A stretch of DNA of 64,000 nt from Desulfuromonadales bacterium (GTDB lineage: Bacteria > Desulfobacterota > Desulfuromonadia > Desulfuromonadales > BM103), in contig JACZKE010000060.1 of the NCBI GenBank assembly GCA_014860225.1, positions 62,001 through 126,000 on the forward strand, read 5' to 3'. Below are positions 1-64,000 of the stretch, one piece after another. A program made the position numbers and the translations under genes. The first letter of the stretch is position 1. Every line of letters starts with the position of its first letter. Below the pieces are notes generated by a model that worked only from the letters and a program-made list of their open reading frames with translations, searched no databases and was not told where the DNA came from.

Positions 1-582
1 TTCATCAATGTCTTCCTCAAAATATTCATGATCTTTACGCCGTTTTTCGTCATCTCGGCCTTCTTGTCTCTCACCAAAGATGAAGCGCCGGCCGAACGTC
101 AAAGGATTGCGATAAAAGTGACATTGGCGGTTGGCCTGACCTGCTTTGCCTTATTTTTGTTTGGTACTTATATCTTCGCCCTGTTCGGCATCACTCTCGA
201 TGCCTTCCGCATCGGCGCCGGGGCGGTCCTGTTCATCTCGGCGGTTGCAATGATCCAGGGCAAAGCGACCGTCTCCCCCATGGATTCAAAGGAAGACGTC
301 GCTGTCGTGCCTCTGGCGATCCCGATCACCGTGGGGCCCGGCACGATCGGTGCTCTGCTGGTCATGGGGGCTGGCCTTAAAACCGTTCCTGAGAAAGTCA
401 CAGCCTGTTTAGCACTTTTGTGCGCTGTTCTGGCAGTCGGTGGTCTGCTCTTCGCTGCTGGTCGTCTTGAAAGGTTCCTTGGCCAGCAGGGGTTGACGAT
501 CCTCACCAAGTTGACCGGGCTGTTCGTATCCGCCATTGCCGCACAGATTTTTTTTACCGGTCTCAAGAACTTCCTTGCTTAA
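1..582 (+). CDS. MarC family integral membrane protein (5' partial)
   Basis: The frame is open to the first base of the window, so the start codon lies just upstream; the first visible residues already belong to the first membrane helix. The visible protein is almost entirely hydrophobic, with about six membrane segments, and has the layout of the MarC/YchE family of inner-membrane proteins, normally about 200 residues. Typical family features are the early F-x-x-I-x-x-P-F-F-V-I-type helix and the central P-L-A-I-P-I-T-V-G-P-G-T-I-G loop. Family function is unsettled; the early link to multiple antibiotic resistance was not upheld. The next gene starts 21 bases downstream on the same strand, so the two may be cotranscribed. 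Confidence 0.85.
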   Translation, partial: FINVFLKIFMIFTPFFVISAFLSLTKDEAPAERQRIAIKVTLAVGLTCFALFLFGTYIFALFGITLDAFRIGAGAVLFISAVAMIQGKATVSPMDSKEDVAVVPLAIPITVGPGTIGALLVMGAGLKTVPEKVTACLALLCAVLAVGGLLFAAGRLERFLGQQGLTILTKLTGLFVSAIAAQIFFTGLKNFLA

Positions 583-603
583 CCAGGGAAAGGCATAAGT
601 CAA

Positions 604-1311
604 TTGCATCCTCAGCACAAAACAAGTCGGCCGACGAGAAAGCACGAGCCAAGAGGACTGACCCTCCTTCACGAGGACAAGGACCTCATCGTTGTGGAGA
701 AACCTTCGGGATTACTGACCATTGGCACGGATCGGGACAAGTCGCGAACGGTCCATTATCTGCTCAATGATTACGTCCGCAAGGGCAATCCTAAATCGCG
801 TAACCGGGTGTATGTGGTCCATCGCCTGGATCGGGACACGTCCGGTATCCTGATTTTTGCCAAAAGCGTTCAGTCCAAGCAGTTTTTGCAGGAGCATTGG
901 GAGCAGACCGACAAGCATTACCTGGCCATCGTCCACGGTCGACTGGAGCCGAAAGAAGGAATGATCTCCAGCTATCTCGCCGAAAATACGGCACAGAAAG
1001 TCTACTCGACCCTGAACGCCGCCAAAGGGAAACTTTCCCATACGGAGTACAAAGTCTTGCAGGAGACCAAAGGTTTCAGTCTGGTGGACATTCACCTTCT
1101 TACTGGCCGGAAGCACCAGATCCGTGTACATTTTGCCGACAAGGGTCATCCTGTTGCGGGGGACACGAAATACGGAGATGGCGGCGCTGTTTCGAACCGG
1201 CTCGCCCTTCATAGCCGATCGATTTCATTCCTCCATCCCTTTAATGGCAGAAAAATGACCTTCGACACCGGGATGCCGGAGGATTTTGTCCGGTTGCTCG
1301 ATAAACTTTAG
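604..1311 (+). CDS. RluA family RNA pseudouridine synthase
   Basis: Enzyme converting specific uridines in rRNA or tRNA to pseudouridine in the cytoplasm. The signature HRLDRDTSG is present with the catalytic aspartate at about residue 76, and the later GRKHQIRVHF segment is the other conserved family block. At 235 residues it lacks an N-terminal S4 RNA-binding domain, like RluA/TruC-size members. The start is a TTG at 604; no better ATG is available before the conserved region. It follows the MarC-type gene by 21 bases. The target nucleotide cannot be told from sequence. A second, diverged RluA-type gene lies at 17926-18807. Confidence 0.9.
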   Translation: MHPQHKTSRPTRKHEPRGLTLLHEDKDLIVVEKPSGLLTIGTDRDKSRTVHYLLNDYVRKGNPKSRNRVYVVHRLDRDTSGILIFAKSVQSKQFLQEHWEQTDKHYLAIVHGRLEPKEGMISSYLAENTAQKVYSTLNAAKGKLSHTEYKVLQETKGFSLVDIHLLTGRKHQIRVHFADKGHPVAGDTKYGDGGAVSNRLALHSRSISFLHPFNGRKMTFDTGMPEDFVRLLDKL

Positions 1312-1443
1312 TTCATCTCATTGACTGCATCCAGCAAGCATTCCTGGGCCCGGGGAAAATGCAGAAAATACCTTTATCTCCTTCACAACAGATCGGCAGT
1401 GTGTTAGTCAAAGGCAATAAATACTGTCAAAAAAGGAGAAGAT

Positions 1444-1875
1444 ATGTCGGAAAACGCAAACAACAAGACCGCCAAAGTACATTATACCGGGTCTCTGTCT
1501 GACGGGACGGTGTTTGACAGCTCACGTGAACGCGAACCCTTCGAATTCGTGCTCGGTGCCGATCAGGTGATTAACGGTTTCGACGTTGCGGTGGCCGCTA
1601 TGGCCGTCGGTGAAACCAAAACCGTGACTATCCCTGTCGAAGACGCCTATGGACCGCATCATGAAGAGTTGCTGCATGTAATCGAATACAGCCAGTTTGC
1701 CGAGGGTGTGATCCCCGAAGTCGGCATGCAATTGCAGTCAGACGGTGGCGAAGGTTATCCGCCGATGGTCGCGACCGTGACTGAGGTCACCGATGATACG
1801 GTGACCATCGACGCCAATCATCCGTTGGCCGGTGAGAATCTGACTTTCGAGATCGAACTGCTGGAACTGGTCTAG
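1444..1875 (+). CDS. FKBP-type peptidyl-prolyl isomerase, SlyD/SlpA-like
   Basis: Cytoplasmic prolyl isomerase and folding helper. The first 65 residues carry the FKBP core (VHYTGSLSDGTVFDSS, then a G-A-D-Q-V-I-N-G-F-D segment), followed by an inserted-flap-like region around residues 70-125 and return to the FKBP strand at the C-terminus, the arrangement of SlyD and SlpA. The histidine-rich nickel-binding tail of E. coli SlyD is absent, so metal delivery is not supported. An AAAGGAG ribosome binding site sits 5 bases before the ATG. A strong hairpin follows directly after the stop codon. Confidence 0.92.
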   Translation: MSENANNKTAKVHYTGSLSDGTVFDSSREREPFEFVLGADQVINGFDVAVAAMAVGETKTVTIPVEDAYGPHHEELLHVIEYSQFAEGVIPEVGMQLQSDGGEGYPPMVATVTEVTDDTVTIDANHPLAGENLTFEIELLELV

Positions 1876-1937
1876 GAGACTGTCGGACTATACGGACCGA
1901 ATTTGCAGCCGATTCATGGATAGTCCGACAGCCTCCT
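1874..1937. repeat. Hairpin repeat family B, copy 1 (CTGTCGGACTAT stem)
   Basis: A perfect 12-bp stem, CTGTCGGACTAT (1880-1891) with ATAGTCCGACAG (1920-1931), around a 28-base loop. Flanking bases AGGAGA and CCTCCT lengthen the stem by five further pairs after one mismatch. It begins next to the stop codon of the SlyD-like gene and may act as a terminator, although no T-tract follows. The same core recurs at 29191-29244 and, degenerate, at 2923-2961. Confidence 0.8.
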
Positions 1938-2056
1938 GGCGCCACAACCAGGTGAAACGTTAAGGTTTTGTGACGACTATAAAAAGGTCGTGCCTGGTTT
2001 CGGTATAAGTCCTCGTTGTTATTATGACGTTTGAGTCGCTACAACAGGAGCAAACA

Positions 2057-2920
2057 ATGAGCTATGTCTATTTAAATGGTGAATTCGTCAAGAGCGATGT
2101 CGCGACGGTTTCCGTCTTCGATCAGGGCTTTTTGTATGGTGACGGCATCTTTGAAAGCTTCCGTTCCATCGGTGACCGGCTTTACCAGTTTACCCAGCAC
2201 TTCCAGAGACTCCTGCAGTCGGCTGCAGCCCTTTGCTATCCGGTGACCTTCACCCAGCAAGAACTGGAATCGGTTCTGCTGGAGCTGCGACGAAGAAACG
2301 GTTTGCACGAAGCTTATTACCGGATCATCATAACCCGCGGCAAGGGGCAGATCGGATTTCAGCGCACCATGGAGAATGATCTGACCTGTCTGGTGATAGG
2401 CAGAGAATTCCAGGGCCTCGACAACGCCTGTTATCAAAAGGGCATCCAGCTGCGCGTGGCCGAGACCCGCAGAAACGCACCCGAAGCGATTAATCCCAAA
2501 ATCAAGTCAATCAGCAATCTCAACAGTCTGCTGGGCAAACTCGAAGCCACATCCTCGGGAGCCTTTGAAGTGATCATGCTGAATAACAAGGAGCATATCT
2601 GCGAGGGGGCTTCTTCGAATATTTTCTGGACCAGGGGCCAGTGGGTCTTTACCCCCGACGCTTCGACCGGATTGCTGGAAGGAGTGACCCGCTCAACCAT
2701 CATACGGCTGTGCGAAGAAAAGTTGAACCTGCGTGTCATCAAAGGTGAATTCAAGCTTCAGGATCTGAAGTTCTCCGACGAGGTTTTTATCACCTCCACG
2801 TCTTTGGAAGTGATGCCCGTGGTCAAGGTCGACGATTTCACCATTAACCAGGGCTTGGTCGGTCCGATTGCCTATGGCTTGCGGGAGGAGCTGCATCGGG
2901 ATATGGGCAAGTTGACCTGA
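2057..2920 (+). CDS. Class IV PLP aminotransferase (branched-chain / D-amino acid / aminodeoxychorismate lyase type)
   Basis: Fold-type IV PLP enzyme of 287 residues. The N-terminal block VFDQGFLYGDGIFES is diagnostic of the family. The probable PLP lysine is K150 in the I-K-S-I-S-N-L-N segment, and E-G-A-S-S-N-I-F and T-G-L-L-E-G-V-T-R are the conserved cofactor-phosphate loops. The start at 2057 is chosen because CAGGAG lies 6 bases upstream and homologues begin at this point; an upstream in-frame ATG at 2024 has no ribosome binding site. Substrate is uncertain: IlvE, D-alanine aminotransferase and PabC share these motifs. It stands alone between two hairpin repeats, with no branched-chain or folate genes nearby. 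Confidence 0.85.
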   Translation: MSYVYLNGEFVKSDVATVSVFDQGFLYGDGIFESFRSIGDRLYQFTQHFQRLLQSAAALCYPVTFTQQELESVLLELRRRNGLHEAYYRIIITRGKGQIGFQRTMENDLTCLVIGREFQGLDNACYQKGIQLRVAETRRNAPEAINPKIKSISNLNSLLGKLEATSSGAFEVIMLNNKEHICEGASSNIFWTRGQWVFTPDASTGLLEGVTRSTIIRLCEEKLNLRVIKGEFKLQDLKFSDEVFITSTSLEVMPVVKVDDFTINQGLVGPIAYGLREELHRDMGKLT

Positions 2921-2965
2921 GGCTGTACGGGACAATCACTTCAGCCTGTATTGTCCGACAGATAC
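2921..2965. repeat. Hairpin repeat family B, degenerate copy
   Basis: Directly after the aminotransferase stop codon, CTGTACGGGACAAT (2923-2936) faces ATTGTCCGACAG (2950-2961). The right arm matches the family B core at 1880-1931 except that the central ACTAT is ACAAT; the left arm has diverged. The loop is shorter than in the other two copies. It may serve as a terminator for the upstream gene. Confidence 0.6.
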
Positions 2966-3046
2966 TGGCCGCTTAGTCATAGCTTCTTGACCGTCCGAAC
3001 GTTCTCCCGGTACTCAGACGTTGAAACAAATGAGGATGTCCCGGGA

Positions 3047-3571
3047 TTACTCCGCCCGCAGCTCCATATCGATCAGCACCTGTTTCAGTCGCTCCAGGGT
3101 CACTTCGAGAATCTTGTTGTCTTCAAAGAGAACTTCCTTCTCTTGTAGAGTGTGGGCGAGTTCCTCTCTTTTCTTGGCCAGGCTGTTTTGCTGTTGCCGC
3201 TGCTGCTCGGCGATATCGGTAATACCTGCAGCTCTGTCCCGCCATTCTCCTTGCGGATATTTCTTCGGTAACTGTTTCAGGGTCTTCAGGTCGCGGGATT
3301 TGATGTATTGATCCACACCCTTTGCGAAGAGCTCGGTTTCTTCGGCGATATCGATGATGCCTTCGGCTCTGTCCCGCCATTCACCTCGCGGATATTTCTG
3401 CGGTAGCAGTTTCAGAGTCGTCAGATCGCGGGATTCGATATACTGGTCCATGCCTTGCGCGAAGAGCTTGGTTTCTTCTGAGGTGGGCATGGTCAACATG
3501 GGCAGGCTGCTGCACCCGCTCAGCATGAGGTAAACCAGAAGTGGAGAGAACCAGCGGATTACTGTTGTCAT
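3047..3571 (-). CDS. Lipoprotein with two 45-residue tandem repeats and a coiled-coil tail
   Basis: A 174-residue protein with a lipoprotein signal, hydrophobic core then L-S-G-C with the lipidated cysteine at residue 20; Ser at +2 would suggest the outer membrane by the E. coli rule. Residues 32-76 and 77-121 are two near-identical repeats (E-E-T-x-L-F-A-x-G-x-D-Q-Y-I-x-S-R-D-L). Residues 122-174 are rich in Gln, Glu, Lys and Leu and probably form a coiled coil. No named family is recognised. Its start overlaps the stop of the upstream GGDEF gene by 4 bases (ATGA), so the two are translationally coupled and probably act together. Confidence 0.75.
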   Translation of the reverse strand: MTTVIRWFSPLLVYLMLSGCSSLPMLTMPTSEETKLFAQGMDQYIESRDLTTLKLLPQKYPRGEWRDRAEGIIDIAEETELFAKGVDQYIKSRDLKTLKQLPKKYPQGEWRDRAAGITDIAEQQRQQQNSLAKKREELAHTLQEKEVLFEDNKILEVTLERLKQVLIDMELRAE

Positions 3572-4896
3572 GATAGTTGCTTCCTACGGTCAATGAGATA
3601 GTTGCTGTTCTTGAGCTGTTTCAGATGCCCTTTCATCCTTGCACAATTGTGGCTGATGGTCAAAAGGGAAGGATGTTCCAGATTTTCGGAGAGTGTGATG
3701 GCAATGGACATGGTCAGTAGCGGAAAGGTGCGCTTGATGCCATACCGGTCAGTGCCGAGAATGAAACCTGCCTTCAGGTCTTTTTCATCGTAAAGTTCCG
3801 GGACGTGACGGTCGAAGGTGCTGATGATGGCTTTCGCGATCTCTTCGGCGCGATACGGTTCCGTCAGGACCACATAATCGTCTCCACCGATATGGCCGAC
3901 CAGATCTTCCTTGCCGCCGTGCCGTTCAACGACCTCCTGAATCAGATTGCCGACGATGTTGATTGCATCGCTGCCGGTCTTGTAGCCGTAGTGGTCGCCG
4001 TAAGCCTTGAAATTGTCCAGGTCGATATACAGGTGGGCGAATGGCAGTTTCTGTGCGATGCGCTGTTCCAGTTCACGATCAATCGCCAGGTTCCCGGGCA
4101 GACGGGTCAAGGGATTGGCATCCAGGTGCAGTTGCTCCAGCTCCATGAGCTTATGCGCCATACTGGCAAAGTCCCGGGCAAGTTGACCGAACTCGTCATT
4201 GCTGCGGATATCAATCCGGGTTTCGAAGTCCCCGGCAGCAATGTCCCGTGTGGCTTTTTGCAGAGCATTGACCGAGCCGTGAATACTGGCGATCACGGTG
4301 AGGGCAACGGGAGCCGAGAGGATGATGCCGATGAGGCTGATGATCAGAGTCAGCCGGTAGGCCTTATTGCTCTGCTGCGACAGCTCGTACAGGCCTTTGT
4401 CCAAAGCGGACTGATGCTGTGCCCTGAGGTCGGCCAGCTCTGCAAAGAGCCGACTGCGCAGCGGTGCTGTCGTAGTCGAGGCCATGGCCGCGGCCCGATC
4501 CCAGTCGCCCTCGGCAAAGATTTGAATGAGGAGACGGGTCTGTGACGTGTATTCATCAATTCTGGCGGGCAGGGACATGAAGTAGACGGGCAGAGGAAAT
4601 GTTTTGACGTCAGCGAACAGATTGTCGAGATCTGCGGCGCGCCGTTCGAGCAAGCCAAGCAACTGTGGATCGCGCAGGATGACCAGTTGCTTTTCCAGGT
4701 TCTCCTGGCCCAACAGGTTCTGCCTCATGTCCCGCAGCAGGGTAAAGACCTGGAACTGGCCTCCCACCAGTTGCTCGGTACGGCGATTATGGTCATGCAG
4801 GCTGATCAGGGCATAACCGAGAGCAAGCATGCTGAACGTGATTATTACCAGATAACCAAGGGCGACTTTCCTGGTTACCGTGAAATAGGACCCCAT
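3568..4896 (-). CDS. Membrane HAMP-GGDEF protein with GGDDY active-site variant
   Basis: A 442-residue inner-membrane protein: one membrane helix near residues 10-30, an extracytoplasmic helical region, a second helix near 175-200, a HAMP segment to about 255, then a GGDEF domain. The signature reads G337-G338-D339-D340-Y341 rather than GG(D/E)EF. The fourth position normally supplies the catalytic and metal-contacting glutamate, so cyclic di-GMP synthesis is possible but uncertain. The periplasmic part looks like a four-helix-bundle sensor. AGGAGC precedes the ATG. It is coupled by a 4-base overlap to the downstream repeat lipoprotein, a likely partner or signal input. Confidence 0.85.
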   Translation of the reverse strand: MGSYFTVTRKVALGYLVIITFSMLALGYALISLHDHNRRTEQLVGGQFQVFTLLRDMRQNLLGQENLEKQLVILRDPQLLGLLERRAADLDNLFADVKTFPLPVYFMSLPARIDEYTSQTRLLIQIFAEGDWDRAAAMASTTTAPLRSRLFAELADLRAQHQSALDKGLYELSQQSNKAYRLTLIISLIGIILSAPVALTVIASIHGSVNALQKATRDIAAGDFETRIDIRSNDEFGQLARDFASMAHKLMELEQLHLDANPLTRLPGNLAIDRELEQRIAQKLPFAHLYIDLDNFKAYGDHYGYKTGSDAINIVGNLIQEVVERHGGKEDLVGHIGGDDYVVLTEPYRAEEIAKAIISTFDRHVPELYDEKDLKAGFILGTDRYGIKRTFPLLTMSIAITLSENLEHPSLLTISHNCARMKGHLKQLKNSNYLIDRRKQLS

Positions 4897-5035
4897 TTCT
4901 GCTCCTGTTCATGGAATCAGTCTCGATTCACGAATCGTTTATATCTACCATACTCTGACCGGAGTGATAAGCCTCATATGTCAGGATTGTCGGTCAGAGG
5001 CTGTCGTCAGCTCTTCTTGGTGCTATAATTAAAAA

Positions 5036-7099
5036 ATGTTGCGGATTATGATCCTCATATTGCTTCTGTGGCCGTTGGGAATCGTTCCTGTGATGGCTGC
5101 TGCGAATGGTCTGATCGACCAGAGACTGTCCATCCAACTCTTCCCGGAAGAACATCGACTGGAAGGGCGAGCGGTTTTGACTCCTGCTGACAGTAACTCC
5201 GAACTGCCGGAAATGTTTCGCCTGGCGGTCGGGGCCGATATCGATGCGGTGACTACCGACGGCAAGCCGACGGACTTCACATTTGACAAAGGGCTCCTGC
5301 AGATACCGCCGGGGAGTGAAGTCTCCAATCTGACCATCTCTTACCGGGTTCGTTTCGATGACCCCGTACCGCAGGATTTTGTAGGCATTGAGGACCCATC
5401 CTTTGGTATTGCGGCAACGATTATGCCTCAAGGCAGCTTCCTTTCCGATAATTCCGGCTGGCATCCGCTGCCGGTCGACAGGCAAAGTCGTTTCCACGTG
5501 ACGATTATCGGACCGCCAGGTCTGTACGGAGTCACCGCCGGCCGCCTGGTCGAGCTTGATTCCAGCGCGACACGCTCACAAACGATCTGGCAGACGCGGC
5601 TGCCTCAGTCCAGTCTGGCCCTGGCTGCGGGCTACTATCAAGTCAAACGGGAGGATCTTGGCGAGATACAACTCCTGGCCTTTACCAGTGTGGAGAATGC
5701 CGCCCTTGCAGCGGACTACCTGGAATCGTGCCGTGAATACATGCAGCTCTACCAGGCATTGTTCGGACCCTATCCTTACGCCAAGTTCGCCGTAGTGGAG
5801 AACTTCTACCCCACAGGCTACGGTCTTCCCGGCTGGACCCTGCTCGGTAGCAGCGTGATCAGACTGCCGTTTATCCGCACCACCAGCCTGCCTCATGAGA
5901 TTGCCCACGCCTGGTGGGGTAATGCGATCGAGATCGATTATCAATCGGGCAACTGGGGCGAAGGGTTGGCCACTTATGTCGCTGACTACTACCTGCAAGA
6001 ACTGTATGCACCTGCAGAGGCGTTCGAGTATCGACGCAAGATCCTGCGTGACTATGCGACCCTGGTTGAAGCCGGTGACGACCTGCCGTTGACTGATTTT
6101 CGCAGCCGAATGACAAAGCGCGATCAGGCGGTCGGCTACGGCAAGGCGGCCATGGTCTTTCACATGCTGCGCAAGCTGATCGGCGATGAAGCTTTTTGGC
6201 AAGGTCTGCAGGCCACGGCGCGTGACGGCCTTGGCAAGCACTTCGCCTGGAGCGATTTGCGGCGGCACTTCGAGGCCGCATCCGCTATGGATCTCTCGGT
6301 ATTCTTCCGTCAATGGACCCGAAGGGCCGGCGCCCCGCAACTACGATTGGCGGATGTCAGTGTCATACCTGTCGATGCCGGTTGGCAGGTTTCCGGTAGC
6401 ATCCTCCAGGAAGAGCCTGTCTACGACCTTGCTGTGCCGTTGCGACTGGAAACCGCAACACACAAGCATGATCAGACCTTTGACCTTGCCGGAAGCCAAA
6501 AACCCTTTGTCTTCACAGTCAACGCTCGGCCGATCAGCCTCACCGTTGATCCCGAGAGCAACCTGTTCCGCAAACTCTACCCTGAGGAACTGCCGGCAAC
6601 GGTGAATAACCTGCGTGCATCAAAGGCGCCTCTGGTCGTTGTCTCGACCGGGTCCGAGGCATTACTCGGAGCCTCCCGCGATCTGCTGCGTGGTCTGCAA
6701 TGGCACCAGGCTCCGGTGATGAGCGAAGAAGATTACCTCCGCCAACAACCTCCCGGCAGAGACCTGCTCATGCTTGGCTGGCCCAAAAGCCTGGACTTGC
6801 GGCCTATACTGCCTGCCGGCTTCACTGCTGCGGCAAATCAGTTTTCGATCGGTGACAAGACGTATGCAGAAGCACAAGATGTTTTGTTCATGGTCATGGC
6901 CAGCCATGAAGATCATCATGTCACGGGATATTTTCTGCCCGGCTCGCTTGCAGCATCCCGGGACACGGCCCGCCGCATCCCTCACTACGGCCGCTATAGC
7001 TATCTGGTTTTTCGTGTCGGCAGCAATCAGGTCAAGGCGACCTGGGAAACAGAACATTCGCCACTGAAGATTCTTTTCGAAAAGGAACCTATTCCATGA
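5036..7099 (+). CDS. Exported M1-like zinc metallopeptidase
   Basis: A 687-residue protein with a signal peptide (hydrophobic residues 3-20, then A-A-A). The zinc site H287-E-I-A-H291 is followed by A-W-W-G-N and, 17 residues after the second histidine, by the glutamate of G-E-G-L-A-T-Y, close to the M1 pattern HExxH-X18-E. The GAMEN exopeptidase motif of classical M1 aminopeptidases is not seen; the equivalent place reads T-G-Y-G-L-P-G-W-T-L-L-G. Aminopeptidase activity is therefore unproven. An N-terminal beta-sandwich and a C-terminal extension flank the catalytic domain. It is coupled to the ChaN-like gene by an ATGA overlap. TATAAT at 5024-5029 lies only 6 bases before this ATG, so a leaderless mRNA or a start at 5048 is possible. 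Confidence 0.85.
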   Translation: MLRIMILILLLWPLGIVPVMAAANGLIDQRLSIQLFPEEHRLEGRAVLTPADSNSELPEMFRLAVGADIDAVTTDGKPTDFTFDKGLLQIPPGSEVSNLTISYRVRFDDPVPQDFVGIEDPSFGIAATIMPQGSFLSDNSGWHPLPVDRQSRFHVTIIGPPGLYGVTAGRLVELDSSATRSQTIWQTRLPQSSLALAAGYYQVKREDLGEIQLLAFTSVENAALAADYLESCREYMQLYQALFGPYPYAKFAVVENFYPTGYGLPGWTLLGSSVIRLPFIRTTSLPHEIAHAWWGNAIEIDYQSGNWGEGLATYVADYYLQELYAPAEAFEYRRKILRDYATLVEAGDDLPLTDFRSRMTKRDQAVGYGKAAMVFHMLRKLIGDEAFWQGLQATARDGLGKHFAWSDLRRHFEAASAMDLSVFFRQWTRRAGAPQLRLADVSVIPVDAGWQVSGSILQEEPVYDLAVPLRLETATHKHDQTFDLAGSQKPFVFTVNARPISLTVDPESNLFRKLYPEELPATVNNLRASKAPLVVVSTGSEALLGASRDLLRGLQWHQAPVMSEEDYLRQQPPGRDLLMLGWPKSLDLRPILPAGFTAAANQFSIGDKTYAEAQDVLFMVMASHEDHHVTGYFLPGSLAASRDTARRIPHYGRYSYLVFRVGSNQVKATWETEHSPLKILFEKEPIP

Positions 7100-7968
7100 A
7101 CTCCATGCGCCTGCTGATCCTGCTGTCACTTGTCGCCGGTTTCACCCTGTCGTCCTCGACAAAGATCCTGGCTCACCCGCATATCTTCGACGTCGCAGCG
7201 GAGACTGAGGTCTCCCCGGATGATCTGCTCGATGACCTGCGACGCGTACAGGTCATCTTTTTGGGAGAATTCCATGATCATGTCGGTCATCACAGCGCCC
7301 AGCTGAGCATCATCGATGCCCTCGACGATGATGAACGACCGCTGGCAATCGGACTCGAAATGTTCCGCAAGGAAAGCCAGGAGGCCCTCGACCGCTGGAC
7401 CGGCAAGGATATGCCTTTGCTGGAATTTCTGATGGTCTACAACGACAATTGGAGCATGTGGGAGGCGTACCGGGAGATTTTCATCCACGCCCGCAACGAG
7501 GGAGTGAAGATGATCGGACTCAACATCCCGCGCAGTATTACCAGAAAGGTGGCACGCAACGGATTTCAGTCGCTTCCCGAAGAAGATCGAAAGGCGCTCG
7601 GCAATGTCGAGTGCCAGGTCAATCCGTTTTACAGCAATTATATCCGCCGGGCGATGGGCGGCTATGGCGGTCACGGCGACCAGTACCTCTATTTCTGCGA
7701 GGCTCAGCTGCTCTGGGATACCATGATGGCGCGCAACCTGGTCGCGTTCCTGCGGGAGAATCCGGACTACCGGGTGGTGGTTCTGGCCGGTAGCGGCCAT
7801 GCCTGGAAATTTGGTATACCCAGGCAGATGCTTGAGGAAGCGAAGATCAGTTACCGGGTACTGCTACCGGAATATTTTTCTCGCGTCGATCGAAGTAATG
7901 TGAATGTTGAGATCACCGACTACCTGTGGTTGGACGTAGGTGTGGATGGCTGGACGTTCTCAAACTAG
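7096..7968 (+). CDS. ChaN family (DUF399) heme-binding-like exported protein
   Basis: A 290-residue protein with a signal peptide over residues 1-26 but no lipobox cysteine, unlike lipoproteins of the family. Conserved blocks are L-G-E-F-H-D-H near residue 56, G-L-E-M-F near 84 and A-G-S-G-H-A-W near 231, typical of the ChaN/DUF399 family, whose Campylobacter member ChaN binds heme at the cell surface. Heme or iron handling is therefore an inference from family. The gene overlaps the M1-like peptidase gene by 4 bases and is cotranscribed with it. Its stop codon TAG (7966-7968) lies inside the first copy of a 90-bp repeat, so the C-terminus may have been altered by repeat insertion. Confidence 0.85.
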   Translation: MNSMRLLILLSLVAGFTLSSSTKILAHPHIFDVAAETEVSPDDLLDDLRRVQVIFLGEFHDHVGHHSAQLSIIDALDDDERPLAIGLEMFRKESQEALDRWTGKDMPLLEFLMVYNDNWSMWEAYREIFIHARNEGVKMIGLNIPRSITRKVARNGFQSLPEEDRKALGNVECQVNPFYSNYIRRAMGGYGGHGDQYLYFCEAQLLWDTMMARNLVAFLRENPDYRVVVLAGSGHAWKFGIPRQMLEEAKISYRVLLPEYFSRVDRSNVNVEITDYLWLDVGVDGWTFSN

Positions 7969-8233
7969 TTTTCGTCCGGAAACGGCCCTTTTCCGCAATC
8001 TCTGCGTCAATCAGCGGATTTGATTGTGCGGCGTAAAGGACTACGCCTCCGCTCAAATCCTTGATTTCCTTGACCTTGCGAAAAATTGCTCGTTTCCGGC
8101 TCGAAAACTGTTGTATGTGTTGTCTGGAGTTTCCGGATGGCAACAAACTAGTTTTCGTCCGGAAACGGCCCTTTTCCGCAATCTCTGCGTCAATCAGCGG
8201 ATTTGATTGTGCGGCGTAAAGGACTACGCCTCC
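7961..8233. repeat. Repeat family A: 183-bp unit with an exact 90-bp direct duplication
   Basis: Bases 7961-8050 and 8144-8233 are identical over 90 positions, with a period of 183 bp. Each copy holds a small hairpin GGCGTA-AAGGAC-TACGCC. The spacer 8051-8143 ends with TCTGGA-GTT-TCCGGATGG, a short hairpin recurring alone at several other intergenic sites. A diverged copy lies at about 20205-20330. On the reverse strand the unit is an open frame, but the frame is poorly placed for translation, so this is best treated as a non-coding repeat. It fills most of the gap between the ChaN-like and patatin genes. Confidence 0.9.
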
Positions 8234-8254
8234 ACGTGAGGACGCAGCAAATTT

Positions 8255-8282
8255 CTTGCGTGCCTGCCTTGTCAGGCGCAAG
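8255..8282. promoter_or_regulatory. Small hairpin upstream of the patatin gene
   Basis: CTTGC-GT-GCCTG pairs with CAGGC-GCAAG around a 6-base loop, giving ten base pairs with a two-base bulge. It lies between repeat family A and the ribosome binding site at about 8330. Its role is unknown: a leader structure or a remnant of the repeat are both possible. Confidence 0.35.
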
Positions 8283-8341
8283 ATGCAGAGCCGGACTCTT
8301 CATTATGAGTCAAAACTTGGCAGGATGTTCAGGATACCGTT

Positions 8342-9262
8342 ATGGCAAAACAATTTAAAGTCGGCCTGGCCCTCGGTGGCGGCGCTGCGCGTGCCTTCTC
8401 CCATGTCGGGATACTCGACGGGTTGACGAAGCACGGCATCCCCATCGATATTGTCACCGGCACCAGCATGGGGGCGATTATCGGCGCCATGTATGCTACA
8501 CAGCCGGACGTGGCTGCGATCAAGTCGCGCTTCGCTGCCTATATCGACAGTGAGGAATTTGTCGAATCGGGGTTCAACTTCTTTAAGGAACTTGACTCCC
8601 ATGACGAGGGAATTCTGGCCGAAATGGGACGACTTGCACGGCGCGGAATGTTTAACGCCCTGATGGTTACCAAGACCGCTCTGGTCAATGGCAAAACTGC
8701 CATGAGCAGTTACGCTTTCCTGCTTGAAGATTTCAACGTCGACCAGACCCGCATTCCTTTCGCTGCTGTCGCCCTCGACCTGTGGAGCGGCGAAACGGTG
8801 GTTCTCGACCAGGGACGCTTGCGTGATGTGATTGCTGCCTCCTGCGCTATGCCGGGGGTCCTCAATCCGGTCAAGATCGCCGGCCGGTTGCTTGTTGATG
8901 GCGGTTGGGCCGAAACCGTCCCGATCAGGGCAGCCCGTCAGCTTGGCGCCGACTTTGTCATCGCCGTCGATGTTGGTGAATCTCTCAGTGCCTTCAAAAC
9001 GCCGCGCAATGCTCTTGATGTCATCGCCCGTGCCGATTCCCTGGCCCGCAATGCCCTTAACAAAGAGCAGCTCAAGTCCGCCGACATCGTCCTCTCACCG
9101 CAAAATGGTGTAACCCACTGGGCCGATTTCTCCACCACCGCACGGGCCATTGTTCGTGGTGAAGAAGAAGTCGAACGGCGTATTGACGCTTTACAGAGCG
9201 CGCTAACAAAGGCCCGGTGGCAGAGGTGGTTTGGCTGGGGGCGAGACAAAGGCAGACGTTGA
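8342..9262 (+). CDS. Patatin-like phospholipase family protein (RssA-like)
   Basis: A 306-residue serine hydrolase of the patatin/RssA group, expected to act on lipids or acyl esters. The glycine-rich oxyanion loop L-G-G-G-A-A-R-A-F-S-H-V-G-I is near residues 11-25, the nucleophile elbow G-T-S-M-G carries S42, and the D-G-G motif gives the second member of the Ser-Asp dyad, D186. There is no clear signal peptide, so it is probably cytoplasmic. AGGATACCGTT precedes the ATG. It follows the repeat-filled region and is not coupled to other genes. The substrate cannot be inferred. Confidence 0.9.
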   Translation: MAKQFKVGLALGGGAARAFSHVGILDGLTKHGIPIDIVTGTSMGAIIGAMYATQPDVAAIKSRFAAYIDSEEFVESGFNFFKELDSHDEGILAEMGRLARRGMFNALMVTKTALVNGKTAMSSYAFLLEDFNVDQTRIPFAAVALDLWSGETVVLDQGRLRDVIAASCAMPGVLNPVKIAGRLLVDGGWAETVPIRAARQLGADFVIAVDVGESLSAFKTPRNALDVIARADSLARNALNKEQLKSADIVLSPQNGVTHWADFSTTARAIVRGEEEVERRIDALQSALTKARWQRWFGWGRDKGRR

Positions 9263-9373
9263 TTAAACGCTTGAGCTGCCCGGAAGTTGATTGTCGAGAC
9301 GAAATTGGACAAGCGGGAGTAAAAAGGCTTACAATCCGAAGCTAACTATTCTACATAGAGAAGGAGAATTCTC

Positions 9374-9655
9374 ATGGCAAAAGCAAGCGCCCGGCACATC
9401 CTTGTGCCTAGCGAGACAGACTGCAACACCCTTAAAAACATGATCGAAAACGGTGAAGATTTCGCTGAAATCGCCAAAGCGCACTCCAAATGTCCCTCCG
9501 GCAAGCAGGGTGGCGGATTGGGTGAGTTTTCGCCTGGTCAAATGGTCAAGGAATTTGATGAAGTGGTTTTCTCTGGTGAAGTCGGCAAGGTCCTTGGTCC
9601 GGTCAAAACCCAGTTCGGCTACCATCTGATCGAAATCACCAAGCGCACGGACTAA
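9374..9655 (+). CDS. Parvulin-type peptidyl-prolyl isomerase (PpiC-like)
   Basis: A 93-residue single-domain parvulin, the size of E. coli PpiC, with no signal peptide and so cytoplasmic. Conserved pieces are A-R-H-I-L-V at the start, F-A-E-I-A-K-A-H-S-K-C-P-S-G near residues 31-44, G-G-G-L-G-E-F-S-P-G-Q-M-V and the C-terminal G-Y-H-L-I-E-I. It assists folding by isomerising prolyl bonds. AGAAGGAG lies before the ATG. Two hairpins follow, the second with a T-run. This gene and the SlyD-like gene at 1444 are two unrelated prolyl-isomerase types in the same stretch. Confidence 0.93.
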   Translation: MAKASARHILVPSETDCNTLKNMIENGEDFAEIAKAHSKCPSGKQGGGLGEFSPGQMVKEFDEVVFSGEVGKVLGPVKTQFGYHLIEITKRTD

Positions 9656-9672
9656 AAGATCCTGCTGATCAG

Positions 9673-9705
9673 TCATCTCCATCCGGAAACTCCGGATGGA
9701 GATGA
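9673..9705. repeat. Perfect 15-bp hairpin with AAC loop (family A-type core)
   Basis: TCATCTCCATCCGGA pairs exactly with TCCGGATGGAGATGA across an AAC triloop. The centre CCGGAAACTCCGG is the same motif that ends the repeat family A unit and recurs at 16001, 21405, 46631 and 58365. It lies 17 bases after the parvulin stop codon. Confidence 0.8.
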
Positions 9706-9733
9706 ACTAGGTTTCCGATCTGGAGATTTATGC

Positions 9734-9764
9734 AAGGGGCACTCAAACACGGGTGTCCTTTTTG
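9734..9764. terminator. Probable intrinsic terminator between convergent genes
   Basis: AAGG...CAC faces GTG...CCTT in a GC-containing hairpin followed by TTTTT, GATATTTTG. It sits between the parvulin gene and the convergent LysR gene and could serve both, though the T-run favours the plus strand. Confidence 0.55.
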
Positions 9765-9800
9765 ATATTTTGAGGACTGCAGCTTAATATTTTACTGCTC

Positions 9801-10697
9801 TTACGGGGCAAAGCTCTCCTGCATAAGCGCGGCAAATACCACGGCCGCCGGTGACGCTGTCCGTCGGCAGCGTCTGGCCAACCAGAATTGTCGTTTTACA
9901 GCGAAGCCGACCACCGGCACTTTGACCAACTCCCCTCGTTTTAACTCCTGCTGTATCGAGATTTCGGAGAGGAATGCCGCGCCGAAACCGTTGAGAAGTG
10001 CTTGACGAACGGCCTCGTTGCTGCCGAGTCGCACGGCGATCTGCAGTCGGGCCGGATCGAAACCTGTCTGTCGCAACGCTTGCTGCAGGGCCTGATCGCT
10101 GCCCGAGCCGCTTTCCCTCACAATTATCGGACTCTCAGCCAGGTCGTCGAGGGTGATTGCCGTGCGCCGACTCCATGGATGCCGGGAACTGACTGTCAAA
10201 ACAAGCAGATCGCCGATCAACGGCAGGTAGTCGATTCCCCGGTCATCACTGCGACTGCCGACCACCACCAGTTCAACTTCATCAGCCAGCAAACGATCGA
10301 GCATAGCCCGGCTGTCGCCGGTCTGCATGGTGAGCGCTATCCCCGGATGCTCGGCAGACAGGCGCGGCAAAATCGTCGGGATCAGGTAGTTGGCGGGGAT
10401 ATTGCTCGCACCGACGCTGAGGTAGACATGCTGCAAACCGCGAAATCCGGCCATGGCCTGGCGCAGTATATCGCATTCGGTCAGTACCTGGCGGGCGTGC
10501 TGCAGGAAAAGCTCTCCGGCATGGGTCAACAAAACCCCGTGTCCGGTACGATCCAGCAGGCGGAGTTCGACTTCGTTCTCGAGTGCAGCGATATGCTGGC
10601 TCACCGTCGACTGGGTGAGTAAACTGATTTCGGCACCGCGAGAAAAGCTGCCCGCTTCGACAACAGCGACGAATAGCTCCAGCTGACGTAAATTCAT
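9801..10697 (-). CDS. LysR family transcriptional regulator
   Basis: A 298-residue LysR regulator. Residues 1-60 hold the winged helix (L-R-Q-L-E-L-F-V-A-V-V-E-A-G-S-F-S-R-G-A); the rest is a periplasmic-binding-protein-like effector domain. The start at 10697 has AAGGAG 5 bases upstream. The N-terminal half resembles the LysR group found in selenium-using bacteria, which would fit the selenoprotein at 34343, but that subgroup assignment is only an impression. It is divergent from the transglutaminase-like gene at 10828 and shares a 130-base intergenic region with a dyad, so autoregulation and control of that gene are the simplest expectation. Confidence 0.9.
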   Translation of the reverse strand: MNLRQLELFVAVVEAGSFSRGAEISLLTQSTVSQHIAALENEVELRLLDRTGHGVLLTHAGELFLQHARQVLTECDILRQAMAGFRGLQHVYLSVGASNIPANYLIPTILPRLSAEHPGIALTMQTGDSRAMLDRLLADEVELVVVGSRSDDRGIDYLPLIGDLLVLTVSSRHPWSRRTAITLDDLAESPIIVRESGSGSDQALQQALRQTGFDPARLQIAVRLGSNEAVRQALLNGFGAAFLSEISIQQELKRGELVKVPVVGFAVKRQFWLARRCRRTASPAAVVFAALMQESFAP

Positions 10698-10717
10698 CAG
10701 GACTCCTTATTTAAATT

Positions 10718-10736
10718 ACCGATAAGATTCATCGGT
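10718..10736. promoter_or_regulatory. Candidate LysR operator dyad
   Basis: ACCGAT and ATCGGT form a perfect 6-bp inverted repeat with a 7-base spacer in the divergent promoter region, 21 bases upstream of the regulator's ATG. Dimension and position fit a LysR binding site, which usually has a T-N11-A core. A second related half, TTATCGA, follows at 10738-10744. No experimental support is available. Confidence 0.45.
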
Positions 10737-10827
10737 TTTATCGAAATTATCAATTTGACCCTGCGCTGTCAATCGTTGACAATGCGAGCCTGTTTTTATC
10801 TACGTTAATTTACAGGAGCAACTGACT

Positions 10828-11838
10828 ATGAAGAGATTTCTGCTGGCTATGATCACCATGACCCTGCTATTTGCCGTGCCCGCCTGGGCAAAGACCCGCT
10901 CCGGACTGGTAACCATGGAGTTCGACCTGGGCGGCCAACCCGCTGGCGAAGTGGTCCGACTATGGATTCCCTACCCGGTTTCCAACCAGCACCAGCTGAT
11001 CAGCAAGCTCCGGCTGAACGGCGACTACGCCGCGACGGGAGTTTACACCGTGCCCGCCAATGGTACGCCGTTGCTGTATGCCGAATGGCCGCAGGGCAGC
11101 AAGAGTCGCAAGTTGACCCTCGCCTTCGAAGTGGTGCGCACCGAGTTGCGCCGCACCGACTTCCCAGCTCGCGAGCCGGCCTGGAACCCGACTGATTACG
11201 CCGAATATCTGGCCCCCACCAGCATCGGCCCGACAGATGGGGCTGTGAAAGAACTGGCTGACAGGATTGTCGCCGGTAAGACAACCGTGTTGGAGCGTAC
11301 CAGGGCGATTTACGACTGGACTGTAGAGAACATGTACCGCGATCCTGAAACTATCGGCTGCGGCAAGGGTGATGTCTGCTATCTGTTGATCAAGCCCGGC
11401 GGCAAGTGCACCGACATTTCTTCGGTTTTCGTCGCTCTCTGTCGGGCGGCGGGAGTGCCGGCCAGAGAGGTCTTTGGCCTGCGCCTCGGCAAACAAGCCG
11501 AACAGGACATCACCACCTGGCAGCATTGTTGGACGGAATTCTTCCTCCCCGGTTACGGCTGGGTGCCGGCTGATCCGGCCGACGTGCTTAAGGCGATGCT
11601 GGTCGAGAAACTCGAGCTCACCAGTCCGCGCATCGCAGAGCTGCGAGACTATTTCTGGGGCGGCATCGACGCCTACCGATTCCAGCTGGCCAGCGGTCGC
11701 GACCTGGTGCTTAATCCCGCCCAGGCAGGCGAACCGCTCAACACCTTCGGCTATCCCTACGCCGAAGTTGGTGGCAAACCTCTCAACTTTTACGAGCCGC
11801 AAAACTTCGTCTACCGGTTCAGCTTCAATGAACTCTAA
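10828..11838 (+). CDS. Exported transglutaminase-like (papain-fold) protein
   Basis: A 336-residue protein with a clear signal peptide (M-K-R-F-L-L-A... ending A-W-A-K). The papain-like triad of the transglutaminase core is complete: C194 in G-G-K-C-T-D, H233 in W-Q-H-C-W-T-E and D249 in P-A-D-P-A-D. Such bacterial proteins are usually periplasmic or surface thiol proteases or amidases rather than protein cross-linkers. Residues 25-120 form a beta-rich N-terminal domain. AGGAGCAACTGACT precedes the ATG. It is divergent from a LysR regulator across a short shared promoter region. Actual substrate unknown. Confidence 0.88.
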   Translation: MKRFLLAMITMTLLFAVPAWAKTRSGLVTMEFDLGGQPAGEVVRLWIPYPVSNQHQLISKLRLNGDYAATGVYTVPANGTPLLYAEWPQGSKSRKLTLAFEVVRTELRRTDFPAREPAWNPTDYAEYLAPTSIGPTDGAVKELADRIVAGKTTVLERTRAIYDWTVENMYRDPETIGCGKGDVCYLLIKPGGKCTDISSVFVALCRAAGVPAREVFGLRLGKQAEQDITTWQHCWTEFFLPGYGWVPADPADVLKAMLVEKLELTSPRIAELRDYFWGGIDAYRFQLASGRDLVLNPAQAGEPLNTFGYPYAEVGGKPLNFYEPQNFVYRFSFNEL

Positions 11839-11877
11839 AAACAGATGAGCAATTGGTCACGGTTGCAGAAAATCAGA

Positions 11878-12000
11878 TTAACGCAAAGTCGCAAAGCATA
11901 AAGAAAGACGCAAAGAGAAATTTTTCTGAAAAAACATATTTACATCTGCACCTTGCTTGACCTCTTTACGCCTTGAGTGAACGAAGCGAACGGGCGTTAA
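11878..12000. repeat. CGCAAAG-type inverted-repeat element, 123 bp
   Basis: The left end TTAACGCAAAG (11878-11888) is mirrored by GCGTTAA (11994-12000). The left part repeats CGCAAAG or close forms several times (11882, 11890, 11909). Elements with this CGCAAAG / CTTTGCG signature are scattered between genes in many bacterial genomes. It fills part of the 327-base gap after the transglutaminase-like gene; no coding sequence is seen in this gap. Confidence 0.55.
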
Positions 12001-12078
12001 GATTAAATAGTGTGATTCCTGCCTAATGCGCATTGGCGTTACAATCTACTGGAGCGAAGTGGCTAACCATAAAACATA

Positions 12079-12114
12079 AAAACCGGGACACACAAATTTG
12101 TGTGTCCCGGTTTT
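12079..12114. terminator. 36-bp perfect palindrome, probable bidirectional terminator
   Basis: AAAACCGGGACACACAAA is followed immediately by its exact reverse complement, so the 36 bases form a loopless palindrome with A-run on one side and T-run on the other. As RNA, either strand gives a CCGGGACACAC stem followed by U residues, the form of a bidirectional intrinsic terminator. It lies between the convergent transglutaminase-like gene and the small gene at 12166. Confidence 0.8.
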
Positions 12115-12165
12115 ACCAGGTTTTACAGACTGGCCGATTTAACGGTGCTTTTTACCGGTGTCCCG

Positions 12166-12390
12166 TTAAGCTTTCTCAGTTACCGGCATTGTATTGAGTA
12201 ATGGCAGTAACTGCGCCAGATCGAGGCCGCTATCTTTGACGATACCGAGAAACACCGGCAACATCTGCAGAAGAAAAGATTTATCTGTCATGGCATCTTT
12301 CGCCAGGCCGGGCAAAGTTTGAATGATAAAGGCCTTCTTGTCTTCGAGCGACATCGCCATAACGGCGTCGGTGATTTCCTGTTGAGTCAT
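12166..12390 (-). CDS. Small hypothetical protein, 74 residues
   Basis: No family recognised. The start at 12390 is chosen because AAAGGA lies 8 bases upstream; a longer frame to 12459 would overlap the YchJ-like gene and lacks a ribosome binding site. The product (M-T-Q-Q-E-I-T-D-A-V-M-A-M-S) is soluble-looking and helical, without Cys, and has a hydrophobic C-terminal half rich in Leu. It begins 27 bases after the YchJ-like stop codon on the same strand, so the two are probably one operon ending at the palindrome near 12100. Confidence 0.65.
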   Translation of the reverse strand: MTQQEITDAVMAMSLEDKKAFIIQTLPGLAKDAMTDKSFLLQMLPVFLGIVKDSGLDLAQLLPLLNTMPVTEKA

Positions 12391-12416
12391 GCTTTCGTCC
12401 TTTTTATCGGTTAGTG

Positions 12417-12899
12417 TTATTTCCCGCAGCACTTCTTGTACTTTTGACCACTGCCGCAAATGCAGGGATCGTTGCGGCCGATCTTGTTCACGGTCAGCGG
12501 CTTCGACTTGACCATGTTGCCTTCGGTGAACAGCCAGCGCCCCTTGCTTCGTTTGAACTGGCCGCGCTCATGATGGTTGCGCAGACCCTCTTTATCACGA
12601 AAACGGGCGACAAACTCAACTTCTCCTTGCTCATCCTCAGGCCCGCCTTCGCTGGTTCCGAGAATCTCAAGGCCGTGCCAATCGGATTCCTCGGCCCAGA
12701 CCCTGGTCCCCTTGTGGTCGTAACCCTCACGATATTCGGGGTGGGTGCTGTCGAAGAGAAAGTCGATCTCGGCCTTCACGTGGGCCGCATATCGGGCACG
12801 CATCAGTTGCTCTGCCGTCTCTGCCGTCTTCTTCCCGGTGATGATCGGTTCACAGCAGGCGACATAGTCGCGGCCGCTTCCGCATGGACAGCTGTTCAT
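12417..12899 (-). CDS. ychJ: YchJ family (UPF0225) SEC-C zinc-motif protein
   Basis: A 160-residue protein with SEC-C zinc motifs at both ends: C-P-C-G-S-G-R-D-Y-x-x-C-C near residues 4-16 and [13 protein letters not shown] at the C-terminus, with the NTF2-like YchJ domain between them. SEC-C motifs bind zinc, as in the SecA tail. The cellular role of YchJ proteins is not established. AAGGAGAAATAACT precedes the ATG. The small gene at 12166 follows on the same strand. Confidence 0.9.
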
Positions 12900-12983
12900 A
12901 GTTATTTCTCCTTATCGGCGACCACCCACAAAAGTCTGCCGGAGTTTATTCATCCGTGGCCACGGTGTCAAGATAGCTTTTGT

Positions 12984-14474
12984 TTAACACAGCCGTAGCT
13001 GACCATCCTCTTCGACATCGAATTCTGACTCTTTCCGAACCGGAACTGGCTCCTGTTGAGCCGGCACTGCCGGCAAAGGGTTTGTCGCCTCTTCCATGAT
13101 CTTTTCCCCGGACTGTCTGAGAACTTCGGCTGTCCACATGCCAGCCTCTGCTGCCCGCTTGGCAAGCCTGTCGCATCGCTCATTGAACGGATGTCCGGCA
13201 TGGCCACGCACCCATTCCCAAGTGATTGCATGTTTGTCGGACAGCGCTGCGAGCTGCTTCCAGAGATCCTGGTTAGCGAGGGCTTCCGGGGTGTTCAGCC
13301 GATCGTTGCGGATCCAGCCATGAATCCATTGACTCATCCCCCGTACCAGATATTGTGAGTCGCTGAACACGCGTACGGTACTCGGGTTATTCAGCGCTTC
13401 CAGTCCCCTGATAGCCGCCAGAAGTTCCATGCGCTGAGAGGTGGATTTGGGCTCGAAGCCGCTCAACTCCTTTTCATGATCGCCATAGCGCAGAATGACA
13501 CCATAGCCGCCGGGTCCCGAGTCTCTGCCCGAACCGTCGCTGAAGAGTTCGACCACGCCCGCTGCCGGCGGGGTAAAGACGATCTCCAGAGCCTCGAATT
13601 CCAGCTCACGCAACAGGGGAATTAATGTCGACAGGTTCGGTGTCTGTCTCTGCAGGTCGGCAAGGGGGATCTCCAGGGTGACGTCATAGCGGACGGTTGC
13701 CAGGATTTTCGAGAGCCGGGCCTGGTCTGCATAGGTATGCAGATTTTGCCTGCGTTTCTGGCCACTTACCAGGCTCTTCCACTCGAGAACGCCTTCCAGA
13801 GAGCCGAAACGCCTGACCAGTTCAGCCGCAGTTTTTTCACCGATCCCGGGCACTCCGGGGATGTTGTCGGCGGTGTCACCGGCCAGCCCCAGGACATCCG
13901 GCACCAGCTCAGCAGGGACGCTGAAACGCTCAAGGACTTCTTGAGGCCCTGAACGTTTATCTTTCATGGTGTCGAGCAGGCCAATCCTGTCGTCGACAAT
14001 CTGCAGCAAATCCTTGTCGCCAGTGACGACTGTAACCTGGACTCCTTCTGCGGCATAACGACGCGCCAGTGTGGCAATCACATCGTCTGCTTCGAATCCG
14101 GGAGCGTCCAGCGCAGGAATATTGAGAGCATGCAGGATCTGTTTGATATAGGGAATCTGGTGCACCAGGTCTTCGGGCATGTCGTTCCGATTCGCCTTGT
14201 ATTCGGGATAAATCTCCCTGCGGAAGGTTTCTTCCCTGGGGCGGTCGAATACGACGGTCAGATAATCGGGACAGTGCTCGCGAAGCAGGTCCAGCAGCAT
14301 TTTGGTGAAACCAAAGACTGCATTGGTCGGCATCCCGCCAGAGGTGGCAAGGTCCCTGATACCGTAATAGGCGCGGTAGATGTAGCTGGATCCATCCAGC
14401 AGATACAGCTGCGGTGACGATTTCAAGTGTTCCTGGAGTTCTGATGGCTTCATAGTGGCGCTAGAATCGCACAT
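12984..14474 (-). CDS. 5'-3' exonuclease (FEN/PolA N-domain) fused to RNase HI
   Basis: A 496-residue two-enzyme chain. Residues about 20-285 are a complete FEN-type 5' nuclease: L-L-D-G-S-S, V-V-F-D-R-P-R-E-E-T-F-R, the E-A-D-D-V-I-A and T-G-D-K-D-L-L-Q metal ligands, and the helix-hairpin-helix segment G-D-T-A-D-N-I-P-G-V-P-G-I-G-E. Residues about 303-445 are RNase HI with all catalytic residues: F-S-D-G-S-G, M-E-L-L-A-A, F-S-D-S-Q-Y, G-H-A-G-H and N-E-R-C-D. A roughly 50-residue acidic, proline-rich tail follows. Both activities remove RNA primers from Okazaki fragments. The stop lies 84 bases from the start of ychJ on the same strand. Starts at 14474 or 14453 cannot be separated; neither has a clear ribosome binding site. 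Confidence 0.93.
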   Translation of the reverse strand: MCDSSATMKPSELQEHLKSSPQLYLLDGSSYIYRAYYGIRDLATSGGMPTNAVFGFTKMLLDLLREHCPDYLTVVFDRPREETFRREIYPEYKANRNDMPEDLVHQIPYIKQILHALNIPALDAPGFEADDVIATLARRYAAEGVQVTVVTGDKDLLQIVDDRIGLLDTMKDKRSGPQEVLERFSVPAELVPDVLGLAGDTADNIPGVPGIGEKTAAELVRRFGSLEGVLEWKSLVSGQKRRQNLHTYADQARLSKILATVRYDVTLEIPLADLQRQTPNLSTLIPLLRELEFEALEIVFTPPAAGVVELFSDGSGRDSGPGGYGVILRYGDHEKELSGFEPKSTSQRMELLAAIRGLEALNNPSTVRVFSDSQYLVRGMSQWIHGWIRNDRLNTPEALANQDLWKQLAALSDKHAITWEWVRGHAGHPFNERCDRLAKRAAEAGMWTAEVLRQSGEKIMEEATNPLPAVPAQQEPVPVRKESEFDVEEDGQLRLC

Positions 14475-14522
14475 CCTGGAAATTCATCAATAGCTTTTTC
14501 TGTGCAGGAATTAAAAGCCACT

Positions 14523-15905
<1,383 letters not shown>

Positions 15906-15999
15906 GGCATGCTCTTCTTTATTTATGTAATGGTTGTAGGACGAGATAGTTCGTCCACATTAACAGAAAACCAGATGTGCTGCTTATCTGTTAGAATAG

Positions 16000-16038
16000 T
16001 TGCCATCTGGAAACTCCAGATAATACATGCACAGCCGA
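16000..16038. repeat. Repeat family A core, intergenic copy
   Basis: CCATCTGGA-AAC-TCCAGATA forms a 7-bp stem and AAC loop; the following bases AATACATGCACAG match the start of the family A unit (reverse strand of 8100-8143). It lies between the divergent dbpA and ABC exporter genes, just upstream of the exporter's ribosome binding site. Confidence 0.65.
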
Positions 16039-16049
16039 CAGGATGACCA

Positions 16050-17891
16050 TTGAAATATCCACCACTGGCAAACGATAGCAATCCCCCTTCCAGGCGTTTT
16101 TTAGACGTTTTCCGCTACAGCCGTCGTGCCCTGGAGTTGGTCTGGTCGACCAGCAAACAGCTGGCAACAATCTTTGCCCTGTTGACCCTGATTGCCGGGG
16201 TGCTCCCCGCAGCCGTGGCCTGGATCGGCCAGTTGATCGTTGACGGTGTGGTTGCAGCGATGGGCCAGCACCAGCAGACCGGCAGCGCTGATACCACCTA
16301 TGTTTTACTGTTTGTCGCCGCCGAAGCGGGGGTCGTGGCTCTGATCGCCGGTACGCAGCGCGGCATCTCGACATGCCAGGCTTTGCTGCGGGCGCTGATG
16401 GGGCAGCGCATTAACCTGATGATCCTGGAAAAAGCCTTGACTCTCAAGCTGGCGCACTTTGAGGATTCGGAATTCTATGACAAGCTGACCCGCGCCCGGC
16501 GTGAAGCATCGACCCGCCCTTTAAGCCTGGTGACGCGGACCTTCGGCCTGGTGCAGAATGGCATCTCGCTGGCAAGTTACGCCTTCCTGCTTGTGCAGTT
16601 TTCACCCTGGGCTGTGCTGATCCTGATTGTCGGCGGCATCCCGGAGTTTTTGGCCGAGGCAAAGTTCTCCGGCGACAAGTTCCGTCTGTTCCGCTGGCGC
16701 TCGCCTGAGACGCGCATGCAGATGTACCTGGAAACCGTGCTCGCTCGTGAGGATTACGCCAAAGAAGTTAAGTTATTCCGCCTCGGTCCGAAGCTGCTGC
16801 AACGCTACCAGGCGATTTTTGCCAAGCTGTTTGCCGAGGACCGCAGGTTGACTCTGCGCCGCGACAGCTGGGGCTTCGTCCTCGGCCTGCTCGGCACCTC
16901 TGCTTTTTATGGTGCCTACGCCTGGATTGCCCTGACGGCCATCCGTGGCAACATCAGCCTGGGCCAGATGACCATGTACCTGATGCTGTTCAAACAGGGG
17001 CAGTCGGCGGTTTCTGCCAGCCTTTCTGCCATCAGCGGCATGTACGAAGACAACCTCTACCTTTCGAACCTGTATGAATACCTGGAGCAGCCGGTGCCGC
17101 CTGCGCAAGGGGAGCTGCAGCAGGGGCCTGCGCCGGGGGACGGCGTGCGTTTTGAACAGGTCAGCTTCTCTTATCCCGGTAGTGAAGAACCGGCTCTTCA
17201 GCAGGTCAGCCTGCATATCAAACCGGGCGACAGCCTGGCGCTGGTTGGTGAGAACGGTTCCGGAAAAACCACCCTGATCAAGCTGTTGACCCGTCTCTAC
17301 CAGCCTGACGCGGGGCGCATCCTGCTCGACGGTCTTGATTTGCAGCAGTGGCAAGGCGACGCTCTGCGCCAGCGCATCGGCGTCATCTTCCAGGATTTCG
17401 GCCGTTACCAGTTTCTGGTGGGAGAAAATATCGGCGCTGGCGATATGAACCACTTCGAGGACCGGCAGCGCTGGCAGCGGGCGGCCGAGATGGGGATGGC
17501 GCATGAGTTCATCGACAAGCTGCCGCAGCAGTACGATACCCAGCTCGGCAAATGGTTCAAAGGCGGACGTGAACTTTCAGGCGGCCAATGGCAGAAGATC
17601 GCTCTGGCCCGCGCCTTCATGCGCACCAATGCCGACCTGCTGGTGCTCGATGAGCCGACCGCCACCATGGATGCCGCCGCCGAGGCGACTATCTTCGAAC
17701 ACTTTCGCGAATTGAGCCGGGGGAAGATGACAATCCTGATCTCGCACCGTTTTTCGACAGTGCGCATGGCTGATCAGATCGTCGTCATCGACAAGGGGCG
17801 CATTGTCGAGCAGGGCAGCCACGAACAGCTGATGAAACTGGGTGGCCAGTATGCCTATCTCTTCTCGCTGCAGGCGCAAGGGTATCGATAA
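16050..17891 (+). CDS. ABC exporter, fused permease and ATPase
   Basis: A 613-residue half-transporter. Residues 1-330 hold about six membrane helices; residues 360-613 hold the ATPase with Walker A G400-E-N-G-S-G-K-T-T, signature E-L-S-G-G-Q-W-Q-K, Walker B L-L-V-L-D-E-P-T and the H-loop S-H-R-F. It would work as a homodimer in the inner membrane. The start is TTG with AGGATGACC just upstream. There is no C39 peptidase domain and no neighbouring peptide or outer-membrane partner, so the cargo (lipid, drug or peptide) is unknown. Confidence 0.9.
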   Translation: MKYPPLANDSNPPSRRFLDVFRYSRRALELVWSTSKQLATIFALLTLIAGVLPAAVAWIGQLIVDGVVAAMGQHQQTGSADTTYVLLFVAAEAGVVALIAGTQRGISTCQALLRALMGQRINLMILEKALTLKLAHFEDSEFYDKLTRARREASTRPLSLVTRTFGLVQNGISLASYAFLLVQFSPWAVLILIVGGIPEFLAEAKFSGDKFRLFRWRSPETRMQMYLETVLAREDYAKEVKLFRLGPKLLQRYQAIFAKLFAEDRRLTLRRDSWGFVLGLLGTSAFYGAYAWIALTAIRGNISLGQMTMYLMLFKQGQSAVSASLSAISGMYEDNLYLSNLYEYLEQPVPPAQGELQQGPAPGDGVRFEQVSFSYPGSEEPALQQVSLHIKPGDSLALVGENGSGKTTLIKLLTRLYQPDAGRILLDGLDLQQWQGDALRQRIGVIFQDFGRYQFLVGENIGAGDMNHFEDRQRWQRAAEMGMAHEFIDKLPQQYDTQLGKWFKGGRELSGGQWQKIALARAFMRTNADLLVLDEPTATMDAAAEATIFEHFRELSRGKMTILISHRFSTVRMADQIVVIDKGRIVEQGSHEQLMKLGGQYAYLFSLQAQGYR

Positions 17892-17925
17892 GGGGCCGGG
17901 CAGGCATCCAGTTGTTACAGAACAC

Positions 17926-18807
17926 TTAGGTGAACAATGCGCGTTCAGACTCGAACTCCATGGCTCTGCCGGAAACCGGATCGATGAAATGCACTCTCCT
18001 GGCAATCAGCTGCAGCGGGTTGGCAAAATCGTCCTCTTGTCTGGGGAGCAGCTCCGGGTAATACCGGTCGTTGATTATAGTGTAACCCAGTCCGCTCATG
18101 TGAACCCTCAGCTGGTGCTTTTTGCCGGTGAACGGGTACAGCAGGAAATGTGCCCGGTTGTCCCTGAAGGCCACCAGCTTGATCCTCGACCGGGCGTTCA
18201 TTGCCCCCGGAATCACCTTCGTACGAAACCAGGGTAGCCCCCTGACCAAGCGGTTTTCCACTGTCATCTCAGTTGTTTCCGGACGATGAGTGACTGCGGC
18301 AAGTGCTTCGTAGGTTTTCTCGATGCCGCCGGATAAAAAAAGTCCGCCATAGAGCCCCCGGGTCTGTTTGTTCACGGAAAAAAGCACAAGGCCCGAGGTC
18401 TCACGGTCTATCCTGTGAAGGGGGACCAGGTTGCCGTTGCCGGTTTTTCTTCTCAGGCGATTGAGCAGACATTCGTCGACGTAGGGGCCTGATGGCGTGA
18501 CGGGGAGAAATGGTGGTTTGCAGGCGACGAGAAGCTCATCGTTGTGAAAGAGAATCTTTTCCTGCAAGGGGATCAAGGGTTCGTCTGCAACCTCCCTGAA
18601 GTAAAAAAGCCTCTTCTGGGGGATGTAGGGCGTCTCAGTGCTGATCGTCGCTCCCACATCATCGAGAACCTTGCCCTCGAGCATGCGTTTTTCCCACGAG
18701 CACCTCCCGACCATGGGGAACCTCTGCACCAGAAAATCCAGGATGGACGGGTAGGGCTTTTCGACGCAGGGCAGGCTGATGCGTGAAGGGTATCTGGATA
18801 TTCCCAT
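17926..18807 (-). CDS. RluA family pseudouridine synthase, diverged
   Basis: A 293-residue enzyme with the core motif P-L-H-R-I-D-R-E-T-S-G-L-V-L-F, where the second Asp of R-I-D-R-E-T-S-G is the catalytic residue, and the late G-K-K-H-Q-L-R-V-H block. The first 85 residues (R-F-P-M-V-G-R-C-S-W-E-K) resemble an S4-like leader as in the RluA branch found with two N-terminal parts. Target RNA unknown. It is convergent with the ABC exporter (34-base gap) and has AAGGA upstream at a rather long spacing of about 12 bases. Confidence 0.85.
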   Translation of the reverse strand: MGISRYPSRISLPCVEKPYPSILDFLVQRFPMVGRCSWEKRMLEGKVLDDVGATISTETPYIPQKRLFYFREVADEPLIPLQEKILFHNDELLVACKPPFLPVTPSGPYVDECLLNRLRRKTGNGNLVPLHRIDRETSGLVLFSVNKQTRGLYGGLFLSGGIEKTYEALAAVTHRPETTEMTVENRLVRGLPWFRTKVIPGAMNARSRIKLVAFRDNRAHFLLYPFTGKKHQLRVHMSGLGYTIINDRYYPELLPRQEDDFANPLQLIARRVHFIDPVSGRAMEFESERALFT

Positions 18808-19056
18808 AATGAGTGCAATTCCTTGATATCGTCACCACCTATGAGCATTTACGAATGCGTCAATCCATGGTCGCTCTTGTTTTTAAGGGTTAGAATTTAT
18901 TCCCTCTCATAGACAGACACACTTGCTGAGTCTATAGCTGTTGGCTCCTGACTTCAAGATCGTGCTTGACATTAAATTGGTATTATTTTCCCCAATTCGC
19001 TATGATGCCTTTTGCCTCACTGCTATGGCCCTGCAACCACTGTTCGGGAGGAGAAC

Positions 19057-20130
19057 ATGTCCATCCACCACAGGCTGATCGCTGAACGCATCGAATGGCT
19101 GCTGGATCTGGCTCGCCGCCACACCGCGGAATACCGCAGCCCCGAGGCCTGCCTTGCCCGGGAGCTCTACCTGGCCAAACACCCGACGGCCATTAAGGTG
19201 CTCAAATGCATGGATGGTCGTATCAATATCCCGGTGGCCACCGGCACCCCCCCCGGCATCATTCAACCTTTCCGCAACCTGGGCGGCATGTTCGACTTGG
19301 GTTGGCCACACCTCGGTGAGGTCCTGGCCGACGATGTCTACCGTATGGTGGCCGCCGGTCGCAGGGTGCTGATCTTCATCACCTACCACTTCTCCCGCGG
19401 CGACGCCAGGCGGGGATGCGCCGGCTTCGCTTACAATACCGAGGCAGCTCTCGAGCATTGCCGGACCATCAAGAAGCAGGCCGAGCATATCTTCGGCGCC
19501 GGCCATGGCACGGTCTACCCGATCCTCTGCGGTTACGAGACTGATGAGGATGCCCTGCTGGTGCACGGCTTCGGCGACGAGGTTCTTGACCTCGCCGGGC
19601 TGGTTCCGACCGATGCGCCCTCCCTCGGTCATCGTCTGAATTCACTCTGCCCCGACATGCCCGAGCAGATGCAGCAGGACCTGCTGCCGCTGCTGCAGGG
19701 GAACCTCAAGTGGATCGCCCAGGTGCGCAGCACCTGCCGCCTGCTCGATATCGAGCACCGGGAGTGGATGATCTGCCTGGGACGTGGCTTCGATTTCCTC
19801 CACACCCCCAACCTTGCCCTGATCATCGGCCCCTACAGCCCCGACCTGGCCGATCCGATCCGCAAGGCCGCCGGCATCATCGAGGCCAACATGCGCGCTG
19901 GCCGGATCCCCGATGACGGCTTTCTGCTCTTCGCCTCGGTCCCCTACGACGAGATCGGCATGGACCGCGCCCGGGCCGAGCTGAAGTCCCGCTTCCTGGC
20001 CGGTTTCGCCGCCGATGTGATCCGCGCCGAATTCCCTGAACTCGCCGAACGCATGCACATTCAGGTGGCAGTGCTCTCATGGCGATCACGGGCGCTGGAG
20101 TTGCTCGATCGGCTGGGGTCAGCATCGTAA
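19057..20130 (+). CDS. Carbonic anhydrase resembling the CsoSCA (carboxysomal beta-type) catalytic domain
   Basis: A 357-residue protein. The zinc-site pattern of beta-type carbonic anhydrases is visible: C51-M-D53-G-R55, then H111 followed nine residues later by C121 (H-F-S-R-G-D-A-R-R-G-C). The Cys-x-Asp-x-Arg dyad and the wide His to Cys spacing resemble CsoSCA rather than ordinary beta enzymes, where the spacing is H-x-x-C. It would interconvert CO2 and bicarbonate. No carboxysome shell or Rubisco gene is near. The start at 19057 is chosen because GGAGGAG lies just upstream; the in-frame ATG at 19012 has none. Activity is inferred, not shown. Confidence 0.7.
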   Translation: MSIHHRLIAERIEWLLDLARRHTAEYRSPEACLARELYLAKHPTAIKVLKCMDGRINIPVATGTPPGIIQPFRNLGGMFDLGWPHLGEVLADDVYRMVAAGRRVLIFITYHFSRGDARRGCAGFAYNTEAALEHCRTIKKQAEHIFGAGHGTVYPILCGYETDEDALLVHGFGDEVLDLAGLVPTDAPSLGHRLNSLCPDMPEQMQQDLLPLLQGNLKWIAQVRSTCRLLDIEHREWMICLGRGFDFLHTPNLALIIGPYSPDLADPIRKAAGIIEANMRAGRIPDDGFLLFASVPYDEIGMDRARAELKSRFLAGFAADVIRAEFPELAERMHIQVAVLSWRSRALELLDRLGSAS

Positions 20131-20204
20131 CCCGGCGAGGAGAGAGGCTGTCCCTCACGTCACCCGGATAAACGCTGTGTCCTCAAAAACGAAGCCGCTT
20201 GCCC

Positions 20205-20335
20205 TCTTTCATCAACTGAATTACTGTGTGCGGCGTAAAGTACAACGCCTCCGCTTAAACCCTCTATTTCCTTGACCCTGCAATTTGTTGTCCTTTTCTG
20301 GATCGAAACCAGCGCTTGTGCCATCCTGCAGGGGG
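20205..20335. repeat. Repeat family A, diverged copy
   Basis: GTGCGGCGTAAAG, then AACGCCTCCGCT, matches the hairpin part of the unit at 8031-8053, and CTATTTCCTTGACC matches 8065-8078, with the same order and spacing. The hairpin has changed to GGCGT/ACGCC. It lies in the 399-base gap 20131-20529, where nothing else is recognised. Confidence 0.75.
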
Positions 20336-20529
20336 CGTACAGAAGTATACAAACCTGAATGACATTTTTTTGCCAAGCCCAGGCTGACGGTGGTAAAATC
20401 CATCTTGATCTACACATTCCTGACTCCTGGTCCCTGGAGGCATCTTAGTGGTTGCAATCGGGGCGTTATGAGGTGAGACTTGTCAACAGACATTTATAAA
20501 GTGAACACAAGCTTCAAGAGGATATTTGC

Positions 20530-21372
20530 ATGTATAAAATTATTACACATCCAGGCAGCGCGCATAAGGATGATTTCCTGTCGGTAAGCGTTCTGCTTGC
20601 AATCCTTGGTAACGCCGAAATTTTTCGGCGCGAGCCGACCAGCGAAGACCTCGCAGACCTGAACACCTATGTCGTGGATGTCGGGATGGACTACGCTCCT
20701 GAGAGGCATAATTTTGATCACCACCAGGATCCATCCCTGCCCTGTGCTTTTCACCTGCTCATGCAGCATCTCGGCCATCACGATGCCGCCATCTTGATGT
20801 TCATGTGGTACCCACAGATGAGCATGATGGATGTCAGGGGGCCATACCAGACCGCCGAGCATCTGGGCGTGGATTCAAGTGTGCTCTTCGCAAGTTCTTC
20901 GCCGATCGATGGCTATATCCTGTCAACCTTTTCAAAAGTTGACAGCTTGAGCAGCCAGGATGATCTTTATCTGCTCATGAAAGCCTTTGGGCACGACATG
21001 ATTGCCATGATTGACCGCAAGATGCAGCGGCTTGAGCGTCTGAAAACAGAAGCAAAAGTCATTCAGGTGAAGCATCTAAAGGCCATCGTCAGCGACATCG
21101 ATAATTCTCCCAAGCTGTCCATGGAGTTGTACCTGCGTTTCCTCAATGACGAGGGTGTCGTGATGAGTATTACCCCTTCTAATCGTGGTGAGGGTTGGGA
21201 ACTCCTGCGGCTTGCAGATCATAGAATTGTGGACTTCCGGGCTATCGCGGCGAGTCCGGCCATTCGATTCGTCCATGCCAGTGGTTTTCTGGCAAAAACT
21301 CAAACCCGACTGCCGATACATGAGGTTGTCCAGCTGGCTTCTCATGCTATTGCTGACGTGGGTCAGGGGTGA
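20530..21372 (+). CDS. MYG1-like family protein (UPF0160, DHH-type phosphoesterase)
   Basis: A 280-residue protein. T-H-P-G-S-A-H-K-D-D-F-L near residues 6-17, V-V-D-V-G-M-D near 48 and R-H-N-F-D-H-H-Q near 59 are the metal-site blocks of the MYG1 family, related to DHH phosphoesterases; eukaryotic MYG1 is a 3'-5' exoribonuclease. Bacterial members are uncharacterised, so nuclease or nucleotidase activity is an inference. At 280 residues it is slightly shorter than eukaryotic members. AGAGGATATTTGC precedes the ATG. Confidence 0.8.
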   Translation: MYKIITHPGSAHKDDFLSVSVLLAILGNAEIFRREPTSEDLADLNTYVVDVGMDYAPERHNFDHHQDPSLPCAFHLLMQHLGHHDAAILMFMWYPQMSMMDVRGPYQTAEHLGVDSSVLFASSSPIDGYILSTFSKVDSLSSQDDLYLLMKAFGHDMIAMIDRKMQRLERLKTEAKVIQVKHLKAIVSDIDNSPKLSMELYLRFLNDEGVVMSITPSNRGEGWELLRLADHRIVDFRAIAASPAIRFVHASGFLAKTQTRLPIHEVVQLASHAIADVGQG

Positions 21373-21380
21373 TTAATTGG

Positions 21381-21435
21381 TTTCCAGATCGAAAACTGTG
21401 CATGTGTTATCTGGAGTTTCCGGATGGTAACTAAT
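21381..21435. repeat. Repeat family A core, intergenic copy
   Basis: TTTCCAGATCGAAAACTGTG, then TGTTATCTGGAGTTTCCGGA and TGGTAAC, matches 8094-8144 over about 50 bases with few changes and in the same orientation. The hairpin TTATCTGGA-GTT-TCCGGATGG is retained. It starts 8 bases after the MYG1-like stop codon. Confidence 0.75.
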
Positions 21436-21492
21436 TGATGGCATCGTCATCGTGCTGAAGGACACCGGGGGAAAGCGTTGCGGCCCTGTTGC

Positions 21493-21840
21493 TCAGAGCC
21501 CGGAGAGGCTTCTGACGATATCCACTTCGCCTTGCCGGCCGAGAGCCCGCATCGCCTCAATGCTGCTGTCTGCGCATTCTTTGGCGTCTCCAGTGAGGTA
21601 GGCGAAGACAAAGGACGCGAGTTCTGCCTGTGCTGCGGCATGCATTTCTGCCGCTGTCTTTATTCTTCCAGCTTCGAGCCACAGGGTCTCGGCGCGCCCC
21701 TGATGGAACGCTATCGCTTTATTTGTGAGAGCAAGTTGCCTGGCTAATGATTGATTTTTACTGTATTTAAAGGCGATCACCAGGTTCTCGGGGAATCCTT
21801 CCTGGATGAACTCCGCAAGACGTCTCAGCTTATTTCTCAA
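21493..21840 (-). CDS. Hypothetical protein, 115 residues
   Basis: No family recognised. The start is TTG at 21840 with CAGAGG 6 bases upstream. The product is helical and Ala/Glu/Leu rich with one Cys and no signal peptide; residues 60-80 (A-A-E-M-H-A-A-A-Q-A-E-L-A) may be a helix. Neighbours give no clue. It is possible that this is not a gene; the opposite strand also carries an open frame, but without a good start. Confidence 0.45.
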   Translation of the reverse strand: MRNKLRRLAEFIQEGFPENLVIAFKYSKNQSLARQLALTNKAIAFHQGRAETLWLEAGRIKTAAEMHAAAQAELASFVFAYLTGDAKECADSSIEAMRALGRQGEVDIVRSLSGL

Positions 21841-22110
21841 GATAACCTCTGGTGGTCATTAGGGGCTGTGGTGCCGTTTCAATCCTGTTTGCGAGAGAAT
21901 CAGGGGTTTGATGGCCAGCAATCTTACCACAACAAGACATCAGGAGACTCTCAAAAGGGGCCTTTGAACCAGGAAACCCCTTTTTCCGGTTCCGCTGGCT
22001 CAGGTTAAGATTTTGGTGGAATTTTAATAGATCTGCCACTTTTTTAATGGTAGCGTATCCCCGATTTGCCAAGTGGCGGCGAGTGTACCTTCATTTCCCC
22101 TGGATTACTG

Positions 22111-23040
22111 ATGCGACAAACCCACCAAGAGAAGACGACCGAGATCCCGACTATACCTGCTGAAGCAACATCTGGCGAGTTTACCCCCCTTGATCAAGAC
22201 CGTCGGGAGGAAACACCTTCTGCCGGGAATGTTGAACTGTTGCCGGTTGACAACCTTGACCAACGACCGGGGAGAGATCCTCGTACAGGAAGTGGTTTGC
22301 GCAAGTTCGGGACAATCGGCCTGGTGCTGTTTTTTCTGTTCGGCAAGCTTAAATACCTAGGCTTGATTCTGCAGGTCGGCAAATTCAAGACCTTCATCAG
22401 CATGCTTGTCAGCATCTGGGCCTATGCCCTCTTCTGGGGATGGTCCTTTGCGGCGGGGTTCGTGGTGCTGATCTTCATCCACGAGATGGGGCACGTTCTG
22501 GCCCTGCGCATGATGGGAATACGGGCTTCGGCCCCCATGTTCATTCCCTTTGTAGGCGCGCACATTGTTATGCAGAAGATGCCGAAGAACGCCTTTGCCG
22601 AATCAGTAGCGGCTTATGGCGGACCCCTGCTCGGGACGCTGGGCGCCATCGGCTGTGTCGGCATCGGCATGGTGACAGGAAACCTCTTCTGGTATGCTCT
22701 TGCCTCGAGCGGTTTTCTGCTCAACCTGTTCAATCTGCTGCCCATTTCCCCCCTGGACGGCGGGCGGATCATCGGTGTCATCAGCCCCAAGCTCTGGGTG
22801 CTGGGGTTGCTGGGAGCTGTCGCCTTGTTCTATCTGACCTGGTCGCCGATCCTCGCTTTGATCGTGATATTGGGCAGCTACCAGATCTACACCTCATTCA
22901 GGACGTCCAAAACCGAGCGGGCCCGATACTACAACGTCTCGCTCGGCAAGCGGGTCGCCATGGGAGCTGCTTTTCTGTTCCTGCTGGCGGTGACTTCCAT
23001 CGGCATGCTGGCGATGCATGCGCCGCTGCAAGGGCTGTAG
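22111..23040 (+). CDS. Site-2-protease-type zinc metalloprotease (M50 family)
   Basis: A 309-residue inner-membrane protease. The zinc motif H124-E-M-G-H128 lies in a membrane helix, and the second motif S-P-L-D-G-G-R about 100 residues later supplies the Asp ligand. Roughly six membrane segments follow a 70-residue polar N-terminal region rich in Glu, Thr and Pro. M50 proteases cut membrane proteins within the bilayer, often anti-sigma factors; no such partner is adjacent. The ATG at 22111 is preferred to an upstream TTG at 22066, neither with a strong ribosome binding site. The zinc-ribbon gene follows after 46 bases. Confidence 0.85.
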   Translation: MRQTHQEKTTEIPTIPAEATSGEFTPLDQDRREETPSAGNVELLPVDNLDQRPGRDPRTGSGLRKFGTIGLVLFFLFGKLKYLGLILQVGKFKTFISMLVSIWAYALFWGWSFAAGFVVLIFIHEMGHVLALRMMGIRASAPMFIPFVGAHIVMQKMPKNAFAESVAAYGGPLLGTLGAIGCVGIGMVTGNLFWYALASSGFLLNLFNLLPISPLDGGRIIGVISPKLWVLGLLGAVALFYLTWSPILALIVILGSYQIYTSFRTSKTERARYYNVSLGKRVAMGAAFLFLLAVTSIGMLAMHAPLQGL

Positions 23041-23086
23041 CCGCTGGCTTTAAACGGTCGGATTCGTTCCTTAAAGAAAGAAAATT

Positions 23087-23413
23087 ATGAAGAAGTGTCC
23101 CTTCTGTGCTGAAGAGATTCAAGACGATGCGATAAAATGCAAACATTGCAGCGAGTCCCTGGAAGGATTCTCGAGCCTCCGCACAGATGAAGAAAAAACT
23201 CCATGGTATTTCCGCACTACATTTATTGTCCTCGCACTCTTTATGGTGGGGCCTCTGGCGTTACCTTTGATCTGGTGGCGACCTCGCACGTCGCCGGCAT
23301 GGAAGATCGGACTCACCATCGGTATCCTTGCGATCACCTGGATTTTGTACCTGCTTTCTCTGGAATCTTTGCGGGCTATCCAGGAGTATTACCGGCTCAT
23401 CGAAAGCCTGTGA
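23087..23413 (+). CDS. Small membrane protein with N-terminal zinc ribbon
   Basis: A 108-residue protein. The first 22 residues hold a zinc ribbon (C-P-F-C, then C-K-H-C), as in many double-zinc-ribbon membrane proteins. Two membrane helices follow at about 43-63 and 70-92 separated by a Pro/Trp/Arg turn. Function is unknown. It may be cotranscribed with the M50 protease upstream, 46 bases away. Confidence 0.75.
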   Translation: MKKCPFCAEEIQDDAIKCKHCSESLEGFSSLRTDEEKTPWYFRTTFIVLALFMVGPLALPLIWWRPRTSPAWKIGLTIGILAITWILYLLSLESLRAIQEYYRLIESL

Positions 23414-23503
23414 AAGGTTTTTGCGCTGCCCTGCTGATGGAGCCTGCCGGGGCAGGTAAGATTTGCAGGCTCCTGACCTCCAACCTGCCCTGGAAAGATC
23501 GTT

Positions 23504-24208
23504 ATGGCCCCAGATAGCACAGACGAAATCATTGAAACTGCGGAATTAATCGATACGGCACAGATTCCGGGTGGAGGTGGTGAACTTCAGCTTTTCAAAT
23601 GCGATGCCGAATACTCGATCAGCATTGACGGCAGCAATACCCTGATGAGCACCTGGGCTCATCAGTCCGAAGATGCGTTGGCCGAACTTGCCTGCCGCAA
23701 AATCGCAGGTCGTGTTCAGCCCCGGGTGCTGATCGGTGGCCTCGGTATGGGTTTTACGCTGGCTGCAGCACTGCGTCACCTCGGCGCTGATGCGGAGGTG
23801 GTGGTGGCCGAGCTGGTGCCTGGCGTGGTAGCCTGGAACCGGGGTGTGCTTGGCATATTTGCGGGTCATCCGCTGCGGGATGCAAGGACCACGGTGCGTG
23901 AGGGCGATGTCGCCAAACTTCTGCGGGCACAGCGCCAGGCCTATGACGCGATCCTGCTTGATGTCGATAATGGCCCCAAGGGTTTAACCCGCAAGAAAAA
24001 CGACTGGTTGTATTCGACCGACGGGCTGATCGCGGCTTACGAAGCCTTGCGACCGGAGGGGGTACTGGCCGTCTGGTCTGCTGCTCCGAGTCGCAACTTC
24101 ATGGAACGGTTGCGCAAGGTCGGATTCAGGGTGAAGCAGTCCCGGGTATCGGAGCAGGATAATAAAGGCGATTTACATGCGATCTGGCTTGCAGAGCGTG
24201 GGTGTTAA
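23504..24208 (+). CDS. Spermidine-synthase-like SAM-dependent enzyme
   Basis: A 234-residue Rossmann-type protein. Motif I reads V-L-I-G-G-L-G-M-G-F near residues 75-84, an acidic residue follows in V-V-V-A-E-L-V-P-G, and D-A-I-L-L-D-V-D-N-G-P is the later catalytic-site block. These match spermidine synthase and its fused relatives, but the N-terminal substrate-binding domain is reduced, so polyamine synthesis is not assured; other aminopropyl or methyl transfer is possible. No speD-like gene is in the window. Confidence 0.75.
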   Translation: MAPDSTDEIIETAELIDTAQIPGGGGELQLFKCDAEYSISIDGSNTLMSTWAHQSEDALAELACRKIAGRVQPRVLIGGLGMGFTLAAALRHLGADAEVVVAELVPGVVAWNRGVLGIFAGHPLRDARTTVREGDVAKLLRAQRQAYDAILLDVDNGPKGLTRKKNDWLYSTDGLIAAYEALRPEGVLAVWSAAPSRNFMERLRKVGFRVKQSRVSEQDNKGDLHAIWLAERGC

Positions 24209-24276
24209 GATAGATTGCCAGTATTTTTCTCCCTCGTCTCAATGGCATGTCAATGTTGCGGTGCTATAGTTAGCCC

Positions 24277-25266
24277 ATGAAGAATTTCGCTCGTCTGGTT
24301 CTTATGATCGTATGCCTCTGCGGCTTGTCCGTAACTGTTGCTCAGGCGCAAGAAGTATCGCCGGAATTTGCCGCATGGTTGGCGCAGTTGCGTGTGGACG
24401 CCCTTTCAGCAGGGATCTCGTCAGAGACGCTGGATGCGGCTCTCACCGACATCGCAGAGCCGCAGAAGAAGGTGCTCGATCTCGATCTAAAGCAACCTGA
24501 GCAAACTCAGTCTCTGGAAGACTATGTCACAACCAGGGTCAACGAGGAGCGTATCGCCGAAGGACGTCGCATGCTGCGACGTTATCAGACCTGGCTGGGC
24601 CGGGTCGAAAAGCAGTACGGAGTGCAGAGACGTTTCATCGTCGCCCTCTGGGGGATCGAGAGCAGTTACGGTAAAAACACAGGTAAGCTCCCGGTCATCC
24701 CGGCGCTGATCACCCTGGCCTACGATGCCCGCCGCGGCGACTACTTTCGCAAAGAGTTGCTCGATGCGCTGCACATCATCGATGCCGGGCATATCCCCTT
24801 GGCGCAGATGAAAGGGTCCTGGGCAGGGGCCATGGGTTCTTTCCAGTTCATGCCCTCTTCTTATCGGCACTATGCAGTCGATGCCGACGGCGACGGCCGC
24901 ATCGATGTCTGGAATTCGGTTCCCGATGCGCTGGCTTCGGCGGCCAATTACCTTGCCAAAGCCCGATGGCAGAGCGACCAGACCTGGGGACGACCGGTCA
25001 AGCTGCCGGAACCGTTCGATTATTCTCTGGCCGGGTTGGAGACCCAGCTGTCGCTGTCTCGCTGGCAGCAGCTCGGGGTGCGACGCAGTAACGGCCAGTC
25101 GTTGCCCCGCCGTGATCTCCAGGCCTCGCTGATCGTCCCCGATGGCCCGGGCGGACCCGCCTACCTGACCTACAGCAATTTTCGATCGCTGCGCAGGTGG
25201 AATCGTTCCAACGCTTTCGCTGTTGCGGTAGGGACCCTCGCCGATAGCTATACAGCTAAAAAATAA
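24277..25266 (+). CDS. mltB: Lytic murein transglycosylase B (GH103)
   Basis: A 329-residue exported enzyme, signal peptide ending near A-Q-A-Q. The catalytic glutamate is E128 in L-W-G-I-E-S-S-Y-G, followed by the G-A-M-G-S-F-Q-F-M-P-S-S-Y block and D-G-D-G-R-I-D, typical of MltB. It cleaves the MurNAc-GlcNAc bond of peptidoglycan, giving 1,6-anhydro ends. The signal peptide has no lipobox, so it is probably periplasmic and soluble, unlike E. coli MltB. The gene is probably monocistronic. Confidence 0.92.
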   Translation: MKNFARLVLMIVCLCGLSVTVAQAQEVSPEFAAWLAQLRVDALSAGISSETLDAALTDIAEPQKKVLDLDLKQPEQTQSLEDYVTTRVNEERIAEGRRMLRRYQTWLGRVEKQYGVQRRFIVALWGIESSYGKNTGKLPVIPALITLAYDARRGDYFRKELLDALHIIDAGHIPLAQMKGSWAGAMGSFQFMPSSYRHYAVDADGDGRIDVWNSVPDALASAANYLAKARWQSDQTWGRPVKLPEPFDYSLAGLETQLSLSRWQQLGVRRSNGQSLPRRDLQASLIVPDGPGGPAYLTYSNFRSLRRWNRSNAFAVAVGTLADSYTAKK

Positions 25267-25384
25267 TCTGGCAACCAGCCCTTTCAAGTGATGCCCGGGC
25301 GTGCTATTTTAACGTCCCTTTGCCCTGCTGCACGACCTGTCAGTCAAGGTCGTTTTGTGCTCTCCAGTTATTACGGATATAAAC

Positions 25385-26317
25385 ATGATCGAAGTGAATA
25401 ACCTGGTGTTCGAATACCCGGGAGTCAGGGCGCTGAATGGTGTCTCCTTCAGGATCGAGTCCGGCAGCATCACGGCTCTGGTCGGGCCGAACGGCGCCGG
25501 CAAAACCACCCTGCTGCGTTGCATGGCCGCCCTTGACGTACCATTGCAAGGTGAGGTGTACATCGATGGAGAAAATATTCACGAAGATCCCCGCGCCTGC
25601 CATCGTAAGCTCGGCTACCTCTCCGATTTCTTCGGCCTCTACGATGAATTGACGGTTCGTCAGTGCCTGCTGTATGCTGCGGCCTCCCGCGGCATCCCGG
25701 ATGGCATGCAGGCCCGGGCGACTGAACTGGCAGCGACACGGCTTGGCATAGCCGGGCGAATTGAAATGAAGGCTGGTACACTGTCGCGTGGTTTGCGGCA
25801 ACGTCTGGCTATCGCCCAGGCGGTAGTCCACGAACCGCAGATTCTGATTCTCGATGAACCGGCATCGGGACTCGATCCCGAAGCGCGACATAGCCTGGCT
25901 GAACTTTTTTTGACTTTACGCGAACAGGGCATGACCCTGGTGGTCTCTTCGCACATCCTCTCGGAGCTCGACGAATATTCCACAGAAATGCTGGTTTTAC
26001 GCGACGGCCGTATCCTTTCACACGACCCGATCAAGCAAAAGCGGGTTTCGGATGTTCGTCTGAAGCTTTCGCTGGTAGGGCCTTACGACGGCCTGCAAAA
26101 ACTGCTCTCCGGTTTGCCATACGTCTCTGCCGTCGAGGGCGATGACACGTCAGTAAAACTCACTTTCAGCGGCGATGAAACTGCCCGTTATCATCTGTTG
26201 AAAAGTCTTCTCGACCAGGGTCTGCCGGTTTGTGTGTTTGCCGAGCAACAACGCAACATGCAGTCTACCTATCTGGAGTCGGTGCGCCGCAAGGACAGCC
26301 AGGACGGTTTGTTATGA
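25385..26317 (+). CDS. ABC transporter ATP-binding protein
   Basis: A 310-residue ATPase: Walker A G-P-N-G-A-G-K-T-T, signature L-S-R-G-L-R-Q-R, Walker B I-L-I-L-D-E-P-A-S-G-L-D and S-H-I-L. The signature has R in place of the usual G-G-Q, a common change in ABC-2 type exporters with the CcmA/NatA layout. The C-terminal 90 residues are a regulatory domain. The ATG at 25385 matches where homologues begin; an upstream GTG at 25355 is less likely. It overlaps the permease gene by ATGA. Confidence 0.88.
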   Translation: MIEVNNLVFEYPGVRALNGVSFRIESGSITALVGPNGAGKTTLLRCMAALDVPLQGEVYIDGENIHEDPRACHRKLGYLSDFFGLYDELTVRQCLLYAAASRGIPDGMQARATELAATRLGIAGRIEMKAGTLSRGLRQRLAIAQAVVHEPQILILDEPASGLDPEARHSLAELFLTLREQGMTLVVSSHILSELDEYSTEMLVLRDGRILSHDPIKQKRVSDVRLKLSLVGPYDGLQKLLSGLPYVSAVEGDDTSVKLTFSGDETARYHLLKSLLDQGLPVCVFAEQQRNMQSTYLESVRRKDSQDGLL

Positions 26318-27630
26318 ATATCAATCCCGAATTCCGCAGGAATCTCTGGATGGAGTTGACGCCCTACCGGTTGATCGGTATGCCGATGGTCCTGGGGGTC
26401 CTGCTGTTTCTCGCTTATCTTCTTGATGGCAGGCATTACGGCGCGAGCGTAGCCAGAACTGCGCTGATTCTGTTCGGCCTGTTGGCCTTCCTATGGGGGA
26501 CACGTCTCGCTTCTGAAGCTCTTATCACAGAGATCCGTGATCATACCTGGGATAACCAGCGGATGTCGGTGATCGGTCCCTGGTCGATGACCTGGGGCAA
26601 ACTGCTCGGCACCACCATCTATCCCTGGTACGGCGCACTACTCTGCATGCTGGTCTATTTGACCTCCAGGCCATCGATTGGCCTGTCGGTGATCGAGACG
26701 GCCGTGCTGATGGTCGGCAGCGGGCTGCTCGGCCAGGCAATCGGCCTGCTCTCCAGCCTGCAGGCAATCAGGAAGAGCCAACGCTATGGGCGGTTTCAAA
26801 CCACGGCCTTCCTGGTGCTGGGCGCCGGTTGCGCAGTTTCGTTGCTCAACTGGCCGTTCACTGAATCAGCAAAAGTCTTCTGGTATGGGCAGGTTTACCC
26901 TGAAGATCGCTTCATTCTGATCAGCCTGCTAGTGTCCCTCGGTTGGGCGATATTTGCGATCTATCGGCTGATCCGGGTCGAGCTGCAATTAAAGAGCCTG
27001 CCCTGGGCGTGGGGATTGTTCGTACTGTTTCTGGCGGGTTACGTCGCCGGTTTTCTCGGCAATGGCAGTTGGGTGACCGGTCAGAGCCTTGCTCAGCAAC
27101 GGTTGCTGAGCGCCTTCCTGATCACCCTGATGCTGGCCTACGGCACGGCTTTCAGCGAGCGCAAGGACCCGGTGGCATTGCGGCGATTGTTGCAGTATCT
27201 TGGCCAGCGTCAATGGTTCCGGGCCATGCAGATCTTGCCACTCTGGTTGACCACGCTGCCTTTTGTTCTGCTGGCTTGTGCAGTCCTGGTTGCCGTGGAT
27301 TTAATCTCCGGGTTGAATGCGGGCATGCAGATCGCGGGTCCCGCTATGGCCATGGTGCTCTTCCTGCTGCGTGATTTCGGGATATTACTGTTTTTGAATC
27401 TCGGCCGGATTCCGAAACGTGCCGACATGCTGACGGTCGTTTTTCTGGTCCTGCTTTACGGTGTCATACCGACGATCCTGGCTGCTCTTGGTTTTGATCG
27501 TCTTGCCGGGCTGTTCTGGCCCTCACCGGGCGTGCCTGCCGAAATCGTCCTGTCGTCCGCGTTGTTCCAGGCCGTTGTCATGCTCTGGCTGATGGCGCGC
27601 CGTTGGCGCAAGAGTCATCAGCATTATTGA
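26314..27630 (+). CDS. ABC-2 type transporter permease
   Basis: A 438-residue protein with about ten hydrophobic segments, coupled by ATGA overlap to the ATP-binding gene and the obvious partner. The sequence does not show a recognisable substrate signature. Early on it has L-W-M-E-L-T-P-Y-R-L-I-G-M-P. Export of a lipid, drug or peptide is typical for pairs of this type. The next gene on the strand is rhlE, about 215 bases on, probably with its own promoter. Confidence 0.85.
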   Translation: MNINPEFRRNLWMELTPYRLIGMPMVLGVLLFLAYLLDGRHYGASVARTALILFGLLAFLWGTRLASEALITEIRDHTWDNQRMSVIGPWSMTWGKLLGTTIYPWYGALLCMLVYLTSRPSIGLSVIETAVLMVGSGLLGQAIGLLSSLQAIRKSQRYGRFQTTAFLVLGAGCAVSLLNWPFTESAKVFWYGQVYPEDRFILISLLVSLGWAIFAIYRLIRVELQLKSLPWAWGLFVLFLAGYVAGFLGNGSWVTGQSLAQQRLLSAFLITLMLAYGTAFSERKDPVALRRLLQYLGQRQWFRAMQILPLWLTTLPFVLLACAVLVAVDLISGLNAGMQIAGPAMAMVLFLLRDFGILLFLNLGRIPKRADMLTVVFLVLLYGVIPTILAALGFDRLAGLFWPSPGVPAEIVLSSALFQAVVMLWLMARRWRKSHQHY

Positions 27631-27713
27631 CGGCATGCGCAAACAGGAGCATCTTCCCCTTGATAGCACGGAAAAAACTGAACGATAGTCAGAAAAACTT
27701 AACCTCCTTCTAA

Positions 27714-27742
27714 TTGACAGCCATGGGGCAATCAGCTAAGGT
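27714..27742 (+). promoter_or_regulatory. Candidate promoter and long leader of rhlE
   Basis: TTGACA (27714-27719) is an exact -35 box, with 17 bases to TAAGGT (27737-27742), a weak -10. If used, the transcript would have an approximately 95-base leader before the ATG at 27846. Long leaders are common for cold-induced DEAD-box helicase genes. The rest of 27631-27845 shows no coding potential. Confidence 0.4.
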
Positions 27743-27845
27743 CCCGCATAAGTCCTTGTCTGTTCATCTCTTTTTACAACAGGACGTTCCTTACTTCAGC
27801 CCGATCCGCTGCAAGCGGTTTACATATACATAAGGATCTTGATCG

Positions 27846-29177
27846 ATGTCATTTGAATCTCTTGGCCTGTGCGACGAACTGTTGAGCGCGATTGCCGCTC
27901 AAGGCTATACTACACCGACCCCAATCCAGACCCAGGCGATCCCGGTGGTTTTTGAGGGGTGCGATCTGTTGGCGGGGGCTCAGACCGGCACCGGCAAGAC
28001 CGCAGCCTTTGCCCTGCCGATCGTGCAGATGCTGAGTGAAACGGTCCTCCCTGCAAAACGCAGAAGCCCGCGCGCTCTGGTTCTGGTGCCGACCCGCGAG
28101 CTGGCTGCCCAGGTCAGCGGACAGATGCAGAACTACGGTCGGCGCTTGTCGCTGCGTTCCACCATGATTTACGGCGGTGTGAATATCCAGGCGCAGATCG
28201 AACGGTTGCACCGTGGTGTCGATATTGTTGTGGCGACGCCGGGGCGTCTGCTCGATCATGCGGAACGCAACACGATCAACCTTTCCAAAATTGAGTTTCT
28301 GGTGCTGGACGAGGCCGACCGCATGCTCGACCTGGGCTTTATCGATGACATTCTCCATGTGGCGGAGTACCTGCCTTCGCAACGTCAGAATCTGCTCTTT
28401 TCAGCAACCTATTCGCAGAGCATCAAGCAGCTTGCCGACGAGCTGCTTGATCAGCCGCGTCGCATCGAAGTGGCACGGCGCAATATCGCCGCTGATGCCG
28501 TGATCCAGGCGGTCTACCCGGTGGATCGCAACCGCAAGCGGGAAATGCTCTCACACCTGATCCGCAAAGGGGAGTGGAATCAGGTTCTGGTTTTCACTCG
28601 CACCCGCTACGGTGCGGACAAACTGACAGAAGAGCTGCTCTTTGACGGCATCAAGGCCGCCGCCATCCATAGCAACAAGAGCCAGTCGCTGCGGACGCGC
28701 ACCCTGGCGGAGTTCAAACGGGGTGAATTGCGTGTACTGGTAGCGACCGATGTGGCCGCACGTGGGCTCGATATCGAGCGCCTGCCGCACGTGGTGAATT
28801 ACGAGCTGCCACAGGTCCCCGAAGACTACGTGCATCGTATTGGCCGCACCGGCCGGGCCGGGAAGGACGGCGTGGCTGTATCGCTGGTCTGCCAGGCAGA
28901 GCAGCCCTTGCTGATTGCGATCCAACAGCTGCTCAAGTACCCCATCCCGCTGCAGACGATTGCCGAATTCCCGCAGGTTGCGGTCAAGCGAGGGGTCAAG
29001 GCGAAGGTCGGCAAGCCCTCCAGGGGGTCGTCCAGGCCAAAGCAGAAGTCGGCCAAGGTGACCAAGGCAAAGCCTGCAAAGACCAAATCGCCAGCAAAGG
29101 CCGCAAATCCCCGTAAGGGAAAAGGCGCGACGGAACGTCCCGTTGCGAAGACCGGTCGTCGTGGCAGCAGATCATAA
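27846..29177 (+). CDS. rhlE: RhlE-type DEAD-box RNA helicase
   Basis: A 443-residue DEAD-box helicase: [30 protein letters not shown], and [10 protein letters not shown]. The last 65 residues are a low-complexity tail of Lys, Ala, Pro and Ser ([10 protein letters not shown]), which likely holds RNA. The tail is consistent with RhlE rather than DbpA. RhlE proteins work in ribosome assembly and RNA decay. AAGGATCTTGATCG precedes the ATG. Confidence 0.9.
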
Positions 29178-29184
29178 AAACCCT

Positions 29185-29250
29185 AGCAACCTGTCGGACT
29201 ATACTGGCCGAAGCTGCAAATCCGGCTCATGGATAGTCCGACAGGCTGCT
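29185..29250. repeat. Hairpin repeat family B, copy 2
   Basis: The core CTGTCGGACTAT (29191-29202) and ATAGTCCGACAG (29233-29244) is identical to the copy at 1880-1931. Flanks AGCAAC and GCTGCT extend the stem by five pairs around one mismatch, with different bases from copy 1, that is, the outer pairs covary. The loop keeps C-G-A-A, T-G-C-A and C-C-G pieces. It starts 13 bases after the rhlE stop codon. Confidence 0.8.
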
Positions 29251-29280
29251 GATATCTGAATTCGTACAGGAGCTTACAGC

Positions 29281-30552
29281 ATGAACAAAACGTTATTACT
29301 GATCCTCTTCGCGGCTCTGATCGTTGGTGCTGCCTTCCTGGCAATCTCCAGAGACTGGCAGGCTCCAATGGTGAAACTGACTGACGCAGCATACGTCAAT
29401 CACAGTGTGATCGCCGCGGCAACTGACAATCGCGGCCTCGGTGAAATCTGCTACTATTTGGATGGCGAGATCGATGGGCAATCCTGCGTCAATACAGCCG
29501 GCGCAACTTCCTACGAGCTGACAGTTGATCTGTCGGAGCTCGTCGATGGTGCGCATGAGGTCTGTGTGGTGGTTGAAGACGCCAACCCGTATTTTCCCAA
29601 CCGCGTAAATCAGTGCCAGAGCTATGTGCTTGACAAGGTTGCACCGAAGGCCGTGCTGGAATCGGCGACCCGCTACATGCAGCGTGGTGGTGGCGCGGCG
29701 GTGTTTGTGTCGACACCCGAACGCGAAACAAATATCCGCTTGACCGTCGGAGATCACCAGTTCCGTTTTGTCAGCAACGAAGAGGGCACACGTCATTTTG
29801 CCGTTTTTGCCCATCCGCATGACGTTGAAGTGGCTGATTTCAAACCGATGGTGGAGATCGAAGACCTCGCTGGCAATATCCGCCGCCTGCTTATTGGTAC
29901 CGTCACCAAGGATCGCACCTTCAGCAAGGATATCCTGAACATCCCGCATGCGTTTATCGAGAAGAAATCGCTGGAAATGCTCAATAAGGAGGGAGCAGGC
30001 AAAGAGGCCTTCCTCGAGATGAACCGGACCACGCGTATTGAGAACCGGGCCAAGATCAAGACGTTGCTCTCGTCTGCGCAGAGTCGCGAGCCCCTTTGGA
30101 ACGGGGCCTTTTACCGTAATCTCGGTGCACCCAAGGCGCAACATGCCGAACATCGCACCTATCTGCTAGACAAGGTAGAGATCGATCAACAAACCCATTA
30201 CGGCATCGATATCGCCGGTCTCGCTAAAATGCCGATCAAGGCCGCCAACGACGGCGTGGTGATCTTTGCCGAGTACCTCGGGATTTACGGCAACTGCGTC
30301 ATCATCGACCACGGTGGCCACGTTTATACCATGTATGCCCATTTGTCGCAGATGGACGTCAGCCCGGGCCAGACTGTGTCCAATGGCCAGGATCTTGGCC
30401 GCTCTGGCAATACCGGTATGGCCGGGGGCGATCACCTCCACTATGCTACCTATATCAACGATATCCCCGTCGAACCGTCCGAGTGGTTCGATCCGGCCTG
30501 GTTACAGACCAGGATCGATGACATCTACAAGGACTTCAAGTCGGCAGAATAA
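29281..30552 (+). CDS. Membrane-anchored M23 family metallopeptidase
   Basis: A 423-residue protein with an N-terminal hydrophobic helix (residues 4-22), probably an uncleaved anchor or signal. Residues 30-280 are beta-rich, with an Ig-like first part. The C-terminal M23/LytM domain keeps its metal site: H-Y-G-I-D near residue 302 and H-L-H-Y near residue 386. Such proteins cut peptidoglycan cross-links or activate amidases. AGGAGCTTACAGC precedes the ATG. A strong terminator hairpin follows the stop. A second M23 protein, with a changed motif, is at 38655. Confidence 0.9.
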   Translation: MNKTLLLILFAALIVGAAFLAISRDWQAPMVKLTDAAYVNHSVIAAATDNRGLGEICYYLDGEIDGQSCVNTAGATSYELTVDLSELVDGAHEVCVVVEDANPYFPNRVNQCQSYVLDKVAPKAVLESATRYMQRGGGAAVFVSTPERETNIRLTVGDHQFRFVSNEEGTRHFAVFAHPHDVEVADFKPMVEIEDLAGNIRRLLIGTVTKDRTFSKDILNIPHAFIEKKSLEMLNKEGAGKEAFLEMNRTTRIENRAKIKTLLSSAQSREPLWNGAFYRNLGAPKAQHAEHRTYLLDKVEIDQQTHYGIDIAGLAKMPIKAANDGVVIFAEYLGIYGNCVIIDHGGHVYTMYAHLSQMDVSPGQTVSNGQDLGRSGNTGMAGGDHLHYATYINDIPVEPSEWFDPAWLQTRIDDIYKDFKSAE

Positions 30553-30585
30553 ACCGCTTTGGCTTGTACAAATTCACAGGGCATT

Positions 30586-30622
30586 GACGCCCTGCCCGGG
30601 TTGGTCGGGCAGGGCGTCTTGT
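30586..30622 (+). terminator. Terminator hairpin after the M23 gene
   Basis: GACGCCCTGCCCG pairs exactly with CGGGCAGGGCGTC over 13 bp around a 7-base loop, 34 bases after the stop codon. The downstream sequence TTGTGCTTTG is only moderately T-rich. Very stable stem; probable transcript end or 3' processing barrier. Confidence 0.75.
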
Positions 30623-30724
30623 GCTTTGTGCGTCCCATGCTGTTTCAGCAAGGTCTTTGGTGTCTTGACCCGCACGAGCACATCGATTAACGTGTGCTCC
30701 CTATTAATGCCCTGGAGTCTGAAA

Positions 30725-32389
30725 ATGCCCATAAAGCCCGCTCTGTCCGCAATCAGCTCGGATGCTTTTTCCCGGTTGTCACCGGCCGAACAAATTGATG
30801 TTCTGCGCTGCCAGGATGCCCAGCAAAAGACCCGGTTTCTGCTTGATGCCGAGAATGGCGCCGAACTCATGGCCCAGTTGTCGACGCAGGAAGTTTATCT
30901 GCTTGCCGTGGAGCGAGGCCCTGAACATCTTCCTGAACTGCTGAGCCTCGCCACCCCTGAGCAGTGGAGCGGGTTTATTGATCTCGACTGCTGGGATGAT
31001 GATCACTTTGATTCCACCAAGACCCATCGCTGGCTGATAGCGCTGCTGCAAGGTGAAGAAGAAACTGCCTTTACGGTTCTCAGAGAGATGAATTTCGAGC
31101 AGTTGGTTTTGATCTTCAAGTCTGAAATGGATATCCCGTCAGGGCCGGAAGCGGATGAAAACAGTGACGCCCGCATTGATGCAATCAAGCGCGATGGCGG
31201 TTATGAGATTTGCTACCACACAGAGAATGGCGCCAAGCTGTTTCACAAAATCCTCGATGTTCTGCAGAGCTACGAGCCGGAATTCTTCGTCTATCTGCTC
31301 GAGGCGGTCCGTGCCGAAACCATGGGGTTGATCGAGGAGAGTGTCTATCAACAACGGACCGGACGCCTGCTGGATATGGGCATCCCGGAACCTTTTTCCG
31401 CCCGCAAGATTTATTCCTGGCTTGACCCGGAAGAATACCGGCAGGCCCCCTCGTTTAAAAAAATCGCCCTTGGTCCTTGCGAAGGAAGTGCGCCCGGTTT
31501 TACCCTGACCCTGGTTCGTCCCAAAGGTCTTCTGGCCGCGGTTCTGGCCGACGGCATGAGTGAGGAAACGGCCTGGGAGATGGCCAGCGTGGTCAACAAG
31601 GTGATGATGGCCGACCGGGTTCAGATGGGTGATATCGATCAGGTCAGTGGCGTGATCAGCAAGGTGGATGCTTATCTCAACCTGGCCCTTGAATGGCTGG
31701 CCGGTCAAGATGTTGATGCTGCGAAAGAATGTCTGGCCAACTGCTACGGTGAAGACCTGTTCCGCCTCGGCTTTAGTTTGACCTTGAAATTACAACGTCG
31801 TGCCGCTGCTGTCTCCAGGACTACTGTTGCTCCCTATCTGGATCACAACGCCCGGACATGCATCGCGGCCCTCAATCGCAAGACGCCGCTCTTTTTCGAA
31901 GGAGTTGCCGATGCCACGCGGGGCGGGAAGCGGCTCTTTGCCAGCCTGGCCGAAATTCACGCGGTTGATAAATGGCTGGTCAGGATCGAGATACAGCGGC
32001 AGCTGTTCGAAGATGTCCTGCAGTTTGCCCTGCCGGAACCGGCGCTGCTTGATCTCAGCGGATGTCAGCCTGACCAGGCCGATGAAGTCACCCTGGTGGA
32101 ATTCTTCCTGACCTCTCTGGCCAACAGGCTGCTGGGGCGGGAGTTCCAACCGCTGCCGATTGCCGAGGAGGAACTTGCCGGCCTTCATGGCATGGTCTCC
32201 CAGTCGGGCGTGCTGAATCCGCGTCTTCGCGAAGAGACGGTCAAATGGCTTGATTCACTGGCGCAGGGTGGTGGTGACTTTGCCAGTTATTGTCTGGATA
32301 TCTGGGAAGACGAGTTCTGCTCGGTTGGTTTCGAGGATATTGACCCGCGTTTTGTCGGTGGACTGATTGTTCGTCTGGCGGAGTTATGA
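30725..32389 (+). CDS. DUF6178-like protein, function unknown
   Basis: A 554-residue soluble protein, mainly helical, with no signal peptide or known catalytic motif. Its overall appearance, with the L-L-A-V-E-R-G-P-E-H and F-F-V-Y-L-L-E-A-V-R-A-E-T-M-G segments, resembles the DUF6178 family of Desulfuromonadales and relatives; this match is from memory and not tested. The start at 30725 has TGGAG 8 bases upstream; the frame is open well upstream, but that part overlaps the M23 gene in another frame. No neighbour suggests a role. Confidence 0.65.
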   Translation: MPIKPALSAISSDAFSRLSPAEQIDVLRCQDAQQKTRFLLDAENGAELMAQLSTQEVYLLAVERGPEHLPELLSLATPEQWSGFIDLDCWDDDHFDSTKTHRWLIALLQGEEETAFTVLREMNFEQLVLIFKSEMDIPSGPEADENSDARIDAIKRDGGYEICYHTENGAKLFHKILDVLQSYEPEFFVYLLEAVRAETMGLIEESVYQQRTGRLLDMGIPEPFSARKIYSWLDPEEYRQAPSFKKIALGPCEGSAPGFTLTLVRPKGLLAAVLADGMSEETAWEMASVVNKVMMADRVQMGDIDQVSGVISKVDAYLNLALEWLAGQDVDAAKECLANCYGEDLFRLGFSLTLKLQRRAAAVSRTTVAPYLDHNARTCIAALNRKTPLFFEGVADATRGGKRLFASLAEIHAVDKWLVRIEIQRQLFEDVLQFALPEPALLDLSGCQPDQADEVTLVEFFLTSLANRLLGREFQPLPIAEEELAGLHGMVSQSGVLNPRLREETVKWLDSLAQGGGDFASYCLDIWEDEFCSVGFEDIDPRFVGGLIVRLAEL

Positions 32390-32420
32390 TACGGGTTTCT
32401 CAACCGACAAAGCCGATAAA

Positions 32421-32456
32421 CCGTTGCCATGCGGAGCTTCCGGATGGACACTAAAA
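32421..32456. repeat. Repeat family A core, degenerate copy
   Basis: CGTTGCCATGCGGAGCTTCC, then GGATGGACACTAAAA, resembles the family A hairpin and its flanks (GGAGTTTCCGGATGGCAAC). It lies between the convergent DUF6178-like and radical SAM genes. Confidence 0.45.
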
Positions 32457-32480
32457 TTCCTCCTCTGTGCCTCTATGTGG

Positions 32481-34193
32481 CTAACATGCCACTCCCTTGC
32501 TGTAATGATATTCCTCGACCCGCATCTTCTGCCCGGCTGCAGTCAGATAGCAAAAGAGATAAACCGTGCGTTGCGCTGAGCTGTGCATGGTTGTGAAGAT
32601 GGTCGCAAAATACTGCAGTTTGATCCCCATTCCCTTAATCTCCGCAGTCTTGTCCTGAACCGTAGTCTGTACCCATTGCTGTTCTGCTGATGTGAGTCCG
32701 GTGTCGAAAAACACCGGAATGCGATTGGTGACGATGCGCTCACAGCGGGCGTAGTCGCAGGCAAGGCTTTCCACCAGGCGCACATGCGATAAATCCTTTT
32801 CGCGTTCCTGGATGATGTCGAACAGGTGCTCGAAGATCGCTTGGCGGCTCAAAGGGAAACGGAACAAGTCACGCTTGCGCCATTCACGCGCCAACCAGGC
32901 AAGCCCTGTGGCAAGGGAGTCGGTTGCTGCACATAATTCTTTCAGGAAGGCTTGAAAACAACCGCTGTTGTATGTCAGGTCGATCAGGCGGCTGATCTCC
33001 TGGAGCTGCTGCAGCTCTGCAAAAGACAACTCCCGGCTGGCCAGAACCGTGTAAGGCGGGTTCGGGTCATGACGTATCTGCAACGCTGCCGCCTGATCGC
33101 GCAGAGGTGAACCCGGCAACAGCTTGACCGGTTCAATCTGCAGGTGGTGCGGGGCGAGGGCGGCAACCCGGTCGATCGATGCGAGGAAGCTGTCATAGTC
33201 ATCGCCGGGCAGGCCGGCAACCAGGTCGAGATGCAGGTTGATGCGCCCACTTTTGCGCAGGTGACGCACATTTTCTTCGAGCTTTGTCAGGTTGACCCTG
33301 CGACCTATGGTGTCGAGGGTGCTTTCCAGTGTGGATTGCACGCCGATTTCAAACTGGAAAGTGTTTTCCGGAACCGTATCAAGAAGCTTCAGGGTCGCTT
33401 CGTCTAGCAAATGGGCCGCAATCTCGAAGTGGAAATGTGTTGACTGGTTATGCTCCAGGATGAAGCGGAAAATATCCCTGGCACGACTGGCATCGAAGTT
33501 GAAAGTGCGATCGACCAGTTTGACCTTGGGGATCTTGTTCTGCATCAAAAAGAGCAGGTCGGCATAGATCCTCGTCATCGAATAAGTACGCATCTGGTTG
33601 TCGCGGGCACTCAGGCAGAAGCTGCAGTGGAATGGACAGCCACGACTGGTTTCGTAGTACACAAAGCCACGCTCGAGATCGGTCAAGCCAGCCTGGAAAG
33701 GTGAGGGGATGCGATCCAGATCAGCCAGAGGAGGGCTATTCGGACCGCTGATGAGCTCTTTCTCCTTGCGCAGGACAGTGCGCGGGATCACACCCGGTTG
33801 CTGCTGCTGATACCAGGCAAGCAGCAGACTGCGCAAAGGTTCTTCTCCTTCGCCCCGGATCAGCGCCGTAAGGCCGGGGTGGCGAACGAAGAGCTCATCG
33901 TCATCAAAGGACACTTCGGGGCCGCCCAATACAATGTTCAATTCAGGACGGGCAACCGCCAGGGCATCAACCAGGTCCAGGGTCGCACGCCGGTTCCAGA
34001 TGTAGACTGAAAAGGCAATGACATCAGGAGCTTCGGCCAGGAGTAATGAGAGAATCGATTCGCGCGGTTCGTGGACGGTGAATTCACGGATCAGCAATTC
34101 ACCGCACTCGTCGCCACAGTAGGCGGCCAGGCAGGGCAGGGCCAGGCTATTGTGAATGAACTTGCTGTGCAGGGTGGTGAGAATAGTGCGCAT
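32481..34193 (-). CDS. B12-binding radical SAM protein with DUF4080 C-terminal domain
   Basis: A 570-residue iron-sulfur enzyme. Residues 1-140 form a cobalamin-binding Rossmann domain (G-G-P-E-V-S near 90). The radical SAM cluster motif is C186-x3-C190-x2-C193, in S-R-G-C-P-F-H-C-S-F-C. The C-terminal 180 residues look like DUF4080. B12-radical SAM enzymes often methylate unactivated carbons; for this subgroup the substrate is unknown. It lies 149 bases downstream of the selenoprotein gene on the same strand. Confidence 0.88.
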   Translation of the reverse strand: MRTILTTLHSKFIHNSLALPCLAAYCGDECGELLIREFTVHEPRESILSLLLAEAPDVIAFSVYIWNRRATLDLVDALAVARPELNIVLGGPEVSFDDDELFVRHPGLTALIRGEGEEPLRSLLLAWYQQQQPGVIPRTVLRKEKELISGPNSPPLADLDRIPSPFQAGLTDLERGFVYYETSRGCPFHCSFCLSARDNQMRTYSMTRIYADLLFLMQNKIPKVKLVDRTFNFDASRARDIFRFILEHNQSTHFHFEIAAHLLDEATLKLLDTVPENTFQFEIGVQSTLESTLDTIGRRVNLTKLEENVRHLRKSGRINLHLDLVAGLPGDDYDSFLASIDRVAALAPHHLQIEPVKLLPGSPLRDQAAALQIRHDPNPPYTVLASRELSFAELQQLQEISRLIDLTYNSGCFQAFLKELCAATDSLATGLAWLAREWRKRDLFRFPLSRQAIFEHLFDIIQEREKDLSHVRLVESLACDYARCERIVTNRIPVFFDTGLTSAEQQWVQTTVQDKTAEIKGMGIKLQYFATIFTTMHSSAQRTVYLFCYLTAAGQKMRVEEYHYSKGVAC

Positions 34194-34342
34194 GATGCCA
34201 GAATAGCCAAGGTCAGGCGTGACATAAAGGGGAAATCGTCGGGTTTTCAGAATATCGTTATTGAGCGCTCTCTCAGGGTTTTCTGAAGAGAGGCGTCTGC
34301 CAGTCCAGGCATGACTTTACCAACCTTTGAACTTGACGACCT

Positions 34343-35185
34343 TCAGCTCTGGTCGCGCGGTACAAAATTATCCGGTTCCACGTATGTACTGTAATCGTGA
34401 CGCCGCCAGCGGAAGGGAAGGTCGATGATTTCACCCGGGGTGGAGATGGTATAGAGGGCTTTCAAGGATTCCAGCACTACGCTGCGTTGCTGCTTGACAT
34501 TTCCCGGCTCGCCCAGCGGGTGGCCGAAAGGCCAGCGCAGGAACACGCTACGTGGCGGCTGCACCTTCTCGGTGAACTCACGCACGATCGATATGCCGAT
34601 GGTGGCGATTCCGGCTTTCTCGATCTCTCTCTGGATCAGCCCCACGGACTGATTACAGATGCCTCAGGCCGGGGTCAGCAGGACGACGTCAACATTGTCC
34701 TGCTTGAGATTCTCGACGACCTGCTTTGCCGTGCGACCGATCAGGGTGGCAATGTGTCTGCCGTCGATATGACCCATAAAGGAATAGTGCGTGTCGGCCA
34801 GTTTGCCGATGAAGCCTTCCTGCTGCAACTCCCGCAGCCGGTCGAGCGGCAGTACGATGTTCAGATCCTTTTCAGCGTCGCTGTGGTCATAGTAGTCATG
34901 GGTAATCCGGTAATCATCGTTGATGGTTGCAGCGTTTATCGCCCGAAAGCTCGGGTCGCCCTCGCTGTCCTGCATGTCGAAGGGGTCCTGTCCGTTGTGG
35001 TGGACACCAGATGTCGTCACCACGGCCAGTTTGCATTCGTTCAGGGGTTTCTTTGCCGGCGTCCAGGGAATCACTTCACCCGATTCCCTGGGCTCATAGG
35101 CGGTGATGAAGCGCTGCGCAAGGCTCGGGTAGCGGGTGATCACCTTGGCGATCAGGCGGTTCTTGATCCGGTTTATCAGTGACAT
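34343..35185 (-). CDS. Selenoprotein of the glycine/sarcosine/betaine reductase B family (GrdB/PrdB-like), UGA = Sec174
   Basis: An in-frame UGA at 34666-34664 separates two parts that together form one 280-residue protein. The UGA lies in L-L-T-P-A-U-G-I-C-N-Q, a U-x-x-C redox motif at the position expected for the family. Both halves are conserved-looking and in the same frame, with no frameshift. A hairpin follows the UGA (see next entry). The start at 35185 has AGGAGAGCTCA just upstream. GrdB-type subunits carry the selenocysteine that attacks the substrate in amino-acid reductases; here no GrdA, GrdC or PrdA partner is adjacent, so a stand-alone or different redox role is likely. Without recoding the gene would be split by standard gene finding. 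Confidence 0.85.
34630..34659 (-). promoter_or_regulatory. Bacterial SECIS hairpin
   Basis: Starting 4 bases after the UGA: TCTG, TA, ATCAG, loop TCCGTGGGG, CTGAT, C, CAGA. TCTG pairs with CAGA and ATCAG with CTGAT, a nine-pair stem with small internal asymmetry. The loop begins 16 bases after the UGA and contains consecutive G residues, matching the usual placement and loop content of bacterial SECIS elements recognised by SelB. Confidence 0.75.
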
Positions 35186-35525
35186 TGAGCTCTCCTGTAA
35201 AATAGTGCCGATACTATAACTTTTTTCGCATCTATTGTCCTGTTTTATCGTGCTCGTCACTCTCGTACAGGAACGTCGCAGCCACAACAAGGATCCTGTT
35301 TTTCAGCCAGCAAGAATCCGGTTTCAGGATGGAAGCCTGACGGAATGCCCTTCTTGTCGACTTTTTGCAAGAGCCGCATTTGAAGGAGAAATTGTTTTCA
35401 ATCAGCTGTATATGGTAGGTTTCAGGAAATGGCTTCCGGGGAGCTGCTCATTATGAAGTATGCAACAGCAGAGGAGCTGCAGGCTGTCTCTCTTTACCTG
35501 ATATTAAACTCAGAGGTACAAAGTC
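35186..35525. other. Intergenic region, no gene recognised
   Basis: 340 bases between two divergent genes. A weak frame at 35235-35456 has no ribosome binding site and no recognisable product. No strong palindrome or RNA is seen. It presumably holds the promoters of the selenoprotein and radical SAM genes. Confidence 0.5.
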
Positions 35526-36854
35526 GTGGGGAAGAACAAAACTATTCTGGCTGTAGTCGCCGACGCGCAGGGTGAAGTTTTCGAGCACCCTGATTTGCTG
35601 CTGGCAGGCATGAACGGTAGTATTGCGGTGAGGCCGCTGGATGCTGAAATGATCCCTATGCCTGAGGGGAGCCGCCTGTTCACCATACCGCAGACACCAC
35701 CGATAGGCTTCGATCGACGCAGCGGTAAGTGCCTGACGGCTGAGCGATTGCCAAAACAGTGGGGGGGAGGTCCGATTCAGGCGGTTTCCGCATTTCTGAC
35801 CCCGGGATTCACACGTACCCTTTTACCTGCTGCTGATTATCAACGCAAAAAGATGACTCTGCCGCTCTGGTCATATACGGCGGTCGGCTGGTGTGTCGAG
35901 GAAGAACGCTTCTACGTAGCCGCAGTTCAGGTCGATCGCAACAGTCAATGGCAACCTGATCACTTCGACGACCGCAAACTCGATCCCCTGGTGCGGAAAG
36001 CGTTGCAGGTCAACCCGGAGAATCGCTTGTTGGAGCAACTGTCACGCTGCGCACTCGATTATCACTGCTTTGCGGCCAAGAACCTTTTCTTCCGGCGCTG
36101 GGAGGCTCCTTTGCCGACCTCCCCCACCTGCAACTCCCGCTGTGTCGGCTGCATCTCCAAGCAGGAATCGGACTGTTGCCCGTCCAGCCAGGAACGTTTG
36201 ACCTTCGTGCCGACGGTCAAAGAGCTCTGTGAGGTGGCCGTGCCGCATCTGCAAGAGGCGGAGAACGCAATTGTTTCCTTTGGCCAGGGCTGTGAAGGTG
36301 ATCCGATCCTCCAGGCAGATGTTATCAGCGAGGCAGTCACGGAGATGCGCCGTCAGACGGAACGCGGCACAATTAACTTCAATAGCAATGCATCCCTCCC
36401 TGATGCCATCGACAAGCTGGCTGCTGCCGGCATCGAATCGATCCGTGTTTCGCTCAACTCGGCCCAGGAAACTCTTTACAACTCTTATTACCGGCCATGC
36501 GGCTACCGTTTTGCCGATGTCGTCGAATCACTGAAGCGTGCCAAGGCTGCCGGTCTTTATACCATGCTCAACTACCTGGTTTTTCCCGGGGTCAGTGACC
36601 GGCCCGATGAAATTGAGGCCTTGGCTGGCCTGGTCGAGCAGGTCGGCGTTGATATGATCCAGATGCGCAACCTGAGCCTCGATCCGGTTCTCTACCTGTC
36701 CTCGCTGGGTGTCTCCGGCTGCGGCATCGGCATGCTGGAGATGCTCACACAGCACAAACGGCGCTTCCCTAAGCTGCAGTACGGATATTTCAATCGGACC
36801 CGTGACAGCTTTTTCCCGCCCGGTTACGAGTCTGGGTGGCCAATTCACTCTTAA
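35526..36854 (+). CDS. Radical SAM protein, function unknown
   Basis: A 442-residue protein with cluster motif C202-x3-C206-x2-C209 (C-N-S-R-C-V-G-C) placed unusually late, after a 190-residue N-terminal domain. The radical SAM barrel follows: S-F-G-Q-G-C-E-G-D-P near residue 258 is the glycine-rich SAM contact, and I-R-V-S-L-N-S-A-Q-E follows. Family not identified. The start is GTG, with AGAGG about 9 bases upstream. It is divergent from the selenoprotein gene. Confidence 0.8.
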   Translation: MGKNKTILAVVADAQGEVFEHPDLLLAGMNGSIAVRPLDAEMIPMPEGSRLFTIPQTPPIGFDRRSGKCLTAERLPKQWGGGPIQAVSAFLTPGFTRTLLPAADYQRKKMTLPLWSYTAVGWCVEEERFYVAAVQVDRNSQWQPDHFDDRKLDPLVRKALQVNPENRLLEQLSRCALDYHCFAAKNLFFRRWEAPLPTSPTCNSRCVGCISKQESDCCPSSQERLTFVPTVKELCEVAVPHLQEAENAIVSFGQGCEGDPILQADVISEAVTEMRRQTERGTINFNSNASLPDAIDKLAAAGIESIRVSLNSAQETLYNSYYRPCGYRFADVVESLKRAKAAGLYTMLNYLVFPGVSDRPDEIEALAGLVEQVGVDMIQMRNLSLDPVLYLSSLGVSGCGIGMLEMLTQHKRRFPKLQYGYFNRTRDSFFPPGYESGWPIHS

Positions 36855-36878
36855 CCTTTGATGAGCGGATGACCCTGA

Positions 36879-37475
36879 TTATCCACCCCTTACCGTAATA
36901 CCGAATTCCTGATTCACAAAATCAGTTGCTTCAGTCATGAATTTCTTGAAATCCTGACGCAATGAAACTTCGTGAATGGCAAGGTCGTCAACACTTTCGG
37001 CGAGTGGCAGGGGCCTGCTCAGGCGCTGGGAAATTCTCTGCAGTGCCTTGCCGACAACCGTCCGTTGTCGATAAGAGACCAGCCAGTTGTGTTCAATCAT
37101 GCGTGGTGCTACTTGCTGGAGTCCTGCCGGTAACTTGTCATGATTCTTCTGCAGCAGTCGGTAAACCTTCGCTGCATAGCCCTCCAGTGGTTGCGATGAA
37201 TGCTCTGGCCAGTCCGATGCGAGGAAGTGGTCGTAGAAAATATCGATGATGATGCCGCGGCCGTGTCCGAATTTCGGATGGAGTCTGTGCCGACTCTGGC
37301 GGGTATGCGGACTGTTCTGGGCGAGGCTGTCGATGCGGCGGTGCAGTTGCAGGCCCAGGGCCAGTTTCTCCGGGTAGTCGGCAGGTATGGCTCCCTTGAC
37401 GAAGTCACCCATAAGGCCGCCAAGCTGCAGTTCGGCGTCGTCTCCGGCCAGGTACAGGTGAACCAGGTAATTCAA
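36879..37475 (-). CDS. acpH: Acyl carrier protein phosphodiesterase (AcpH-like)
   Basis: A 198-residue protein of the DUF479/AcpH family: N-Y-L-V-H-L-Y-L-A at the start, L-G-G-L-M-G-D-F-V-K-G near 18-27, L-H-R-R-I-D near 44, and Y-D-H-F-L near 81, with the metal-binding His/Asp residues. AcpH removes 4'-phosphopantetheine from holo-ACP. Its start overlaps the stop of the MshEN gene by 4 bases; why those two are coupled is not clear. Confidence 0.85.
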   Translation of the reverse strand: MNYLVHLYLAGDDAELQLGGLMGDFVKGAIPADYPEKLALGLQLHRRIDSLAQNSPHTRQSRHRLHPKFGHGRGIIIDIFYDHFLASDWPEHSSQPLEGYAAKVYRLLQKNHDKLPAGLQQVAPRMIEHNWLVSYRQRTVVGKALQRISQRLSRPLPLAESVDDLAIHEVSLRQDFKKFMTEATDFVNQEFGITVRGG

Positions 37476-38635
37476 ACTCTGAGAATCTTGTTGTGCAGAA
37501 TGAGAATTTCGAAGGCCATCAACGCTTTGCCGGCGAGCTGCTGCAAATCAGGTACTGCCAGCGAGAGGTCTGCCGAGGCATCGTCCACGTAGATCAGACC
37601 TACGACCCGACCCATCATACTCATAGGCAGAAGCAGGGCCGTTATTGGTGCAGGCCTGCCTAAAAAAGTAGTCAGGGCAAGATTGGCCCCGCTCTGCGGA
37701 ACCGGGCCGAGAAAATAACTGTTGCTCTCTACGGCGGTTTGCAGCACTGATGGCTCCGACAGGGGCATCTGGAACTGCTCAAAGCCCGGGATTGACTGGC
37801 CGTTTTTTGCCAATCGCCAACCGGTGATCTGGCCTGCGACCACCATAAAGAGGGCCGTGCGGGTGTAATTTGCACCGAGATAGGCAATGACCGCATTGGC
37901 CACATCATCACGGTCACTGATATTGATCAGCGCCTGCGCCGTAGTTGCCAGGGTAATCTCTTCATCTTCGAGTTCCTCGATCTGATCGTCGTCATTTAAC
38001 TCCGCAATAACTTCAGAGTCTTCTCCGTCTTCTGTTCTTGCTGATCTTTGAGGCTGTGAGCCCCGGGGAGGATGCGTAAAGCCCAAAATATCCGGAGCAT
38101 CGTTGTTGTTCGGAGCTGCAACCGAAACGGCTGCCGGGTTGAAGATGTGCAACTGGTTAAGCTCATCGCGAACCTGTTTGGGCGGTGCGATGTAGCGCAT
38201 GGTGCGTCTGATGCCGTAATACTTTTCCAGTGCAATAACCAGGCGTACTTCCAGGGCCAGGATCGGCCTTACGATGTAGCCGCTACGGAAGGAAATTTCA
38301 TCAATCGATTTCAGATTGCGTGGGTCGGCCATGGCCAGGGTCAGGTTTTTGCCGCTGACTGCAACCGGCACGACTTTATGTTTGTCAGCAAGTTCCGGAC
38401 TGATGATCTTGATGATGTCTTCAGGGATATTCTGCAACTGACCGGGGTTTGCGCAGGGTATGGAAATGAGCTTGCCCAGATTTTCAGCAAGCGTGTCTTC
38501 GGTAATCAGCCCCATTTCGATAAGCACAGTGCCGAGCTTCCCTCCGAAAATAACCTGTGTCTGCAGAGCCTCATCGAGTTGCGTCTGGGTCAACAAACTT
38601 TCCTTGATCAGTAATTCGCCAAGCTTGACCGCCAT
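37472..38635 (-). CDS. MshEN-domain protein with C-terminal GAF-like domain
   Basis: A 387-residue soluble protein. Residues 1-150 have the MshEN/T2SSE N-terminal pattern: K-L-G-E-L-L-I, then K-L-G-T-V-L-I-E-M-G-L-I, known to bind cyclic di-GMP in MshE-type ATPases. After an acidic linker (residues 195-230), the rest resembles a GAF fold. No ATPase follows, so it is a receptor or adaptor, not a secretion motor. The start at 38635 is chosen because AAGGGACACATC precedes it; a longer frame to 38689 lacks a site. It lies in an operon with the M23 gene upstream and acpH downstream. Confidence 0.8.
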   Translation of the reverse strand: MAVKLGELLIKESLLTQTQLDEALQTQVIFGGKLGTVLIEMGLITEDTLAENLGKLISIPCANPGQLQNIPEDIIKIISPELADKHKVVPVAVSGKNLTLAMADPRNLKSIDEISFRSGYIVRPILALEVRLVIALEKYYGIRRTMRYIAPPKQVRDELNQLHIFNPAAVSVAAPNNNDAPDILGFTHPPRGSQPQRSARTEDGEDSEVIAELNDDDQIEELEDEEITLATTAQALINISDRDDVANAVIAYLGANYTRTALFMVVAGQITGWRLAKNGQSIPGFEQFQMPLSEPSVLQTAVESNSYFLGPVPQSGANLALTTFLGRPAPITALLLPMSMMGRVVGLIYVDDASADLSLAVPDLQQLAGKALMAFEILILHNKILRV

Positions 38636-38654
38636 GATGTGTCCCTTGTGGTGA

Positions 38655-40004
38655 TTATTGCGAAGTGGTGACGTCTTCCTGTTCAGCACTGGCCGTCTGG
38701 ATGTTCGGTTGATCAGTTAACTGGGTTATGAGAGCTTCTGTCTGGATTTTGAAGTCCGCTCGATTGGCTTTATCAATGGGTTGGGCTGCCGCAGCTTTCA
38801 CCCGTGCTGGATTAACCGGCGAACCGTTTTTGAACATTCGAAAGCAGAGGTGCGGCCCGGTAGCAAGACCGGTGCTGCCAACGTAGCCGATCGTCTGTCC
38901 TTGTGCGACCCGTTTGCCCTGGCTGATGTTTTTGGCAAAGCCTTTCATGTGCAGGTACATGGTTTCGTAGCTGCTGTTGTGGCGGATCTTAATGTAGTTG
39001 CCGTTGCCGCTGGTATAACCTTTTTTGATTATGACGCCATCGCCGACGCTCTTGATCGGAGTGCCGGTCGGAGCGGCGTAATCGATAGCCGGATGGGCCT
39101 TCCAGGTCTTGGTGATCGGGTGAAAACGGCGAGTTGTAAAACCCGAGGAAATTCGTGAGAAGGACAGGGGGGCCTTAAGAAAGGCCTTACGCAGGCTCTG
39201 GCCTTCAGAGTCATAATAATCGGCACGTCGGTCGCCGTCCTGGTAAAGAAATGCCTGGAAAGTAGTCCCTTGATTCGTGAATTCCGCGGCCAGGATGCGT
39301 CCGTAACCAGCCGGTTGTCCCTCACGATAACGTTTTTCAACCAGTGCCTGGAAAGAATCACCCTGACGGATGTCAAGGATGAAATCGATATCCCAGGCAA
39401 AAATGTCGGCGAGATTCATTGCCAGAACTTCGCTTTCACCGGTGCTGGTGACCGCTTCAAACAGGCTGCTTTCTATTGTCCCTCGCACACGTGCAGTCTC
39501 TGTCGTATAGGCAATCGGAATCTTTTCGACAGAGAAGCTCTCCGCGTCGCGGGCGATGATCAACTGCTCGTCCTGGTCAATGTCGTATTCGAAGCGCTCG
39601 AAAGCATCATTGCTCAGGCAGAGTCGGTACGATTGACCGGCGCTGAGTCGGGAGAGGGGAAAGACCGGTTTGCACAGCTGGCCCAGCTCGTGGATTTCGG
39701 CCGCAGAGAAGAAATCACTCAGCAGGGCTGTTGCTGTATCGCCTCTGGCAACGGTGCCCTTGATGACCTCTTTACGGATTTCCGGAATCGGCGGTGGTTG
39801 AGGTATCTCCGGCGCCGCAGTGTTTGCCTCGGTGCTGGTGACTGTCTGACGCAGGAAAAACGGAACGAGCAGCAGTGCCAGCAAAACCAGCAGTAACCAG
39901 ACGCGTAAGCGCGGAGATGGAGTTCGGCGACTGGCCATGGACTGTTTGGGAGGTTTGAAATCGAAATCCAAGAGATCTTCCTGCCTGTGAAAAAGCGTTA
40001 ACAT
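38655..40004 (-). CDS. M23 family peptidase with HLC in place of HxH
   Basis: A 449-residue protein: a membrane helix at about residues 34-50, a Pro-rich linker, a LysM/OapA-like region at about 85-220, then M23. The first metal motif H-P-A-I-D-Y is intact. The last motif reads G-P-H-L-C-F-R, so the usual second His of HxH, a zinc ligand, is Cys. The same H-L-C-F-R change occurs in other M23 branches, so Cys may still bind zinc; loss of activity and a regulatory role are also possible. Start at 40004 or at 39938 is uncertain. The MshEN gene follows after 19 bases. Confidence 0.85.
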   Translation of the reverse strand: MLTLFHRQEDLLDFDFKPPKQSMASRRTPSPRLRVWLLLVLLALLLVPFFLRQTVTSTEANTAAPEIPQPPPIPEIRKEVIKGTVARGDTATALLSDFFSAAEIHELGQLCKPVFPLSRLSAGQSYRLCLSNDAFERFEYDIDQDEQLIIARDAESFSVEKIPIAYTTETARVRGTIESSLFEAVTSTGESEVLAMNLADIFAWDIDFILDIRQGDSFQALVEKRYREGQPAGYGRILAAEFTNQGTTFQAFLYQDGDRRADYYDSEGQSLRKAFLKAPLSFSRISSGFTTRRFHPITKTWKAHPAIDYAAPTGTPIKSVGDGVIIKKGYTSGNGNYIKIRHNSSYETMYLHMKGFAKNISQGKRVAQGQTIGYVGSTGLATGPHLCFRMFKNGSPVNPARVKAAAAQPIDKANRADFKIQTEALITQLTDQPNIQTASAEQEDVTTSQ

Positions 40005-40223
40005 CCTGAAAAATAAAACTTCCGCATACTAGCAGGGTCGTAAAGGGCTTGTCCAGAGTTGATCGGCAATTTTGACAGTTGATTTTGATTTATCAGCATG
40101 AGCCTGGAACGGTTTTGCTTGCCATGGAAAGGGATGATAAGCTACATCAGAAACGCATTACTGCTTACCCCGGAGTTTGCGGGTTAACATTATTTTTATG
40201 TTTTCAGCGTAGAGGAGATTCGT

Positions 40224-41360
40224 ATGATCAGTCAACAGCGCCTTACCGATGAATTTGCCCGATTGGCGGCCATCAATAGCCCACCGTTAAGAGAAAGCGT
40301 CATCTCACGCTACCTGGAAGAGCGTCTGCAGCGACTCGGCGCTGAAGTTCGCTTCGATAATGCGGCGGCCATATCGGGTGGAGAAGTCGGCAATCTGATC
40401 GCTTATTTTCCCGGGACGGGCAAGGCGACGGAACCGCTGCTGTTCTCGGTGCACATGGATACCGTTGAACCGGGGGGACAGGTAGAACCGGTTTTACGGA
40501 ACGGCGTGTTTTACAGTGCCGGGGATACGGTACTCGGTGCCGATGATAAGGCCGGGATTGCCGAACTGCTCGAAGCGTTGGAAGTGGCCCGGGAACAGGG
40601 GATAGCGCACGGCCCGATCGAAGTGGTTGTTACGATCGCCGAAGAAATCGGCCTGGTCGGAGCCAAGCATCTTGATTACGGCCTGCTCAAAGCCCGCAGG
40701 GGATTTGCCCTCGATACCAAGGGTGTCGATCAGATGGTGCTCAAGGCTCCGGGAGCAAACCGCCTGAAAATAGAAATCAGCGGCCTTGCCGCGCATGCCG
40801 GCCTTGCTCCTGAGCTGGGCATTTCGGCAATCCAGACGGCGGCCCTGGCCCTTGGCCGAATGCAGTTGGGGCGTATCGATCAGGAGACCACCGCCAATAT
40901 CGGTCGCATCGAGGGAGGCGTAGCCTCTAATATCGTCCCTCAGAAAGTGTTGCTGGAAGGCGAGGCGCGCAGCCACGACCCGAATAAACTGCAGGCGCAG
41001 ACCGAGCACATGCTCGCCTGTTTTGAAGAGGCGGCCGACAACATGGCCCGGGAGATCGGCGGCAAACGGGTGCGCCCTGTGGTCAATGCCAAGGTGACGG
41101 CCGATTTTCCGAGTATGGCGATTGCCGAAGATGCGCCGATAGTGACTCTTGCCAAAAGTGCAGCGGCGGCGGCAGGTCACGATCTCAAAGTTCGTTTGGG
41201 CGGCGGCGGGAGTGATGCCAATATTTTCAATGGCCATGGCATTGAAATGATTATCCTGGCCACAGGCATGGAGGGTGTCCATACTCACGATGAATCAGTA
41301 GCAGTAACCGACATGGTGCATGTGACAGAATTGCTGGTTGAAATCATCCGACAGGCTTGA
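40224..41360 (+). CDS. M20 family peptidase, PepT-like
   Basis: A 378-residue dinuclear zinc peptidase. Ligands are visible in F-S-V-H-M-D-T-V, G-A-D-D-K-A-G, I-A-E-E-I-G and V-H-T-H-D-E. The size and E-E-I-G catalytic block fit tripeptidase T or related peptidase T-like enzymes. It cuts di- or tripeptides in the cytoplasm; substrate not predicted. AGAGGAGATTCGT precedes the ATG. Convergent with srkA. Confidence 0.9.
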   Translation: MISQQRLTDEFARLAAINSPPLRESVISRYLEERLQRLGAEVRFDNAAAISGGEVGNLIAYFPGTGKATEPLLFSVHMDTVEPGGQVEPVLRNGVFYSAGDTVLGADDKAGIAELLEALEVAREQGIAHGPIEVVVTIAEEIGLVGAKHLDYGLLKARRGFALDTKGVDQMVLKAPGANRLKIEISGLAAHAGLAPELGISAIQTAALALGRMQLGRIDQETTANIGRIEGGVASNIVPQKVLLEGEARSHDPNKLQAQTEHMLACFEEAADNMAREIGGKRVRPVVNAKVTADFPSMAIAEDAPIVTLAKSAAAAAGHDLKVRLGGGGSDANIFNGHGIEMIILATGMEGVHTHDESVAVTDMVHVTELLVEIIRQA

Positions 41361-41390
41361 GGCCGCTGACGCAAACGGGAAACGTGAAAA

Positions 41391-42383
41391 TCAACCCGTC
41401 TCCAAGGCCGGTTCTTGCAATGTCGCCATCTGCTCGCGCAGTTGCAGTATGTGCTCTCCCCAGTAGTTCACCGTATTGAACCAGGGGAAATGATGCGGAA
41501 AAGCCGGGTCATCCCAGCGCCTCGCCAGCCAGGCGCAATAGTGAAGGATGCGCAGGGTACGCAGGGCTTCTACCAGGCGCAGCTCTCGCGGCCTGAAATT
41601 GTAAAACTCGTTGTAGCCTTCGACAATCTCCGCCAGTTGCGCTGTCTGGCGCGCGCGGTCTCCTGAGAGCATCATCCAGATATCCTGAATTGCCGGAGCT
41701 GTGCGCGCATCATCGAAATCGACAAAATGAGGTGCTTGTCCGCGCCACAAAACGTTGCCCGCATGGCAATCACCGTGGGTGCGGATGAATGTCGTGTCGT
41801 CAACTTCTGCGAGCAGCTCGTCTGTTGTCTGCAACAGATCGTGGGTGAGGGCATCGTAATTGGCTTTGTATTCTGGGATGATGAACTTTTCGCTGATCAG
41901 GGCAACGGACGCGTGACCAAAGGTTGCGCAGTCGAGTCTCGGCCGATGTAGGAAAGGTTTAGTGGCCGCGATAGCGTGCATGCGGCCGAGGGTACGACCC
42001 ATAATCAGCAGGTTGTCGAGATTATCGAATTCCGGCGCGTGGCCACCCTGGCGTGGATAGAGTGCAAAACGGAAGTTGCCGAAATGAAAAAGGCTTTCGC
42101 CTCGCTTGTTGACTATCGGCGCGACCACCGGTAGCTCATGCTCAACCAGCTCAAAGCAGAACTGGTGCTCTTCGAGAATCTGTTCGTCACTCCAGCGCTG
42201 CGGCCGATAAAACTTTGCGATCAATGGGTCTCCATCATCGATGCCGACCTGATAGACCCGGTTCTCGTAGCTGTTGAGGGCAAAAGTACGGCAGTCGCAG
42301 AGATATCCGCAGCTCTCGACAGCATCCATGATGAAGCTGGGCGTCAAGGATACGAAGTGATGCTGTTTGTGTGTTTCAGTCAT
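41391..42383 (-). CDS. srkA: Stress response kinase A (YihE/SrkA family)
   Basis: A 330-residue serine/threonine kinase of the aminoglycoside phosphotransferase fold, very near the 328 residues of E. coli SrkA. N-terminal S-Y-E-N-R-V-Y-Q-V, catalytic H-G-D-C-H-A-G-N-V-L-W and metal-binding V-D-F-D-D-A are present. SrkA counters the MazEF toxin in E. coli. The start at 42383 has TGGAA upstream; longer frames run into tandem repeats near ltaE. It follows ltaE by 101 bases. Confidence 0.9.
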   Translation of the reverse strand: MTETHKQHHFVSLTPSFIMDAVESCGYLCDCRTFALNSYENRVYQVGIDDGDPLIAKFYRPQRWSDEQILEEHQFCFELVEHELPVVAPIVNKRGESLFHFGNFRFALYPRQGGHAPEFDNLDNLLIMGRTLGRMHAIAATKPFLHRPRLDCATFGHASVALISEKFIIPEYKANYDALTHDLLQTTDELLAEVDDTTFIRTHGDCHAGNVLWRGQAPHFVDFDDARTAPAIQDIWMMLSGDRARQTAQLAEIVEGYNEFYNFRPRELRLVEALRTLRILHYCAWLARRWDDPAFPHHFPWFNTVNYWGEHILQLREQMATLQEPALETG

Positions 42384-42403
42384 GATTTTCCAGTGTTGAA
42401 GGT

Positions 42404-42491
42404 GCCGTGACGATGGGGCCGTGATGATGGGGCCGTGACCTGTCACGTATTCTTCATCACGGTTTTTTTGTAACGTGTTCTTCATCACGGT
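42404..42491. repeat. Two short tandem repeats between ltaE and srkA
   Basis: GCCGTGACGATGGG (42404-42417), GCCGTGATGATGGG (42418-42431), then GCCGTGACC form a 14-bp tandem. Bases 42441-42463 and 42469-42491 are 21/23 identical copies (…TTCTTCATCACGGT), the second covering the end of ltaE. Possibly slippage, possibly regulatory. Confidence 0.7.
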
Positions 42492-43534
42492 CTCTTCGTC
42501 ACCTCATTAATATCGTTTGCCAGTGAGGCAATGTCGTCCTCGGTAGTCGCCCAGGAGCACATGAAGCGGCAATGCCCGGAACCGATAAAAGTATAAAAGA
42601 CCCAGCCCTTGTTACGCAGTGCGGAGATGGTGTCTTCCGGCAGCCGAACAAACACGGCATTTGCTTCGGTGGGGTGAACCAGCTCGACTCCCGGAATCGC
42701 AGAAACCGCTTCAGCCAGTTTGTGTGCACAGGTGTTGGCATGGCCAGCATGCCTGAGCATGGCATCATTCTTGAGCAGACCGAACCAGGGGGCTGACAGG
42801 TAACGCATTTTCGAGGCCAACTGTCCGGCCTGCTTGCAGCGATAGTCAAATTCTCTGGCAAGCTTGTTGTCGAAAAAAACCACGGCTTCTCCCATCGGCA
42901 TACCGTTTTTTGTCCCACCGAAGGTCAGCACATCAACCCCGGCTCGCCAGGTGACTTCTTTCGGATGAACCTGCAACGCAGCGACAGCATTGGCGAAACG
43001 TGCACCATCCATGTGCAGTTTGAGCTTGAGGCGTTTGGTCAGGCCGTGGATAGCGATCAGCTCTTCGGGGGTATAGACGGTCCCCAATTCGGTGGTTTGC
43101 GTAATTGACAGAACCTGTGGCTTGGGGTAGTGGATGTCGGTGCGTTTTTTGACGGTATGTTCGACTTCGGCCAAGTCAACTTTTCCGTCTTTGCCACCGA
43201 CTATAAGCAGCTTGGTGCCGTTGGAAAAGAATTGGCTGGCTCCGCATTCATCGGTTTCAACGTGTGCCGTTTCGTGACAGATGACGCTATGGTACGACTG
43301 ACAGAGCGATGCCAGGGCAAGGGAGTTGGCTGCTGTGCCGTTGAAGACGAAGAAGACCTCGCAGTCCGTTTCAAAAAAGTTGCGCAGAGCATCACAGGCC
43401 TTGGCTGTCCAGGGATCGTCTCCGTAGCTGGTCGCGTAGCCGCTGTCAGCCTGTTGCAGCGCCTGCCATGCTTCCGGGCAGATGCCGGCGTAATTGTCGC
43501 TGGCAAATTGATTCTTAAGAGGTTTTATCGTCAT
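42485..43534 (-). CDS. ltaE: Low-specificity L-threonine aldolase
   Basis: A 349-residue fold-type I PLP enzyme. The PLP lysine is K209 in F-G-G-T-K-N-G, and H-M-D176-G-A-R supplies the cofactor aspartate. It splits threonine or allo-threonine into glycine and acetaldehyde. The ATG is 9 bases after the M16 protease stop codon, suggesting an operon. The stop codon lies within a 23-bp direct repeat. Confidence 0.9.
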   Translation of the reverse strand: MTIKPLKNQFASDNYAGICPEAWQALQQADSGYATSYGDDPWTAKACDALRNFFETDCEVFFVFNGTAANSLALASLCQSYHSVICHETAHVETDECGASQFFSNGTKLLIVGGKDGKVDLAEVEHTVKKRTDIHYPKPQVLSITQTTELGTVYTPEELIAIHGLTKRLKLKLHMDGARFANAVAALQVHPKEVTWRAGVDVLTFGGTKNGMPMGEAVVFFDNKLAREFDYRCKQAGQLASKMRYLSAPWFGLLKNDAMLRHAGHANTCAHKLAEAVSAIPGVELVHPTEANAVFVRLPEDTISALRNKGWVFYTFIGSGHCRFMCSWATTEDDIASLANDINEVTKRP

Positions 43535-43543
43535 ATTCGGAAC

Positions 43544-46507
43544 TCAGTGGCTTCCCAAGCGTTTCATCTGCATGTTCATCTGCGCCAGGGCTTCTTCCGC
43601 TTTACTGAACATCTCATCACCGGCAAGAATCCCTACCGCACTGGATGCAAATCCCTGCTGCAGATAAGTCCGTGCCGCATGGGAAAGTTTTTTCTGATCC
43701 ATGGTGATAATACCGTTACGGAAAGTCTGCAGCATTTCGTGGGTCAGCCCCTGTTGTTGATGGACAAACTCCCGGTAACCTCTGCTGCCCGGCGAGAGGG
43801 GACGGTCAAGTTCGGCAAAAGCGGTCAGGATCGATTGTTTGACCATCTCATCGCTGAACTCACCCTGACACGCCCACTCAACCGCTTGCTGGTAGACATC
43901 AAGTGTACGCAGCAGATGCGGATCACGATAAGAGAGCATTGAGAAGAGACCGCCGTCTGCATTGAATCCAGCCATACCGCCGTAAGCTCCGCCTTTCTCA
44001 CGAATCTCGCGGTGCAGAAAATCGGCACGCAGCAGCTTGGCCAGAACCATCAGCGCCGGAGCGTCGGGATGGGTGTAGGGAACGGTACGGAAGACGCGTG
44101 TAACGTAGGCTACCGGAAGATTGTAGTGCCAGCCCGTAGCACTCGTTCGGCTTGTGAAGGCCGAGGGTCTGCTCTCTGGTATTGCAGGGCCATCCGGAAG
44201 TGTGGCTAGAAAAGCGGTCAAAGGTGCTGCCATACTCTGCTGCGAGTCTTCTTCCGCAGTGACAGCCACTGTTGCTCGAGCCGCAACCAGGAGCTCTGCA
44301 GCGATGGCTTTAAATGTTTTGGTCAGCTCGGTCATCCCGGAGTCGTCAAGGTCGCTGACTTGCTGGATAAGCTGCGTTTGTGTCATGCCGCTCCATTCTT
44401 CGCGCAAAGCAGCGGTGGGGGTCAGCGATGCTGCCGCGGCTCGTGCGGCTATGGAATGGCCGGAACCAGGGATCGAGTTTTCCATGGATGTCCTGACCTG
44501 GCCAATGACCGTACGCAGCCGACTGATATCGGTAAAATCCGGTGCGGTCAGCATGTCTCTCAAAATCTCGCAAAGCGTTGCCTGATTACGATCAAGAGCC
44601 TTGCCTTTGACCTCCATGAATGGTCGCATGCTGTCAAGGTCAAGAGGGCTCTCCAGCAGGTTGGTGCCGAGGCGAATGCCACCGGTGGCTGCCGTGATGC
44701 GGCGCGACATGCCCAGGTAATCATGGCCGGCTGCACCGATCTGCGGGAGCAGCGCACAAAAGATAGGCAGGTAAGGCCGCAGGGAGTCATCAAGGCCGTT
44801 GGTATCAAACTGCAGATTCAGATAGGTGATGCCGTTGGTCGGTTGGGTGAACCAGAAGGTTTTACAATCTGCAGTCTCATCGGTTCGGAATGGAACCGTC
44901 CGCTCTTCGACCTCGATGTCGGCCAGTTCGAGGATTGGCAGACAGCTTGTATCCTCCTCAGCTTCCTGACTGTGCTGCAGTTCGACGGCTTTTGCCTTGA
45001 TGTCGGCGATGGCTGCATCGTCGAGTTTTTGTCGTATGTTGAGCAGGTGCTCAGCAAAGGCCTGCTCTTCACGCCGACCGTGCTCGGGGTCGGGGCGTAG
45101 CAACAGGGTGACTCTGTGCGGGTTGTCGAGCAGGTGACGGCGGATCCTCTGCGGAAAAAACTCCGTGTCAGACGCAGCATCTCTCAGCCGATCCAGATTC
45201 TGACTTATCATCAGTGTGCTAAAAGGGTCCTCGGCATGCAGCCAGGGGCCGAACAGGCGCATCATCAGGCCAAGGCCATATGGATATTGGTCACCGGTCA
45301 CTTCACGATTGGCAAATTCGTATTGATGCAGAGCTGCATCAATACGCTCCTGTGGAAAGCCTTCCTTTGCAACCCGGTCAAGGGTGTCGAGAATCAGCGC
45401 TTCAATTTCCGGCAGTTGCTCCGGCTCTGTCCCCTGCAGGCCGGCAGCCAGGAAAGTGTCGCGATAGTCGTCGTGATAGCCGGTGCCGGGGGAAAGATTT
45501 CGGCCCAGACCTGATTCTATAAGGGCCTGGTAGAGTGGGGCTGCCGGGTTGCCGAGCAGAAGGTTCGTCAATATGCCGGTCGCTGCACGTTCGAAGGTAT
45601 CTTCAATCGGGCAGGTCAGCCAGGCCATCTGTACCATGCTGCGCTGCTGCAACGTATCGTCAGCGCCGACAGGAAAGGTTTCCGTGCAGCGCTTCGGTTC
45701 TGACAGTCGCTGTTCCAGGGGGATTTCACTGGCAACTTGCTGGCGTTGGAAACGACTCAAGGCCAATCTTTCAATATGCTGAAGGTGTTCCTCAATGGGC
45801 AGGTCGCCGTAAGTAAATATCCAGCTGTTGCTTGGATGGTAGTAGCTCTTGTGGAATGCGCGCAGTTGTTCCCAGGTCAGCTCGGGGATGACGAGTGGTT
45901 CTCCGCCGGAGTTCTGGCCATAGCAGGTGGTTGGAAAGAGCGCTGCATTCAGTCGGCGCCCCAGCAGCGATGACGGGTCGGCCATGGCACCCTTCATCTC
46001 GTTGAATACCACCCCTTTGATCATCAGGCTGTCAGGGTCGTTCGGATCAGCAAAGTCGAGGCGATGGCCTTCCTGAAGGAAATCCTGCTCTCGCAGCAGA
46101 GGGAAAAAAGTGGCGTCGAGGTAGATCCCCATCAGGTTGTAGAAATCTTTGCGGTTCATGCTGGCGACGGGGTAGAGAGTCCAGTCGGCAGCTGTCATGG
46201 CATTCATGAAGGTGTTCAGGCTGCGTTTGAGCATGGCGAAAAATGGGTCTCGCACCGGGTATTTCTGAGAACCGCAGAGAACGGTATGCTCCAGGATATG
46301 GGAAACACCGGTAGAATCAGGCGGTGGTGTACGGAAGCCGACGGCAAATACATTGTTCGGGTCGTCGCAGGCAAGATGCAGCAAACGTGCACCGGTCGGT
46401 TCGTGCTGCAGGGCGATGGCTGTAAGGTTCAGCTCTAGAACCGGCTGTTGCTGTTGTACAAGAAAATTGCCAAGCCTTGTGCCCGGCAAGGGGAGTTTGT
46501 GATTCAT
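43544..46507 (-). CDS. M16C family zinc metalloprotease (presequence-protease-like)
   Basis: A 987-residue protein of the insulinase superfamily. The inverted zinc motif is H70-I-L-E-H74, with the downstream Glu in F-N-E-M-K-G-A. Four homologous domains fill the length, as in PreP, the organellar peptide-degrading enzyme. No signal peptide. The start at 46507 has GGAG 6 bases upstream. Followed closely by ltaE. It probably degrades oligopeptides in the cytoplasm. Confidence 0.92.
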   Translation of the reverse strand: MNHKLPLPGTRLGNFLVQQQQPVLELNLTAIALQHEPTGARLLHLACDDPNNVFAVGFRTPPPDSTGVSHILEHTVLCGSQKYPVRDPFFAMLKRSLNTFMNAMTAADWTLYPVASMNRKDFYNLMGIYLDATFFPLLREQDFLQEGHRLDFADPNDPDSLMIKGVVFNEMKGAMADPSSLLGRRLNAALFPTTCYGQNSGGEPLVIPELTWEQLRAFHKSYYHPSNSWIFTYGDLPIEEHLQHIERLALSRFQRQQVASEIPLEQRLSEPKRCTETFPVGADDTLQQRSMVQMAWLTCPIEDTFERAATGILTNLLLGNPAAPLYQALIESGLGRNLSPGTGYHDDYRDTFLAAGLQGTEPEQLPEIEALILDTLDRVAKEGFPQERIDAALHQYEFANREVTGDQYPYGLGLMMRLFGPWLHAEDPFSTLMISQNLDRLRDAASDTEFFPQRIRRHLLDNPHRVTLLLRPDPEHGRREEQAFAEHLLNIRQKLDDAAIADIKAKAVELQHSQEAEEDTSCLPILELADIEVEERTVPFRTDETADCKTFWFTQPTNGITYLNLQFDTNGLDDSLRPYLPIFCALLPQIGAAGHDYLGMSRRITAATGGIRLGTNLLESPLDLDSMRPFMEVKGKALDRNQATLCEILRDMLTAPDFTDISRLRTVIGQVRTSMENSIPGSGHSIAARAAAASLTPTAALREEWSGMTQTQLIQQVSDLDDSGMTELTKTFKAIAAELLVAARATVAVTAEEDSQQSMAAPLTAFLATLPDGPAIPESRPSAFTSRTSATGWHYNLPVAYVTRVFRTVPYTHPDAPALMVLAKLLRADFLHREIREKGGAYGGMAGFNADGGLFSMLSYRDPHLLRTLDVYQQAVEWACQGEFSDEMVKQSILTAFAELDRPLSPGSRGYREFVHQQQGLTHEMLQTFRNGIITMDQKKLSHAARTYLQQGFASSAVGILAGDEMFSKAEEALAQMNMQMKRLGSH

Positions 46508-46624
46508 CAGGAGCTCCATTCCATGGTGTTGTTTTTTGATTAATTGTAGCGCAATGGTATCTGATTAATAGTTTTTTCTGGCATTAAAATGGATGTGATC
46601 TCATGTCGAGAGCTGAAACTGCGG

Positions 46625-46654
46625 TCGTGACATCTGGAGTTTCCGTATGTACAC
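46625..46654. repeat. Repeat family A core, intergenic copy
   Basis: CATCTGGA-GTT-TCCGTATG (46631-46649) is the family A hairpin with one arm changed; TCGAGAGCTGAAACTGCGG just upstream matches the reverse-strand continuation. It lies between M16 and acuI. Confidence 0.55.
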
Positions 46655-46692
46655 CAGTTAAGAATGGTTACAAATGCGTTACAGGTCCGCAT

Positions 46693-46719
46693 AAAAAAGC
46701 CCCGCTGACAAGCGGGGCT
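46693..46719 (-). terminator. Intrinsic terminator of the acuI-like gene
   Basis: On the minus strand, AGCCCCGCT-TGTC-AGCGGGGCT, a 9-bp perfect stem with a tetraloop, is followed by TTTTT. It lies 41 bases after the stop codon of the gene at 46760. Textbook form. Confidence 0.92.
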
Positions 46720-46759
46720 GAATACTGTCATAATTTTTCAGGAATGACCAGTCAAAGGA

Positions 46760-47746
46760 TCAGAGCTTCACCAGAACGCGGCCACGCAATTCTCCCTTGA
46801 GAATGGCCTGGATGGAATCCTCCAGATCTTCAAGAGCAACCTCCTTGACCAGTGCTTCCAGGTCGATCTTCCATTCTCCGGCAAGCTTGTCCCAGACTTC
46901 CTGGCGCAGTTTTTTCGGGCATTGCACTGAATCGATGCCAAGCAGGCTGACCCCTCGCAGGATAAAAGGGAAGACATTGACCGGCAGCTCCGGGGAGCTG
47001 ACCAGGCCACAGCAGGTCACAGTGCCACCGTAGCTGGTCGACTTGAGAATCGCCGCCAGCATCTCGCCGCCGACTACATCAACGGCACCGGCCCAACGCT
47101 CTTTCATCATCGGCCTGTCGGCGTTCTCCATGATCGCTTCCCTGGCGACAACTTCACTGGCACCCAGGACTTTGAGGAAATCCGCCTGGTCAGCCTTCCC
47201 GGTTACCGCAACCACCCGGTAGCCTGCTCTGGCCAGAACGGCAACCGCAACGGAACCGACACCGCCGGTGGCTCCTGTCACCAGGATCTCTCCTGCCTCA
47301 GGAGAGATGCGCCCGGTCAGGGCCTGAACGGAAAGCCCGGCGGTGAAGCCGGCCGTGCCAAGTATCATGCTGTCGCGTAAAGAGAGCCCCTCAGGCAGAG
47401 TGATCGCCCATTCGGCAGGAATGCGGATGTATTCACCGTAGCCCCCTGCCGTGTTCATGCCAAGGTCCCACCCGGTCACCACGACCTGGTCGCCGGGCTT
47501 GAATATTCCGCTGGTATCGTTGACGACTTCACCGGCAGCATCGATGCCGGGAGTATGCGGAAAATTTCTGGTGACCCCACGGTTGCCGGTGGCGGACAGG
47601 GCATCCTTGTAATTCAGGGAGGAGTATTGGACCTTGATCAGCAGTGGATTTTCGGGTAAGTCGCTGATTGCACGGTTGCCAATCCTGCGGGTGAACTTTT
47701 TCTCAGGTTGTTCCTCAACAATCATTGCTTTGAATCTGTCAGCCAT
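46760..47746 (-). CDS. acuI: YhdH/AcuI family acrylyl-CoA reductase-type oxidoreductase
   Basis: A 328-residue medium-chain dehydrogenase/reductase with no zinc-binding cysteines. S-S-L-N-Y-K-D-A-L and H-T-P-G-I-D-A-A-G-E-V near residues 42-77, and the NADPH-binding V-T-G-A-T-G-G-V-G-S-V-A, are typical of the YhdH/AcuI group. AcuI reduces acryloyl-CoA to propionyl-CoA with NADPH. AAGGAG lies 7 bases before the ATG. Single gene with its own terminator. Acrylyl-CoA as substrate is inferred from family only. Confidence 0.88.
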   Translation of the reverse strand: MADRFKAMIVEEQPEKKFTRRIGNRAISDLPENPLLIKVQYSSLNYKDALSATGNRGVTRNFPHTPGIDAAGEVVNDTSGIFKPGDQVVVTGWDLGMNTAGGYGEYIRIPAEWAITLPEGLSLRDSMILGTAGFTAGLSVQALTGRISPEAGEILVTGATGGVGSVAVAVLARAGYRVVAVTGKADQADFLKVLGASEVVAREAIMENADRPMMKERWAGAVDVVGGEMLAAILKSTSYGGTVTCCGLVSSPELPVNVFPFILRGVSLLGIDSVQCPKKLRQEVWDKLAGEWKIDLEALVKEVALEDLEDSIQAILKGELRGRVLVKL

Positions 47747-47986
47747 TGCGGACTCCTTGTCAAAAATGTCTTTAGCGCTGTCGATGCAGATGACAGGTCT
47801 GGTTTCATTTTCAAGCTTATGTTAAACATGTCTATGAATTTACATCAAGCACTTACTTTTTGGTTTTCATATGCCTGAAAGTCTGCTTTTGCTGTACCCG
47901 TTTGTTTTTTATACAATAACTTTTAGCTGATAAACTCCATTTTCATTCAATATCTGAAGTTCCTGTACCGGGGGGCCGGGAAAACC

Positions 47987-50029
<2,043 letters not shown>

Positions 50030-50039
50030 ATACTCACAC

Positions 50040-52235
50040 ATGAAAAAACATCTTCGAAAAATAGTTTTCCTGGGGATTTTCCTTTCTGCTTATGCATTGC
50101 TGATCGCGGCTGTTTTCATATTATTGCTTCAATTGAATGTTAATCAACCTTCTCACACGTTTGAAAAGCTTGCCGCCGTTACCGATGGCCGCGAGATGGT
50201 TCACACACTTCTTAATGATCTAGATCAATCCACTGATTTCACAAGAATCTTGCTGCCACTTGGGCCGGATGATAACCGAATGCCAGGAATTCCTGCCATA
50301 TGGCAGGAATTCCTGCGGGAAAGGCACAATAATACCGAAAGGGAGAACATCGACGGCTTTGACGGGTTCCAGGCCGTCGCAAGCATTGCCGATTTTTCCA
50401 AAGGAGCCGTTGCTGAACGATTCCTGTCCAGAGCACCCTCACAAGCATTTCGTCGCGGCAGATTCCTTCTGGCATTGAACAGCAGCGGGAATGTACAGAT
50501 TATTGACTGCGTGAATCCACAAGAACCCAGAATATCGGCACTTTTGCCATATCATCAGGTTAAACAGATGGAGATGCGGGGTGACATCGCCTTCCTGCAT
50601 CTCGGTCGCCCGGGAGTACAGCCTGACACGTTGATTACCATTGACTTGAAGGACCCTCTCAAGCCGCGGGAGCTTTCCCGGTTCAGTCTGCCGGAACATG
50701 CAATGTCCTTCTTCTTTTTAAACGACCAACTGGTTGTCTATACTAACTCCATAGGCTACGAGTGGGAACAGCACGTTCACCTGTATGAATTTGGCGATGA
50801 CTTTGGCTTTATCCTTCTTGGCAAGGCAAAGAGTCCTCTTCTTGGAAGCCGATTTTTGATAATAGGAGATTACCTGTTAATTCCGGATTTGCGGTCGGGA
50901 TTAAGGGTTGTTGATTTCAACGATCCGCTTCAGCCAGTCATCATCGCTTCTGTTGCGCTTCCAGATCAGATCAAGCGGTTGTCTCGACATGGTGACATGG
51001 TGTTTGCTCTGGGGGGCAAGAACAGCATATATGTCATCGATCTGCACGATCCTGTGCGTCCCGTGCTGTCGAGTGTTGTTGAAGATGCGAACTATGCTGC
51101 AGATTTTATGGAATTTGGCCATTATTGTTATTATTTCACCGAGAATGGCTACCTTCGGGTCTATGATATTCCGTTTTTTACTGTATTGGATGGTGACAAG
51201 AAAGGTTCTGCCAGAATTGCAGGGGAATTGGTGCCAATGCAGGCCGACGGCGGTTTTGTCTTGCTGGACAAGAGTCAAGAGTCGCTACCGAGAGGTGTTA
51301 CCAATGTCCTGAGTCTGCCTGAGAAGACAACTGTCATTGATAAGCTTTTTTGGCAGGGATTCCTGGTCATCCTGGATGATGACGGCCTGGTCCAGTTTTT
51401 TCAAAATGGCGAAGAAGCATCATTTGAATCCAGGAAAAGTCTGCAGCTTGCGTCTGGGCAACGTTGGTTGACTGCATCCAGTGACCGTCTTTATGCGGGT
51501 GGTGAATCAAGTATCAGTGTTATTGCCAAAACTGACGACGATCATTTCGTGTTATCGGGTCAAATTGAATTCTCTGGTGAGGAATCCTGGGATGGCCTCA
51601 TCGTGCAACAGGTATTGTCTGTTGCTGCAGGCAAAGAAGGGGTTGTGAGTTTCTCTCTCGAACACCCGGACCATCCCACGGCAAGCCCGGGCTGGAAAAT
51701 TCCCAAACACCTGGAATCCCAGGCTGATGTGCGGCAACTGGTTTCCCCCGGAGGGGACAGGTTGCTGGCTGCCGCGGGTCCAGCAGGCCTCTTTTGCGGG
51801 CGAATCGTTGCTAGTGGCCAGTTCCAGCTTGACGGTTTCCTTGATTTGCCGGCGCCGCTCTTTGCGATGGCATTAATCGGAGATTTTTGTCTGGTATCAA
51901 CTGGAGCCGAGGTTTGCGTCATCGATATAAAAAACCGCGAATCTCTACAGAATCTCGGTAAAATTGCCTTCTCGGGAGTAGAAAAATTTGCCGTCGCGGC
52001 CCCTGACTTCTGGGCTGGTTATGTGCCGGGAGCAGGCTGGTCTGTACTTCCTGCCCCGCTCCTGGTGTCTCCTGGTGAAACTGAGCTTCCAGAAACAACG
52101 CTGACAGAATCGCTTCGTGATCAATATCGACTTAACCTTTTCAATGACCACGAAGTCATCACTGTCCCGGGAATTGTGACTATTCCTTTTTTGCCCGGCA
52201 GTCGGACTGCAGGAGCAGTACATGGCATTCAGTAA
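50040..52235 (+). CDS. Membrane-anchored LVIVD-repeat beta-propeller protein 1
   Basis: A 731-residue protein. A single hydrophobic helix at about residues 8-33 should anchor it in the inner membrane with a large periplasmic part. Residues 140-700 hold repeated blades of the LVIVD type, for example L-R-V-V-D-F-N-D-P and I-Y-V-I-D-L-H-D-P, expected to form beta-propellers. Such propellers bind ligands or partners; no enzyme motif is seen. It starts 10 bases after the kinase gene, and shares 14 bases with the next LVIVD gene. A 32-bp palindrome lies inside it. It has no good ribosome binding site, so coupling to the kinase gene is likely. Confidence 0.75.
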   Translation: MKKHLRKIVFLGIFLSAYALLIAAVFILLLQLNVNQPSHTFEKLAAVTDGREMVHTLLNDLDQSTDFTRILLPLGPDDNRMPGIPAIWQEFLRERHNNTERENIDGFDGFQAVASIADFSKGAVAERFLSRAPSQAFRRGRFLLALNSSGNVQIIDCVNPQEPRISALLPYHQVKQMEMRGDIAFLHLGRPGVQPDTLITIDLKDPLKPRELSRFSLPEHAMSFFFLNDQLVVYTNSIGYEWEQHVHLYEFGDDFGFILLGKAKSPLLGSRFLIIGDYLLIPDLRSGLRVVDFNDPLQPVIIASVALPDQIKRLSRHGDMVFALGGKNSIYVIDLHDPVRPVLSSVVEDANYAADFMEFGHYCYYFTENGYLRVYDIPFFTVLDGDKKGSARIAGELVPMQADGGFVLLDKSQESLPRGVTNVLSLPEKTTVIDKLFWQGFLVILDDDGLVQFFQNGEEASFESRKSLQLASGQRWLTASSDRLYAGGESSISVIAKTDDDHFVLSGQIEFSGEESWDGLIVQQVLSVAAGKEGVVSFSLEHPDHPTASPGWKIPKHLESQADVRQLVSPGGDRLLAAAGPAGLFCGRIVASGQFQLDGFLDLPAPLFAMALIGDFCLVSTGAEVCVIDIKNRESLQNLGKIAFSGVEKFAVAAPDFWAGYVPGAGWSVLPAPLLVSPGETELPETTLTESLRDQYRLNLFNDHEVITVPGIVTIPFLPGSRTAGAVHGIQ
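50284..50315. repeat. 32-bp perfect palindrome inside LVIVD gene 1
   Basis: CAGGAATTCCTG occurs twice (50284-50295 and 50304-50315), each itself a palindrome, joined by CCATATGG. The whole 32 bases are their own reverse complement. It codes for M-P-G-I-P-A-I-W-Q-E-F-L in the linker between the membrane helix and the propeller. Confidence 0.85.
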
Positions 52236-54321
52236 CAGGAAGGTCTCATTGAAACACCTGCTGGTTCTATGTTATACCCTCGCGGTCGTGCTGTTGATCG
52301 CCTTGCTTGGCCGTGAAGTCCAACGTGACCGACCATCCTTTTCCCTGTCGCACGTTAATACCGAAAATGCACAAAAATCTAATCAATCTAATGTCTTGGC
52401 TATTTATGGAGAAGATTTTCATTCCGGCATCAGAGGTGTGTTCGCGAAGTCACTGCTCAACACAGAAGCCTTGCTCTGGCACCAGTTGGTTGGTGTTTCA
52501 ACAACGGGCATCGATGTCCAAGACGACCTTGCCCTGGTTTCATATTCTGGAAAAAATATAATCAGTATTGGTCTTGATATAGGCAAAAGTCCGGAGATTC
52601 TCGACTCTCTTGAACTGCCTGAATCTATCAGGCAGTTCAAGATCGTTGGTGATCAGGCTCTGGTAGGGTTGAAGCGTCAGGCTGGTTTTTCTCTAATAGA
52701 CTTGAAAGACCCGGGCGACTTAAAGCTCGTCAGGCATTATCCTCTGTCTGGCTTTGTATCCAGTATGGTCGTCGATCAAAGTACCATTTACTATACGAAT
52801 CTCTATCAGGGGGTTGGACGGATTGATCTTTCCGCGAAGAATCCAGTTCCTGAAATGCTGGTTGCTCTGAATTCCCCCTGGCGAATTGCCCTGAATGGCC
52901 ATAAACTGGTTGTCGGTACAGTAAAAGGAGGTGTGCATCTTTTTGACATCACTCAGGATGGGGAACTGGTTGAAGCGGGGAGCCTCGATTATCAGGATGT
53001 GCGTGGGGTTGCTTTCACCGACGAGGTCCTGGCTGTTGCTCTTGCCGATGGCACATTACATCTTCTTGATTTGTCGTCCTGGCCGGCGTTGAACGCTAAG
53101 GCTGAACTAACGCTTCCGGGCAGCCCGATACTCTGCGAACGCATCTCTGGCCAGGCTGGCCTCGCTGTCGGTCTGGTTGCCGGGGGAGTGGTCCTGATAG
53201 ATGTCAGTGTGCCCGTTGCACCGACAATCAGCGGCTTTCTTAGCATGCCAAGTACGTTCAGGGCGATGAAGCTGCAGCCAGGTAAAATTTATGCAGCGGG
53301 TCGTGAGGGGCTGCAAGTGTTCTCTCTCGACAAAATCACCGGGGACGGATATTCGCCCCCGGCAGCAGAAGCCACGTATGGATCTGACGACTATCAACTG
53401 CAGTCATGGAATGGTCATGTTTACGGCTACACAGAAAATCGTATAGTCAACTTTGGCAAAATGGGACCAGCTGAAGTTCTTTCATCAGACAGATACATGG
53501 CATTTGTCGGAAAACAGGGGGTCAGTCTCTTCGAGCAACGCGAAAACGGCCAGGTACAGAGAGCCGGCTCGCTGATTCCGATAGATGCTGCCAGAGGTGC
53601 AATTTTTCGGGATAACTACTTGTATATAGTCCATCATGACGGCTTGCGGATACTCTCCGGGACCCGGCCAGAGGAACTGGTTGTCGTGAGTGACTTGAAA
53701 CTGCCAGGCCGACCGGTAGATCTCGAGCTCCTTGATTCCACCTACCTGCTCGTCGCCACACTTGACTACGGAGTGCTGGTGTTTGATATTAGTGATCCTC
53801 AACAGCCGACACAAATCGCAAGTGTGGTTTTGCCCCGGCATTTACAGTCGATCAATGTTGTTCAGGATGTTCTGGTCGATGGTTCGCGAGTCTATATTTC
53901 ATTGGGTGCAGGAGGCGTGCAAATTGTCGATATAAGCTCCCCGTCTCAGCCTGAATTGCTGCAGATTATTGATACTCCCGGGCATGCGAAAAGCATGGCA
54001 CTTTATGACAACCTGCTGTTGGTTGCAGATGGTATTAGCGGTTTGTTCCTGATCGATGTCGATAATCGTAAGGATGCATTGCCCATAGGGAGGCTGCCAA
54101 CGCCTTTACGCATTGAGCAGGTCGCTGTTGTGGACAACGGCTTGGTTGTCAGCAGCCACCCGGCGGGAACCATGAAATTGCCCTTGCCGCAGCGAGTGAA
54201 GAATCTGCAGTTGACCAACAAGAGAGAGTTGCGTATCAATGTTGAGAGGGTAGAGAAAGGACAATACCTCTATCTTTACGATGGGAGGACTTCAGAAAAG
54301 ATGGAGGTCAGTGTTCAGTAA
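52222..54321 (+). CDS. Membrane-anchored LVIVD-repeat beta-propeller protein 2
   Basis: A 699-residue paralogue of the preceding protein. It has a hydrophobic helix near residues 11-31 and propeller blades with motifs such as F-S-L-I-D-L-K-D-P, V-L-V-F-D-I-S-D-P and V-Q-I-V-D-I-S-S-P. Predicted periplasmic, anchored in the inner membrane. AGGAGCAGTAC precedes the ATG. The start overlaps the end of gene 1 by 14 bases. No family with known function is named. The convergent TonB receptor gene ends 5 bases past its stop. Confidence 0.75.
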   Translation: MAFSNRKVSLKHLLVLCYTLAVVLLIALLGREVQRDRPSFSLSHVNTENAQKSNQSNVLAIYGEDFHSGIRGVFAKSLLNTEALLWHQLVGVSTTGIDVQDDLALVSYSGKNIISIGLDIGKSPEILDSLELPESIRQFKIVGDQALVGLKRQAGFSLIDLKDPGDLKLVRHYPLSGFVSSMVVDQSTIYYTNLYQGVGRIDLSAKNPVPEMLVALNSPWRIALNGHKLVVGTVKGGVHLFDITQDGELVEAGSLDYQDVRGVAFTDEVLAVALADGTLHLLDLSSWPALNAKAELTLPGSPILCERISGQAGLAVGLVAGGVVLIDVSVPVAPTISGFLSMPSTFRAMKLQPGKIYAAGREGLQVFSLDKITGDGYSPPAAEATYGSDDYQLQSWNGHVYGYTENRIVNFGKMGPAEVLSSDRYMAFVGKQGVSLFEQRENGQVQRAGSLIPIDAARGAIFRDNYLYIVHHDGLRILSGTRPEELVVVSDLKLPGRPVDLELLDSTYLLVATLDYGVLVFDISDPQQPTQIASVVLPRHLQSINVVQDVLVDGSRVYISLGAGGVQIVDISSPSQPELLQIIDTPGHAKSMALYDNLLLVADGISGLFLIDVDNRKDALPIGRLPTPLRIEQVAVVDNGLVVSSHPAGTMKLPLPQRVKNLQLTNKRELRINVERVEKGQYLYLYDGRTSEKMEVSVQ

Positions 54322-54326
54322 GGCTG

Positions 54327-56816
54327 CTAGAACTTGTAGGTCATGCCGAGCCAGAACTGGCGGCCAAGTTCGTAGATGTTGTCAGAATCGCCTGCCGGTG
54401 GCGTGCGGTCAAAGACATTGTTGACTTCCAGGGAAAGGATCATGCTCTGCTCCGGGTATATTGCCTTCTCCCAATCGAGCCGCCAGTCGAAAATCCAGTA
54501 ATCCGGGCGGGTCACTTTCTCATATGCAGTCAAGTCGCTTGGAATACCCCGCTCGGTTTTATCGGCATTGCTCAACCTGTCTCTGGCATCGTATTCGCCC
54601 AGGTATCGAGTGACATTTGTAAAGGTGAAATTCCCGGGGAGCCTGCCCGTATAGATAATGTTCAACAGATGCTTGCGGTTGTAATCGAGCCGGGGCAGGT
54701 TGTCACTGTCGATGACCTTGCCGTCATACCAGACCTCTTCATCCAAGCTCTGTTCATCGAAAATGTCATCATAAGATTCGTTGCTCGAGTCCTGGTCGCT
54801 GCAGGTGTAGTTGATGTTCAGGTAATGCCTGAGCCATTGTCGTTCCCAGGAAACCTTGACGCTTTCATATTTGCTCGAGCCGTTGTTGTTTAAAACATAG
54901 AAGTTGGTATCTATGTCACTGATAATTTCAGTGATTTTCTCTTTAGCGAACTGGTCCTTGTTTTTACGTTCAAGGTAGTTAAGCTCCAGGGCTCCGCCCA
55001 AAAGTTGCTGCACTACGCCGAGCGTCCATTCGTCGGAGTATGGGGTGTCCAGTTCAGAATGTTTGTCAAGGGTCGCAGAGGATGCGCCGGTAACCGCCCA
55101 CTGCGACAATTCATTAGTATCCGCATCCAGCAGGCGATTTTCGTTAAGGTAGGGGACAATCGCTTCGCGCAGTTTGTAGGTGAGGAGTGATTCGCCATAG
55201 TACCTGTTATAGCCACCTATGAGCAGGGTCTTGCCATTTTTCAGGATATCCCAGCTGCCGGCCAACCTGTATGCAAGGTTGGTGTTGTCCAAAAAATCAT
55301 CATGGGAAATCCGGACTCCAGGGCGCACCTCTACGGGGCTTAATGTAATCAGGTCTTCCAGGTAGATGGCAAAATAATTGATCTGCGCATCCCGGTTTTG
55401 GGCAAGATATACATTCCTTGTCCCGAAATATTGCTCCCCGTCCACGCATGCCGGATCGTCTGGGGCACAGATGACCGCCGCGTTTAACGTGGACGAGTTA
55501 TGGACAAATGAAGTGTCCTTGCGATCATATTCAGCCTGATCCCATGTGTACTCTGCGCCAAGGTTGATCCCATGAGAAAGCTTGCCGGTGGTGAAAGCGT
55601 TAGATAAGAAATCTGCCCGTATTTGAATGCTTTCTTCGGAATTTTCAATGTCTCCAAAACCACCTTCACGGCTGCGGCTAATGCCGATTTCTTCCCCCCA
55701 GTTTTTTGATGGCGTGTTGCGCCAGGTGTAAAAATCGGCAGGGGCATCACGGCTGTTTTTGTTTTCGAGATAAGCAGCAGTCAGTTCATAGCTGCCGATC
55801 TGAACGTCGCCACGGAAAATCCCGTTGATGGTATAGCCACCGCGTTTGATGGTGAAGTCGCTGTCCCTGGTGTCTCTGATAAAGAAGTCTTCTTCCGATG
55901 GGGTATATGAGGTGGTCAGCTCCAGCGTGTAAGGTGTGGGCGGGGTCCAGGCATATTTCAGGAAAAATGTTTCCAGGGTTTTATCATACTCTTTCCAGTC
56001 GCCAAAATGGAGCAGCTCCAAATCTGACTGAATCCGTTTGTATGAACCGAGAAAACCCATCTGATCGTTGACCGGGACATCGAGTTCTACGCCACCGTCA
56101 TACTTTTTGAAGCGGGGTTGTCTGCTAAAGTCGTTGGAATGCTCAAAAGCATCACGATCTTCATCGTCGATCTGGAATTGCGTCCAGGAATCCCGGGTCG
56201 TTCGAACATTGAGTTTGCCACTGAACCTGTTTAATGGCATGCGCGTCCTGGCATCGACCACTCCACCGATAAAGCGACCGTATCTGGCCGGGATGTTACT
56301 GTCATAGACGGTTACACTATCGATCAGATCCTGATGAATAAACGCTCTTTGCGGGTGTCCCGGGATCTGGTCAATCGCATTCTGATTGTTGGCCAAAGGG
56401 TCAATCAGGCTGTTCATGCCGACACCATCGACGGAATAATGGTTTTCATACGCTCTGCCGCCTGAAATGGAAATTCGTGGAGGCAGGATCTCTGCGGCAT
56501 TTAAAGACGTCCGTTGTTCCTCACCAATCTGTACCCTGGGGAGAATTGTGATGGATTCAGTCAGGCTGCTGTTCTTACCGGGAAGTTGATGGAGGACATC
56601 GCTGGAAAGTGTTGACTTTCCGGTAATGAGGTCTTCAGACTGTCCGACCACTGTCACTTGCTGCAATGTCGATACGTTTCCGGTAGCATTCTCTCCTGGC
56701 GTGTTTGCCTGCTGGATACCAGTCTCTCCAGAAAAGTCGGGCTCTGCAGCTGACGCAAGAAAGGGTAATGTCATCAACATGATGGCAACAAGGGTTGTGG
56801 CGACTCTGAAAACCAT
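54327..56816 (-). CDS. TonB-dependent outer-membrane receptor
   Basis: An 829-residue outer-membrane protein from the chosen start at 56816, where a typical signal peptide begins (ending F-L-A-S-A-A-E). Residues about 40-190 form the plug; the rest is a beta-barrel ending F-W-L-G-M-T-Y-K-F with the expected terminal aromatic. A longer frame to 56900 would put 28 extra residues before the signal. Substrate unknown; no siderophore, vitamin or heme marker is seen. The divergent TonB protein gene lies 152 bases away, making the pair self-sufficient for energy coupling, except that ExbB/ExbD are not here. Confidence 0.88.
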   Translation of the reverse strand: MVFRVATTLVAIMLMTLPFLASAAEPDFSGETGIQQANTPGENATGNVSTLQQVTVVGQSEDLITGKSTLSSDVLHQLPGKNSSLTESITILPRVQIGEEQRTSLNAAEILPPRISISGGRAYENHYSVDGVGMNSLIDPLANNQNAIDQIPGHPQRAFIHQDLIDSVTVYDSNIPARYGRFIGGVVDARTRMPLNRFSGKLNVRTTRDSWTQFQIDDEDRDAFEHSNDFSRQPRFKKYDGGVELDVPVNDQMGFLGSYKRIQSDLELLHFGDWKEYDKTLETFFLKYAWTPPTPYTLELTTSYTPSEEDFFIRDTRDSDFTIKRGGYTINGIFRGDVQIGSYELTAAYLENKNSRDAPADFYTWRNTPSKNWGEEIGISRSREGGFGDIENSEESIQIRADFLSNAFTTGKLSHGINLGAEYTWDQAEYDRKDTSFVHNSSTLNAAVICAPDDPACVDGEQYFGTRNVYLAQNRDAQINYFAIYLEDLITLSPVEVRPGVRISHDDFLDNTNLAYRLAGSWDILKNGKTLLIGGYNRYYGESLLTYKLREAIVPYLNENRLLDADTNELSQWAVTGASSATLDKHSELDTPYSDEWTLGVVQQLLGGALELNYLERKNKDQFAKEKITEIISDIDTNFYVLNNNGSSKYESVKVSWERQWLRHYLNINYTCSDQDSSNESYDDIFDEQSLDEEVWYDGKVIDSDNLPRLDYNRKHLLNIIYTGRLPGNFTFTNVTRYLGEYDARDRLSNADKTERGIPSDLTAYEKVTRPDYWIFDWRLDWEKAIYPEQSMILSLEVNNVFDRTPPAGDSDNIYELGRQFWLGMTYKF

Positions 56817-56968
56817 GAAAATTATTGATCCATTAGTAAGTTGTTGATAAATAAAAAAATAAAACGCCGTATTCTTGAATAATTCAGTAAATAGTGTCAA
56901 TCTAAAAGCCCTTGACCTGAGCTTTTTGTGGGCTTTGTGATGACCCGGCAGGTTTCCGCATTTGAGAC

Positions 56969-57850
56969 ATGCTTCAAACCGATTGGTGTTTTAAAAGTAT
57001 GTTCAGTAACTTACCAACTTTTTTTAGATTGGCGCTTTGCCTGCTCCTTTCAGCCGGGGTCCATGGCGGAGTGGCCAGCTATGGCTGGATGAAGAGTCCT
57101 GTGGAGTCGCGGTTGGCACATGCCCCGGTTGTAGTTTCACTGCGGCCTGCAATTGACGTTGCTTCACCTGTAGCAACGAAACAAACTCAGCATGAGCCGG
57201 TTCCTGTCCTCACCAGTGTGAAATCACGACCGATTGAAGCTATGCAGGCGAGTGCTGTTACACGACCGCCGGCAGCGGTTCCCCGCCAAGTGCCCTCAAA
57301 AGTCCTGCCCGGGACGCTTCTGCCCGTAATAGTCGATGAGCCGAAAAATGATACGAACCAGAAGATGCCGTCGGCAGAGACCGTCTGTGCGCTGCCGCAG
57401 GATTCTGTTCTGGACAGAGTTCCTGTGCCGCCTGAAATAAGTCAGCCAGACATTGAGACGGTGGGAACAGGCACGCCCTTTGTTAAGGCTGTAAACGAAG
57501 CACCGCCGGCGTTGTCGCAAGGAGATGAAAGAGGTCTGCCCGATACTGCGGCTTCTGTGTCTCAAGTTCTAACCGAAGCAACACCCGACTATCGCAGCAA
57601 CCCCCTGCCAAAATACCCACGTCTGGCCAGACAGAAGCATTGGGAGGGAGTGGTCTGGCTGATGGTCGATGTCTCCGCAGCCGGTCTGGTGGACGATCTG
57701 CGGATCGAACAGTCTTGCGGCCACCGGGTGCTGGATAGAGCGGCTCATCGTGCAGTAAGCCGCTGGCGGTTCTCACCGGCAAAACGTGACGGGCTGCCGG
57801 TTTCGAGCCAGGTGCGTATCCCGGTTCGCTTTCTTCTTGAGGAAGGTTGA
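56969..57850 (+). CDS. TonB family energy-transducing protein
   Basis: A 293-residue protein: N-terminal membrane helix at about residues 17-36, a long Pro/Val/Thr-rich periplasmic linker, and a C-terminal TonB domain (P-K-Y-P-R-L-A-R-Q, G-V-V-W-L-M-V-D-V, S-G-G-type helix then R-A-A-H-R-A-V-S-R-W-R-F-S-P-A). The start could also be 56999. It is divergent from the receptor and is the likely dedicated TonB. ExbB and ExbD are not in the window and would have to come from elsewhere. Confidence 0.9.
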   Translation: MLQTDWCFKSMFSNLPTFFRLALCLLLSAGVHGGVASYGWMKSPVESRLAHAPVVVSLRPAIDVASPVATKQTQHEPVPVLTSVKSRPIEAMQASAVTRPPAAVPRQVPSKVLPGTLLPVIVDEPKNDTNQKMPSAETVCALPQDSVLDRVPVPPEISQPDIETVGTGTPFVKAVNEAPPALSQGDERGLPDTAASVSQVLTEATPDYRSNPLPKYPRLARQKHWEGVVWLMVDVSAAGLVDDLRIEQSCGHRVLDRAAHRAVSRWRFSPAKRDGLPVSSQVRIPVRFLLEEG

Positions 57851-57915
57851 TAGCCTATTCTGGGGCGGCGAAATAACTTTTCTTGTAATATATAATGATA
57901 TAATGTGATTTAGTC

Positions 57916-57945
57916 TTGCATTCTTATCCCTCGGCATGCTAGAAA
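57916..57945 (+). promoter_or_regulatory. Candidate promoter of the tRNA cluster
   Basis: TTGCAT (57916-57921), 18 bases, TAGAAA (57940-57945); transcription would start about 7 bases further, close to the tRNA-Pro 5' end at 57955. Weak match, placed from position. Confidence 0.4.
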
Positions 57946-57954
57946 ATCCCCCTT

Positions 57955-58034
<80 letters not shown>

Positions 58035-58035
58035 T

Positions 58036-58112
58036 GCGCCAGTAGCTCAGCTGGACAGAGCAACGGCCTTCTAAGCCGTGGGTCGAGGGTTCGAGTCCTT
58101 CCTGGCGCGCCA
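58036..58112 (+). tRNA. tRNA-Arg (TCT)
   Basis: Acceptor GCGCCAG with CTGGCGC, anticodon stem ACGGC-CTTCTAA-GCCGT giving TCT, T-loop TTCGAGT, and encoded GCCA end. Four bases after tRNA-Pro. Confidence 0.95.
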
Positions 58113-58188
58113 TTTTTCCTGGCATTGGAAGGCGAAGTTTCCCGTTGACAATGTTTCCCGGCTTTGGCTAAGATCTGTTTTTTTTTGT

Positions 58189-58265
58189 GGTGGGTGTAGC
58201 TCAGTTGGTAGAGCACTGGATTGTGGCTCCAGTTGTCGCGGGTTCAATCCCCGTCACTCACCCCA
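58189..58265 (+). tRNA. tRNA-His (GTG)
   Basis: Acceptor GTGGGTG with CACTCAC (one G-T pair) and an additional G at -1 facing the discriminator C, the tRNA-His identity pair; anticodon stem CTGGA-TTGTGGC-TCCAG gives GTG; T-loop TTCAATC; encoded CCA. Confidence 0.95.
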
Positions 58266-58362
58266 TGAATATTCCGGGCCTGCCTTTTCCCTATCGACCC
58301 CTCAGAATGTGGCGGTTATCCGGGGGAAAGCCGGGCCTTAATTGTTTGTGACCTGAATTGTG

Positions 58363-58385
58363 TCTATTCGGAAACTCCGAATGGC
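58363..58385. repeat. Repeat family A core, tRNA-cluster copy
   Basis: TATTCGGA-AAC-TCCGAATGG is the family A hairpin with an AAC loop and changed arms that still pair, followed by GTTTCCGG. It lies between tRNA-His and the 163-base inverted repeat. Confidence 0.6.
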
Positions 58386-58408
58386 ACAAGGACTGTTTCC
58401 GGACACTA

Positions 58409-58571
58409 AGTACCCTGTAACCTATAGGATTTCGCAAGATTGCGCAGGGATTTGGCGTGTCAGTAAGGCGCGTCTTCATCTGCCCAGCCGTAGCTACTCA
58501 GATGAAGGCGCAACGCAGCTGACGCGGCAAAGAACCAGCAAGATGCGAAAGTTTATAGGATACAGGGTACT
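58409..58571. repeat. 163-bp inverted-repeat element between tRNA-His and tRNA-Leu
   Basis: Terminal arms of 28 bases: the left starts AGTACCCTGTAACCTATA and the right ends TATAGGATACAGGGTACT, nearly complementary. Inside, GCGTGTCAG faces CTGACGC and CTTCATCTG (58474-58482) faces CAGATGAAG (58499-58507), so the whole can fold as one long hairpin. It ends 5 bases before tRNA-Leu. Likely a small mobile-type element or structured RNA; no coding frame is supported. Confidence 0.75.
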
Positions 58572-58576
58572 AAATT

Positions 58577-58661
58577 GCGGGTGTGGTGGAATTGGTAGAC
58601 ACGCTAGATTTAGGATCTAGTGCCGTAAGGTGTGTGGGTTCGAGTCCCTCCACCCGCACCA
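58577..58661 (+). tRNA. tRNA-Leu (TAG)
   Basis: Acceptor GCGGGTG with CACCCGC, anticodon stem CTAGA-TTTAGGA-TCTAG giving TAG, a long variable arm (TGCCGTAAGGTGTG), T-loop TTCGAGT and encoded ACCA end. 85 bases. Confidence 0.95.
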
Positions 58662-58751
58662 TTTACTTTCGTTTAAAAACCTTATCGAGGATGTCGCTGG
58701 TTTTTGCGTTATCGTGGCGCACGGCCAGTAAAGCAAGTGAGGAGTGAACGC

Positions 58752-60077
58752 ATGAATGTCAAGGTTGAAGCTGTCAGCAGCATCAAGAAAAAACTGATTT
58801 TTGAGGTTGCCTCAGAGCAGGTCGACAAAGAAATCCGTAAAGCTTTTCAGAAGATCGGCAAAAAGGCCAAGATCAAGGGCTTTCGTGCCGGCAAGGTCCC
58901 TGAATCGGTTCTGGAAAAATATTATGGCGGTCAGATGGAGCAGGACGTTCTGACCAGCCTGATCAATGCTACTTATTTCAAGGCATTACAGGAACATGAC
59001 ATCCCGGCAGTCGGTGAACCTAGTATTGTTGAGAGCAGCGGTATCAGTAAAGGTGAAGCCTTTACCTACGAGGCTGAAGTGGAAATCAAGCCGGAAGTGA
59101 CGGCCAGGGATTACACGAATCTTTCGCTTGAGAAAGAAAAGTTTGTCCCCGACCCCAAAGCTGTGGAAGGGCGACTGGAGGAGATGAGAGCTTCCCGGTC
59201 TCAGGTCGAGGTAAGCGGGCGTCAAGACGCGCGTCATGGCGATTCGGTTATAATCGATTTCAAGGGATTTATCGGTGAGGATGCCTTTGCCGGTGGCGAA
59301 GGAGAGGATTATCTCCTTGAGCTCGGCTCCGGTTCTTTTATACCCGGTTTTGAAGAGCAGCTGGTCGGTATGCAGCGCGATGAGATCAAGGATGTTGAAG
59401 TCACGTTCCCCGAAGACTATGGTCAGGAGGAATTGGCGGGCAAGCCGGCAGTCTTCAAGGTCGTCATGAAAGAGATCAAGGAAAAGGTTGTTCCTGAGCT
59501 TGATGATGAGTTTGCCAAAGGTTTCGGCGTCGATACACTCGATGAACTCAAGGAGCAACTGCAGACAAGTTATGAGCTCCAGGAAACCAACCGGGTCGAA
59601 AATGATCTACGTGAAAAGCTGGTCAGCAAGCTGATCGAAAACAACCCGCTTGAGATCCCCGAGGCAATGATTGCCAGGCAGCTCGATTATATGTATGACA
59701 ACATCACCAATCGCATGCAGTCACAAGGGATGTCTCCCGAAATGCTTGGCATTACACCGGAAAATTTCCGTGAAAACTACCGGAAGACGGCGATTGAGCA
59801 GGTCAGCGGCAACCTGATACTCGAGGCAATCGGGCGACAGGAGAATATCGTTGCCGATGAGTCTGAGATCGATGCCAAGCTGGAAGAGATTGCCGCCATG
59901 GCCAACGCTCCCATTGATATGGTAAAAAAATATTATGCCAGCTCCGAAGCCCGCAACGGGCTGATGGCGCAGATTGCTGAAGAGAAGGTTGTTGGCTTCT
60001 TGCTGGAGAACGCCAAAGTGAAAGAGGTCGCTCCCAAAAAGAAGTCTGAGGACAAGGCTGAAGAGGAGGGCATATGA
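58752..60077 (+). CDS. tig: Trigger factor
   Basis: A 441-residue ribosome-associated chaperone: N-terminal ribosome-binding domain with the G-F-R-A-G-K-V-P loop near residues 44-51, central FKBP domain (residues about 150-240), C-terminal arm domain. It receives nascent chains at the ribosome exit. The start at 58752 has GAGGAG 7 bases upstream; an earlier ATG at 58704 does not fit the family. It overlaps clpP by ATGA (60074-60077), the usual tig-clpP-clpX-lon order. Confidence 0.96.
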
Positions 60078-60658
60078 ATCTGATTCCGATGGTCGTGGAG
60101 CAAACCGGTCGCGGAGAACGCGCATACGACATTTATTCGCGGCTGCTCAAGGACCGGATTATTTTCCTGGGTGGCGGCATCGACGACCATGTAGCTAACC
60201 TGATTATTGCCCAGATGCTGTTTCTCGAATCGGAAGACTCGGAAAAGGACATCCATCTGTATATCAACTCACCGGGCGGTCTTGTCACCGCCGGTTTGGC
60301 GATCTACGATACCATGCAGTACCTCAAGGCCCCGGTGTCAACCATTTGCGTTGGCCAGGCAGCCAGTATGGGAGCTTTCTTACTGGCAGCAGGAACCGCG
60401 GGTAAACGTTACTCTCTGCCGCAGTCGCGAATCATGATCCACCAACCTCTGGGCGGTTTCCAGGGACAGGCAACGGATATCAGTATTCATGCCCAGGAAA
60501 TTCTGCGCCTGAAAGACACGCTCAACCGTATTATGGCCGAGCACACCGGACAGGAACTCAGTAAGCTATCATTTGATACGGAGCGTGATTTCTTCATGGG
60601 TAGCGAAGCAGCAAAAAAATATGGTATCATCGATGACATAGTGACGAGAAAGAACTAA
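60074..60658 (+). CDS. clpP: ClpP protease proteolytic subunit
   Basis: A 194-residue serine peptidase with triad S98 (A-A-S-M-G), H123 (M-I-H-Q-P) and D172. It forms a tetradecamer that works with ClpX. Translationally coupled to tig by ATGA overlap; clpX follows 20 bases on. Confidence 0.97.
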
Positions 60659-60678
60659 GCTTTCCAAGAGGTGATACA

Positions 60679-61926
60679 GTGACGCAAAAAAGTGGCCATG
60701 GTGACCAATTGACCTGTTCGTTCTGCGGTAAAGAGCAGGAAGAAGTTAAGAAGCTGATTGCCGGTCCGGCAGTCTATATCTGCGACGAATGCATTGAGCT
60801 GTGCAAAGACATCATTGCCGAAGAGGCACAGCTCGAGGGGACTACCCTGAGTAGCGGGCGGTTGCCGAAACCCGTCGAGATAAAAGACACCCTGGATGAC
60901 TATGTTGTCGGTCAGGAACGAGCCAAGAAGGTTCTTGCGGTTGCTGTTTACAACCATTACAAACGCATCGAAGCTTCTGAAAAATCCGGTGATGTCGAAA
61001 TACAGAAGAGCAATATCCTTCTGCTTGGCCCCACCGGCAGCGGCAAGACCCTGTTGGCACAGACTCTGGCAAGGGTTCTTGATGTCCCCTTTGCGATCGC
61101 TGATGCCACCAACCTGACCGAAGCCGGTTATGTCGGTGAAGATGTCGAAAATATCATCCTGAACCTTTTGCAGGCTGCTGATTACGATCTGGAGAAGGCC
61201 CAGAAGGGAATCATCTATATCGACGAAGTCGACAAGATTGCCCGCAAATCCGATTCGCCTTCGATCACCAGGGATGTCTCCGGTGAAGGCGTTCAACAGG
61301 CACTGCTCAAGATCATCGAAGGCACAACAGCCAGTGTGCCGCCGAAGGGTGGTCGCAAGCATCCGCAGCAGGAGTTCCTTAAGGTTGATACCACCAACAT
61401 CCTGTTTGTCTGCGGTGGTGCATTCTCGGGGCTTGAAACAGTCATCGGGCAGCGGGTTGGATCCAAGACCATGGGTTTCGGTGCCGAACCTGCAAAGAAA
61501 AAAGACCAGCAGATCGGCGAGGTCCTCTGTCAGGTTGAGCCTGGTGACCTGCTCAAGTACGGACTGATCCCTGAATTTATCGGCCGACTGCCGATTGTCG
61601 CTACGCTTGACGAGTTGGATGAGGAGGCACTGGTCAGGATTCTCAGCGAACCGAAGAACGCGCTGATAAAACAGTATCAGAAGCTCTTCGATATGGAAAA
61701 CGTTAACCTCAAGTTTACCGATGGTGCCCTGATTGCTGTTGCTCAGGAAGCTCTTAAACGCAAAACAGGCGCGCGAGGGCTGCGATCCATTCTTGAGAAT
61801 GCCATGCTTGATGTCATGTATGATATACCCTCACAGGACCGCGTCAGAGAAGTTCTCATCAACGAAGACGTGATTTTCAAGGGTGCTCAGCCTATAATTA
61901 TCTACGAATGTGCCGAGTCGGCCTGA
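60679..61926 (+). CDS. clpX: ClpX ATPase, unfoldase of the ClpXP protease
   Basis: A 415-residue AAA+ protein. Zinc-binding cysteines C13, C16, C35 and C38 in the N-terminal domain, Walker A G-P-T-G-S-G-K-T near residue 114, Walker B I-I-Y-I-D-E-V-D, and the I-G-F loop region that contacts ClpP present as usual near G-L-I-P-E-F-I-G-R. The start is GTG at 60679 with AGAGGTG upstream. lon follows 42 bases later. Confidence 0.97.
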
Positions 61927-61968
61927 TAGGGTTACTGTCGGGCTTGTGCTCAGCCGGAAGATGTTGAA

Positions 61969-64000
61969 ATGACAGAACTCTCAAAAGACCTCACGTCCGA
62001 ATCTCCGAAACCAGAGACCTTTCCGGTTCTGCCATTACGGGATATCGTGATATTCCCATACATGGTAACACCTCTCTTCGTTGGTCGGCCACGGTCGATT
62101 AACGCTCTGGAGTGGGCGATGGAGCATGACAAGCTTGTGCTTCTCGTTACCCAGAGAGACCCGAAAACTGACGATCCGCTTGCCGGTGACCTGTATGACC
62201 TCGGAACCTTGGGTAAGGTCGTGCAGATGCTGAAATTGCCGGATGGCACAGTCAAGGTTCTGGTTGAAGGTGATGTCAGGGCACGGTTGATTGACCTGGA
62301 ATATACAGATGAATGTATTTTCTCATCTTTGCAGCTATTGCCTGATCATGAAAGTGATTCTACTGAGCAGGAAGCTTTGATGCGCAGCGTCAATAGCACC
62401 TTTGAATCGTACGCCAACCTCAGTAAGAAAATTCCTGCGGAAATGGTTACCTCGATTGCCGGCGTGGCAGAGCCCGGACGCTTCGCAGATACCATTGTTG
62501 CCCATCTGACTGTACAGATTGCCGATAAACAGGAAATTCTTGAAGAGATGGATTCTCTACTGCGGTTGGAAAAACTTCTGTCGCTCATGGAGCGTGAGGT
62601 TGAGATACTACAGATTGAGAAGAAGATCCGCAATCGCGTCAAGAGCCAGATGGAACGCAGCCAGAAAGAGTATTACCTCAATGAGCAGATGCGTGCCATC
62701 CAGAAGGAACTTGGCGAAAAGGACGAATTCAAGCAAGAGATACGCGAGCTTGAAGAAAAGATAGAGAAGTCGCGTATGTCCAAAGAGGCGACAGATAAGG
62801 CGGATGCGGAACTGCGTAAGCTCAAGATGATGTCGCCCATGTCGGCCGAAGCCACGGTGGTCCGGAATTATATCGACTGGTTGGTTGCGTTGCCTTGGAA
62901 AAAAGGCACCAAGGACCAGATTGACCTGATCAAGGCAGAGGAGATCCTCGAAGAGGATCATTACGGACTCGAAAAGGTTAAAGAAAGAATTCTTGAATAT
63001 CTGGCGGTACAGGCTCTGGTGAAGAAAATCAAGGGGCCGATACTCTGCTTGGTCGGCCCACCCGGCGTCGGCAAGACGTCGCTTGGCAGGTCAGTTGCCA
63101 GAGCAATGGGTCGTAAGTTTGTCCGCGTTTCTCTCGGTGGTGTGCGCGATGAAGCAGAAATTCGCGGCCATCGCCGCACCTATATCGGTGCCATGCCCGG
63201 CAAGGTTATCCAGGGTTTGCGTAAAGTCGGTGTGCGTAACCCGGTTTTCCTGCTTGATGAAGTTGACAAGATGAGTACGGACTTCCGCGGCGACCCATCC
63301 TCGGCCTTGCTGGAAGTCCTCGACCCCGAGCAGAACAACGCCTTCGGCGATCATTTCCTCGATGTTGACTATGACCTTTCTTCGGTAATGTTTATTGCTA
63401 CGGCCAATACCCTTCAATCCATCCCCGGTCCGCTGCGTGATCGCATGGAAGTGATACGCATTGAAGGCTATACGGAAGAAGAGAAGGTACATATCGCGGA
63501 ACGCTACCTGCTGCCAAAACAATTGGAAACGCATGGGCTCAAGAAAGGGCAGGTCAAATTCTCGGAAGCCGCACTGCTTGAGATCGTCCGTCGCTATACA
63601 CGGGAAGCAGGGGTGCGTAATCTTGAACGTGAGATTGCCAACGTGTTCCGCAAGATCGCCAGAGAGGTTGTCAAGGCGGATCAACTTGGCAAGCGCTTTC
63701 TGGTCGGGGCTCCACAAATCAAGAAATACCTTGGCGTGCCACGTTACAGCTTTGGTGTTCGGGAGGATGAGCACAGGATTGGTCTGGTCAATGGGCTTGC
63801 CTGGACTGAGGTCGGTGGTGAATTGCTGAATGTAGAAGTGACGATCCTGCCTGGCAAAGGGAACCTGACCGTAACTGGCAAGCTTGGTGAAGTTATGCGT
63901 GAATCCGCCCAGGCCGCTCTCAGCTATGTACGTTCCCGGTGGATTGAGCTGGGCCTTGAGAAAGATTTTTACAGTCGTGTTGATATCCATATCCACGTTC
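61969..64000 (+). CDS. lon: Lon protease (3' partial)
   Basis: The ATG at 61969 has GGAAG 8 bases upstream. The visible 677 residues include the N-terminal LON domain ([10 protein letters not shown] near residue 18), a helical part, Walker A G363-P-P-G-V-G-K-T and Walker B V-F-L-L-D-E-V-D, and the start of the protease domain ([15 protein letters not shown]). The catalytic Ser-Lys residues lie just past the window edge. Frame open to base 64000. Confidence 0.96.

Follow-up and report, generated by a model that had tools for sequence, protein, structure and literature searches.

A probable stand-alone selenoprotein of the GrdB/PrdB superfamily, encoded through an in-frame UGA in a Desulfuromonadales genome

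The gene at positions 34343–35185 (minus strand, 280 codons plus a TGA stop) of the window (the whole stretch of 64,000 nucleotides that was analysed) appears to encode a true selenoprotein of 280 residues with selenocysteine at position 174, in which the module that bears the selenol in the glycine/proline reductase superfamily would work alone, i.e., with no pyruvoyl partner (estimated probability ca. 0.82, judged from sequence). A selenol–thiol reductase built on Sec174 and Cys177 and lacking the pyruvoyl partner is the most likely function of this stand-alone protein.

The reading frame ran from ATG (35185–35183) to TGA (34345–34343), both on the minus strand; the terminal UGA was treated as a genuine stop, given that relatives have roughly the same length. 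A single internal stop was present, TGA at 34666–34664 (residue 174 of 280), in the context VVLLTPA-U-GICNQSVGLIQRE; it forms a UxxC motif with Cys177 and was aligned with the Sec of authentic PrdB and GrdB. Ordinary ORF calling cut the gene in two (35290/35185–34664 and 34645–34343). The original prediction of one frame with an in-frame UGA in a U-x-x-C motif, split by gene calling, was thus borne out, and the minus strand was added to it. An RBS-like sequence, AGGAGAG (35190–35196, minus strand), was read 4 bases 5' of the ATG; a weak sigma-70-like promoter match (AGGACA-17-TATAGT; 35213–35241, minus strand) was a match to the consensus only. A plus-strand ORF (34397–35182, 261 aa) was rejected as an antisense shadow, the homology being carried by the minus-strand protein.

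Conservation of the UGA was followed in 82 aligned copies, obtained from 80 loci of public genomes together with the window's own copy and covering Desulfuromonadales, other Deltaproteobacteria, Nitrospirota, Wallbacteria, Rokubacteria and others. TGA was found at the Sec codon in 81 of the 82, GGA in one, and TAA or TAG in none; this retention spans more than 40% divergence. The homologues ran on past the UGA with similar protein sequence. Purifying constraint was equal before and after the codon (eight relatives; dN ca. 0.1, dS ca. 0.75 to saturation, dN/dS ca. 0.1 on both sides), and the conserved look of the sequence on the two sides, noted in the original prediction, was confirmed in this way. 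Sec174, Cys177, H96, Y99, D100, H101, D107, N109, H139, R186 and R212 were invariant in a 75-sequence alignment, and the sole exception to the UxxC motif was the GGA copy. That homologue (L063:6001–6804) keeps an intact SECIS hairpin, and its GGA would reflect recent loss of Sec or a sequencing error; another locus, L144, appears to be this gene again, taken from a second copy of the collection.

Folding of the 41 nt after the UGA gave ....((((..((((((((...)))))))).)))) as the best structure (−13.5 kcal/mol). The stem begins at base +5 after the UGA, spans 34659–34630 (minus strand) and contains 12 pairs when the innermost are counted, or about nine with a larger G-rich loop, in keeping with the nine-pair stem proposed at the outset. 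Against synonymous-codon shuffles, the fold z-score of the window hairpin was −2.7; for the 42 bases after the UGA the mean over 82 homologues was −2.14, and seven control windows taken from these genes gave −0.41 to +0.16. Compensatory changes were observed at two pairs. Pair 12–28 occurs as T–A and C–G; among 73 distinct sequences, pair 15–25 was always either G–C (61) or A–T (12). The swaps at pair 15–25 involve a third codon base (Gln/Arg) and the first base of Leu, both silent, so that paired synonymous changes (CAG..CTG to CAA..TTG) are seen in the stem. About eight changes of this pair were placed on the tree; the independent pairs on well-supported branches agreed in 4 of 4 cases, a number too small for a formal test. 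Rfam, searched at its gathering thresholds, gave no match to SECIS, and because these thresholds miss the hairpin, its assignment as a bacterial SECIS element is based on folding and covariation.

All four sel genes were located in the window's genome: selA, selB and selD stand consecutively on contig 41 (C41:5788–10103), and selC, the tRNA-Sec gene, has the anticodon TCA. The selD gene itself (C41:9180–10103) contains one in-frame TGA, and SelD of this genome is probably a selenoprotein as well. Decoding of the UGA at 34666–34664 as selenocysteine is strongly supported, because TGA conservation, constraint on both sides, excess of folding, covariation in the stem and the presence of the sel genes with tRNA-Sec all point to translation through it, as the original prediction had proposed.

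D-Proline and glycine reductases depend on a subunit that carries a pyruvoyl group and is derived from PrdA or GrdE. The model for these proteins, PF09338, gave no match in the window's genome or in the six other members of the order that carry the gene in a sample of 395 genomes of the phylum; the model does detect PrdA (positive control) and matched 17 of the 395. All 17 were among the 99 genomes with a match to the PrdB model, and the remaining 82 of the 99 were without the subunit. The PrdA model TIGR04480 likewise gave no match in the window's genome and nine gene-carrying relatives, and a control Terrisporobacter plasmid was matched. No match to GrdA (PF04723) was obtained, in a search that had no positive control to match. 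The suggestion of a role other than glycine or proline reduction was supported by the controlled searches for PrdA and GrdE. Since a pyruvoyl-bearing PrdA/GrdE subunit is missing, the known mechanism of the amino-acid reductases would not be possible, and the name PrdB is probably wrong because the essential partner is absent; an analogue of PrdA that has diverged beyond the reach of the models may nevertheless exist.

The following course of events is proposed for the stand-alone protein. SelB with tRNA-Sec would bind the hairpin directly after the UGA and insert Sec at residue 174, giving a 280-residue product in which the superfamily's selenol-bearing module would act alone. The Sec174 selenolate would attack an oxidised or electrophilic substrate directly, with Cys177 resolving the adduct to a selenenylsulfide; regeneration of the enzyme would fall to a thioredoxin-like dithiol or another donor. 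Direct action on the substrate is suggested because Sec and the resolving Cys are kept and the pyruvoyl partner is not. In D-proline reductase, the PrdB selenolate is proposed to attack the substrate held on the pyruvoyl group of PrdA, and a PrdB cysteine to resolve the adduct (PMC3091704). The substrate of the window protein is more likely to be a peroxide-, sulfane-sulfur- or soft-metal-related compound than an amino acid. GrdB itself reportedly has peroxidase activity, to go by the title of a 2007 paper cited in PMC3091704.

The gene is flanked downstream, after a gap of 149 bases, by a B12-binding radical SAM protein with DUF4080 (32481–34193, minus strand) and on the other side by a divergent radical SAM protein (35526–36854, plus strand). 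The presence of two flanking radical SAM genes, pointed out in the original prediction, was confirmed; as a hint to function it proved weak. They are conserved neighbours only within the same bacterial family, distant relatives having other neighbours, and because synteny is limited in this way little weight is given to them as partners. Close relatives have a divergent radical SAM gene, the rhodanese gene, the selenoprotein gene and the B12-binding radical SAM gene with DUF4080, in that order. The rhodanese gene is missing upstream of the window gene (35186–35525, compared with L019 and L022–L025) and in L018 too. Other recurrent upstream neighbours are found in a groundwater clade, in which a copper-type P-ATPase and a small cytochrome c stand directly upstream, often with a 4-base overlap. 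Taken together, the recurrent upstream neighbours hint loosely at sulfur or soft-metal redox chemistry; the substrate cannot be firmly inferred from them, because they vary between clades and the window gene has no rhodanese neighbour.

Two narrower readings are based on these neighbours. According to the first, the protein would be a selenol enzyme that acts specifically in sulfane-sulfur or selenium/tellurium metabolism, together with a periplasmic rhodanese (ExtH-like or mercaptopyruvate sulfurtransferase-like) encoded in the same operon in relatives. The rhodanese gene stands directly upstream in some 15 loci of the Desulfuromonadales-type set, in several of them at a distance of 12 bases or less or overlapping; its best NCBIfam matches, both below cut-off, are 3-mercaptopyruvate sulfurtransferase and ExtH, the latter of selenite/tellurite reduction operons. 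This reading is nevertheless doubtful for the window gene: no rhodanese adjoins it or its counterpart in L018, the only relative of the rhodanese in the window's genome lies elsewhere and is 30% identical, and the other clade has the ATPase and cytochrome c instead. Moreover, the relatives' rhodanese, which has two domains, begins with a signal-like N-terminus that the selenoprotein lacks, so that the two may belong to different compartments. According to the second reading, distinctly unlikely in our estimate, the protein would serve heavy-metal (copper-type) homeostasis as a redox enzyme linked to P-type ATPases, as the upstream genes of the groundwater clade would suggest; neither the window gene nor its close relatives showed such neighbours, and their operon membership could be peculiar to one clade.

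The joined 280-residue protein was compared with the GrdB family, as had been recommended, and a GrdB/PrdB match over its whole length was obtained. Scores (bits, with cut-off): PF07355, 66.2 (22) and TIGR01918, 83.8 (65.45), both above; TIGR01917 (GrdB), 76.2 (602.2), over profile positions 198–422 of 431 only; TIGR04483 (PrdB), 184.9 (300). The last is the best curated model and covers the whole length across the UGA; the part after the UGA alone also matches it. Authentic PrdB of Terrisporobacter, encoded beside PrdA, gave 424.7 bits on the same model, and the cut-off was reached by none of the 395 phylum genomes, 99 of which have a match below it. On these profile scores the window protein is assigned to the GrdB/PrdB superfamily, and it is classed as not a PrdB equivalog because 184.9 bits compare with a cut-off of 300 and with 424.7 bits for authentic PrdB.

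That it is nonetheless the PrdB subunit of a D-proline reductase, as surveys named such proteins, with a partner that went unrecognised, is highly improbable. The whole-length match to PrdB as best curated model, the 35–39% identity to authentic PrdB and the "proline reductase" label that related deltaproteobacterial proteins carry in the available text of one survey (PMC1794560) speak for it; the score below the cut-off, which none of the 395 phylum genomes reaches, the absence of PrdA in a search whose positive control was matched, and the replacement of SHGGYDN and MGGGG of PrdB by THDYYDH and MGHIDG speak against it. The chance that the UGA is a real stop, with the locus being either two genes, as the split by an ordinary gene caller would have it, or a degenerated pseudogene, is virtually nil in view of UGA in 81 of 82 copies at over 40% divergence (never TAA or TAG), two-sided constraint, SECIS covariation and complete sel machinery.

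When the tree was rooted on GrdB, two sides emerged (support 92/79 and 91/92), one of PrdB and one of stand-alone proteins; on this topology the stand-alone proteins are placed as the sister group of PrdB, with signature residues of their own. A second clade, with the motif UPVCHQSVG, falls on the stand-alone side; its members (L156–L163 and L165, from other members of the phylum) read UPVCHQSVGL(V/I)AR, are ca. 40% identical and have TGA at the Sec position. A Nitrospirota contig (L051) contains two nearby selenoprotein paralogues of the superfamily (4308–5165 and 6771–7523), one of which is 39% identical to the window protein. Among the PrdB proteins, that of Peptoclostridium acidaminophilum (L168:4016–4729), encoded on a large plasmid with no adjacent prdA, passes the PrdB cut-off narrowly (310 vs 300 bits). 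In several Terrisporobacter strains prdB is found on small plasmids of 21 kb, and on one Terrisporobacter plasmid (L167:1–2925) it adjoins prdA, i.e., a plasmid-borne D-proline reductase.

The AlphaFold model of the window protein is a confident one (pLDDT 94, pTM 0.92). Structure searches with it gave a best Foldseek E of 0.039 and a best VIA Z of 8.4 (microcystinase C), close to background. These matches were set aside as generic Rossmann-like arrangements at background level, and the missing match is no evidence for a new fold; a sequence search of solved structures gave no real match to the window protein.

Surveys rank "proline reductase PrdB" among the most abundant marine bacterial selenoproteins. 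In their available text, the Sargasso Sea survey (PMC1088965) and the Global Ocean Sampling survey (PMC2398784) list such selenoproteins under this name, and selenoproteins of Anaeromyxobacter and Geobacter uraniireducens are named proline reductase (PMC1794560); within these portions of the three papers the names were given without a PrdA test. Judged by the descriptions (UxxC, pfam07355), the survey proteins are probably of the same stand-alone kind, and the kind of gene found in the window has probably been in selenoprotein lists since 2005 under the proline reductase name. A literature search found no paper treating the stand-alone group on its own, and the missing partner implied by the group's name seems under-appreciated. 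About a quarter of the sampled phylum genomes (99 of 395) have a PrdB-model match, and 82 of these 99 are without the subunit that the known reaction needs. If most survey "PrdB" proteins are stand-alone, the assigned function would be wrong and a common selenium enzyme would be without a known reaction. We would give even odds to the wider proposal that the widespread environmental "PrdB" proteins are separate, partner-free selenol enzymes with an undescribed reaction, possibly involving sulfane sulfur, selenium/tellurium or soft metals.

Compared with the known systems, the window protein resembles PrdB in its 35–39% identity, in the UGA-encoded U-x-x-C at the aligned position and in sharing H96, Y99, D100, D107, N109, M137 and G138. 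It differs in that the window group has ITHDYYDH, MGHIDG and UGICNQS where PrdB has VSHGGYDN, MGGGGN and UGTCHRS, respectively, and adds an N-terminal helix of 20–30 residues and a C-terminal extension containing WRR; its score lies below the PrdB cut-off and its genome is without a PrdA match. With GrdB of the same phylum it aligns along the C-terminal half (27–30% identity), Sec on Sec; it has neither GrdB's N-terminal half nor the second Cys of UxxCxxC, and the GrdE partner of GrdB was not found in the window's genome.
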